NCBI GenBank assembly: GCA_025201365.1
Contig: JAIXMF010000006.1
Location: 124,001 to 188,000 of the forward strand
From: Syncephalis plumigaleata
Taxonomy: Eukaryota > Zoopagomycota > Zoopagomycetes > Zoopagales > Piptocephalidaceae
Reading direction: 5' to 3'
Length of the DNA: 64,000 nucleotides
Below are positions 1 through 64,000 of this stretch, in pieces. Positions within the stretch are counted from its first letter, which is position 1. Every line of letters starts with the position of its first letter. Below the pieces are notes generated by a model. That model had not been told where the DNA came from. It was given only the letters and a program-made list of their open reading frames with translations, and did not search any database. Position numbers and translations under genes: made by a program.

Positions 1-6642
<6,642 letters not shown>

Positions 6643-7781
6643 TGTCGGTCACAGAGGAGATATGCAATTCAATGGAAGCACACACAAAAAAGCAATGGCT
6701 TTCTTGCGTAAAAATATGAAAATAAAATATGTATTAAGTATCTATTATAGGAAAGAAGTAGAATAGGATGAGGAGTAATGCAAACGGTATACAACAATGA
6801 CATATCGATATAGATCAAATTGATTCACGTTTATTCATGCTGCTAGTGGATACTTGTCAATGATGAATGGCAATGAGTGTTGGCAATAAGCATTAGCATG
6901 GTTGATTATCTCGGTATACTGTCGTTGTTGTTGAATATTAGTTGATTAACAATTAGAATGGGAATTAGTACATATTGTCTGGATGTTGTCACTTGTATTA
7001 GTAATGAATAGAAATGTCAACTTACCGAATAGAATGGAAATAGTATGCAGCCATTGTCATTGACATTTTGTATTAGTATTTGTGCCTGATTCATTTGCTG
7101 TTCGTAGATCGCTTCTAAAGCAGAATGGATTACATATTTATTCAATAAATAGCTAAATGATCGAATGAATCAGTTGGTATTTGATGTTTACGCAATAGAA
7201 TGATGGATTAATAGACCAGATGAACTGGTATCAATGTATTATTGACCTGTATATTCATGCATACTTGTATTGTTTGTATTGCTCTCATTGAAATGTGCTA
7301 GTTTACGTACAGTTTTATTAATGAAGTGTATTGGACATGTAGTGTATATCATATTGGTATTAGTGCACGAGTAGAAGCAAAGTGCAGTAGACTACCGCAA
7401 ACAAAATCAACAAAATGGAAATGGACAAAGAATAGGTCGCTGCAGATAAGGATAGAGCAACTAGCTGTACTCGATGGGCATTTTAAGTCGTGTATTTATT
7501 GAATAAATGAAATGGATACTTGGAAATGGATTAGTAAATCATTAATGACAATTAGTAAAATGTTAACATGTTTATTAGAAAAGAATCAAAATTAAATTAG
7601 TATGAAAACATAATTGTTCATGTAGTTCACTATAGTAGGTATGACACTTTTGTTTGGACTTTATACTACTTTATCAAAATAAATGACAACTCAACCATGT
7701 AAGCAAACATAGTTGGTAAATAAAGGGGAGTTGCTTAAGTATATGGCATGCGTAAATACAACAATGTACATGATTAGATAA
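6643..7781. other. AT-rich spacer between convergent genes
   Basis: I see no gene here. The BEACH gene and the Mad3-like gene converge on this spacer. It holds most of a dispersed repeat (6755-7072, listed separately) and scattered AATAAA-like 3'-end signals. Confidence 0.6.
6755..7072 (-). repeat. Dispersed repeat, copy in inverted orientation to 20195-20520
   Basis: Read on the minus strand, this segment matches 20195-20520 on the plus strand over about 320 bases at roughly 85-90 percent by eye. Shared blocks include GGCTGCATACTATTTCCATT, then CTATTCGGTAAGTTGACATT, and further on CAATTTGATCTATATCGAT. Differences fall at all codon positions, so it does not behave as coding sequence. The class is unknown. 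Confidence 0.75.
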
Positions 7782-10700
7782 TTATTCGTTTGATTCTTTC
7801 GTATCGTTCTGCGATAGCAAGAATGGCGGTGTGAACAAATCATCATCTAGCATGTCGTCTAGTGATGATGAATCCTCCGGCTGTTCACGTAAACTTGCTA
7901 GTTGAGCAGTAGGCATTAGTTCGGAACGATAGTAGCTATTTGTATGATAAATGGATCTTGCACTTACTTTGGTAATTGGCGCTAATACCGGCAAGTGCGC
8001 TACTGATATTTAATGACCATTTGTTGCTTTGATGTCGAGTATGAATTAGATGGTGCTTGGTTTGCTGGTATGTTTGCATTGGTTACATGTGGTCGATGTG
8101 GAGTTGCGCAGATAGCGTTATGAGGTGAGAAGATAATAGTGAAATCATCACCTTGAGGTAGTTCCAATGTTTGACCAGATGTTACTTGTTCTTGTATTTG
8201 ATTTAAATAGAGCGAGATGTCCTCCTCTATTTCTTCGTCGAATTTATCGTTTAAATGGCCGCTTAAACCAAGATAATTTAATGAAGGATCCGGGCGAGGT
8301 TGTTGTGATGTTGTCCATGACTCGAGTATTTCTTCTTTTTGTTGTTGTCCATTAGGAGACAAAAGAGCTAGTGGAGATTGGTGTCCATCTGCTGAGTCGT
8401 GTTGTACCTTGGATGGTGGTGGATGACAGTTGGTTATCTCCTTATTGTTTGCTTGTTCTTCCTCATATAATGATGGAGCCGATGGTGCTGGTTGTGTCGC
8501 CGCTGATTCCGCCGCATCAGCATTGTTGCAGCGGATTGGGAGACTAGCTGCTTCTTCTCGCTTTTCTTCGCCGACGTTAGAAGGATTCGATGGAGTTGGT
8601 TTCGCCTCACCGGTCTTATGACGGTAGACTGGGAGCTTGCCATAGTATTTAGAAACTTCCGTTGTCCATTTAAGGGCTTCTGTGGCGTTCTAGTGAGAAC
8701 AGCGTGTAATTGGGTTAATATCAAAGACCCGTAATCGTAGGTTCCAGTAAATATACCTTTACGCTACGATTCTATACTTGCAATATCAAATAAACGAGAG
8801 GATTTACGAAAGATATAAACGCTTTTTATTGAGAGAGGGGATAAAAGATAGCTTTTTTGTTCGATAATGATAGATAGGTTCTAGTTGGACCTATTTATAC
8901 TTGGAGGGGCTGTTAATCATGACATGATTCTACCGAAAACGGTAGACATCATCACATCACCTCCTCCAGTGTATGATTATACGTACGAATTGTCATACAC
9001 TACTCCTGGGTGGTACTTCTGGGTATGTATTTTTGCATCCTGTCCGCGTGTGTGTGGAGTATCTCCTTAGTACCTACTTTTTCAAGGGTATAATTGACTG
9101 CTCTGGTTTGCTTTTTCACTTCGTATGGTCCAAGCATTTTGTTGCGTAGTCGTTCTAACTTCGATCCTTTTTGGTTCGTGTTCTCGACCATGACCAAGTC
9201 ACCTTCTTCGTACGTAGCACCTTTTCGCTTTTTATTGTACCTCGCAGACTGTCGTTGTTGAGCTGCTGTAATCATGACAAGAGCGCGTTCTCTCACGTCT
9301 TCTAGTCTACGTTGTAACTCTTCGACGTAGTTACTGTAATCTTCGCGCTTCTTTGCATGTCGAATCTGCGTAGGCTCAACTCCTTTTACTGCTGCGTCTA
9401 GTGGTTGTCGCGCTTCTCGGCCATATAATAGTTGGAATGGAGTGTGACCAGTAGAAGCTTGCGGCGTGGAACGATAAGCGAACATTAATAGTGGTAGGTA
9501 CGTATCCCAGTCGGTGCCTTGTTCATTAACGAACTTGGCTAACATGCTAGCTAGCGTCTTGTTAAAACGCTCGACCAATCCGTCGGTTTGCGGGCGTCTA
9601 ACGGTAGCAAGTCGCTGTTGAATACCGAGTGCTTTGACGACATGTACTGTTAGATCGGAAGTGAAATTTGTACCGCGGTCGGTAAGTAAAGCTTGAGGAA
9701 CACCGTGACGAGCGATAACGTAGTCTAATAGGAACTGTACGGTCGTAGTAGCAGATGGGTCCGGTATGGCGGCAGCTTCGATCCATCGTGTCGTGTAGTC
9801 GGCGCACACAGCTATATATCTATTACCTTTAGTAGTACACTCGAATGGTCCTACCAAATCGATAGCGATTAGATCGAAAGGTCGCTCAGGGGTTGGAATA
9901 GACTGTAGCAAGCCTGTGCGTTTTGCGGGCGCGCGTTGACGACTGCATAACGGGCAAGACATTACATAATCGTAAGTATCTTGATATAACGATGGCCACC
10001 AATAACCTTGTTGTATACGCTTGAATGTACGATAGACACCGAAATGGCCAGCTGTAGGGACGTCGTGATTGTGATATAATACAGCTTGGCGGTAGACAGC
10101 GGGTACTACTTCTACAAGTCGTTGACCTTTTTTAATGCGTAGTAACTTGCCATCTTGTATACGGTATGATTCAGCGCGGCGTCGAATCTTGCGTAGCATT
10201 TCGGAACCAACCTCCTCGAAGAACGGCTTGTTGTCGGATAGGAAGGCGTAAACACCTTCGAACTCAACGTCGTCACGCTGAGCATCGCGCCATTCGTCGG
10301 GTGTAGGTAATGTCGGAATCGAGTTGGCCAAACTCTCTTCGTTCACGGATGGATCTTCGTCTACGGCGGCGGCGATTGCTGGAGATTCGATAAGTGGTAT
10401 CGGGTAGTCGCGCTGTTCGTTGCTGTCTACTTCTTCATCTGGTGTGTCGGGATTCGTCGTACATTCGCTAACGAAGTGGCTCCAGGGCAACGGATCACGA
10501 GAAAGAGCATCCGCGTTGGCATTAGATGTGCCTTTACGGTATTCGATGGTGGGCTGACATTCCTGTAACTTGAGGGTCCATCGTCCTAACCTTCCAGTTA
10601 AAACGGGACGACTCATTAACCATCGTAAAGCAGAATGATCTGTGACGACGGTGAACGGACAACCATAAATGTAAGGACGGAACTTTTCCAAAGCCCAGAT

Positions 10701-13700
10701 TATAGCTAAACATTCACATTCAGTGGCTGAATAGTTACTTTCCGCTTTAGAAAGAGCTCGACTAGCATAAGCTACTGGTCGCCATTCATCGTTGTGTTGC
10801 TGAGCAAGCACGGCACCCAATCCTACAGAGGACGCGTCGGTTTCAACACGGAATGGACGGTCAAACTTCGGAAATGCGAGGACAGCATCGCTGGAAAGGG
10901 TCTGTCGTAACCGCTCGAAAGAAGATTGTTGCTCGAGTGTCCACTCAAATGGTACTCCTTTCTTGGTTAGTCGACGTAATGGTTCAGCGATGGTGGCGAA
11001 GTTGGGGATGAAACGACGATAATAGGATGCTAGGCCGAGGAAGCTCTTGATACCACGAATATCGACAGGTTGAGGGAACTTGCGTACGGCGTCAACTTTA
11101 CTTGTATCAGGTAAGAGACCACGAGCTCCGACGATGTGTCCTAAGTATGCAATTTCTTGTTGCGCGAAATGACATTTAGAACGTTTCAAGCGTAATCCAG
11201 CGTTGATCAGTCGTAGGAACACTTCTTCAAGGCGGATTAGCATATCGTCGAAAGTGCGGCCGAAAACAATGATGTCGTCAAGATATACCAAACAGGTACG
11301 CCACTTCAAGCCTGCGAGAACCTCATCCATCATGCGCTGAAATGTTGCTGGTGCATTACATAGACCGAAGGGCATAACGCGGAATTGATAAAGACCATCG
11401 CTCGTGATGAACGCCGTCTTCTCCTTGTCAGCATCAGACATTGGGATCTGCCAATAACCAGCGGCCAGATCTAGCGTGCTAAACCAGGTAGCGCCAGCTA
11501 AAGCATCCAACGCGTCGTCGATTCGAGGAAGAGGATAAACGTCCTTCTTCGTGATAGCGTTCAGACGTCGATAATCGACACAGAATCGATCACCTCCGTC
11601 CTTCTTACCAACGAGTACGATCGGTGATGCCCAGGGACTATGAGATGGTTCGATGATATTGTTCTTCAACATTTCTTGCACTTCTTGAGAGATCTTGTCG
11701 CGCTGCTTGAAAGATGAACGATAAGGCGGAGAGTTGATAGGTAAACAGTCGCCGGTGTCAATACGATGTTTCGTCTTGGTGACGATGCCGGGACGTTTAG
11801 GATTAATAGCAAAAACACGATGATACTGATGTAATAAATGATTCATTTTCTCTTCACAACGGGCTTTCTCTACTGCAGTAGTAGGGAAGTGGGATTCAAC
11901 GACTCTGTCATCAACATGATTAATGGACGTGTCATGAACTATCGCGTTCACAGGTATAGACGACCAAGGGTCATCAGCAGCGATAAACTGTACGCGCATA
12001 GCTAGTACACCAGACATATCTGTCATAACCGATGTTTCCACATGTTGATCTGCTATACTAATGATACCATCATAACAATTCACATTGGCACGAATCGAAG
12101 GATGACTCAGCCAGTCCATACCTAACAAAACAGGGTAAGGAGCTGCAACGCGGTAGCCCACGTTTACATTAATCCCAATTCGCGTTCCCATTTAACTATC
12201 TGTACTACACAAAATCTTAATAAAAAGAGAGCTCCTCGCCACATTATGTGGGAGGGACACCTACGTTTTCACTTCAAAAACCCTAGCGGCAGTTATCTTT
12301 ATTCAGTGTGTGCTTATACTTGTTTCAGGAGCCATGTCTAAGATGATAGCATTAATAGTAGCGCTAACTCCTGCCACATTAATAGGAATTAAAATGCGAC
12401 CACGAGTTTGAACGGACTTGCCGTCAGCTAACCTTACTTGGGACGCAGTGTGTGGGGGTAACTTTCGACCGATTTGTCGACAGAGATCTTGAGTCACCAC
12501 TGTACATTGCGCGCCAGTATCTACTAACATATCTGATGCGGTTCCACCGATGGTACCGGTTACGAGCATAATACCTTGGCTGGAGGTTTTGCTTGTAGCG
12601 AAGGTTACCGAGGACTTATCAGCATTTTGGGCGTGCGCGGCCTCAATGGCACACACCCGTTCTAGTTTTCCGTCTGCTGCACGCCAGTATTGACGTCAGC
12701 CTCGACATTCCGTTCTGCAGGTGCATTGCGTTTTTGTCGAATCGCTTCCTGGATAGCGTCAGCGTAAGGGCAATCATTCTTGAAATGATCCGTACCCTCA
12801 CAAAGGAAGCAGCTACGAGTGACTGGACGAGGACGGTTGGTGTTAGGTCTACGATGAGCATTCTGTTGTGGGCGAGGAGCGGCGTGAGCTACAACCGGAT
12901 CAGGATTGGGTATATCGAGGGCGGCGACAGTATGTGACTTGCGTTGCTTGGTTAATACATCGAGATCATCCACAAAGTCCATCATCTGTTCCCAATTAGT
13001 GATGCGGTGTAACGTCAAGTGCGAGCGTAAATCTTCCGGAAGGCCACATCGGAATTGCGTCCATTGTTCTTCCGGTCCTTGATTGGCGTTGAGGGCAGCT
13101 TCGGTGATACGATTGGCGTAGCTTCGTAACGTTTCCGGCGATCGGTAACGTGTCTGGCGGAATTGCAACATCGCCTTATCGATGGGGTCGCCACCGAGTA
13201 CATGTCGTTTTAAGCTATTTAGCACGTCACCGTACGTCATCGGACGTTGATCCAGCGCCAAACTCGTGGTGCGGGCCCATTGAGGGTATGAGCGACTCAT
13301 GGCAATCATGAGCTGGTGAATACTCTCGTCGTTGAGCAGCTCGTATTTGGCGACGATAAGTTCAAAACGAGTAAGCCACGTGTAGAAGTCCTCCTTCTTC
13401 CTATCGTACTCTTCAATCTTGATGGGAGGGAGTACTGGCGGGAAGTTGACTTGATGCGTGGGCGCAGCATTCCGAAATAGGTGAGCTAAATCGTGGCGTC
13501 GTTGGTGTGCGTTGAGAAACTCTTGCACTTGATTCTGCTCGTTAACTTGTAGTTCATCTAATCGGGTTGCTACACCGTTCACGAGTTCACAAACTCGGCG
13601 AGCATTTGGCGTGTACTCGCCGAAAGGGTTTGCAAGGTCCTCGTGTGCTGGAACAGGGGTACCTTCGACACGGTTGGGCGCGGCATCTCGACGAGGGGCA

Positions 13701-16460
13701 GGTCCTGCGTCTGGCTGGTTGTCTTGGCCAGGTTGCTGCAATGTAGCCATGATATGTGCGCTGTGTGGATCGTTGGCTAGAGCTCGCAACTCGCGGGACA
13801 TGCAGTTGTGTACCAGAAGCTGTGGTAAGGTCGTTAAGGGACGTAAAGGAAATATATAAAAGAAATAAGGTAAGATAATATATGACTCGTGATATTATAG
13901 GCGTAAAAACGAAGAGAGCGAGAGCGAGGGGAGAGACGAGGTGTATATTTGTTATTGTAAGTATAGTTGGCAGTATCTTTACGATTGATACCGCCCGGGT
14001 TCTCCACCAATTGTGGCGTTCTAGTGAGAACAGCGTGTAATTGGGTTAATATCAAAGACCCGTAATCGTAGGTTCCAGTAAATATACCTTTACGCTACGA
14101 TTCTATACTTGCAATATCAAATAAACGAGAGGATTTACGAAAGATATAAACGCTTTTTATTGAGAGAGGGGATAAAAGATAGCTTTTTTGTTCGATAATG
14201 ATAGATAGGTTCTAGTTGGACCTATTTATACTTGGAGGGGCTGTTAATCATGACATGATTCTACCGAAAACGGTAGACATCATCACAGCTTCTATATCCT
14301 TCTTGCTACATTTAGGTTTTACACGATCCTTCGTGCTACAAATAGGTTCTACAGGATCTTTCTTATGGTGTAATCCCTGCTTGAGTCTCTCTTGCATCTT
14401 CTCGTAGTCACTCTTGGTGTCAATGTGACCTGGAGGAATATAGGGATTCGAACGTTTCTTCTTGCTAGGAGGCAAGGCCTTCAATTCTAATATGGATTGT
14501 TAGTGTATATTAAATAAACGTATGATTGTTACTCACCTTCTTCTTCTTCCTCCTCTATTAAGGGTGATGGCATTAGTCTTTTCGTTGAACGTAATGCAGC
14601 AGCGCGTACTTCTTCAAACAATCTCTCTACGCCATTATGATGCAAAAGCTCCATGTTGGCCACCATAATCTCTGCATTTGGTGCTACTTTTGCTTTACGT
14701 TTAGTAAGCGGTTTGGCTGCCGCTTTAGCTTCTTTATCGGCTGCATCTTCAGTGTGTATATAATGCAATGGATCACGCTTAAGCGATGCCGATTGCAATG
14801 ACGAATAATCTTTTTTCGATCGTGTTGGAGCATCACGACTTGGCGTCTTCAGTGCTTCATCCAAAGTACTCTGCTGCCAAATTGTGTTAGTCTAAAGTTG
14901 GCTGTTAATCATTTAAACATTACTTACCTTATATTTATAAGCCTTGAGCTTTATGAGTTTCTCAGGCGCATCTGGACACATCTTAAGCGATGTCGATCGC
15001 GATGACAAATCATATTCTTTCGATCGTGTTGGAGCATCATGACTTGGTGTCTTCGGCGCTTCATCCAAAGTACCCTGCTGCCAAATTGTGTTAGTCTAAA
15101 GCCGACTATTGGCCATCTAATCATTACTTACCTCATATTTATAAACTTTGGACTTTATGAGTTCCTTAGGCGCAACTGGACGCAGCTTAAGCGGCTTTCG
15201 CCAGCTGTCGACTGCTGCTTCATTCTTTTTTATTCGACCAGCTTTTGTGCCCAAAACATTCCATGACGCTTGAGTTTCACCATCGACAGCAGCAGCAGTT
15301 GTTGTTGTAGCAATAGAACCAGATGGTGGTATATTCTCTTGATCCACATAGGCTTGGAGTCGACGTTTGCCGTTTTCGTTCTTAGCATTAGCTGGTTCAT
15401 GATGAACTGCTGAAGCTGGTCGTTGATTAAGTGAAGTAGTCTGCTTGCTTAGCACGCCTTTACTAATATGGCGAACGGCTGGCTGTTGTTCCACCAATGG
15501 TGTCTTCGTTATGGCGTTCTTCTCGAACATGTGTGACACGCCCTTGACTGATTTGGATTCGGATGGTGTAACTTTAGCTGAAAGCATACGTAATTGGAAA
15601 TGGAAGAACTCTTCCTCAATTCGTGTGAGCTGTTGAGCAAATCGATTAATCCCTAGTTTGTAGCAGAGCTCGGCCTCACGCCACCTATAAATAGAGCGTG
15701 GTTAGCATGCGTTAGTATAACTAGAATGTATCGACAGTTTTACTAGCGCCTACATCTTTTTCTTCTCTAAATATTCGGCATATTCCTGGTAGGCCGGTAC
15801 TTGCTTCTGTCCGATGTTGTTTGTCTCTAGAAACTTGTACACAGCAAGAGGATCACTGACAAGCTCGGCGTGCAATAGCGAGATACGTACGTAGCGTGGA
15901 TCATTCGTATAACGACTACAATTACGGAACTTGCGTGTGCATCGTTCAAGCAATACAGGCAGCATGCCTGCGTAGCTATCGCTTTCGAGACAACTATGCA
16001 GTGTCCACTCCACGTATCGTTGGTAGACCTCCAAGGGATCATCGAGTTTGTCGGCATTGCTGATCTCTTTTTCAAATCTAGCACGCTGCTTTTTAAGCGC
16101 AGCTGCACGTTTCTTCTTCGGTGTGAAAAACAGGTCGATTAGGGCTGCGGCAACTCGATTACTCTTCAGCGGTGCGGTATTCTCTTTATGTCTTTCAATA
16201 GTCTCCTGATCAACTACACGTGGTACAGGTCCACGTTCGCAATTGTCCAGCGTAGTCGGTGCAGGTATACGGGTCTTGGTTGAAGTAATGCGAAATCGCT
16301 TTGGTTCGGGGCCGTAGACTTCCTCTTCTCCTCGTACAGGGTCGTCGCCAGGCTTGTACTCGGGAGCAATGGATATCGCTTGAGAGTTGACATATTTGGG
16401 TAGGTTAGAATTGCGCGCGGGAGTGCCATTGGCACCGTAAGAAATATGTAAGTCTGTCAT
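7782..16460 (-). CDS. Mad3/BubR1-like spindle checkpoint protein, split by a retrotransposon
   Basis: The chosen start is the ATG at 16460 (MTDLHISYGANGTP). Near residue 85 is RHKENTAPLKSNR, the KEN box of Mad3/BubR1 (KENxxPL), which blocks Cdc20-APC/C. The Mad3/BUB1 TPR region follows (EVYQRYVEWTLHSCL, ISLLHAELVSDPLAVYKFLE, WREAELCYKLGI). A second destruction-type motif, DQENIPP, lies in exon 2. No kinase domain is visible, so it is Mad3-type rather than Bub1-type. Exons are 16460-15754, 15684-15132, 15074-14928, 14870-14537 and 14486 onward. The last is interrupted at 14288/8680 by the Ty3/gypsy element. The host frame runs straight across the insertion point (KKDIEA then LKWTTEVSKYYG). It continues to about 8005, where one base seems missing, then through a last intron to the stop at 7782. 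With the element in place the product would be truncated. Confidence 0.8.
8681..8956 (-). repeat. 3' LTR of the Ty3/gypsy element
   Basis: This is a 276-base direct repeat of 14012-14287 with no difference that I can see. On the plus strand it starts TGTGGCGTTC and ends CATCATCACA. It is the 3' LTR in element orientation, followed on the host side by the GCTTC duplication at 8676-8680. Confidence 0.97.
8957..8968 (-). other. Polypurine tract of the Ty3/gypsy element
   Basis: On the minus strand the bases directly before the 3' LTR read TGGAGGAGGTGA, a purine run in the place where plus-strand priming occurs in LTR retrotransposons. Confidence 0.7.
9000..12191 (-). CDS. Ty3/gypsy pol block: RT, RNase H, integrase
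   Basis: A 1,063-residue open block of the element. It begins in the C-terminal part of the protease (LLGMDWL). RT follows, with FSTLDLAAGYWQIP and the catalytic YLDDIIVFG, then RNase H (FRVETDASSVGLGAVLAQQ, TDHSALRWLM). The integrase has its HHCC zinc domain (HNHDVPTAGHFG, CPLCSRQRAP) and DDE core (IAIDLVGPF, LLTDRGTNF, VERFNKTL). A GPY/F-type tail (MLGPYEVKKQ) ends it, with no chromodomain. The order protease-RT-RNase H-integrase is that of Ty3/gypsy (Metaviridae). Confidence 0.97.
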   Translation of the reverse strand: MGTRIGINVNVGYRVAAPYPVLLGMDWLSHPSIRANVNCYDGIISIADQHVETSVMTDMSGVLAMRVQFIAADDPWSSIPVNAIVHDTSINHVDDRVVESHFPTTAVEKARCEEKMNHLLHQYHRVFAINPKRPGIVTKTKHRIDTGDCLPINSPPYRSSFKQRDKISQEVQEMLKNNIIEPSHSPWASPIVLVGKKDGGDRFCVDYRRLNAITKKDVYPLPRIDDALDALAGATWFSTLDLAAGYWQIPMSDADKEKTAFITSDGLYQFRVMPFGLCNAPATFQRMMDEVLAGLKWRTCLVYLDDIIVFGRTFDDMLIRLEEVFLRLINAGLRLKRSKCHFAQQEIAYLGHIVGARGLLPDTSKVDAVRKFPQPVDIRGIKSFLGLASYYRRFIPNFATIAEPLRRLTKKGVPFEWTLEQQSSFERLRQTLSSDAVLAFPKFDRPFRVETDASSVGLGAVLAQQHNDEWRPVAYASRALSKAESNYSATECECLAIIWALEKFRPYIYGCPFTVVTDHSALRWLMSRPVLTGRLGRWTLKLQECQPTIEYRKGTSNANADALSRDPLPWSHFVSECTTNPDTPDEEVDSNEQRDYPIPLIESPAIAAAVDEDPSVNEESLANSIPTLPTPDEWRDAQRDDVEFEGVYAFLSDNKPFFEEVGSEMLRKIRRRAESYRIQDGKLLRIKKGQRLVEVVPAVYRQAVLYHNHDVPTAGHFGVYRTFKRIQQGYWWPSLYQDTYDYVMSCPLCSRQRAPAKRTGLLQSIPTPERPFDLIAIDLVGPFECTTKGNRYIAVCADYTTRWIEAAAIPDPSATTTVQFLLDYVIARHGVPQALLTDRGTNFTSDLTVHVVKALGIQQRLATVRRPQTDGLVERFNKTLASMLAKFVNEQGTDWDTYLPLLMFAYRSTPQASTGHTPFQLLYGREARQPLDAAVKGVEPTQIRHAKKREDYSNYVEELQRRLEDVRERALVMITAAQQRQSARYNKKRKGATYEEGDLVMVENTNQKGSKLERLRNKMLGPYEVKKQTRAVNYTLEKVGTKEILHTHADRMQKYIPRSTTQE
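12303..12656 (-). CDS. Ty3/gypsy aspartic protease block
   Basis: This is a retropepsin-like segment with the active-site motif DTGAQCTVV. It lies between the gag and pol blocks of the element and is part of the same fossil unit. Confidence 0.85.
   Translation of the reverse strand: MCAIEAAHAQNADKSSVTFATSKTSSQGIMLVTGTIGGTASDMLVDTGAQCTVVTQDLCRQIGRKLPPHTASQVRLADGKSVQTRGRILIPINVAGVSATINAIILDMAPETSISTH
12662..13801 (-). CDS. Ty3/gypsy gag block
   Basis: A 379-residue block with a retrotransposon gag domain in the middle (YDRKKEDFYTWLTRFE, RQTRYRSPETLRSYANRI) and one CCHC zinc knuckle near the end (CFLCEGTDHFKNDC). It is the first coding block after the 5' LTR and leader. Confidence 0.93.
   Translation of the reverse strand: MSRELRALANDPHSAHIMATLQQPGQDNQPDAGPAPRRDAAPNRVEGTPVPAHEDLANPFGEYTPNARRVCELVNGVATRLDELQVNEQNQVQEFLNAHQRRHDLAHLFRNAAPTHQVNFPPVLPPIKIEEYDRKKEDFYTWLTRFELIVAKYELLNDESIHQLMIAMSRSYPQWARTTSLALDQRPMTYGDVLNSLKRHVLGGDPIDKAMLQFRQTRYRSPETLRSYANRITEAALNANQGPEEQWTQFRCGLPEDLRSHLTLHRITNWEQMMDFVDDLDVLTKQRKSHTVAALDIPNPDPVVAHAAPRPQQNAHRRPNTNRPRPVTRSCFLCEGTDHFKNDCPYADAIQEAIRQKRNAPAERNVEADVNTGVQQTEN
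13994..14009 (-). other. Primer-binding site of the Ty3/gypsy element
   Basis: Two bases inside the 5' LTR the minus strand reads TGGTGGAGAACCCGGG. This complements a tRNA 3' end of the form CCCGGGTTCTCCACCA. The tRNA species is not identified. Confidence 0.7.
14012..14287 (-). repeat. 5' LTR of the Ty3/gypsy element
   Basis: This is a 276-base LTR identical to 8681-8956 by eye. It abuts the host duplication GCTTC at 14288-14292. It is the 5' LTR in element orientation, so the promoter would drive toward lower coordinates. Confidence 0.97.
14780..15190 (-). repeat. Tandem duplication of an exon-intron unit inside the Mad3-like gene
   Basis: Two copies lie 204 bases apart; compare CGATCGTGTTGGAGCATCA at 14817 and 15021, and the intron end at 14881 and 15085. 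The duplicated unit takes in an exon end, a whole intron (CTAAC branch, ...TTTGGCAGCAG acceptor) and an exon start. The proteins repeat as STLDEALKTPSRDAPTRSKK and GTLDEAPKTPSHDAPTRSKE, with tails APEKLIKLKAYKYK and APKELIKSKVYKYE. Splice sites are kept in both copies, so the protein gained a repeat without losing frame. Confidence 0.85.
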
Positions 16461-16660
16461 GGTTGCTACTAAGCACAGGTATAGGTGCAAGAACACAAGG
16501 AAGTATGTGAATGCAGGAAGTGGTGAGAGCATAAGTAAGAAAACCAAGAAGAAATGCATACGGGTAAAAGAAGCAGTGAAAGCCGCGAGTGTTGTTGATA
16601 GTCCATTAAATAGCTCCATCTCATCATTCATATCCACAAATAAACTCATCTAGATCAGCG

Positions 16661-17183
16661 CACTGGAGTCTATCAATACCCTTGCGTAAATTACCCTCGT
16701 CTCTTTTATCCACAACAGATAATCACTAGCTGGATCGGCTATTCTCTCTACAAGTAAATAGTGTATAACTATTTATTCTGCCTCAGTAAGTCCATCTATT
16801 GATTGGTGTACTAACTCCCGTATTAGTGTTTGGGTATATCTACGCATATTGCTTTAGCATCTTTCCCTATATACACATGATGATTAACTAGATGCGACAC
16901 TCTAATCATAACTAACTAGATAATATGTAGTCACTTATTCTGGCTAGTAAGTTCATTTTATTTATTATTAAATTAATATTTGTTGTTACTCAGAAAAATA
17001 CACGTACGCTGTTTCAATATTTATTTCTCAGTTATGTTTCACCGATATTACTCTATTAGACTGTTATAATGTACACTATGTTTGTATGACATCATTAGCA
17101 CATGCACTAAGATCTATTCATGATAATATTAAGGAATAGATGAATGGTACAGCATTTATTATTGGATTGCATGCAGAGTATAT
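16661..17183. other. Spacer, no gene seen
   Basis: AT-rich sequence between the Mad3-like start and the IleRS-like 3' end. It holds intron-like strings, for example GTAAGTCC...GTACTAAC...TTAG at about 16786-16827, but no exon that I can join to them. Confidence 0.5.
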
Positions 17184-18330
17184 TTAGTTATATGGATGCA
17201 TAGCAGTGTCAATGACGTGTCCATTGTTATTGTTCACAACAAGTTGGTATCGATTACATAGACATTCCGGTTGATCAGATCGATAGCTCCAACATCTAGG
17301 ACATTTATGTCGTGCCGATAAACGTAGAATCATTTGGCCAGATGCACCATTAATAGTGTCTATTACATTGTCGATCAATAGTCATTATCATGACACATTC
17401 ATACTTCATACTCCATACTTACTTGGTAATGATATCGTTTCACTAATAAGGACACTGTCATTTCTCGTGCTTAATGTCGACTGTGCAGCAACATTAACCG
17501 ATGCACATAAGAACAGTTCAGGTAGTTGTGATGCTAATACATAGTGCTTAATAAACTATATACGAGCAATATCACTATCGCTATTGTTATTATTGTCGTC
17601 TTACCGTATTTATGTAGTAATCGACCTAGTGGAGATATCGCACTGTCTTCTAGTTCTAGTGTCAGGTCGATTTGCGCGCTTGTCTTGATTCCCCTGTCAG
17701 TCAATGAGATTTGTAAATAAATCATTTGGTATACTGCAGATAGCACTTACTTGACCTGTCGCATCTTCTCGACTAGCTGGTAGTACTGACTACGAAGGCG
17801 TCGTAGCACTGTCCAGTCTTGTTCCAAAGCAGTATTATGCCAACGATCATCCTATTCATTGCCAATGCTCGAGTGTTAGACCACACATACTTTAGTAATT
17901 GCAAGTGTTTACCAGAGATATCCATCCCAACTGCAATACGCTATCAAGCGGTGTCGACCAACTCGACGAGGAGAAAAGCTGAATCTCCTCGGCTAAATGA
18001 CAAGTAATTGGTGTGAGTGCGCGTGTGTACACCTCGATCATCTATGCGGTATTCCTTGCTTAGCTACAATTGCATACCAAGTGTCGATGCCTTACGTGAT
18101 ATACGGCAGTCTGTGCTGATCTTCGTGCCAACGATAATTTGTCGTCAGCGTAAAGCCGCTCCTTGATAGATTCAACGTAGAACGCCGATAGTTGTGAGTT
18201 GGTAAAGCGATTCAGTTCTTGAATAACTACAATAAACAAGGCAAGTATTAGTTCTACCGTTGCGTATGCTATTCACCCTTCTTATCGACATACCTTTATT
18301 GAACGAGAATACTTGCTAAGCATTGCTAAT
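17184..18330 (-). pseudogene. Isoleucyl-tRNA synthetase, C-terminal part only (organelle type)
   Basis: Exons on the minus strand show the anticodon-binding domain: ELNRFTNSQLSAFYVESIKE then RLYADDKLSLARRSAQTAVY near 18100-18230; AEEIQLF...DSVLQLGW near 17900-17990; WTVLRRLRSQYYQLVEKMRQ near 17760-17830; KGIKTSAQIDLTLELED near 17650-17700. It ends with the zinc-finger segment KCPRCWSYRSDQPECLCNR before the stop at 17184. The class I catalytic domain (HIGH, KMSKS) and editing domain are absent upstream, where the sequence turns into repeats. The link from YH to AEE skips residues that the family has. I read it as a 5'-truncated, probably decayed copy. A gene with unusual exons further upstream is less likely. 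Confidence 0.6.
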
Positions 18331-19034
18331 AAGCGTGGCAGAGCAATGTAGTTCATGTAAAGTGTATTGGTCTATCAAGTAACGATGAAAATGCAAAAAG
18401 GTTGACGTGATCAATACCCAATACAGAATAGTGTGCAATCTAAATGGTTAATAATGGCGGCGTCCTTTGCACATACTAGATATATCTTTCTCTTTCTTTT
18501 TAAACGTTGTCATACCTTATTTTATTATAATAAGCACTATTATGCAGCGTTCAAATAAAAATATCATATATAAGAAATAAAATGAAATGAAATACAAGGA
18601 TATGATCAAGTTGGATTATTGAAGTGGGTGTTTATCGACATACTAAATTTCAAAATGAATTACAATGAGGCATCATCAGTACTTACTTGAATCACCAAAT
18701 GACGATTAACGACGTCATTTTAACAAATAAATAGCGCTCGATTCTACAGCTTGCTTAGCTTCGCTTCTTCCTCGCTACTCTTCTTCTCTTCTTCTCTCAT
18801 TACCTCACCTCACTTAGCTTCTCTTCTTCTCTTCTTCTCTCATTACTTCACTTTTCACTCATCATCTTTACTCTCACTTTCCCTTTTCTTTGTTTAAACA
18901 TACACATAGCGAAATAGGTCAGTGCTCTGTAAACTGTTTGCGTATAGCGTAGCGCTGAGTGTGGTAATGAGCGTAGTTGACTCTTTTTCAACTCAGTGTA
19001 TCGTCGGTACCTGTAACGGGTGTCGGCCTTCTAC

Positions 19035-19115
19035 GCTACTTGCTTGCGGACATTCATATACTTGTATAATATGAAGCTACTTGCTTGCGGGCATTCATAT
19101 ATAATATGAAGGTAC
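19035..19115. repeat. Two-copy ~40-base tandem repeat
   Basis: GCTACTTGCTTGCGGACATT at 19035 recurs at 19076 as GCTACTTGCTTGCGGGCATT. Both are followed by CATATA...ATATGAAG. Confidence 0.8.
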
Positions 19116-19736
19116 TGCAAAACAATGGTGAGACTACGTATTTGCAATATCGAGAACTGCTAACTTGAAAATCCTCGACAACAGGGTAAGTTGCGCCATT
19201 GCTGCTACAGGTCATTCAGTTGTTAATGTAGCGCGATAGCCTCTCTATTATATGAGTATTGTGAAATGTATCGGTTTGCAAATGCTTGAACGTGTATCTT
19301 TATTCTATATTGATATGTGTTCAGGTTATTTGCCATCATAGTATCATTTAAACGACGCTTTGCCATGATATTTGACTATCATGTTGCTGCCTTCGCTGGG
19401 AGAAGGGAGTCTAGTTTACTTGCTATTATGGTGACTGACACTATTCAATGATATGTTTCTGTGTATGTTTAATCGTTCTATTCGTGCTATCCTATTCAAT
19501 CTGTAATATATCTATGTATTTCTAATCATTCTTCGTTGTATCATTCTATTCCAATGCTGCTATAATTCAACATATGTTTGCTTATTCCAATACTTAATGT
19601 CTACGCTATTATATTCTATTGCTGTTTTTGCTCTATAATGCCTCTATGTATTTCTATTTCCTTCATCCAAACTATCTTTGATGTTTACTTATATCTCCAC
19701 ATCCTCTCTTTGCATCATCCCAATCCCTTCATTTAT

Positions 19737-20090
19737 TATGTTATGTCCCATTAGCACCAATACATTTGTATAAATGTGCTAATCTACTGATCCCTCGTAT
19801 GCGCTTCGGTTGATATACCATGAACCGCTACGGAGCGGCAACATTGGCAGTGGTGGTAATTGGCTAGCCACTGATGCCATTCATACTGCCAATGAGGTGT
19901 ATGGCCATTTGCAATGAATGGACCATATGCCAGCTATCCCGTAGTATCTACTACTGAATGTTATCACACTAACATTCGGCAGTATAGTGGTATGTTTGTC
20001 GCAAGGCTCTTCAATCGATTCAGCATTGCATCCGCTCCCACCAAAAAAGGCCGGTGGCTACGTCTGTGGATATGATGGGGACATAACATA
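19737..20090. repeat. Block with short inverted ends and hairpins (MITE or structured RNA candidate)
   Basis: TATGTTATGTCCCAT (19737-19751) is met in inverse at 20075-20090 (ATGGGGACATAACATA), with one extra G. The ~350-base interior is richer in GC than its flanks and holds hairpins: CCGCT-ACGG-AGCGG near 19829, CAGTGG...CCACTG near 19850-19870, and GAATGTTA...TAACATTC near 19957-19977. I find no open frame and no clean target duplication. A small non-autonomous DNA transposon or a structured RNA gene are both possible. Confidence 0.45.
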
Positions 20091-20194
20091 TTTTATTGCT
20101 TTATTATAACCATTCATTCATTCGTTCGTTCATAGTTATCAATTTCAGGTAAGTTCATTTATTACAATACACTAACAATATTACAATTAGAACA

Positions 20195-20520
20195 TTCAAG
20201 TGTCAATGATATTGGCTGCATACTATTTCCATTCTATTCGGTAAGTTGACATTTCTATTCATTGCTAATGCAAGTAACAACATCCAGACGATATGTACTA
20301 ATTCCCATTCTAAATGCCAATCAACTAATACTCAACAGCAACGACAATATACCGGGATAATCAACCATGTTAATGCTTACTGCCAACACTCATTGCCATC
20401 CATCATTGACAAGCATCCACTAGCAATATTAATAAACATGAATCAATTTGATCTATATCGATGTGTCATTATTGTATACCGTTTACATCACTACTCTTTC
20501 TATTCTATCCCTTCCTATCC
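20195..20520 (+). repeat. Dispersed repeat, partner of 6755-7072
   Basis: Matches the reverse complement of 6755-7072 over its length. See that entry. Confidence 0.75.
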
Positions 20521-20827
20521 CATTATTACTTCATTGTATTTTAATCTACTCGTTCTTATCTTTCATCCAGCATCAATGATTCCATACACTCATTCCATTC
20601 TACTATTCTGGCATTTTATCAGTGATGCAAGTCATTTATTCCATTCTACTGCCATTATACACATAACAATAAAGACAAGCTGTCCATTGCTTCCTACCAT
20701 TTACTAATTTATTTCCATCATTCTACCTTTCCACTACATACACATGCTTGCCAATATTGTCATTTCACACTGCATATATTCACTATTCCACCTATTGCTC
20801 ATTTCCCTTGTTATTTACTTCTTTACG

Positions 20828-21100
20828 CAGCACGCGTCTTCTTCGTGTCAACTACATTCTAGTTGTTTCCCTTGTTTTCCTTTCCCTTTACTTCTTTACC
20901 AATATGCGTCTCCTTCGTGCTAACCTCGCTTCACTGTCATTCAACGACATGTGTCTTCTTTGTGTCAACTACATTCCACTTGTCAGTAAACAACACACGT
21001 CTACTTCCTCTTAACTATATGCTAGTTATTCCTCTTTCTTTTATTCACTTTCTTAGTAATACGCGTCTTCTTCGTGTCATTCGCATTCCTCCTACTTCCT
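20828..21100. repeat. Degenerate tandem repeats (~45-70 bases)
   Basis: The motif ACGCGTCTTCTTCGTGTCAA recurs with changes at about 20829, 20904, 20950, 20996 and 21060. The intervals are uneven and pyrimidine-rich. The open frames across it are best seen as low complexity. Confidence 0.6.
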
Positions 21101-22270
21101 CTTTCACTTTAACATACACATTCCCAATAGCAGCTATTCTGCCATACTATCTCTATGCCGTTTATTTATCTCTTTGTTTTCCTCTTGCTCTAACCTATCT
21201 ACATGCTCACCTGTCGTTATTATTACTATACCAATAAGCCTTGTTTGTTGTTCGTTCTAGTCTTTTGCTTCCCATCACTGTCCTGCTTATTTATCAATGT
21301 TTAAGCGTTCACTGCTCTCGTTGTAATATGCACCTTTTACTTTTACCACTCTTTTCCATTATCTGTTTGTATGCAACCACTATGTCATGTTTTTATTTGT
21401 ATTTTTATTTGTTTACTACCATCTACATACTCTATCTACCTACAAGCATACACTGCTTCTTCAAATAAACTGGCATACACGTGTTCATGCACCCTTTCTT
21501 GCTCATTCCTTGCTCGTTCGTGACAAGTCAGTCATTCTACTAGTTACTGCTTGTTTATTACATTGTTTATCGTGTATTCTATTTGTTCACTCGTTGCTAC
21601 TTATATGCAATTAACCGTAAGCATTGCCATCAGCATAATTTATTCAATAAATACGCGATTTACAATGCTCATCGGATACAACATATGATTATGGAGTATG
21701 CGAGTATTTGTAATAGCATGACTGACTATTATTCCATTCATTTGTTGTAGTATAGCTTCTTATTTAGTATTGATCATTCAGTCCACCAATATCGCTACAG
21801 ACATATGAACAAGAATCATGTAAATGGGTAGCATACTCGTGGTGTTTATGAATAGTCCCACCCACTCACAATCGTATAAGCAATGAGCATGACAGTTAAC
21901 ATTAGTATTCTTTTATTTACTTTTGAATGGAATGACTCGTTATTGATTTGTATAGTCTTATTTATTGATTAAACATCCAAATCGCATTCGAGTATCCTAT
22001 GTAAACTATCAAGATCAACCAAGTTGTTGTCTGTTGCTAATCCACTCGCTCATTAGCTTTAATCGGATAACGAATGTATCATGTCAATATGATATTAATC
22101 ATAATCATATGTGTATTCAGTATCACCACTAGCAACTGCCATTACGTCTGTATGTTTTTTAGAAATATAATGAGTAATGCAAGTTTATTACGATCAAGTT
22201 ACTAGGAGCATAATGATATTCTCTGGATAATTTGATTTAATCGCATAGCACACTATGCTAGTGAGCAGTA

Positions 22271-22483
22271 TTAGCTGGGTGGGACAACAGTGGCAAATGG
22301 GCTATTTCCAGGATTCTGCTGGTTATTCCTAAGTGCTTGAAGAGATGGATCCTGCTGCGAAGACGAGAATAGTACCGGATGGTCTCTGGATACTTGTGGT
22401 GCAGCCTCGACGGAATTCCTAATAACCAACAATAGGACCGTCAAACCGATTAGTTGCAATGAGAATAGAGTACTGTTCTTCAT
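22271..22483 (-). CDS. Small secreted protein, 70 aa
   Basis: A single exon starts at the ATG at 22483. MKNSTLFSLQLIGLTVLLL begins a clear signal peptide with likely cleavage after SVEA. The mature part is about 42 residues, rich in Q, N, S and P (SSSQQDPSLQALRNNQQNPG), and ends TVVPPS before a TAA. It has no cysteines in the mature part and no domain that I recognise. Size and design (signal peptide plus short hydrophilic tail) resemble the predicted micro-exon product at 47.8 kb. The alternative is a chance open frame, but the signal peptide argues against it. Confidence 0.5.
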   Translation of the reverse strand: MKNSTLFSLQLIGLTVLLLVIRNSVEAAPQVSRDHPVLFSSSQQDPSLQALRNNQQNPGNSPFATVVPPS

Positions 22484-23218
22484 GGTTAAATGTAAGCGCA
22501 ACAGTTAGAATAAGGGCAAGCAGTTTGAATTGAACGAGTAATAGTCGAATAATAAAAAGGAGAGAAAGTGAATACGAGAAGAATGGAAAAAGAGGAGCTG
22601 ATACAATGAGTCTTATCGTAGAAAAAACGTCGCTCCTAAATGTGAGCATGATTTGATTGGCGAAGGTACAAGGGTGTGCCACTTGGGAAAATCATTGCCA
22701 TACAGGAGCACATTTCCATAAGAAGTAATTGGAAATTACCGCAGAAACTTACTGTGCATTGATAAAAATAGCCTTAGCAGATGGACGATTCTACTGGATT
22801 TCTATCAAAGCAGCATGAGTGGTAGAATCATCTATTGTCACTATTTATTATTATTATTATTATTATGTTATTAGATCTACTTGATCTCTTGTTACTACGA
22901 CATACTATCCATCATGTCGTGCACATGATCAAGTACGTCATTGTTGAATGGCTTCACCTGTTTTCTGTAACACCACCACACTTCACGCCCTAATAAATGT
23001 CACAAGTTCTGAACCATGAAGTGATAACAACGATTAGTACCGCTACTACAGGTAAGTACTCTCTTTATTCCATTTCCCCATTCTCGTACGCTTCTATTGC
23101 ACATATTCAAGTATCTTTCTCTTTTCCTCTTTTCCTCTTCCTCTCTCTCTCTCCTCCACTCATCAACTACTAATTGCACTTGCTTTCTCATTTGTTCATA
23201 TCGTTACGACTTGTGGCT

Positions 23219-24315
23219 ATGTCTTTCTTTAAAAAGCTTATGCCGGGTGCTGAGCAGCGTCGTGCCGAGAAATTGGCCGACACTGTCCGTGATATTATTA
23301 TTGGCCAACAAACTGCTAGTTTACTCTACGCTTCTGGCTCCACCCTAAGCGATGGTACAGTTATCAATACGGATGCTGTTCTTGCCATTGCCACGACACC
23401 CGTTAAGCCGGGTAAGGACCGGTCCGGTGAAGGAGCAACGAGTGCTGCTGCTGCTGCTGCTGCTGCGTCAGGTGAATTGGCAGATGGTCGTCGTATCGCC
23501 TTCTCTCCTAGTACCAAGCCTACAGATGGTGCTCTAATGGCCGCAGCCGTATCATTAGCCGAAACTCCGGATAGTGACAACAGCAATAACAACGATAAGA
23601 TCCGTAAAAGTCGTCACAAACATCGAAAACACAAGCATCGTCATCATCATAGTAAGAATGAGAAGCAACGACGACTTGCCCAGCAGAAAGCGCTTAAACG
23701 TCTACAGAAACCGGATACGCTCTCCGCGGTACTTGACATTCTACGTCTAATGCCCAATCCATTCAAGACGCAATCGCTCATGCAACAAATGTTCCAACAC
23801 GACTGGCGTAGCATGTCGATGCCAGACTTATTGGCAGAGGAACGTGCCAATACAATTGGACGTCACGGACAATGTGGTAAGGGTAAGGGCAATGGTACGG
23901 ATGACAGCGAAGACGACGACGACATGCCACCGGAGAGTATTGAGGCACACACTTATTGGTGGGGCTACGAGATCTACATCCCACCGCGTACCCTACAGAA
24001 ACTCGAGGATGAAGGTGACGTTGCCACGGGCGTGCTCTACTTCCTCGGTGCGCTATCCAAGACGGTTCCGCTTATTTATCCATTCGTCAATATGATTGCC
24101 ACCTTTGTTGCCATGCAATTCACCATTATTAAAGCGGCAGATCGTGGTAATGGTATTATCCTAGTGGCCACTTGGTAAGTAGAAGTAGTCGGTTATATAC
24201 ACATACTCATATCTATATTCATATGTTATAGGGTATTACCAATTGTCTTAATTCCTAAGCCATGGGAGGATCGTTTCCGCGAGACTTTACGAGAACGTAT
24301 CCCCATTGATATGTA
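23219..24315 (+). CDS. Uncharacterised protein with hydrophobic C-terminal domain
   Basis: Two exons (23219-24174, 24232-24315) give about 346 residues. It starts MSFFKKLMPGAEQRRAEKLA. The middle is low complexity: an Ala run near residue 75, then a basic His/Lys stretch (RKSRHKHRKHKHRHHHSK) near residues 124-141, then an acidic run (DDSEDDDDMPP) near 225. The C-terminal third looks conserved: YWWGYEIYIPPRTLQKLED, then a hydrophobic region (GVLYFLGALSKTVPLIYPFV, NMIATFVAMQFTIIKAADRG, GIILVATW) that could be one or two membrane-associated helices, ending KPWEDRFRETLRERIPIDM. I do not recognise a named family. The His-rich stretch could bind metal or nucleic acid; that is a guess. Confidence 0.8.
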
Positions 24316-24715
24316 ATCTAATTATCATTATTCTTTACTACTTTCGTAATATTAGTTGATTAGCAAAGAGAAATCATTTATCATCATTCCTATCCTTACT
24401 TTTATATATTACATTTAGCATATTCATTGAATTACGAGTATTTCTTTTATACTTTTTACATTAAATCTGTTCCTAAGCGGCATTATCATCATTCTAACCT
24501 ATTAAATCTTTATTCTATTGCTCATCAATGTAGGAATAAATAGATCTATAATGCTTCGTCTAATAATAAACTAGTGACTAAGATTGTGAATCATAGCTAC
24601 ACATTGGCATGTGACCGCTCTCTTCCTATTTATAACGACCATGCGTCATCATGGATAAGAGAGGTAAGCACACCACCACATTACCTTCTTGTTCATCTTT
24701 TACTTCAATAACAAT

Positions 24716-27521
24716 ATGGCCTCATTACAGTTACTTCAGTTTGAACCGTTTAAAAGTGCCGTCGACCCCACGTTCTGGCAGCAACTTGGTAAGCGGAAAC
24801 TCGACGTGTACCAGTTGGACCAGTCGGAACAACCTATTCGCGGTCATTACACCACGGCGACTAGAGCCACCAAGTCGGCAGAACGAGATATTGCCGCACC
24901 TGCTCAGCTTACGGTGGATGGTCAAGCGTTTGAGGAAGAGTTAGTGTCAAAGTAAGTAGCTCTTTACTTCTTTCATTATCTAGCTTTATCATAATATCTA
25001 ATCAACGGATGAATGAATATACACAACATTGATAGTCGATCGAATACAGTGATGGTTAATGGCACGCTATTGAACACTAATACCATCGAGGAATTCAAAG
25101 CAATTGATAAACAAGCATTGCTTCGAAAGATCAGTGATAAGGTAAGGTATATATATATATACGTGTATCATCTAGTGTAACGATGGATAGATTGTTTAAC
25201 AATCATGTATAACTGATAGATCGTGGCAGCCATTGAAAGTGGTGAAGCATGGCAACAACCCGAGTTATTATGTAGTTTTATTGCTTTAGCATTCTCTGAT
25301 CTAAAGAAACACAAATACACGTATTGGTTTGGATTCCCGGCTTTAGTGGCATCACAGCCGACACAGATCACGTCATGGTCACGTATTAATACTATTTGGA
25401 GCAAGACTAAGGTAGATATAAGCATAATGGATTATAACAATAATAGCTCATATTTATTATTAGATCATTGCATTACAAACGGGTATCGAATTTTATTATC
25501 AACAACAACAACAACAACATAAAGGAGGATTACCACCGTTCTTTGGTGTTATCGAGGATAGTGATACATTGACCATTGTAGATTTGAAGGAGGTACAGCA
25601 ACAGCAGGATAATGATAAGGTAGGATGACATGTCATTATATATTTATTCACATCTAGTTAGTAAACTAAACTGTATTATTAGTTGATTATCGGGTTTATC
25701 GATCCTAGTGGATTGGAGAATCATCCAGGGTGGCCATTGCGTAACTTAATCGCCTTACTAGCTCGTCACTTTACACGGACCAGCATTCGTGTATTATGCT
25801 ATCGTGATACACTCGGTACCAATGATAGCGAGACATTCAGTGTATTGGCAGATATCTTGTTTGCCATCAATACAAATGGTAAGTGATGCATATATATATA
25901 TATATAGACATTGTTTAATGAGCATCAATAGTGCAAGAGTACAAGGTAGTTGGATGGGAGAAGAACACGAATGGTAAGGCGGCACCGCGTGTGGCAGATC
26001 TAGGTGGTATGATGGATCCACGAAGGTAATAACCATTACTATTACTATTACTATTACTGCTAGTAGTAGTATAAATAGACATGAACTAATGGTTAATTCA
26101 TCATAGATTGGCTGACACGGCGATTGATCTCAATTTGAAATTGATGCGATGGCGTCTTGCCACTACACTGCAACTTGAGAAGGTATCCTCCACGCGTTGC
26201 TTACTATTGGGTGCAGGCACATTGGGATCCTACGTGGCACGATGTCTACTGGTAATGTATACTATCCCTACTAGTTATTTATTTTACTCATTGACTTGTC
26301 GTCCTGTACATCTATAGGGTTGGGGCGTCAGGCATATCACCTTTGTCGATAGTGCCACCGTGTCCTTCTCCAATCCAGTCCGACAGCCATTATTTAACTA
26401 TGAAGATTGCTTGGATGGTGGACAACCGAAAGCACCATGTGCTGCCTTGAATCTATCCAAAGTGTATCCCGGTGTGGTAAGTATCGACGATGCTCGTTAT
26501 ACTATCGTATTTACAAAGGGCACACGTTCATTTAGCATACGACAGGTCATGTTCTTCGTATTCCCATGCCAGGCCATCCAGTAACTAGTGATCAACAAAC
26601 GCAGGACGATATAAAGAAGCTCATCAGTTTAATCGATGAACACGATGCCATCTTCCTTTTAATGGATAGCCGTGAAAGTCGATGGCTACCCACTCTACTT
26701 GGTGCCTATCATGGCAAGGTAACTACTACGTGATCATCACCGAATGGCTTACACTAACAAAAAGCACGCTGATTAGATTGTCATTAATGCCGCTCTTGGA
26801 TTCGATACATTCCTAGTGATGCGACATGGTATTCCTACTAATGAATCGGATGCACCAATAGGCTGTTACTATTGCAATGATGTGGTAGCACCTACCGATG
26901 TAAGTGATATATAAGCATATCTTACTAGTAAGTAGGTCTAATCGTAAGTACGTAGTCGTTAAAGGATCGATCACTCGATCAACAGTGTACGGTAACACGT
27001 CCGGGATTAGCGGCCATTGCATCTGCCATGGCTGTCGAACTACTTGTATCGATATTACATCATCCACAAGGGTAAATAGATGAAGCAATAGTAGTAGTAA
27101 TACAGTGTCATTAACCTTGTTATGATAGGGCTAATGCACCACCCGAGACAGATAACATGCCGGAACCTCATGACAAGGAGAGGCCACTTGGTGTGATACC
27201 ACATCAAATACGTGGTCATCTAGCCGGTTATCGTAATTTATTAGTGAGTGGTCCTGCCTACAATCGTTGTACGGCATGTTCCTCAAAGGTGAGATGATAA
27301 TTGTTAGGATCACGACAGAATGACATTATCAGATGATACTCATCACAACATGATGGAATTAGGTACGACATGCCTATAAAACTGAAGGGTACGCCTTTCT
27401 TAAACAAGTATTTGATGATCCAAAGATACTGGAACAACTCACTGGTTTAGAAGAGTTGTTGGATGAAGATCCTCAGGTAGACTGGGATATCGCCTCCGAC
27501 AACGATGAGGATGACTTTTAG
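24716..27521 (+). CDS. ATG7: ATG7, E1-like activating enzyme of autophagy
   Basis: ATG7 adenylates Atg8 and Atg12 and passes them to Atg3 and Atg10. The start is the ATG at 24716 ([20 protein letters not shown]), matching the family N-terminus. The N-terminal domain holds [17 protein letters not shown] and HPGWPLRNL. The E1 core has the nucleotide site [13 protein letters not shown], the segment [20 protein letters not shown], the Zn ligands GCYYC and CTAC, and the catalytic Cys in [10 protein letters not shown]. The tail is [13 protein letters not shown]. There are thirteen exons; the exon starting at 26965 and its frame need an AAG acceptor, and intron 26477-26535 uses TAG. A short CAA run (six Gln) sits near 25505. 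No frame breaks: all the parts of a working gene are present. Confidence 0.96.
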
Positions 27522-29169
27522 TTGATCTGTCTCATTGACATAGAATAAATAATTGCTTATTAACAACACTGACAAATCTACGTGATATTCCCAGTAGATG
27601 TGAAGAGTGACGACATTATAGTGACTAATACTCGTTATTTCATTTTATTAGTACATGGTATAACATGTAGTCTACTCATTATTAAGGATAATCGAGTCAC
27701 AAACACTAGTGGTGTGTCGTGTATTTCATTGTTTTTCCGTAAAATTGTGGTGCATCCTTATTTCCTAAATGGTACTCTTCCTCTATGCTCTCCAGACTAA
27801 TAATAGATTGATGGATTGATCCATCTAATCCAGAATAGATCTTAACCAAGCAGTAACGTAGACTGAGCCAATCAATAATTGAATACGTGTTTGATACTTA
27901 TGGTTTACTATCCAAATGGGAGTAGCTCACTAGTATTATGTCGTTATCCACTACAGTGCTTTTCCATCCAATTTGCTTTCATTTTCTACTCCCCTCTTTT
28001 CTACATATCCAGTATTTTTCCCACGCCCCATTGGCCCTGAAATGGTACCAAGGGGTACTGCCAACCGGAGAAACCTCTTCGTCAACGTGAACCAACCCAC
28101 ACACACACACACACACGTCAAAGGCGACAACAACAGCGGCTGTAGTAGCAACAGCAGTAGCATTAGTAACATTAATGATGACGATGAAGAGAACGGTGAC
28201 ATTGAGAAGGATCATTTTGTAACACAATGCAGTTCGTAAAATGAAAATGGAAATGGAAAATGACAGTTTTTACAAAGAATAAGCGAAAGCTGAATGGCTA
28301 AACTAACCATCCAGTGAATGAGTCCGCACACGTAATACAGCAATAAAAGGGCAGACATCATCAGCATCGTATTGATGAACACGCCACACATACTTGTCGT
28401 CGTCGTCGTCTGTCGTCTGTCGTCGTCGTTCTCCCCCACTCTTTTTCCACACACAAAAAGCACACGCGCACACCTTGCTTTCCTCTTGCTCTTATTCCTC
28501 TTACTCCTCTCGCCGTACACTAGCTGCACACTTGCTGTTGTCGACTACTACTACTACTACTGCTGCTGCTATCCATTGGGTTCTACGTTTATACGTTACC
28601 TCTTCACTGTTATCCTATCCAGTAGTGTGTGGTTTCAGTGTTTAGAGGTGTATTGACTGTTTATAACACACACGCACGTTCGGTTGTAACAAGTAACATT
28701 TGTCCGTCTGCTAATACTCTGTCTGAGTATTCACATTCGGTTCGTTGTAAGTAGTGGTGTTAGGTAGCGCTGAGTTGTGCACACAATAAGCTTGAAGGTA
28801 CTTGTGTCGCATGAGTGAGTGAGTGAGAGAAAGTGAGAGGGAGTACAACAGCAGTTATACTCCTCTCTCCACTATGCGTACATACAAGTATGGATCAAGT
28901 GATGTTGTCGTTGTCGTTGTGAGAGGCACTAATTAGTCAAGCCAGCGCTTTTCTTATTCCTTTAAATAGCCAAATATCGACTAACCTTCTACTCTTGTTT
29001 GTTTGTTTCTCTTTTCTTTCCCTTGCTTGCTTGCTTGCTCCTAGGCTGTGTTGGTGTCTATTGTAGTTGGAAACAAAGCAAAGAAGAACAAGTCTTGTTT
29101 GCCAGTGTCTCCCGTTTACCGCGTGTTAGCCTCCGCTAGTTTCTTTTCTATCCTTGCTACTCGATCATA
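27522..29169. other. Spacer and NAD-GDH upstream region
   Basis: I see no certain gene. There are CA/AC dinucleotide runs near 28100, TCG runs near 28397 and a short TAC/TGC run near 28550. CT-rich stretches and GAGTGAGTGAG runs near 28815 lead into the GDH start, as expected of a strong promoter with a long leader. Confidence 0.5.
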
Positions 29170-32100
29170 ATGGCTACCGCTGCCACTGACGTGTTGGGCG
29201 TTCAAGACAATGCCAAGGTGGCCATGTGCCGTCGAGACTCGTCCGGATACACTGTAAACGTATTCGAAGGCAAGCAAGAGCAAATGCTCAAGGTTTGCGA
29301 GCATATTCAAGAAACTGGCTTTATTCCAAAGGAGTTGGTTCAAAACGAGGTTACTTGGTTCTACGGGTAAGTCCATTAAAGTGATGACAAGTATCTACGT
29401 TTCCTATTGCTAACATTATACTGTATTGCTATTGTTGCTGTTGTTGCTATTGTTGTTGCTGACAACCACTAGTAATCTTGGCATTGATGACATGTACTTT
29501 ATGCTAGAATCGGTAGAAACGATCGCCAACCATATTATCGCTTTGTATGGCAGCAAGGTTTTGGCTTTCACAAAGAGTGATCATACACTCGATGTCAATC
29601 TAGTACGGGAAACAGAGGAGAATGCCGTTTACATTCATACCTCTCGCCCGGGTATCTCGCAAACGAACGACTACCAACCGGAAAAGCGGTAAGTAGCAGC
29701 CATCTACTAGGATCAATCAATCGATTATACTAACGCATTACTGTTTCCCTTTCTTTTTCCCGTTCAATTAGCATCGATGAAAGATACCTCGATGCCACCA
29801 ACAAGGATCAAGCATTCCGTTTGGAAACTTATCGTTCCTCGGGTACCGTGTCATCATCATTCGATGCACAACTACGTTGCTACTTCGTTGCCAAGTGTGA
29901 CTTTGTCCAGCCTACACCAAGTCCGGAGGAAGAGTCGGATATCCGCCTAGTATCGGATCGAGGTTTCCTTAGCAAGGCCACCGAGAATACACTTGAAGTG
30001 TACCAGAAAGTGATCAATAATGTACTCGCTCGTACCGGTCCAGTGATTGAAGTGTTCAACATTGAAGGATCACGCGAAAAGCGTCTAGTCATCGGTTATC
30101 GGTAAGTAGTTGTAACTAGCCAATTACATTATGGTAATACAGTACAATTACTTACCGTTGTTGCAATAGTCAAAGGAGTACACAGCACTTCTTCTCGGCC
30201 ATGTCCGATCTTTACCATTACTACGACTTGTACTCGTCTCGCAAGTATGTCGGTGAGTAAACGTTGATTACACTCTATAGACAGTATCAATGACAAATAG
30301 CTAACATGTTCTCTCTCTCTCTCTCTCTCTTTCTCCATAATATCCAATGAATAGAACAATTCTCTAATGGCGTTACCATCATGTGTCTCTACCTAAACCC
30401 ACTGTCAAACTCACGCTCCCCCCCTATCGAGCACTCCATCTACCAAGTAATGAAGGAGGCCAGTCTCATCTACTGCTTGCCCACCACGCCATTGCAGTCG
30501 TTCTTCCAGACTAAGGTGCTTAGCGTGCAAGAGTCCATCTACGGCTATATCTGCTGGATCTTCTGCCAGCACTTCCTTAATCGTTTGGGTAACGAATACT
30601 CCACGCTGGCCGGTATCATGGATCTCAACAACTCCACGCATCTCGAGGTGTTGACCAAGATCAAGAAGCGTCTTCGTACCGACACGTTCACGCGTGAATA
30701 CGTGTTGGACATTATTCGCATGTACCCGGAATTGGTCAAACTGCTCTACGTGAACTTTGCCATGACCCATTACATCAATCCACGCGAGCGTAGCATCGAG
30801 CCAACCCTGTCGTACCAGCGTATTCAAACGGATGTTCCACTCAGCAATGAAGAACTACTCGACAAGATTCGTCGCACCACGTCGAATAGTCACGAGTTCA
30901 TGGTGTTCGAGTCATTCCTTATTTTCAACAAGCATGTGCTCAAGACCAACTTCTACCAACCGACCAAGGTGGCCATTTCATTCCGTTTGACGCCAAACTT
31001 CTTGCCAGAGATCGAGTACCCAACTAAGCCATACGGCATGTTCTTCGTGGTAGGCACGGAGTTCCGTGGTTTCCATCTTCGATTCCGTGATGTCGCTCGT
31101 GGTGGTATCCGTGTTATTCGCTCGCGTAATCGTGAAGCCTACAGTATCAACTTGCGTAGTCTATTCGATGAGAATTACGCGTTGGCCGCTACACAACAGC
31201 GTAAGAACAAGGATATTCCCGAGGGTGGCTCTAAAGGTACCATCCTGTTGGATATCGATCATCAAGACAAGCCACGTGTGGCCTTTGAGAAATACGTCGA
31301 CGCCATTCTCGATCTATTAATTGAAGGACGTACCGCCGGCATCAAGGAGAAGATCATCGACTTGCACAAGAAACCGGAGATTCTCTTCTTCGGTCCCGAC
31401 GAAGGTACCGCCGACTACATGGACTGGGCAAGTGGTCATGCTCGCAAGCGAGGCTATCCATTCTGGAAGGCCTTCACCACCGGTAAGAGCCAGGCATTGG
31501 GCGGTATTCCGCACGATTTGTACGGTATGACAACGCGCTCCGTGCATCAATACGTGCTTGGTATCTATCGCAAGTTGGGTCTCAACGAGGAGGACTGCAC
31601 CAAATTGCAAACGGGCGGTCCCGATGGTGATCTCGGCTCTAACGAGATCAAGATATCGCACGACAAGACCATCGGTGTCGTTGACGGTAGCGGTGTTCTT
31701 TACGATCCGGAGGGCATCAATCGCGAGGAATTGCTACGACTCGCCAACAACCGACAAATGATCGCGAACTTTGATGTGAGCAAACTCGGCCCACAAGGTT
31801 TCCGTGTTCTCGTGGACGAGTACAAGGTTAGCCTGCCAAATGGCACTGTCGTCGATGATGGTTTGAGCTTCCGTAACAACTTCCATCTCAACGAGTTTGC
31901 CTCGGCTCAAATCTTCGTGCCATGCGGTGGTCGTCCCGAGTCGGTCGACGTTAACAACGTGCACAAACTACTCGATGCCGATGGTCAGCCACGCTTCAAG
32001 TACATCGTTGAAGGTGCCAATCTGTTCTTCACGCAAGAGGCACGTCTACGTCTAGAGGCGGCGGGTGCCGTCACTTTCAAGGATGCCAGCGCTAACAAGG

Positions 32101-32612
32101 GCGGTGTCACCTCGTCATCACTCGAGGTGTTGGCCGCGCTCTCCTTCAACGACAAAGACTTCCACGAGCATATGCAAGTAAAGAATGGCGTGGTACCCGA
32201 CTTCTACCAGCAATACGTCGTGGAGGTACAGGGCATCATTGAACGTAATGCCGCGTTGGAATTCGAGTGTATCTGGAATCAACATAAGAATACTAACCAG
32301 CCACGTCCTATCATCTCGGACGAACTAAGTCACGCTATCGTCAATCTAAAGGATGAGCTTCAGGGCACGACACTATGGAATAACAAGGGATTACGTCATG
32401 TTGTTCTACGTGAAGCACTACCCAAACTACTACAAGAGCAAGTCGGTCTCGAGTCCATCATCCGTAATGTGCCTGACTCGTATCTACGTGCCATTTTCGG
32501 TTCGTATCTAGCCAGTCGATTCGTTTACAAGCATGGCATTAGTCCCAGCCAGTTTGCCTTCTTCGAGTTTATGACTCCATACTTTGCAAAGGCTGCCGAG
32601 GAGCAAATCTAA
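29170..32612 (+). CDS. GDH2: NAD-specific glutamate dehydrogenase (large, ~115 kDa class)
   Basis: It oxidises glutamate to 2-oxoglutarate and ammonium with NAD, a catabolic role. Exons are 29170-29366, 29473-29688, 29772-30101, 30170-30252 and 30355-32612, about 1,027 residues, the usual length of the fungal GDH2 class. Visible blocks are NLGIDDMYFMLESVETIA, VYIHTSRPGIS, SSRKYVEQFSNGVTIMCLYL, RFRDVARGGIRVIRSRN, IPEGGSKGTILLD, FFGPDEGTADYMDWA and the nucleotide-binding GGPDGDLGSNEIKIS. There is no evident mitochondrial presequence (MATAATDVLGVQDNAK), so it is probably cytosolic. Strong GC3 bias of the last exon suggests high expression. The 2.2 kb last exon has no frame breaks, unlike other genes in the window. 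Confidence 0.96.
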
Positions 32613-32775
32613 TTGCTTACTTACTTTTTATCAATAAATTGATTTCATTAGTAATGATATGATCAATCACAAACAACAGTAACAGTAATAATAAGTGAAC
32701 TTGCTTTTTATTCACGAAAGATACCACACAACTGCCATAGATAGTGATGGTTATGGCCTATAAAGGACAATATAA

Positions 32776-33434
32776 TTATCGCCACAACTTCACATACAAA
32801 TACATAAAGATGAACGTGCCAATAACAAATAGAATCATGTAGCACATCCAGCCACCGGCACGTTGTCGTGCTGCCATTCGTTGGAATCGCTTAACAGTTC
32901 CATTGAGAAATGAACCGGTAGTATCAAAGTCATCATTCTATAGGAATACATGGACATGTATCGATTAGAAATATACGTAGTCTATCGTCATGATCATCAT
33001 CTAGTATATAACTTACCATTGTGTTAAGCATACGATTCTGTTCACGTACTTCTTCACCAATACCAATGGTAATCTAATATCATCAACATTAGTAACAAAT
33101 ACTAGCAGTAGTAGTAGTATATGTATATACTGCTCTACTTACCTCTCGCAACATGGCTACTTTGTTTTGTAGACCTGATACACGCTGATCGTTGAACCCC
33201 TCCATAACAGTGTCGTTCTGATAAGTATCGGTTGTTACATTGACGCCACCACGGTGCATAGGTCCTGTGGCAGCATCACCTCCCGCTTGCACTCCTGTTG
33301 CATGGCCGTAGAGAAGACGATTGCGGTCATTAGAGGCTGCATTATCACGATGCGGCTGACTAGAGCAGTAACAATACTATTAGTCTATATTACTATAGTA
33401 GTAGTAGTAGCAGTACTTACTTCCACTGACTCAT
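32776..33434 (-). CDS. BET1: BET1-like SNARE
   Basis: A v-SNARE of ER-Golgi transport. Four exons run from MSQW (33434) to the stop at 32776. The Qc-SNARE helix reads RVSGLQNKVAMLRE, then ITIGIGEEVREQNRMLNTM, then NDDFDTTGSFLNGTVKRFQR, with the central layer Gln-type residue in EQNR. It ends in a single membrane anchor (GGWMCYMILFVIGTFIFMYL) and a four-residue tail. The WMCYMILFV anchor start is typical of BET1. The N-terminal half is Gly/His-rich and not conserved. Paralogues such as SFT1 are possible but fit less well. Confidence 0.88.
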
Positions 33435-33949
33435 ATTATTTATAGTGAGGAATGTTATCGAGAATGTAGGAAGAGCAGTAAAATAATGGTATTGTATATC
33501 AAAAGAGATGCGTCAATCATCAAAAGATCGGTGTGTGAATATAAAATGGCATTGACATCAAGGATTTATTAAACGCTAGTCAATATATATGGATTGATTA
33601 CAACTCTATATCCATTGATTCTAATAGAAAGCATAGATTTGTTCTTGTATATTCTAGTCTAACTACTATTCGTATATGTTATTGTATATATATATTGCGT
33701 ATTAGTCTAGATGGTATTAATAGATGGTAAGCGTGATTTCACGCGTGTAGGAATAATATATAGACGTTGATTTACGTCTTCCTTAATTGGATGCAATATC
33801 GGATCAACATGTGTTGAAATAGCCGATACACCCTTGTACGCGTCATACTTGCTTACTTTCCCTCTCTCTCCTCCTCTTCCTAGTTACTATTATCTACTGC
33901 TTTGCTTACATTACTTGTTCCTATATCTATCTACCTTCTATCTATCTAT
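33435..33949. other. Spacer between divergent genes
   Basis: The shared upstream region of the BET1-like and ACADSB-like genes. A pyrimidine-rich tract and TATC repeats sit at 33855-33950 just before the acyl-CoA dehydrogenase start. I see nothing else. Confidence 0.5.
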
Positions 33950-35719
33950 ATGAACATGGCTCATCTATTGACTGCAACACTTCGACGTTCTACCGGACTA
34001 GCACGTCCAGCACTTAGTGCACTTAGTGCACGGTAATAACCCATTGAACTGGAAAGAACTACAAGTCAATATGATTATTAACATACGAATAAACTGTATT
34101 AGTGCCTTTTCGCAGTCGAGTGTTGCACGTTCAGGCATATCCTCTTTGTATAAATTGACTGACGAGGAAACAATGCTACGTGAAACTGGTCAGTATCGTT
34201 ATTTCTTGATACTCACTCCTATCTAACATTTATATAGTGGCTCGATTCTCAAAGGAGGTAGTGCAACCAAAAGTTGCTGCTATGGACGAAGCTGAAAAAC
34301 TTGATCCACAAGTACTTAGTGGATTATTCGAGAATGGTGTAAGTACTAGACTACAATTAGAAGACAAATCATTTATGCTTCTCTTTTCACCTCATTAGTT
34401 GATGGGCATTGAAACACCGACTGATCTCGATGGATCAGGATGCTCGTTCATGTCAGCCATTCTTGTCATTGAAGGTAATGCTCATCAATATATACAATGA
34501 TCATAATAATAACATAGATGAATGAATAATCTATTAGAATTGGCCAAGATTGATCCATCTATTAGTGTGGTGTGTGATGTACAGAACACACTTGTTAATA
34601 CGCTATTCCGAAAATATGCCACTAAAGAGTTACAACAAAAGTATCTGCCACGATTGGCTACTGACAAGGTAGGCTATCTTATGAGGAATATCCAGTAATA
34701 ATATCACTAATAACTGTTCAGGTTGGCTGTTTCTGTCTATCAGAGGTTGGTTCTGGCAGTGATGCATTTGCATTGCAAACTCGCGCTGAAAAGCAGGGTG
34801 ATCACTATGTCATTAGTGGTAGTAAGATGTGGATTACCAATTCGAATGAAGCGGACATCTTCCTCGTATTCGCCAATGTTGATCCAAGCAAGGGCTACAA
34901 GGGTATTACTTGCTTTGTCGCAGAGAGAGATTGGGGTGTTGAGATTGCAAAGAAGGAATCCAAGGTAAGAGGATAGTTGTTAGATGCGTGAGAGACAACT
35001 ACTACTGCTATTGACACTTACATATACTACAAACTATTATAGTTGGGTATTCGTGCCTCATCCACTTGTGTACTCAACTTTGATGGTGTCAAGGTTAGTA
35101 GGATTAGATGAACAACTAGATGGTTGTAATATTGGATAATCTAAACATGTTGATTGATATAGGTACCAGAGAGAACATCATTGGTTCAGTCGGTCAAGGC
35201 TATAAATACGCCATTGAGATCTTGAATGAAGGTCGTATCGGTATTGCAGCACAATGCTTGGTCTTGCTCAAGGTGTATTCGATGTTACCATGCCGTATCT
35301 ATTCCAACGTAAACAATTCAGCAAGCATCTAGGTGAATTCCAGGTAATGTTACTAGTATTGCACATAGCATTATAACAATATGTACACTAATGATATGTG
35401 TATACAGGGTATGCAATTCCAATATGCGCAAGTAGCCATGGAAATCGAAGCAGCTCGTCTACTCACCTATAACGCGGCTCGTCTCAAGGAGGAAGGCAAG
35501 TCATTCATCAAGGAGGCTGCCATGGCCAAGTTATACGCCTCGCAAGTGGCGGACAAGACCGCGTCACGCTGCGTGGAATGGCTCGGTGGTGTTGGTTTTA
35601 CGCGTGATTTCCCCGCTGAAAAGTTCTATCGTGACTGTAAGATCGGTGCCATCTACGAAGGAACGAGCAACATTCAATTGCAAACTATTGCTAAATTATT
35701 GGCTGCTCAATATCGCTAA
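33950..35719 (+). CDS. Short/branched-chain acyl-CoA dehydrogenase (ACADSB-like)
   Basis: A mitochondrial flavoenzyme of isoleucine/branched-chain and short-chain acyl-CoA oxidation. The N-terminus [20 protein letters not shown] is a typical presequence. Nine exons carry [52 protein letters not shown] (substrate/FAD site), [38 protein letters not shown], and the end [51 protein letters not shown] with the catalytic Glu. The frame needs one extra base near 35170 (after VP) and one near 35258 (family AAQMLGLAQG; here an A seems missing). Both look like deletion errors. The first exon 2 acceptor is best placed at the TAG before TGCCTTTTCG. Confidence 0.92.
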
Positions 35720-36085
35720 GAAGCATAAGAAGACAACGACAATGAAAAATGAATAATAAACGTCTATTGATGTTATACTGCTGTTGCTGACTATCTGTGT
35801 ATGAACCATAGTAACCAGTCAATGATAGTGATACAATAGAATGAAATGACATATCACTCTTTATAAATCACGCCGCCCTACTTGCTCCTTATTTATTAGC
35901 CAATCTAATGTTAATTTCACCTTATTCGTATCCCTTTCTGCTACTGCTTTCTTATTCTTGCATTGATACACCTGCCACTGTGATTGCAACAAGTGACCTC
36001 TTCCTCTTTCTTACATCTATATACACGTATATACACACACGCACTCAATTATACAACGAGTCGGTTATTATTGTTCTCTACTACA

Positions 36086-39000
36086 ATGCCGGCCGTTAAA
36101 CAAAAAGAACTGGTCGACCAGCTATCCTTAGCGGGCGTTGAGGAACGTCACCAATCCCTTTGTTTCCTAATTAACAGTGTTATTGGCAATAAGCAAAAGA
36201 AAGACCAGTATGCCAATTTAGGCGTTGTACCAAGGTGAGCATCAACACGATAGTCATAACTATTCTATCATAGCATATATTGATATCGTTTGCTTGTTTA
36301 TTCCTCTTACTATCTCATAGTCTAGTGTATATACTACAGGAGGCTAATGCATCTACCGCTGATCGCATACAAGCGTGTAATATTCTAGGCAGTCTAACAT
36401 TTGGTAAGTAGCATCGTTTACAATGATGGACTCGTAACTATGGCGTGTTGTTTTTATTAGAATGCTCACCATTATCTAACCACAAATAGGTGGTGACTGT
36501 TCTTTGCAAGCATTACGAGAGAATAATGCAGCGCGTGCTCTTCTTGACGCACTACAAACTCACGATGATCCAGCATTAGTCGAGGCATTGATACGTGCAT
36601 TAAAATCACTATTAGGCGTGATAGATTCGGGTAAACATCAGCTATTACAGGTAAGTGGACATGCATAGCAAGTAATAACAGTGTATTCATTGATTACAAT
36701 GGCCATTTAGGATAAGGATATTAGTAGAATAGTACATTTGCTCAATCCAGTAGCATGGACCATTCCACCGCGTTCTATCATTCAGGCTGCACGTATTGGT
36801 CAACATGCAGCGAAAGCCATTGCTTCTTGTAGCGGTACTGAGGAATTACAAATGAAATGGGCATCAGCTCGTGCAGCCGGTGAACTCTTGGTATTGGCAA
36901 ACTGCGGCTTCTTAAGGTAATCTTGGAATGATATACTCGGTAATCACGAATAGTAATGTAATAACAATCGAGTATATAGGCACAAGAGTCGCATTGGAGG
37001 CATTGGCCAGTTTGTGTCATGAAAATATAACTATCTCAAGTTTTATTAGTCAGAATACATGTAGGCAACGTAGATACTATATTCATATACGATGTATTGA
37101 CTAATTAATGGCTGCTGCTACAGTCTATTCTCTAGATGCATTTACTGCCAATAGGAAAAAGGATCATGCTAGTACGACCTCATTATCTGCTGATAGTCAT
37201 CAAGATGTACTTATGCGACTATTATATCATCTTGACATGCATATCAGATTGTTGGCAGCTACATGGTAAGTAATGTGCAGTGAACATGACATGTACATAC
37301 TTGCTAAGTGCATGTAGTGTGGTAAATATGTATCGTGCAGGAGCAATATAATCGTGCGGAACAAGTAAAATTGATCGTCATGCCTGCACTCATTCGTATG
37401 TTGCAGTGTGGCGATGCATGGGTGGAGGAACGAGCAGCATTTGCATTTGGTAAGATATATGGATAAATATATATTATTATAACAAAAGTAGTAGGAATAC
37501 ATACTAACTGCTACTCTCTATAGCCTATCTCGTTAGTGAATCGGCTGAATTGCAAGAGGCTGCCTGTGAAACAGAGGTTATTGGTACATTATGCTCGGTT
37601 CTAGATACGCTAATTGATGATAAGGAATTGATACAATTGGACATTGGGAAAGGCAGTGTTCATCAAACGACAAGTGATGTGTTACCAAAGGAACCGAATC
37701 GTAAAGAGGTAAATAATGAGCTATTTCCCTTGTATTGTTACAATCAATCTAATAGATTGTCTACTAGAGTATATTGCTGGCTATTGCTGCCGTATGTTCA
37801 CTTAATGAAGAGTGCCGGAAAAAGGCAGTCATTTCATTGAATGGATGATGCATGCATTCTAACAAGAATGACGCTTTCTTTAGGTCGTCGATACTCGTGT
37901 TCTACCACGAATTGTCGCATCTCTCTCGCATAACTCGTCACGTGTTCGAATTGCCGCGTGTATGTGCACTCGTAGTCTATCTCGATCAGTAAAGAATCTA
38001 CGTACAGCGCTAGTAGATGCAGAGATATCGGCACCTATATGTAAAGTAAGTATAAAGCTAGCATCGAATATTAAATTGACTAATTGACTGATTGATTACC
38101 ATTTAGTTACTATCGGATTCGGTCATTGAAGTGCAAAATATGGCATTGACCACACTATGCAATCTAGTGTTGGATTTCTCGGCATTAAAAAAGGTATACT
38201 ACATTATGAGTAATAGGAACAATCAATGTCTAATATGCTTGTTGAATAGACAATGCTAGAACAAGGAATCATAGTGCGATTGGTAGAGTTGATAGGATCA
38301 GAGAATACACAGCAACGAGTGAATGCCGTATGGGCATTGGAGAGTCTACTGTACAATGCTAATCGTGAAATAAAATCCGCGGTAATGCGGCATTGACGTA
38401 TAAGCAACTTATCGGGTAAGTCGAATAGACGAGGATAGCAATGCTGTCATTCGACTAATCACTGTTACATTATTAGATTATTACAAGACAAAGATGAATC
38501 TGTACAAGTACATGCATTTGGCTTGTTGCGTAACTTGATTTGCGGTAAAGAAACTGTAGGTATTATTTGACTATGTCATTACTATTGCTATGCTAACAAT
38601 ATTGAATAGGATGTTGCCAATGTATTGGAAGGTATCGGTGAGAGTACTCTGTTCGATCTATTGCACAGCAACTTGAATCATAGTAATGCACAAGTGGTAG
38701 TTCAAGTAAGTGTGTAAACTAGATAATACGACAATATGATACTTAATGACTACTATCACCTAGACCATCTACGTTATTGCCAATATGGCCACTGGAAATG
38801 AGCAACATAAAAATAATGTAATGGAAAATAATATGCTTACAACGGATATATTGCAATGCTTGGTACGTGCTGATAATGATGGCATAATATATCTATATGA
38901 TGCTAATGATATTATAGGAACATGAGAATACATCTGTACGTGAGGGTGCAGTCTGGTGCATTATCAATCTATGCTGGTTCGAGAATGTAACACCAGGCGA

Positions 39001-39254
39001 GACACGAGGTAACGTACTTGTATACACATACTATATGTTACATTAACAATAATAATAATGTAGGTGTACGCGATAGAATTCGTAAATTCCGTAGTCTTGG
39101 TGCATTAGAGCGTGTACGTCAATTGACGAATGATTCAGATCCTAATTTACGTGAAAGGGTTGCCACTGCACTTGAACGTTTATCGATTCCATTCGATGTG
39201 ACAAGTGGCTTACTCAGTCATATACCGTTGACTGGTGGTACTGGTAATACGTGA
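36086..39254 (+). CDS. ARMC8/GID5 armadillo protein (GID/CTLH E3 ligase subunit)
   Basis: ARMC8 (yeast Gid5/Vid28) is the substrate-receptor scaffold of the GID/CTLH ubiquitin ligase. The start MPAVKQKELVDQLSLAGVEE is followed by CFLINSVIGNKQKKDQYANLG, the family N-terminus. About seventeen short exons carry armadillo repeats, for example VALEALASLCHENITI, FAYLVSESAELQEAACETE, VQNMALTTLCNLVLDFSAL, VNAVWALESLLYNANREIK, VIANMATGNEQHKNNVM and the conserved end VREGAVWCIINLCWFENV, ERVRQLTNDSDPNLRERVA. Frame is not kept near 38392 (one base short) or near 37335-37345 (two bases short or an unrecognised splice). One exon joins best with an AAG acceptor (36987), skipping a nearer TAG. Confidence 0.85.
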
Positions 39255-39575
39255 TGGCATCATTAAATATATAAATACTATTTCTTATGCAATTACTGCA
39301 ACTCTATTGAATATGGAAGACTAGAAAACAAGTATTGACACTAGTTGTTCAATACAGATTCAACTATTCTATGCATATACCATTTTGTAACTATAACGTT
39401 AGACTACTTGGATCTAATCTACAACTCGATTGTTACCAAACATTTCAGCATAACTTATGATTATCAGTTTTGTATTAAACGGGAATATTGCAGTTAGTAT
39501 GATTAAAACGATATAGATATAGATATAGATATAGATAGCTGCATTAATTTTACTAGGTTCCTGTCATAATCATGT
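39255..39575. other. Short spacer between convergent genes
   Basis: No gene. An ATATAG run (five or so copies) lies at about 39511-39537. Confidence 0.5.
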
Positions 39576-40088
39576 CTACCAAAGTTCACGTCGTCGTTGA
39601 CGATTAATACCAATGAGACGACGCTTGTAGCCGTGATTCTCTCGGATCTTGTTGACTTGCTCGTTCAACACTTGGCGCTGTTCCTCGGGACATGGCGCGA
39701 CAAGTGCCACGAATAAACGTGAACATCCGAATTTATCTGCCAAACGTTTCTGCGTCCAATGGGTGGGATCTTTGATGCGTAACTCGCGCATAGCTTGTTT
39801 GTCAGCCTCCGTAAGGTGGAATTTCTTTTCTACAATTGGTTTCAACGGTGGTGGTAGTGACGATAAATCCTCGTTCGCTTGATCATTCGTTGTATCGACG
39901 CGTGGCACTCGGCTTACCAAAACACTGCCGTCGGATAGTTCGCGATGATAGACGGCTGAAGCTAGGGCAGTACCTAAACTTTTACTATAGGCTTTTGTAT
40001 TAATGCACATTCGTGATTGTTGCCAGTGCAACAACGAAAGCCGACATGTCACGGCTCGCTTGAACATGACCGTAGTTTGTAGTGACAT
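39576..40088 (-). CDS. MRPL20: Mitochondrial ribosomal protein mL58 (MRP-L20 family)
   Basis: A single exon of 170 residues. The N-terminus (MSLQTTVMFKRAVTCRLSLL) is basic and fits a mitochondrial presequence. The C-terminal half has the family signature: LTEADKQAMRELRIKDPTHW then TQKRLADKFGCSRLFVALVA, a helix-turn-helix-like segment, then RENHGYKRRLIGINRQRRRE. mL58 is known from fungal mitoribosomes, so this gene is the best lineage marker in the window. Confidence 0.8.
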   Translation of the reverse strand: MSLQTTVMFKRAVTCRLSLLHWQQSRMCINTKAYSKSLGTALASAVYHRELSDGSVLVSRVPRVDTTNDQANEDLSSLPPPLKPIVEKKFHLTEADKQAMRELRIKDPTHWTQKRLADKFGCSRLFVALVAPCPEEQRQVLNEQVNKIRENHGYKRRLIGINRQRRRELW

Positions 40089-40677
40089 TCACAGTGCAAG
40101 TAATAAGAATGAGGATTAGGACAACACGCGTCAAGAAGTGGAAACGAGGATGACACCGTTAGATTCAACAAGTGACTAATGGAATCTAAAAAGTGGAGAG
40201 AAAAAACTTGCACAAGCCATTAAAAATCATCATTGATCGCGTATCATTTCCTTTATTACTCTAGTATCACTCTTACGCTAATAGATATTTATTCTATAAA
40301 TTAAGAATAGCGAATAGACACTAGTTACATTTCATATACATATACATATATATTACTATAATGTTATACCATTTCATGGATAATAACAATGATTGTTATT
40401 CTAGTTAATGAGAATAGTTGTAAGCTGCTATGATTTTTCAAATGAATAAATGATTTTTCTTTTCGTATGTGAATGTGCGTGCGTGTGTGTGACCTCGTTC
40501 TTTCTTCGAACGACTTGCTTGACGCCGGTTATTGCTACCACCATCACTAATATTGCTATTGCTATTGCTGCTATTGCTACTCCCTTTTCTGTTTTGATAC
40601 GTCTTACGTTTCTTGTCGGCTTACCGGTTATTATTGATAGTGTTGAACGATAGTAGTTTATTCACCTGTTGATTATC

Positions 40678-42112
40678 ATGAGGAACATTGTTGTTATATC
40701 AGGTAAACTACTACTACTACTATACTCGCAAGATTAACTAACAAATATACTTACTTTACCGCTATACTATCACTTTAACACGTAGGCTCGTCTAATCCAG
40801 ACCTCGCTGAAGCCATTTGTGCTCGGCTCGGTGTTCGTTTGGGCAATGTAAAACTGAGCAAGTTCAGCAATCAAGAGACCAATGTGGAAATATTCGAATC
40901 AGTCCGTGATAAGGACGTGTACATTATTCAGTCGGGTTGCGGTCGCGTGAACGACAATCTCATCGAGTTGCTTATCATGCTTGGTGCGTGCAAGACAGCA
41001 TCGGCGAAAAGAGTTACCGCGGTTATTCCATGCTTTCCTTACGCACGTCAACCGGATGCACCACATCGACAAGGGCGTTCCACGTTCTATCATCGTTTGC
41101 AGAACAGTAATCATGATCAATCGAGCGATCCATTGCCCGTGGATATGGTGAATAGGCTGTCGGAGGAACGTGATGCCGCGGAAGCAGGTCTAGTATTGAG
41201 TCCAGATGCTGAACAAGCAAAAGGACGTAGTGCCTCGACAACAGCACCAGCACCAGCACCAGCAACGACGACGACATTTGCCACTAGTAATCCGGTGGGA
41301 AATATCGCTCAGGATAACGGCTATAAACAATGGCCAGCTCGTCCCGGTACACTTATTGCCGACATGTTAACGAGTGCAGGTAAGTGATAAGCTATCATTA
41401 TGACTATGTATCAAGTAATAACATCATGTATATTATAATATGATAGGTGCTGATCATATTATTACCATGGATCTACATGATCCTCAATTCCAAGGATTCT
41501 TCGATGTACCTGTCGATGTAGTCTATGCGCAGCACTCTATTCTCGACTATATTCGTCATCATATTCCACATTGGCGTGATGCTGTGGTCGTGTCACCCGA
41601 TGCAGGTGGTGCAAAGCGGTAAGTTGTAATCTATTATAGTTGTGCCATTGTCATTTGTAATAGCAATAATAATAATAATAATAATGTAATTGTTTTATTA
41701 GTGCCACTCAAGTAGCTAATCATTTAAACCTGATTTTGCACTCATTCATCGTGAAGGCAAAGCAGACGACGCTTCTCGTATGGCACTTGTGGGTGATGTA
41801 CGCGATAAAACGGCAATTATCATTGATGATATCGCGGATACTTGTCGTACTCTATGTATTGCCACCGATATTCTATGTCAGAATGGTGCCTCTAAGGTCT
41901 ACGCCATTGTTACGCATCCGATGCTATCGGGACGAGCATTGGAAACGTTGAACAAGTCACCGCTAAGTCGTGTTGTCGTCACTAACACTATTCCTATCGA
42001 GAATAAGCGAGAGATTTGCTCGAAATTGGAAGTGATCGATATTTCTGGCACATTCGCCGAAGCTATTCGACGATCACATAATGGCGAGTCACTTTCTCAG
42101 ATGTTTGCTTAG
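40678..42112 (+). CDS. Ribose-phosphate pyrophosphokinase (PRPP synthetase) subunit
   Basis: It makes PRPP from ribose 5-phosphate and ATP for nucleotide, His and Trp synthesis. Exon 1 (40678-40702) gives MRNIVVISG; exon 2 starts [19 protein letters not shown]. Family blocks are [60 protein letters not shown], the PRPP loop [10 protein letters not shown] and [11 protein letters not shown]. The usual KKDKSRAP loop is replaced by a different ~85-residue low-complexity insert (41077-41340; Ser/Ala/Pro/Thr-rich). Some fungal Prs subunits carry similar non-homologous regions, so this may be a regulatory rather than catalytic subunit. In exon 4 the frame needs one more G near 41733 (NL then [19 protein letters not shown]). 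Confidence 0.92.
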
Positions 42113-42313
42113 TAGATGCTTCTCCTTCTTCTTCTTTCTATCGCTAATTGAGTTGAATGAATGAATTGAAATGTGTTATGCTATATGCTGTATGTTGTAT
42201 GTTGTATGTTGTATGACAAATTATACTGCCAGTAGTTATAGCAAACAAACAAAAAAATGATTAGAAAAAGTAAAGGCTATATTAATATTAGCAATAATGG
42301 TGGTGTCAACTTC

Positions 42314-43312
42314 TTATTTCTTGGATCGTTTATTAGTGGATGATTTAGCATTAGTATTAGTGTCATTGTTGTTGATGTATCCATTTGTCGCGAGTAATTG
42401 TCGTGCTGCATTGTTGATATGCTTAAATCGATCTGGTCCCAATTGAATACCGCCATACCAACGACTGACTACAACTACTACATTCTGTGCATCAACAATT
42501 TGTAGTAAATGTAAGAGTCGACCACCAGCTGCTGTTTCACCATCATCATCGCAATCTATAGATGAATAAGTTATTAGTAAACAATAGTGATAGCTAATTA
42601 ATAATGCTAGTATACCTTGAAGAAGATGGCCTGATGGTAGGATAATACGATAAGCACTGATATTATGTGTGGCTCGTGCAATCTTACGATCCATCAATAG
42701 CGTATTAATAACGCGATTCTTGTCATCTACCGAATGGATCTCAGCTAAATGAGCTAGAAACGTACTTTTACGATCGATAATCGGTAATCCATGAGCAATC
42801 TGATGTGATGGCCATAGTTCGGATTCATGTTGCGGTTCACTATTATCATTCGATTGTTCATTCGATTCTTCCATAGTTGCTTGATCCGTAGATGTATCCC
42901 TAGGTGGTGAGTCGACTCGTTCGACTTTAGACGATGCTTGCTCACCCTCCCATCGAGTACATTGCTCGTCGAGATACTCGGTTAGCCAGGCGGTCCAATT
43001 GAATAGTACAACTTCACCTGGCATGTATTGTTGCATTAGCGTATCTAGAATATGTTGCTGCTCCTCTCGACTAAGCCATCCACCAGGTACAAGTAGCTCG
43101 ATAATGGGCGGTGCTACTGCTGGATAGTCGACGGGAATGTGAATGCGTAACTTTAACTGACGCTCCGTATAACGCGTTTCAGGAACGAATAGCCAGGCAT
43201 CGTCATAGTCTGGCTCGCGAAAATAGTGTTCACTGCCGTAGATTGCCTCTAGGGCTAGTTGTTCCTCACGTTGTTGTTCTAGATTATTCTCTACTTGACT
43301 ATCGTTTGACAT
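42314..43312 (-). CDS. IMPACT/YIH1-like RWD protein
   Basis: IMPACT/Yih1 binds Gcn1 and restrains the eIF2-alpha kinase Gcn2. Two exons (43312-42616, 42555-42314). The N-terminal RWD domain shows EQLALEAIYG, LKLRIHIPVDYPAVAPPIIE and LTEYLDEQ. A variable acidic linker follows. The C-terminal IMPACT (UPF0029) domain shows DRKSTFLAHLAEIHSVDD, ARATHNISAYRI, DCDDDGETAAGGRLLHLLQI and VVVVSRWYGGIQLGPDRFKH, the signature of the family. The basic tail NTNAKSSTNKRSKK is a species-specific extension. Confidence 0.92.
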   Translation of the reverse strand: MSNDSQVENNLEQQREEQLALEAIYGSEHYFREPDYDDAWLFVPETRYTERQLKLRIHIPVDYPAVAPPIIELLVPGGWLSREEQQHILDTLMQQYMPGEVVLFNWTAWLTEYLDEQCTRWEGEQASSKVERVDSPPRDTSTDQATMEESNEQSNDNSEPQHESELWPSHQIAHGLPIIDRKSTFLAHLAEIHSVDDKNRVINTLLMDRKIARATHNISAYRIILPSGHLLQGILALLISYHYCLLITYSSIDCDDDGETAAGGRLLHLLQIVDAQNVVVVVSRWYGGIQLGPDRFKHINNAARQLLATNGYINNNDTNTNAKSSTNKRSKK

Positions 43313-43386
43313 GACAATAACAAAGAAATAACGAAATGATGAAATAAGGAAATGTGTCGCGATTTTTCCAATAACTTATTTTTATT

Positions 43387-44386
43387 ATGATTCCTACACC
43401 TGATCTTGCACACTTACGGTCAGAAGATTACCGACTTGTCTACGAGCCAGCCGGTTAGTGGTCAGCTGTACTGATTACAAACAGTTATTGAAAAGTTCCT
43501 GAATAGAGGACACGTTTCTGCTATTAGACGCGTTAGAACAAGATCAAACGCTGATACTTGAACGAAAGCCACGTTTATGTTTAGAGATTGGGTAAGCACA
43601 CTCATACAGGTCACTATTGTCTGCCTCTTTCTATAACAAACGCGTCTATTGTAGTTCCGGGTCAGGGTGTGTATCTACATTTCTAGCCACGGTAGTTGGT
43701 CAAACGCAAGCAGGTAAAGCAATCGATGCTGAATAACTATATCAACAATAATAACAATAATGTATTATTGTAATCATTTAGTATTTCTCTGTACCGATAT
43801 CAATCCTCATGCTACTCAAATAACTCGACGTACAGGCATTCAGAATAAGGTATATGATGTAATATTCTAGCTATTGTGGCTAACTAGCATTATATAATAG
43901 ACAACGCTTGATCCGATATGCACCGACTTAACCGATGGACTGCGCTTAACGGGTCTTGTCGATGTTCTAGTGTTTAATCCACCCTATGTGCCTACACCAT
44001 CCGATGAAGTAGGTCGTAATGATATTACAGCATCATGGGCAGGCGGTATCGATGGTAGACAAGTAGTCGATCGACTATTACCGCGTGTATCTGTAAGCAA
44101 TCACAATAGTAATCAGATAATGATATCACTTTACTGAATGACTAACCATATATGAAATAGCAACTATTGTCGTCAACTGGACTATTCTACTTGGTTACAG
44201 TACGGGAGAATAAACCACAGGATATTATTACTACATTAGCATCGTATGGTCTAGCAGGAAATGTATGTAATACTATGTCTTACTGAATAGACAGTATTGC
44301 TAATCAATTAGTTCAATGTGTAGATTATAAGTGAACGTAGATCAGGTCCGGAACGATTGGCCATTTTACGATTTCATCGTGTTTAA
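43387..44386 (+). CDS. N6AMT1/HemK2-type protein glutamine methyltransferase
   Basis: With Trm112 it methylates the GGQ glutamine of eRF1 (yeast Mtq2). Seven short exons. Start [20 protein letters not shown] is followed across a splice by [15 protein letters not shown]. The SAM-binding motif is [17 protein letters not shown], the acidic motif CTDINPHAT, and the catalytic NPPY motif sits in [34 protein letters not shown]-type segment appears as [17 protein letters not shown]. It ends [17 protein letters not shown]. Length about 215 residues, as expected. Confidence 0.93.
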
Positions 44387-44437
44387 CCAGCTAGTTAATT
44401 TACACAACATTTTAATAAATCTTTCTTTCTATTTATC

Positions 44438-44853
44438 ATGTCCCTGACCAGAGATAATGTTGAACTGTTGCGACAGCAATTGGGTAAGCGCTGTCGTACA
44501 CTTATATCGGATGGCCGTGTACTTGTTGGCCATTTCATCTGCGTTGACAAACATAAGAACGTGATCATACACGGTGCCGAAGAATTCTCGAATAGTAAGC
44601 GACAGGATGGCAATTATGAGTAGTACAGTCGCTTAATTCTTTATTAATTATTACTATTATTATTATCTACTTAGACGCGTCGCGATTTATCGGTATGGTC
44701 ATGATTCCCGGTGAACATCTAGTCAAATTCGAAATGGAAGTTCCCTCGTCTATGTTAGCGTGTCAGAATCAAGACAATAGAAGTAATACAGGAACTGGTC
44801 AGCTGATGACCATTGAAGAACAAGAATCAACAGAACATTCACTGTATAGTTAA
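44438..44853 (+). CDS. NAA38/LSMD1-like Sm-fold subunit of NatC
   Basis: Two exons (44438-44594, 44675-44853). An Sm1-type motif (LGKRCRTLISDGRVLVGHFI, CVDKHKNVIIHGAEEF) and a divergent Sm2 (SRFIGMVMIPGEHLVKFEME) match NAA38 (yeast Mak31), the Sm-like auxiliary subunit of the NatC N-acetyltransferase. The GMVMIPGEHLV form fits NAA38 better than LSM8. The C-terminal tail (about 30 residues, Q/E/S-rich) is not conserved. Confidence 0.82.
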
Positions 44854-44980
44854 CACGCATTTACCACTACTGCTACTACGTATAATAGTAGTGACAATGT
44901 ATAGAAAATAAAGCATTTATTCCTCAAGCGAAAAGAAAGCAAATGCACCTATGATTAGTGTTGCTTCGAGTAGAGCACGT

Positions 44981-45396
44981 TTAGGAAGCAAGCTCCTTTA
45001 TCTTCTGTTCTACTTGGGTAGCGTTCAGATTATCCACGTTAACATGTTGCTCCTTGCCTTGATCTATTTCACATAAGGATGGTTACAGGTCGGTGGACAC
45101 TACTCATTACGAATCACTTACTGTAGCGAGCATAGATTACGGGTTGGATGCCCGTTGCTTCACGAACAAGAATTGGTAGAGAGGGATTGGCACCTTTGAA
45201 TGCAGTATAATTCGCCTTTACATACTCGCTAGAAGGAGAGATAGTCATCAGCAACGAGTATATGAGATAACGTAGGCAGATCCAAGATCCCAGTAGTTAG
45301 CAACACTTACCGAACACCCTGACTAGACGACGATGTTTGACAGAGATGGATGCGCAGTTCGCGCAAGTGTTTAGCAACAGGACCGCGCCAGGACAT
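44981..45396 (-). CDS. NDUFA2: NADH dehydrogenase subunit NDUFA2 (B8)
   Basis: Accessory subunit of mitochondrial complex I with the thioredoxin-like L51/S25/CI-B8 fold. Three exons (45396-45311, 45228-45122, 45063-44981). MSWRGPVAKHLRELRIHLCQ, then TSSSSQGVREYVKANYTAFK and GANPSLPILVREATGIQPVI follow the family closely. The ending NQGKEQHVNVDNLNATQVEQ is also as expected. About 91 residues. It shows that this organism keeps complex I. Confidence 0.93.
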
Positions 45397-45496
45397 GATA
45401 GAACAGAACAATACGGAAAAAGTAATAGAAATAATAATAGCGAATATCGCTCAAAATCCTTTCACCCTTATAGTGTTGTGATTACAAAATTCCCCT

Positions 45497-45562
45497 CCTG
45501 ATTAGCGCAGTTAACCACTTTATCTTTTGTTTTTACGAATAAATAATAGCTATGATAATAAC
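45497..45562 (-). repeat. Short dispersed repeat, copy 1
   Basis: On the minus strand it reads ATTATTTATTCGTAAAAACA ... GGTTAACTGCGCTAATC. It matches the copy at 55290-55365 almost base for base and faces copy 2 at 45590-45722. Confidence 0.7.
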
Positions 45563-45589
45563 CTTTAAGTATTTAGACGTGAGTAGCGA

Positions 45590-45722
45590 TAACCCTCAAC
45601 TGCTAGAGCAATGACAACTACTCAATAGTAATAGCAATGCGATAATGGTGTTAACAACTGTGCATGGTTATTTATTAATAAAGAGTAGCAGCACTAATCG
45701 ATTGGAATAGTCCTGTAGTAAT
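45590..45722 (+). repeat. Short dispersed repeat, copy 2
   Basis: It opens CCCTCAACTGCTAGAGCAAT and GACAACTACTCAATA, contains TTATTTATTAATAAAGAG and closes ACTAATCGATTGGAATAGTC. The 57813 and 51192 copies match along it. On the other strand it supplies the last codons and stop of the gene at 45668-46320. Confidence 0.7.
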
Positions 45723-46320
45723 GTAGATATAACGATTGGAATATCGATGGGTTTCAGTAGGGTATAAGCGAGTGGGTGTGATAACAGTGTTAATTGACGA
45801 CGCTTATGATTCATTGCTAAGTGCCGTGAATGAGACGTTGATTGATTTATGGCAAGGTGATGATGGTATTGATCGTAGTTAATGGTTGACACGGATAGCC
45901 AAGTATTCAAATGGCAAATGATGACAATGCAGGCAACATAAACACCTATTACTTGCAGATAAATGGCTGCGTATTGACCGGTGTGTTCCACTGAGTGGCG
46001 TGACATAATCGTCAGATCTACAGGTAACATCCAAACAATGGATGAAATGGTTGTCGAGGTCGACTTCATTAAAGCGGCACCTTCATGGAATAGTAGTCTC
46101 AATTGACTATTAAGCTGTTGGATCGATGTCTGTATCGATTCCCTTAGTAATGTATCCAGCAGTTGATGATAGCCACTATTGTATAGGAATGTGAGGGTAG
46201 GTGATGGTGTACGAGTCGATTGATCGGCATCATTTGATTGAAGATGTTTGACGAACCATTCAGTAAAACTGGCCGGAATATCTAGAATGACCATGTAGCC
46301 ATCTTTATCTAATAGCGTTT
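45668..46320 (-). CDS. Unrecognised protein, probably partial
   Basis: An open frame of about 210 residues. The codons before its first ATG (46294) read DKDGY in frame after a good TAG acceptor near 46313, so the true start may lie upstream in an exon I cannot find. The segment DIPASFTEWFVKHLQ, FLYNSGYHQLLDTLLRESIQ, TSIQQLNSQLRLLFHEGAAL and SIVWMLPVDLTIMSRHSVEH looks like a folded helical domain. After about YAAIYLQ a GTAATAGG donor may start an intron, and the rest looks less like protein. The 3' end lies in a dispersed repeat. I name no function; a relic is possible. Confidence 0.4.
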
Positions 46321-47606
46321 ACAACTAATTATCCATCATTAGCAATCAATTATTTAGCGTATCGATGCCTTCTTAAATTGTCTGTTTGTTGCTTGAGTGT
46401 TCATACATCCCAACATTGTATTGACTAGTATGTCTATGTGCAATTGACCATTACATCGATAATAATGAATGGAATCACCACGCTATTGTTATTGTCATCA
46501 TTATTGATATGGATTGATTTACATTCAGCTATATTCAGACAATCATTTCAATAGAATATAACCAGCCATGATGATTGTAACAGGTATACGTGTCATTATT
46601 GATGGAGTATTATGAAATGATGATGATGTGTAGATTCAGACAATTGACAGATCATGCGATTAGACGACATGACAGACACTCATCGCTAATTGCTATGATG
46701 ATTAAACAAATGGATAGCTTTCCTTACATTTCCACTTTAATCGACACTCATATGCATCGTGTGCATCTAAAAGTGATTAGATGATAGGGACTATATTGAC
46801 ACTCCTTAGATGCATGTCTAATTCAATAGTAATAGCTCATTTGTTGTACATTCATGTGGGGTGAGGAATGCTACATGATACATTGTAAGCAAAGACGACA
46901 ACGCAATCATACGGTAATTGGCTCGGGTAACTCATGTCGACGTTTCACTTTCTCTATTTGGATTGCATTCGACAATTGACAGAAACAGGTTGACATGTAT
47001 TCCTCCATCTAATTGGTACTCATCTGTTCGGTGTGCTACTACACCAATACTACTTGTCATTTGGTATTTGTCTGTCCATTATATCCGTCAATTATCGCTC
47101 GCCTATTGACTACGTACGAATAAGCATACTATTCCACTCACTATTACTACTACTACTACTATTCATTCCATAATACACTAGTCATGTATACAATAATCAA
47201 TACAATCATAGCAATAATATCATCGTATAATCAATCAATACAAAGTAGTCGATATATCTGGATGCACGATACAGACAAGCAATACCAGTTGATGCAAGTG
47301 TACGCGTGCATCATTCACCGAACATACCGATAGCTATCAATGATAATGGTGATACGATATATTCTGGTCATTTGATTAATGTCTATATAATTGCACTAAT
47401 AGGAACAGGTATTTGTAACTATTAAGGTGTTCGATATCACGAATAAACATACGAATTGCCAACCCTTGTTTCGTATGCACAATCCCGTATGCATAGCTTC
47501 CAGTCTGGAAATGATCAATTGACAAGTTCAACATCGTTTGGCATTCACCAATAGCAATGGCATTGTTATGCAGCTATATCAATATCCGCCATCATCACCA
47601 TCTCGG
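46321..47606. other. AT-rich spacer, no gene seen
   Basis: Nothing on either strand that I can support as an exon chain. There are simple ACT and TAATA runs near 47145 and 47210. Confidence 0.5.
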
Positions 47607-47781
47607 CTATAAATCAAGCACTTTTTGACACACTCAACTTGCCATCTTCATACTCGCTCTTCTACTCTACTCTACTCTAACTGCTTTCTATTGCTTTCTA
47701 CTCTCGTTCTATTCTACTCTCACCACTTTCTACTCTCATTCTAGTTAGCTGAGCTATCCATTCCACTAGGCCAACAACAAC
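47607..47781 (+). promoter_or_regulatory. TATA box and CT-rich leader of the micro-exon gene
   Basis: GGCTATAAATCAAG near 47607-47620 is a good TATA box. It is followed by a pyrimidine-rich leader with repeated TCTACTC (about 47650-47745) up to the ATG at 47782. This arrangement is usual for strongly transcribed fungal genes and supports a real transcription unit. Confidence 0.65.
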
Positions 47782-50700
47782 ATGAAGCTCTCTGCCGTTC
47801 TCGCTATTGCTGTCGCCGTCGTCGCTGTCTCCAGTCTGGTCGCCGTTGAAGCCAAGCCCGCATTGGCCCGTCGTGGTATGTCACAGAAACAACAAGAACA
47901 ATGATAGTAATGGACACTAGCTGACTCGTTAATGATTGCTCGATAGCTGGCAAGTCTACCATTTGACCACAATGTCCCGTGTATTAACCATGCTGTATTA
48001 CTATTTGTACATTTATTCCGTGAATAGTTGGTATGTTGTCCGTGTAATAATGATTCGATTCAATGTGCTAACCGTAATATAATCATGCTCAATCCTCATG
48101 TGTGTCTATTCCGATAGTCGAACGTAGGTTTGCCGATAAATAAATAAACCACTTGACATGCTACTAATCATACTGCCATATCGACACGGTACATGGATCA
48201 ATAGACTGTAAGTAGTAGTCATGCCATGCTGACCATACCATTCAATGAGCTAACCATCCATATGGAATTATTCCACAAATAGATGGTACGTATGACTACT
48301 ATGGCAGTATCAGTTGATGTACTAACCATAGTCTATTGCTTTATTGCTTACCGACGATTACCGATAGTTAGTAAGTTCATGTATATTCATAGTTGTTTTG
48401 ACTCGCTAATCACATCATAATGTTTATTCCGCCTATTAATTTGTTAATAATAGCTGGTAAACCATTCTATTAAGTACATCATGTACTATGCTAATTGTAG
48501 TGTAAATCAAACCATATGTGATTACCATTTCAAGAGGACGTAAGTTACCATACTGATCGTAATGAATGAGGTACTAACTACATTATGACACACAACTTAT
48601 GTATGTTTCTGTATGCTAGGCTGTAAGTTACCATCCTGATTGCAATAAATGAGGTACTGACTACGATATGGCACACGATCTACGTATGTTTCTGTATGCT
48701 AGGCTGTAAGTTACCATCCTGATTACAATGAATAAAGTACTGATTATGTTATGACACACAATTTGCGTGCGTTTTTGTATGCTAGGCTGTAAGTTATCAT
48801 TTTGATTGCAATGCATGGGGTACTAACTACGATATGGCACACGATCTACGCATGTTCCTGTATGATAGAAAGTACGTAACCATTCTGATTGCAATGAATG
48901 AAGTACTGATTATGTTATGACACACAATTTACGTGTGTTTTTATATGCTAGGCTGTAAGTTACCATCCTAATTGCAATGCATGGGGTACTAACTACGATA
49001 TGGCACACGATCTACGCATGTTCCTGTATGATAGGAGGTAAGTTGCCATTCCGACAGCAATGAATGAGGTACTAACTACGATATGACAATAACCTACGTA
49101 TGTTTTTGTACAATAGGGCGTAAGTTATCATTTGGATTGCAATGAATGAGGTACTGACTACGATATGGCACACGACTTACGTATGTTCCTGTATGATAGA
49201 GAGTAAGTTACCATCCTGATTACAATGCATGGGGTACTGACTACGATATGGCACACGATCTACGCATGTTTCTGTATGCTAGGCTGTAAGTTACCATCCT
49301 GATTACAATGCATGGGGTACTAACTACGATATGGCACACGATCTACGCATGTTCCTGTATGATAGAAAGTACGTAACCATTCCGACAGCAATGAATGAGG
49401 TACTAACTACGATATGACAATAACCTACGTATGTTTTTGTACAATAGGGCGTAAGTTATCATTTTGATTGCAATGAATGAGGTACTGACTACGATATGAC
49501 ACACGATCTACGCATGTTCCTGTATGATAGGAGGTAAGTTACCATCCTGATTGCAATGAATGGGGTACTGACTACGATATGGCACACGATCTACGCATGT
49601 TCCTGTATGATAGGAGGTAAGTTACCATCCTGATTGCAATAAATGAGGTACTAACTACGATATGACAAATAACCTGCGTATGTTTTTGTACAATAGGGCG
49701 TAAGTTATCATTTGAATTGCAATGAATGAAGTACTGACTACGATATGACAATAACCTGCGTATGTTCCTATATGCTAGGTTGTAAGTTATCATCCTGATT
49801 ACAATGCATGTGGTACTAACTACGATATGACAAATAACCTGCGTATGTTCCTGTATGATAGAAAGTAAGTTATCATCCTGATTGCAATAAATGAGGTACT
49901 GACTACGATATGGCACACGATCTACGCATGTTTCTGTATGCTAGCCTGTAAGTAACCATTCTGATTGCAATAAATGAGGTATTGACTACGATATGGCACA
50001 CGATCTACGCATGTTTCTGTATGCTAGCCTGTAAGTAACCATTCTGATTGCAATAAATGAGGTATTGACTACGATATGGCACACGATCTACGCATGTTCC
50101 TGTATGATAGGAGGTAAGTTGCCATTCTGACAGCAATGAATGAGGTACTGACTACGATATGACAAATAACCTGCGCATGTTTTTGTATAATAGAGCGTAA
50201 GTTATCATCCTGATCGTAATGAATGAGGTACTAACTACGACATGGCACACGATCTACGTATGCTCCTGTATGATAGGAGGTAAATTACCATACTGATCGT
50301 AATGAATGAAGTACTAACTACGATATGGCACACGACTTACGTATGTTCCTGTATGATAGAGAGTAAGTAACCATCCTGATCGTAATGAATGAGGTACTAA
50401 CTACGATATGATAAATAACCTGGGTATGTTTTTGTATAATAGAGCGTAAGTTACCGTCCTGACTACAATGAATGAAGTACTAACTACGATATGGCACACG
50501 ATCTACGTATGCTCCTGTATGATAGAACGTAAGTTATTATCCTGATTGCAATAAATGAAGTACTAGCTACGATATGACAATAACCTGCGTATGTTCCTGT
50601 ATGATAGAACGTAAGTTATCATCCTGATTGCAATAAATGAGGTACTGACTACGATATGGCACACGATCTACGCATGTTCCTGTATGCTAGGCTGTAAGTT

Positions 50701-50852
50701 ACCATCCTGATTGCAATGCATGGGGTACTGATTATGTTATGACACACAATTTGCGTGTGTTTTTGTATATCAGTCTGTAAGTCATTACTCCAGTCGTCCT
50801 CTACGATATACTAATCACAATACAATCCACGCTAATCGAATGATAGGATTAA
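47782..50852 (+). CDS. Micro-exon gene for a ~69-residue secreted peptide
   Basis: Exon 1 (47782-47875) encodes a signal peptide: MKLSAVLAIAVAVVAVSSLV then AVEAKPALARR, with likely cleavage after VEA. Intron-like units then leave micro-exons starting at 47947, 48028, 48118 (6 bases), 48205, 48283, 48368, 48454 and 48535 (5 bases, AGGAC). Next come 27 single codons at 48620, 48703, 48786, 48869, 48952, 49035, 49117, 49200, 49283, 49366, 49448, 49531, 49614, 49697, 49779, 49862, 49945, 50028, 50111, 50194, 50277, 50360, 50443, 50526, 50608, 50691 and 50774. The exon at 50847 reads GAT TAA. The first group reads AVVEHYVTED in phase 1; the 5-base exon shifts to phase 0, where the codons spell AAAKAEGRAKGEEG then VKPPESERSNNASD before the stop. 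No internal stop occurs. A non-coding exon follows from 50908, with AATAAA near 51056. Nearly all introns have GTAAGT-type donors and TAG acceptors; the array introns also have TACTAAC-like branch sites. The function is unknown; a secreted variable peptide is an inference. A splice-like satellite without protein is the alternative. Confidence 0.7.
48540..50776 (+). repeat. 27-unit ~83-base tandem array: each unit one intron plus one codon
   Basis: The period is 83 bases (82 in a few units). A unit starts GTAAGTTACCATCCTGATTG, has GGTACTAACTACGATATG in the middle, and ends TGTATGATAG or TATGCTAG. Three bases follow, then the next GTAAGT. Unit variants pair an intron end with a codon: GCTAG with GCT, CCT or GTT; GATAG with GAG, AAA, AGA or AAC; CAATAG with GGC; AATAG with AGC; the last ends TATATCAG before TCT. 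Length changes occur inside introns but never in the three-base spacer. Confidence 0.95.
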
Positions 50853-51080
50853 GCAGTAAGTAATAATCCACAATGATCATACCCATACTAATCCACTATG
50901 ATTACAGAACAAGACAAGGACATCATCAAGTAGATATTATAGGTATTCAAGTCAAGAATGTATTGGTGCAAGACCCTTTAGTGTCCATGCCATTCAAGTC
51001 ATTATTCCTTGGTACCACAAGCAGTATATCTACAAGATCATTCAATCATTTACTGAATAAATATGTCCTATTCTGATCAT

Positions 51081-51462
51081 TACATCCGTAGTTAATGATC
51101 AAGCATATCAATCGTTTAGTGCTGTCATTATATTTAACAAATCATTACATTGTTTATACACATCGTCAGATCAATAGTACATCTATACTAGCATAATAAT
51201 AATAGCAATGCAATAATGGTGTTAACAATTATGCACGATTATTTATTAGTAAAGAGTAAAAGTTAATGACTTACAGCATTAATTGACTGGAAAAACACCG
51301 TAACTACATTCAACATCAATCAGATTACTTGTAATACACAAAACAAATGGGACTAGATATCATGTAAACGTATTATTGTCATTTATTATTATTATTATCA
51401 TGGTAATTAGCTTGTAAAGTAAAGTAAAATAAAATAGAGATAAGCATAAAGAAGAGTAACAA
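51081..51462. other. Spacer between convergent genes
   Basis: No gene. It contains copy 3 of the short dispersed repeat (51192-51310) and a TTAT run near 51380. Confidence 0.5.
51192..51310 (+). repeat. Short dispersed repeat, copy 3
   Basis: ATAATAGCAATGCAATAATG and GTGTTAACAATTATGCA followed by ATTATTTATTAGTAAAGAG match copy 2 (45620-45690). It ends with the shared tail in the form CATTAATTGACTGGAA. Confidence 0.65.
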
Positions 51463-54400
51463 CTATACTGTCATTTTTGCAACTGTTAATTCAGCTAAAT
51501 AATCATTATGCATGACAATATTGATTAGTATTGGAGTGGTCATCATCAATGTAATCGGCTTACCTTTAGTAATTGTTAGATCAGCCTCTAAACTGGCAAT
51601 GCGCTCCGAGTTGGCCTGCTGCTCTTGAGCTCGTTCTGTTCGTTCACGTTGCAACGATGCCTCAAGATCCTTAATACGTAGAGCTAGTTTTCGTAGTTGC
51701 ACCTCATCCACTAGAATCTCTTTGCTTGCCGATGGCGTATGCTTAGATGGTGTAGCGTTGGTTTGTGCACTGGCTTCCGTTTGTTCGAATTGAGCCAATT
51801 CTAACTTGCGAATTGTGTTACGCAATTCGGCAATCGTGCCCTTTTGACTGCGACATTCCTCTTCGAGTTCAGCGATTAACTCGTTTTGTTCATCCACATT
51901 AAACATCAATTCAAGATATTTCTACATGATCATAATCAATCGCATCAATACATATATACATATACATTCCTGCTAATGCTAATCACCACCGAATAACTTA
52001 CTTGTGTACCGGTAAAGTTGGCCAATGAATATCGACCGGAAACATCCTTTTCAACTTGTGTACGTAGATTGGCCATGTTACTCTCCATTTCTTTCAATGA
52101 TGCCTCAAGTGTGCTGTTTCGCTCTCGCAATCGATTCAATTCCTCATACACGGTGGCATCACCATTGGCAGGTGAATCAAACTGTGTAATCTCGAATACA
52201 GGCGATTTAAGCTGTGATAATGGTGAAGCAACAAAGGAGGTTTGTTCGAGTGCTTGTTTCAATGCTTGTATCTCACGATCCTTTGCTACTAGTTTGGCCT
52301 TTAGATCTGCTACAATAACCGCAGCACCACCCGATAATCCCGTATCCTAATATCGACTATTAGTAAGACTCGTCATTATCGACACAGTGGCTATCCTTAC
52401 CACTGTATCATCCTTCTCCTTAGTTGCTACATCTTCAATCGAAGGAGACGACGAAGTAAGAATCAACTCGGTCAAGTGATCGATACGTTCACGTAATGTC
52501 GTTCTAACCAACTGTAACTCCATGACTTCTTCCTCAAACTTGATATGTTCATCGATTAGTACTACTCAATAACCATAGTCATACATGTACACACACCTTC
52601 TTGTTTTCCTGTTTCAAATGCTTCAGTTCATCAGTATTCGTTGGATTCAATACTTCGTTGGTGTGAATAAGGCGAGCCTTGAGTTCCATAATCTCCAGAC
52701 GATATTTTTGTAATAGTGCCTTGTCATCTACCACCTAGTAGTTGTAATAGCAAATAAATAGTATTAGCTTCATTTCACGATTGATACATACCAAGTAAAT
52801 ACCTGATTCGTATGAGCAGATGTTGTCACCTGCTTAATACTCGAGGCAAACTTCAGTGTATTCAGACTTTCATCTAGATTGGAACCCGATGGAGCTAGTG
52901 CACAAATAACCGCTATACGTGCATTACCCGACAACGATGTTTGTAGTAGACGTGTAAGTTTAGAGTCACGATATGGAATGTGCGTCCTACATATGTATAT
53001 AGATAGTAATGAAGTGAGTATTTATTCTTATATTGTTTGTTTGTTTGTTTGTTCCTTACTCATTGCCATTGGTAATCTTGGAGATAACTGTGCCAAGGGT
53101 AAGCAGACTACACAGCGTTGGATGTTAATATCTCATAGAATATAAACGAATAAAAGTATGCCTACCTTTTGTTGATATAGGCCGTTTCACGACGTCGTTC
53201 CACAGAAACTGATGCCTTCTCGGAACCCGCTAAATCAATCAGGTTCTAATGACAAATAGTATGTTGTCAACTACAAATACTAGTCTACGGCACATCCAGT
53301 CAACTTACCAGTTGTGAAATGCGCACCGAGCTACGTCCTCCATTTCGTCCGGCACGAGCTCGCCTTACACCCATGGTTAGGTTGGGCATACCACGCTCAC
53401 GACTTTCCACGATCTATCAATGATGCGTTAGCATGATATTACATATATATATATATATTTGTACGTACCAGCTGAAATATAGTATGCGATCTACTACTAT
53501 GCTCATTGTAGTCTGTAGTGCTCACATGTCGCCTAGCTAGTATCAAGTAATATATGTATGTATGTGTAAATAATCAAACAACCATTTCAATATCTATAGT
53601 CTAATTACATTCTCCTTTACGTATTACACGCATAACTTGAGCCACCGATGTGACAATCTCCTCTTTTAATGGACTAACATACACACCACGCTACATTTAT
53701 ACGATTAGTAAAACAAACAGGTAATATCTATCTATCTATACCTTGCTATCTTCATGCAATTTCAATACTAAACTTTCAGGTGCCAATAAATCCTTAATCT
53801 GTTCATTGTAAATCTCCAAATAGGCCACACGTAATAGATACTCGCGCGTGCTTGATGATTGCTAATCATCATTGTTAGTATTTACTAATAGCTATTGATT
53901 ATACTTTCTAACATACCTCTCGAATATAGGAGAATACATCGGCAACCGCTCGTGGAATAACACCAGCATTTGTTTTATCGCCTATTGATGTATAAAGAAA
54001 CAAATAAGCAATGTTTTAGTAACTAGTCATCATCATTATACATATCATCAGTATTACTTACCCATCTACGCTAGTTAGTACACAATCGATGACATAACAA
54101 CTTGCACTTACCATTGTCTATTTGTAATGAACATTGTTAATTAACTATTACATCAGCATTATAAATGACTTACATAAGTTTTACCCGAAGATGTTTGTCC
54201 ATAGGCAAATACCGTTCCTATTATACAATGCATGTTCATTACATTCATTATTATTATTGTTGTTGTTGCTATTTACCATTGTAACCTTCCATAGTTGACC
54301 TGTAACATGCTACTAGTAAGCATCACTTATATAATCAATCGATGATGAATCACTTACTTGACCACATCCTGTACCACGCGATGATACACTTCACCATTGT

Positions 54401-54770
54401 CTGTCCCACCGATAACTGCATCTATACCAATATCAATATGAATATTATATCGTCAACATTCTCAGTTATACTACTATTTACCATAGAAATTATCAAATAA
54501 ATGACGTCGATTCTCTGCGGCATACGTTTCATTAAGTCGAATACGAGTGGGATCGGGCGACTCCCATATACTGATTTCGTTGAGGGGCAGTCTTCGTTCC
54601 ACGCGGTTAGGTGGACGTAGTCGTACGGCTACCGTAACATTCTCGGCTCGTCGTTCGTTAATCGACGAGTCGGAGATGACTGAAGAGGCTGACGGTGTAC
54701 GAGAGTGGGCTGATGCACGAGAAGGCGTACGCGCACCAAGTCGAGGAGACGTTGGCATGGTACTAGCCAT
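51463..54770 (-). CDS. Kinesin motor protein (kinesin-7/CENP-E-like)
   Basis: A microtubule motor with an N-terminal head and a coiled-coil tail. It starts MASTMPTSPRLGARTPSRAS (a Ser/Arg/Pro-rich extension). The head begins NVTVAVRLRPPN and HLFDNFYG. The P-loop GTVFAYGQTSSGKT is at about 54190-54225; switch I SSRSHTIF at about 53500; switch II LNLIDLAGSEKA at about 53240; YINKSLLTLGTVISKI and IPYRDSKLTRLLQTSL follow. A neck and heptad-like coiled coil (KYRLEIMELKARLIHTNEVL, LNRLRERNSTLEASLKEMES) runs to LAELTVAKMTV. About fourteen small exons. The short length (about 900 residues) and head sequence suggest the kinesin-7 group (CENP-E/Kip2), but the subfamily is not certain. Confidence 0.9.
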
Positions 54771-55289
54771 TGCAAAACTAGTATACTTTTTGCAACGTAA
54801 AGATAAAAGCGTACAGTAGAGTAGAAGCTAACTAACTAACTAACTAACTAACTAGGATAAAACAAGATACGATATGGTAAAGCGGTAAACAAACAGTAGT
54901 AAGTATAGAGGAAAGGTCACGGGAATAAAGGAAACTACACAAGAATGTGGTGTAGTTGTGTGTGTGTGTGTATACATGTGCTTGTGCGCATATTATTTCT
55001 AAGGCAACAATGACAAAACAACATCCTCCACAATGCACCACACGATCATCACACGGACATGTTCTATCCATATGACACTGTGTGTTCATCATAATCCATG
55101 AATGTATGAGCATATAAATGAGTAAATGAATGCATGTGCATAATACAAGTATGCACACAAGTACACAAGCACAAGCATTCACGTGTTAACAGATGAATGT
55201 TTATGTATATAGTTCATTAAGTAATCGGTTACTATTATTATTATTAACAGATTATAGGTCTATGATTAAATGGATACGACTAAATTACC
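54771..55289. other. Spacer upstream of the kinesin gene
   Basis: No gene. A TAAC run of about seven copies lies at 54828-54855 and a GT run near 54957. Confidence 0.5.
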
Positions 55290-55365
55290 ATACTTTTCCA
55301 ACCGATTAGCGCAGTTAACCTTTTGTTCTTATGAATAAATAATAGTTATGATAATACGTATTTAG
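55290..55365 (-). repeat. Short dispersed repeat, copy 4, beside the Fanzor relic
   Basis: On the minus strand ATTATTTATTCATAAGAACA leads into AAAGGTTAACTGCGCTAATC and GGTTGGAAAAGT. It begins 18 bases past the stop of the Fanzor-like frame, so it may be the end of that element. Confidence 0.7.
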
Positions 55366-55382
55366 ATGTGAAAGCAATAGCA

Positions 55383-55721
55383 TCAGGGATAAGTTGTTTC
55401 TTGTTGTCCTTGTCCTCCTTTTCTTGAACATTTAGAAGTAATAACATTTTGATGTAGTTGTGCTGGAACACCATTTCCATTGCGAAGACTGAGAATAATT
55501 TGAATAACATTCAGACATGCTGCCATATCCCGATTCCATACACGATACTCGAATCCTTTACCTTTCATGTCATCTTTACAATTCTGATGTGTGCATCTAA
55601 TAGAATAATGAATTAGTATATTGTTATACATTATACTCATATTAAGAAGGCATGACAAGTGACAGTAGGATATCTCGTCAATTAGAAATACTTGAACACC
55701 ATGTTTCATTGTTATCCACAC
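55383..55721 (-). pseudogene. Fanzor/TnpB-like nuclease, C-terminal relic
   Basis: Fanzor proteins are eukaryotic relatives of the RNA-guided nuclease TnpB, carried by DNA transposons. The relic keeps KHGVQVFLIDE (the RuvC strand before the family DExxTS motif), a half zinc ribbon (CTHQNC) and the RuvC-III segment YRVWNRDMAACLNVIQIILS, then LRNGNGVPAQL, the usual C-terminal form. A stretch between IDE and CTHQ looks like an intron or decay (about 55605-55665). The N-terminal two thirds and the earlier catalytic residues are missing upstream, where the F-box gene begins. It ends GQQETTYP at a TGA. It cannot encode an active enzyme. Confidence 0.65.
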
Positions 55722-55808
55722 TTGCGTATGATTTATTTGTGTATCCTTGATTAAAATAACGTCATCGTATTTCTCTACCCCATATCGCCTTTCTTATTCC
55801 ATTCCACT

Positions 55809-57440
55809 ATGTCTACTACTACTGCTACTACTGAAATATCGAGTAATTCCAACTCGTCTTGTAGATTACTAGTTTGTCTGAATACTCTTCCATTTCATGA
55901 CCAGCGTCATTTTCGTAATTTATTTAGTTATAAAGAATTATTGCGTTTATCAGCGTGTTCTCGCTCGTTAAGAAGCAGTATACGAAATGACCAATTATTA
56001 TGGCAAGCACTATATCATAGGGATTTTCTATCGGGTGCCCATTATGCTAAAGAAATGGAATTCGTATTATGGTGTATACGCACGGATGTCAACAATCCAT
56101 GTACATCGGATAAACGAGCCGATCTACTAGAGAATGTAGACTGGTACAACACATATCGTCGACGAGTGAGTACCGAGAATAATTGGCGATATGGACGATG
56201 CAATACCACGCGTATCGACATGGAACAGGACGGGCGTGAATTAAATTATAACGCAGAGACTGCGTATAATAGCTTAGTTATCGTACAACAAAGTCGCTCA
56301 GACGACACACCGAGTCATTATTATAGTTTAGAATATTTGCCGCACTCAAATCTTAGATCAAGCAGCAATATTAAATATAGCAGTACGTTATCCACATCGC
56401 CAAACATTCTTTCGCTGGGTAGTGGTAATGAAACTCAGTATACTCATGTCTCGGGTGACCATTATATAGCTGTATCTCCTAGGAAAATCGGGAGCAATAC
56501 CAACTATAAAGTAAAAATACATTCTCGCAAACATGGTGGTCTTTTCACTACATTTGATGCTCCAGCACGATACCGAGTGACAGCAGTCAAGGGGAAATGG
56601 GTATTATTAGTGAATAGATTACAAGAGTTAACCAACGATTTACTTTATGTTTGTAAGTGTGTTAATTGTACAATGATGCAATATAACTGATACTAATCAT
56701 TGATGAATTCAGCCGATACAATGATATTCGATATAGAGAATAATATCATGTGTTCTGGAAGCATTAGTGATACATGGAACGCTATTCGTTTCTACAAAAC
56801 AACCAATAATACAGCAATAGTATACACGGCAAGACTAGTCAAAGATGATAACACAGATCGTATTGAATGGGCATTATACCAATTCTCGAGCAATAATCAT
56901 GTTGTACAATTGCGAAATGGCTGGTTTCATTTACCTATGAGGATGGTGGATGGATGGCTAATTCCGTATAATTCATATGATTCGCATATGCTCCTTAAAT
57001 TACATGGTTACCTTGATTATGATCCATATATAATGCATAGTGTAGCATCCAGTGGTCAAAGTCATACTCCACGTAATTGTTACACTATAACTGATCAACA
57101 TATACCTATCCCATTGTTAAGGGCTGGATACATGTATTCAAGGTTTAGTCCCAAACCAGTAAAAGTATGGACAGACCTAACTTACAACGACGATCAAGTA
57201 TTACGATTACCGGGTACAACTTTCATCAGAAATATTATTGGAGATTTCTATGTTTTTACTGTAAGAGATCATAATCGTATAGCAAGTCGATTGCTTGTAA
57301 ACATCACTACAAAAGAAATAATACGCCAAATGGAAGCATCAAGTACACGCGGATATTTGGAGATTGATACAATGGCTGGTACAATATATCGTCCATTTGA
57401 CAGCGATGTGGAAATAATACATGAATATGGCGAATTATAA
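55809..57440 (+). CDS. F-box protein
   Basis: Two exons (55809-56651, 56714-57440; CAG acceptor), about 520 residues. The N-terminal F-box reads LFSYKELLRLSACSRSLRSS then IRNDQLLWQALYHRDF. WYNTYRRRVSTENNWRYGR follows, the linker found in many fungal F-box proteins before a beta-propeller-like part. The rest (SLGSGNETQYTHVSGDHYIA, VTAVKGKWVLLVNRLQ, VWTDLTYNDDQVLRLPGTTF, VFTVRDHNRIASRLLVNITT) has the rhythm of beta-propeller blades, but no WD motif is clear. Likely an SCF substrate adaptor of unknown target. The base composition is more AT-rich than the neighbouring housekeeping genes. Confidence 0.8.
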
Positions 57441-58081
57441 CAAGTATCAATAAATCATACTATGTTAGTTAATAAGAATAGTGCTTATACATCATTAAAC
57501 CATAACACATGCTAATACTTTCTATGAACTGGATGATTAATTGAATAAATCAACTATAGTAGCAATTGAGACATCAAGCTGTACAAACTGATGAATGCTT
57601 CTCGATGCATAGAAGATGTTGCTTGATAGCACATGTACTACGACATCATTTTATTCTGCTTGATTGAAGCTTGCTATCTGAATACTCTCGAATGCCATTA
57701 TAACAATGCACTGAATAAACAAGCATCCATGTTGTCCTTTACTGAATGTTCCTGTCAATTCATCATAGCTTGTTAAACATATTGTAATATGTGATATCGC
57801 AATCATTAACATCTCCCTCAACTGCTAGGCCAATGACAACTACTCAATAATAATAATAGTGCTAATGAATGTGCAAGTGTTTATTAATAAACAGCAAATG
57901 TTACAGGATAAATGCGCTAATTGGATGGAACAGCCCTGTATTATTACTTCTGTTTATTCCTTCAACTGTCACTTATACTTTTTCACAATTTCCTAAGGGT
58001 ATATGCGCTTACGTCACTCTAGCTAATTGACACTATTCCATTGGTCTCTCGTCTTCTTGCTGTTCTTATTTGTTTCGCGTC
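57441..58081. other. Spacer with a dispersed repeat
   Basis: No gene. It contains copy 5 of the short dispersed repeat (57813-57945), and a CT-rich stretch just before the SDR start. Confidence 0.5.
57813..57945 (+). repeat. Short dispersed repeat, copy 5
   Basis: CCCTCAACTGCTAGGCCAAT and GACAACTACTCAATAATAAT match copy 2 closely. The end GCGCTAATTGGATGGAACAG and CCCTGTATT is the shared tail. Confidence 0.75.
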
Positions 58082-59256
58082 ATGCCTCATGATCATACCG
58101 GGAATCCCGAGGTCAATATTGACCTTATTGTACGCATATTAAAGACAAGCGTATTCCACTATTCGTTTGGCATAGTAGCTATTAGCATGCTAAAGGCGTT
58201 GGAACTATCATGGAGCCATCCGTTGACCTTGTTCTTTCTCGGCTATACGGCATTCCTACTGGTAGTCTATGGTGTTGCGCATATATTACGTCCCAAGGGC
58301 CGTCTCGACTGGAAGAATCAAGTGATAGTTATCACCGGCGGTAAGTGACATATCTACACTCCTACTATTACTATTATTATTATTGATACATGTTGACGCG
58401 TGTGTATGTGCTTTCTTATTTATTGCTCTATCTAGGTGCTAGCGGTGTGGGCAATTGTCTAGCCGAGGGTCTAGCGATGCGTGGTGCCGATGTCGCCGTA
58501 CTCGATATTACACCGACTAAATCGCATCTGAGCCAGATCAAATACTACACCTGCGATATTCGTGATCCCGACCAGATCAAAACGAGTGCCAATGAAATTC
58601 GCGAGACATTAGGCACGCCCACTATTCTAATCAATAATGCAGGTGTCGTGCATCCCGGTTCCATTCTTAATAGTACTGAAGATGCCATTCGACATACATT
58701 CGAGGTGAATACCCTGGCTCATTTCTGGACTGTACGAGAATTCCTTCCTGATATGTTAAAAGCCGATCGTGGACATATTGTTACGGTTGCGTCACTACTT
58801 GGTTGGGTTGGTGCAGCCGGACTTACCGCGTATAGTTCGAGTAAAGGTGCCGCGGTACTATTGCATGATGCACTACAACATGAACTGGCATTGCAGTCAA
58901 GCAACGTACGCACAGTACTTGTATCTCCTGGTCATTTGTTAACTGACATGTTTAGTATGCTTAAGACGGCCAATGAATTCCTATTACCAATGGTGTCACC
59001 CATTGATCTATCGCAGCGTATTATCGAGACTATCGAGAAAGATGCCAATATAGACTTGTATATGCCATGGGGATGCAATTTCGCTCAGTTATATACCATG
59101 CTTCCTTGTTCATTAAAGTGCCTTATTAAAAAGGTAAGCGATAATAGTAATAATAATACGTATTTATTAATATATCCGTTGGTTATTTAGTTCACAGGTG
59201 TGGATAATTCTGTACGTGATATAGTTTGCAGTATAGAATCAACTGCTAGTAATTAA
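58082..59256 (+). CDS. Membrane-anchored short-chain dehydrogenase (SDR16C/RDH10-like)
   Basis: Three exons (58082-58340, 58436-59133, 59191-59256), about 340 residues. The N-terminal part is hydrophobic (LTLFFLGYTAFLLVVYGVAH), a likely ER anchor. The Rossmann fold has VIVITGGASGVG, an acidic residue after strand 2 (VAVLDITP, favouring NAD), the NNAG motif (ILINNAGVVHPG), the Ser of IVTVASLLGW and YSSSKGA with catalytic Tyr and Lys. VLVSPGHLLTDMF follows. The family oxidises or reduces retinoids, steroids or long-chain lipids; the substrate here is unknown. The stop is four bases from that of PIG-T on the other strand. Confidence 0.9.
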
Positions 59257-59260
59257 TAGC

Positions 59261-61319
59261 TCATTGCTTCTCCTTTTTGTGCCAACGAATTGGTTCGAAA
59301 TTACGTGATAGTAGATTAAACATGGATCCAAAGAATAATGCAATAATGGTGCATGTCAATGTAATCACATTATACGGCATACTAAAGTCGGGTAATGGTG
59401 AGTTAAGTAGGAATGGCGTAGTATAAAAACGACCTCCTTCCAAATGTCTATAATATACATTATCATTATCAGTGTTATTGTTATACATCTATAATTCTAT
59501 CCCAATTACCTTGCATGCTCACATGACTCCACTGTCAATACGGCAGGTCCAATATCAAATCCATGATTAGCATCTGGTGGATATTCCGTATATCTTAGGA
59601 ATAGTTTACGGAATGATATGTTCAGACGTATCGTTGATTGTGCCGGTAAGTTCAATTGCAATTCAAGTAATGTAGATCGACGTCTATCAGCTGCTGGTTG
59701 ATAATACCATTGTTGCAGTATATCTACTAGTATAGATTAGTAAAGATATACATACAATAATTATACTACATTACCTGATTGATTAACAGATGATGTCTCC
59801 ACCAATTCAATATCTAATGTATGCATAAACAAATTCATATACCAAGGAGTAACCTGTAATAATGATACACGTGCATTGGATGTTGCTCTATTCTTTAGTT
59901 CAAATGCTAAACTACCATGATCTGCACTAAATCCATCTAGAATACAAATCAATAATCAGTCAACTAATAGTGCAATATCACTTTTACTTACCAGCAAGTC
60001 TTCGATGTATGGTAATCAATGGATTGGTGGCTGTAGTATGTGTGTCATCATTATTAATAATTCATCAAGTGTATCTACATATCTTCACTTACTCTTTTGT
60101 ATTGATGTAGTATTACACAAATAGCCAACATTCAAATCAGATCGTTGCTCCTTGATTAGATCGTAGATAGCCCATCGTTGTTCATCTACTTTAATGGTTT
60201 CTGTTGGTTCTACCGTGGCACGCACTTGTTGTTCATCCTCGAGTAGATTAATGACAAATCGACTTTGACGTGCCAATGGACATGCCTTCGGTAAGTAACG
60301 CTCCAATGATGCCCATAACGACCAGCCTATTAATAAGATTATCATATAGTCATTATCATGTAATAATTACTACTATGATTTACCTTGTTCTTGTTCTTGT
60401 TCTTGTTGAGTTGGTTCCAACACAGATACTACAGTCTGACGTAACTCCAATCCATTCGCGGTATGTTGCACATGTATAATCATAGAATGATAATTTGCTT
60501 TATAAATACGATGTGTATTTAACAGATTGGCTAGACCAGCCTATGTCATTATTCAATTGAGTCATTTAGTTAATACATCTACTAATATCATTACAGATAA
60601 GCCTACTCATTTACCTTAGATTGACATGGTAGCTGTTTAATCCATGGTGTTAGATTCTCTGTACATACACTTTCTCGTGGTAGTAAGCCATAACGTAATC
60701 CTATTACATATCATTTCAATAATAAACAAGTAAATAAATTCATTCTATTTACCTGAACCTGCTTCTTGTTTAAAGGCTAGTTGTGGTGCAACAGTATGTG
60801 TATCATCAATGAAATTCAATGATGCGCAGAATACACCGGCTAACGCATGAGTTAGACCACGCCATCGTTGATCAACACTATAGTAAATAGATGATTAGTA
60901 TCAGTATTCGATTATCCTTATTACTACACTTACCTTTCTAATTGTGAATCTGTTTGTAATTGAGCCCATAATTCCGCACCTGACCCTGCACTCTCCTCAC
61001 CAACTACGGGATAATCCCATCGTTCAGGCATCCAAGTACCTTGTGTCAACGATAGTCGTAATGAAGTCACTTTGTATTTATCAATAATTTGAGCCATAGC
61101 AGGCGAGAATAAATAGTCATTATGGCCTGATAGTGGTGGTGTTGTTGCTGTTGACGTAGTACGCTCACTAGTACGAACAACAAACTGAAAATGCGTTAAT
61201 ACACGTCCATCTTCAAGTGGTCGTACGATGAGTTGCTCATCAAATGTGTCAGCCTTAACAAACACTCTAATCACTATGAGTGACCATAACAAATAGTACG
61301 ATAATAGATAGTACGCCAT
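59261..61319 (-). CDS. PIGT: GPI transamidase component PIG-T (Gpi16)
   Basis: A subunit of the ER complex that attaches GPI anchors. It starts [20 protein letters not shown] (signal sequence), then [20 protein letters not shown]. It carries the family's [20 protein letters not shown] then [55 protein letters not shown]-like parts in weaker form, and [16 protein letters not shown]. The C-terminal membrane helix is near [20 protein letters not shown] with a short basic tail (HKKEKQ). About nine exons, all with minus-strand GTAAGT-like donors. Confidence 0.9.
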
Positions 61320-61447
61320 CAATATGAATACTATATACTAGTAAGATAACTAAATAAATAGAAAGGAGAGAGGAGGAAATGAATAGAGTAAGAGGAGAGC
61401 AACGTCACTCATTCTATCTCCTCCTTTTATTGATTTATTGATTTATA

Positions 61448-64000
61448 TTAATAATCACTGTCGTTCTGATCACTGCCCATAAATGTATCATCATTGTCAC
61501 TTTCCTCGTTACGACGTGTAGACACCTCGACCATTGAGCTATCATCATCATCCTCATCATCCTCATCAATCTCCATATAAGTGGGCACTATACGGTTTCG
61601 TGGACGTCCTGCTCGTTTTACAGTTGGTAATGGAGATGCATCAGAATCTGATGATATGGCTACTTGATCGGATATTGTAGCCACTGGTTTAGCAATGGTT
61701 CTTGCAACAGCTTTACCTACAAATCGTTGTTAATAATAATAATAGCTATTTGTTTACTAGTGACATACTTGTATTTGTAGCATTGGATGTAGTAGCTTCA
61801 TTTTGTCGTTTCTTGGCTAATAAACGATCCAATCGTTCAGTAAGTGATAGGCTGTTTTCATCTACTTCTTCTGCTGCTTCTACAACAGCAGCTACTGTAG
61901 TTGTTTTTGCACCTTTCGTAGGCTTTGATTGGAATGAATCAAGAACTAGATAGGAATCATTATTAGCTACTAGTAACGGGATATACAATATCACTTACTG
62001 GATGCTTGTTGTAATTTAGCCTTGCTTGATGTACTTGCTTTAGCATTACCACTAGTTGAAGCAGTGGCCGTCTTCTTCTTTGCTGCCGTCTTCTTCTTTG
62101 CTAATCGTTTATACCATTAGATCAAGTAGTTCGTAATCAATATGATGTACTTACCCGATGAAGCACCATAATCACCGTCATCTTCATCATCTGATCCCTT
62201 CTTAACGGCACGCTTTCCTTTACCGCGTGCTTTGGGTTTAAGTTTCGACTTGGATTTCTCTCGTTCCAAATCCTCTTCCAATAATGCCTAGTAACAATTG
62301 ATTTCATAGTTAGCTATTAAATAGTAATACTCGTCATTGACCATTCATTGCTTACCTCCCATTCCATCATGAATACACGTAAATCCTCTCGCCACAAGTC
62401 TTTAGTATCCTTGGCAAGTAAGAGATCCAACTCTGTTTGCTTACTAATCAACTCTTCCTTTAGCTTATTTGCTTTCTCTTCTGTTAGATTCCAAATAGGC
62501 ATGGAGAGTAGATAGTCATATCCATGATCATTGCTTTCGCCTTGTGTATCATCATTCTCATTATCACTAGTACTATCATCGTCATCCGCTGCAGCCACAC
62601 GTACTTTTGACTTATTATGCTTGGGGAATGAGGCATAATTACGCTTGCGTAGATCTTCAAGAATTTGTTTACGCTTACGATTCTGTACTACTATTTTCCC
62701 TTGGATAATCTCCATAATAAATCGAACACGATTATCCATCTTGGTCCATTCGACGGTCAGTTCATTCGTTAACCATTCCTAGTTACATATATATATATAT
62801 AGCGTAGATTATTAGATCTCTCAATTGATATCACATTCAAATGAGACTAGTTACCTTTCGTCGCTGATAATAGACAAGACGTAGATTGTAGAACTCTCTT
62901 AGGATTTCCTCTGCACTTTCATACCGCTTAATACGATTCTCGCTATCGAAACACACCATATTGCTAGTGGAAACAGTGGTAGATGTTTTAAAGCGTTTCT
63001 CCAAGCCTTCCTCCTCTGCTTTGCGCATATTCTCATCGGTGAGTGTGATAACAAAGTGGACAGTAGTATCATCATGATATTCGGTATAATCCTATCAATT
63101 CATAGGGTTAGTAGGAATCAATCATTACATATTGACATGTTCTCTTGTATACCTTAATGAATGCCGGTGTCTTATCTGTTCCTGATAGCCAACTCTCTAG
63201 TTGTTCTTTATACGGCTGTGTCCATGATCGAATGGGTAACTCGGTGATCTCTACCTTGTTACTATCAATCTTTTCTATTTTACCGGATATCTTGTAACGA
63301 TCATCGATGCGTTCAATAGTACCCTACACACAAGTAGATTGACATTGTTATAATCTACAATCATTATGGCATAAACAATACTTACCCTGAAACCACGATA
63401 CCATGGATGCATTGGCACCAAGTCTTCTCCATTCATTAAGCGGTATATGTTATCGACAATATCCTTTGGATTATAGTTTGGAATAGATGAACTCCATCCT
63501 ATTGATATAAACATCATTAGACAATGCACTTATTATATATATGAGATAGAAACTTACCAGTACCAATACCCTCAGATCCATTGACTAGTACCATAGGTAA
63601 AATTGGTATATACCTAATACGTAATGCAATAGTGTTATACATTTATATACTCGAGACACTCATCGTAGTCAATGTCACTTACCATTCCGGTTCGATTGTT
63701 TTACCCTCGTCATTCATGTAGGCGAGTAATTGATCATCGGATACATGGAATAGTGTGCGTGTAATAGGGGAAAGAGCCGTGTAGATATAACGAGGACTGG
63801 CCGCATCTTTACCACCTTGCAATCGTGTACCGAACTGACCACGCGGTTGTAGTAGATTACAATTATTACTACCGGTAAAGTCTTGAGCCATACCAACAAT
63901 GGTGGCCGCTAAACTTTGATCACCATGATGATAGCCGAGATTACCCATCACGTAACCGACCAATTGCGATACCTATACGAGTGTATATTAGATACTACAA
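61448..64000 (-). CDS. TOP2: DNA topoisomerase II, C-terminal part (5' end outside window)
   Basis: Type IIA topoisomerase; it passes one duplex through another with ATP. The window begins in the cleavage core: GNLGYHHGDQSLAATIVGMA, QDFTGSNNCNLLQPRGQFGT and RLQGGKDAASPRYIYTALSP, the WHD/tower region. GIGTGWSSSIPNYNPKDIV and MHPWYRGF follow. The coiled-coil gate shows RVRFIMEIIQGKIVVQNRKR and LWREDLRVFMMEWE. The C-terminal domain is Lys/Ser/Asp-rich, low complexity, and ends DDTFMGSDQNDSDY. The usual yeast-like exon structure is cut by many short introns. The catalytic Tyr exon lies beyond 64000. Confidence 0.93.

Follow-up and report, generated by a model that had tools for sequence, protein, structure and literature searches.

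Does a locus in which a signal-peptide exon is followed by dozens of intron-like units, with a single codon left between most of them, represent a gene that is spliced codon by codon, or a repeat whose spacing imitates one? The locus raising this question lies at 47782-50855 on the forward strand of the window, i.e., the whole 64,000-nucleotide stretch that was analysed, from Syncephalis plumigaleata (Zoopagomycota, Zoopagales, Piptocephalidaceae in the taxonomy dump). Syncephalis species are parasites of other fungi. Our results indicate that this locus and its relatives very probably code for secreted peptides, many of them rich in cysteine, and are spliced in the normal way, so that nearly every codon downstream of the signal peptide forms an exon of its own. 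The original prediction, according to which single codons act here as exons, is supported by stop avoidance, by exon lengths in multiples of three and by conserved splice sites, and further by leader junctions found joined in intronless paralogues, by a deposited gene model and by invariant cysteine codons. Beyond that prediction, the window gene appears to belong to a large family of secreted peptides in Syncephalis, many members of which seem to be cysteine-rich, with codons evolving unlike the adjoining introns.

A splice parse blind to the reading frame returned the same exons as had been proposed, namely a signal-peptide exon and 36 micro-exons at 47782-50852, and their sizes matched exactly (33 of 3 nt and one each of 6, 5 and 9 nt). 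A putative, promoter-like TATAAA box, read directly from the sequence, is located at 47608-47613 (+, as are all features below). Exon 1 (47782-47875, 94 nt) encodes the signal peptide MKLSAVLAIAVAVVAVSSLVAVEAKPALARR plus one base, which leaves phase 1, and ends with CGT CGT G, placing a dibasic RR at its end. It is followed by the leader (47876-48534), which consists of eight introns of 71-87 nt and seven micro-exons, in order CTG, TTG, TCGAAC (48118-48123), ACT, ATG, TTA and CTG. The 5-nt exon AGGAC (48535-48539) then shifts the frame out of phase 1 into phase 0. The call of AGGAC depends on the parser: the looser parse took GAC, breaking the frame, and the rule that the first AG be used gives AGGAC; relatives often have a 5-nt exon in this position (36 in 42 genes). 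The array itself (48540-50773), delimited by the parse and Tandem Repeats Finder, contains 27 introns of 79-80 nt with one-codon exons between them. Tandem Repeats Finder recognises an 83-bp repeat with 27.1 copies (48540-50782), each unit being an 80-nt intron plus one codon, and array introns of the same length are on average 84.7% identical (237 pairs from 26 introns). The parse places the final one-codon exon, TCT, at 50774-50776 and the 9-nt stop exon, GATTAAGCA, at 50847-50855 (stop codon at 50850-50852), a TAAGC[AGC] exon common to the family. The joined frame encodes 69 residues and stops at GAT TAA, in line with the peptide of about 69 residues that had been predicted. Downstream, the parse gives a 52-nt 3'UTR intron (50856-50907), whose homologue is missing from the intronless loci that match the spliced copy L011 (described below), and the start of a 3'UTR exon (50908-51000) that carries the family motif beginning GGTATTCAAGTCAAGAATG (parse and motif search).

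The family is scattered over many contigs. The window stretch has at least 88 matching pieces genome-wide (40 of 159 candidates scored), leader-like matches were obtained at at least 150 places with a protein query including the leader (150 of 161 candidates scored), and the 3'UTR motif occurs at 141 places with up to two mismatches (reversed control, 0). Forty regions were taken; together with the window they contain 44 exon-1 sites, 42 of which were counted as copies after L012 (contig end) and L036 (array not parsed, 6.2 bits per intron) had been dropped, and L001-L008 were excluded as duplicate places in the 42-copy set or the window. The parser used position weights for the 5' splice site, branch point and 3' splice site trained on family loci. 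An open frame from the ATG to the TAAGC[AGC] exon was found in 30 of the 42 copies with the first-AG rule, in 21 without it and in 32 by either parse. Thus, the choice of AG matters. In several copies the looser parse preferred AAGAG to an earlier AG, which broke their frames; the first-AG rule mended these cases but put a single acceptor in the wrong place in each of L025, L039 and L040. For the family numbers the looser parse was used for L010, L025, L039 and L040, which gives 31 of 42 copies intact, with reading frames interrupted by 7-82 introns (median 33), 864 one-codon exons, proteins of 42-118 residues (median 66) and a median coding share of about 8% of the start-to-stop span. The 118-residue copy, L042, has an Arg/Pro-rich C-terminal part encoded partly by 6-nt exons (ACACGT, AGACGT, CCACGT and others), a second cassette size.

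The same parser found 1127 three-nt exons in the 42 genes, whereas dinucleotide shuffles gave 6, reverse complements 4 and a further 57 kb from elsewhere in the window 2. The splice signals, described as strong throughout by the original prediction, score 20.1 bits per intron in the 42 family genes vs. 4.5-6.7 bits for spurious introns in other window sequence. Moreover, the strict pattern GTAAGT..TACTAAY..TAG-NNN-GTAAGT has 730 matches genome-wide and none in the reversed control, and the equivalent with a 4-nt exon has none genome-wide. Ten of the 42 copies fail the blind parse: three contain a frame-breaking 2-nt exon (L016, L023 and L044:3342), two look decayed (L033 and L048), one has a replaced 3' end (L027, C135:60200-66200) and four need a non-standard or alternative splice site (L035, L037, L045 and L046). 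In L027 the array parses to CAA; what follows is unrelated sequence containing a gag stretch that resembles a zinc knuckle, so that a retroelement may have taken the place of the 3' end.

The introns carry the features of U2-type spliceosomal introns, i.e., GT..AG ends, a branch point and an AG-poor stretch before the 3' splice site. Of 1391 parsed introns, 1058 begin with GTAAGT and 96 with GTAAGC, the commonest branch point is TACTAAT (587), and AG density, in the parse without the first-AG rule, is.009 per nt downstream of the branch point vs..026 upstream. The length is 76-84 nt in 1100 of 1313 introns, the longest having 101 nt. Such a length suits the S. plumigaleata genome, since the coding blocks of the glutamate dehydrogenase gene in the window are separated by gaps of 103, 83 and 68 nt; the reading frame of this gene shows 100% identity to a deposited Syncephalis protein. 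We infer that in the cell these would be ordinary spliceosomal introns of about 80 nt, recognised by GTAAGT, a TACTAAY-like branch point and the paucity of AGs before the final one; given their ordinary appearance, intron definition could remove each of them singly and leave 3-nt exons behind. The frame follows a common plan, with a phase 1 leader, one exon, usually of 5 nt, leading to phase 0, mostly symmetric codons and an xxxTAAGCR exon, after which comes a 3'UTR intron. If the genes are spliced as read, a fungal spliceosome handles dozens of consecutive 3-nt exons, and intron definition and the order of splicing become testable.

Could the micro-exons be spliced mostly alternatively, varying subsets of symmetric exons being skipped so that each gene gives many in-frame peptides? 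Among exons of up to 15 nt, 1252 of 1300 are multiples of three, as compared with 24 of 67 in shuffles and 37 of 118 in reverse complements; 1127 of the 1300 have 3 nt, and 36 of the 48 that are not multiples of three are the 5-nt phase-changing exons. Hence, most subsets would stay in frame. Thirteen deposited family proteins were read, and one of them, P0130, from the contig of L031, was compared with its locus: exon 1, joined to 41 of the 47 micro-exons predicted there and read in sequence, accounts for the first 77 of its 92 residues. P0130 lacks five exons that are multiples of three (CTCAAGAAC, TGC, GGA, ACACCT and CCT) and the 2-nt exon CC, yet is in frame until CC; its tail, judged by eye, runs into the 3'UTR intron. 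However, P0130 is a deposited gene model and could be the output of a prediction or alignment program that drops tiny exons, and the conservation of Cys codons between paralogues argues that the full product is under selection. On balance we consider predominantly alternative splicing unlikely, and full splicing of the micro-exons remains the preferred reading.

It is far less probable that intron sequence has multiplied here as a minisatellite, with exon 1 spliced straight to the stop/UTR exon and the triplets serving as meaningless spacers. The window array is truly a tandem repeat, and duplication alone would copy the 3-nt spacing; several of the deposited models other than P0130 also ignore the array and end in intron 1 or continue from exon 1 into UTR sequence. 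Against this stands, besides the 41 micro-exons present in P0130, the behaviour of the triplets. Among the 1127 three-nt exons there is one stop, where 28.5 would be expected from their own composition and 75.9 from that of the locus, and third codon positions are C or T in 71%. Cysteine is kept in all 32 matched one-codon exons, as against 310 of 379 for the other residues (15 pairs, P =.005). In 270 pairs of same-length introns differing by up to 3%, the codon is unchanged in 196, but it differs at.156 per site vs..012-.032 for intronic control triplets, and two- or three-base changes occur in 46 pairs vs. none of 270 in each control; these pairs share ancestry, so the figures are counts and not probabilities, nor are they independent, because array units are related by duplication and pairs have genes in common.

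The leader junctions of intronless copies argue against a minisatellite as well. A 28-mer that spans six predicted junctions and is composed of the end of exon 1 and six micro-exons of sister copies (CTG, TTG, TCGAAC, GCC, GTG and CTC) is contiguous at 13 places in the genome with up to three mismatches, four of them exact (reversed control, 0); the window gene has the first three of these micro-exons in common, followed by ACT, ATG and TTA instead. The deposited protein P0126 contains the same peptide, RRAVVERRAP, within a single open genomic frame. Furthermore, the spliced form of L011 has 239 nt, and all of these, or nt 1-237, align with uninterrupted genomic sequence at no fewer than four places (40 of 329 candidates scored), namely C1:1600206-1600454 (83%), C374:19533-19785 (79%), C223:1619768 (78%) and C112:333626 (74%), with the 3'UTR junction included; C318:1250965, C318:1235607 and C340:889845 are partial matches among those listed. 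These loci are either retrocopies or intronless relatives, and in both cases they display the predicted junctions. The cysteine-rich array of L021:6290 has no intronless counterpart among the 150 scored matches, none of which covers the whole peptide. They represent the leader and mostly stop no more than about 10 residues past exon 1; the one that extends furthest reaches residue 54 of 66. A similar leader, RRAVVQRRAP, followed by a different peptide, is present in P0129, from a JGI contig of 1442 bases (a weak match, E 0.014), which suggests that the family exists outside the S. plumigaleata assembly.

It is hardly credible that the family consists mainly of decayed pseudogenes or of a selfish repeat spreading with its introns, since, despite the broken appearance of L016, L023, L033, L044:3342 and L048 and the dispersal of the family across many contigs, 32 of 42 copies are open by the blind parse, and splice sites and cysteines are conserved between paralogues.

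The divergence of codons and introns was compared in 14 paralogue pairs, which were hand-chosen, some with a gene in common. Divergence is.011 at the 5' splice site,.025 at the 3' splice site,.044 at the branch point and.082 in the rest of the intron, the conservation of splice sites being partly built in by the parser. Pooled codons show pS of.160, higher than pN of.110, and both exceed the intron rate. Six pairs have a pN above the intron rate (P <.03 in five, P =.041 in the other), in L027/L034 it is below (P =.0026), and the remaining seven show no difference at the.05 level. With pS likewise above that rate, replacement of whole codons accounts for the pattern better than simple positive selection does. 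In cassette alignments of ten pairs, insertions and deletions comprise whole units; L020 and L024, for example, differ by a clean loss of 12 cassettes, and their matched introns are 98% identical. Within pairs, cassettes with two- or three-base codon changes have more diverged upstream introns (+.061; 0 of 2000 permutations), as expected from cassette replacement. Around changed codons, differences are concentrated in the nearest 10-20 nt or so, a tentative hint of short conversion tracts from only 17 and 13 pairs. Four successive cassettes, 32-35 of L039 and 7-10 of L046 (numbered from 0), have flanking introns diverged by only 1.3-3.7%, and all four codons differ.

The family probably evolves by gain, loss and replacement of cassettes, each an intron plus a codon, whereby one residue is changed per step and the frame left intact. 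More tentatively, and with somewhat less than even confidence, we speculate that the codon is here the exon, and that cassettes with near-identical introns but different codons are swapped between paralogous arrays; such residue-by-residue editing by recombination, possibly together with in-frame skipping at the RNA level, would provide the parasite with a combinatorial library of secreted peptides. Were cassettes swapped in this way, it would amount to exon shuffling at the resolution of a single amino acid. Symmetric one-codon cassettes allow peptides to be varied per residue with the frame undamaged, which suggests a possible reason why a parasite retains them.

Genes for Kex2-processed cysteine-rich secreted peptides of fungi encode a signal peptide, a dibasic site and a short cysteine-rich mature part, and the Syncephalis family resembles them in all three; such genes are not known to have one-codon exons. 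The layout of a secreted precursor is present, as a hydrophobic signal peptide (judged by eye) is followed by a dibasic site, and RR closes exon 1 in all 31 intact copies. The precursor would enter the secretory path and probably be cut at RR by a Kex2-like protease, releasing a short mature peptide, often with a C..CC..C frame, which is found in the mature part of 12 of the 31 intact copies, close paralogues included. A Pfam search with eight spliced peptides gave no hit above the curated cut-offs, sub-threshold examples being Conotoxin (17.0 bits vs. 25.1) and CBM_14 (15.7 vs. 22.1). A spliced cysteine-rich peptide compared with the deposited proteins gave six matches, which cover only 34% of the query, the length of the signal peptide. 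Given secretion, the cysteines, the family size and diversification in a mycoparasite, the product probably acts on the host fungus as an effector or antifungal peptide.

The nearest ideas are the micro-exon genes of schistosomes and the bicycle genes of aphids, and the Syncephalis family would represent the extreme of the micro-exon-gene idea, in which exon size and intron density come to a limit (a single short frame can contain as many as 82 introns). Schistosome micro-exon genes, in the available parts of their description, have 10-20 exons of 6-81 bp (3-81 in the abstract), mostly of 15 bp, and introns of 0.1-5 kb (PMC10526429). As here, a signal peptide is followed by many tiny, mostly symmetric exons, and the products are secreted, variable parasite proteins whose genes are hard for automatic annotation (PMC10526429). 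A further mark of the schistosome genes is that alternative splicing gives variant proteins. In contrast, the Syncephalis exon typically has 3 nt, the introns about 80 nt and the frame up to 82 of them, neither the majority of ~15-bp exons nor the 0.1-5 kb introns of that partial account being found; the two groups, of different kingdoms, are set apart by description. Bicycle genes, as far as the source excerpts go, are likewise a large family of putative effectors known by many small exons, with about 17 exons on average and almost all internal exons in phase 2, and a megacycle gene with over 100 microexons encodes about 2000 residues (PMC9168663). The Syncephalis genes, unlike bicycle genes in those excerpts, have single-codon exons in phase 1 and then phase 0, for proteins of 42-118 residues, and not the pattern of ~17 exons in phase 2. 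Excerpts on Arabidopsis APC11 (PMC4674806) and Fusarium CYP621A, the latter backed by an intronless relative and RNA reads (PMC12940212), describe 1-nt exons, which shows that exons of this size are within reach of the spliceosome, in a fungus too; as far as these excerpts go, each is a single tiny exon in an ordinary gene, whereas in Syncephalis dozens are consecutive. In the accessible part of a plant survey, a rice gene has two adjacent microexons of 5 and 12 nt (PMC8831610). Among the titles listed from the open-licence literature, none concerns runs of one-codon exons, which is no proof that they are unpublished.

Our findings also show that gene callers can overlook or garble a large family of secreted peptides. 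Elsewhere in the window, at 8000-13894 on the reverse strand, long open reading frames resemble, as recognised from their translation, a Ty3-type retroelement, with a reverse transcriptase and integrase-like frame of 1063 aa and a gag-like frame of 410 aa.
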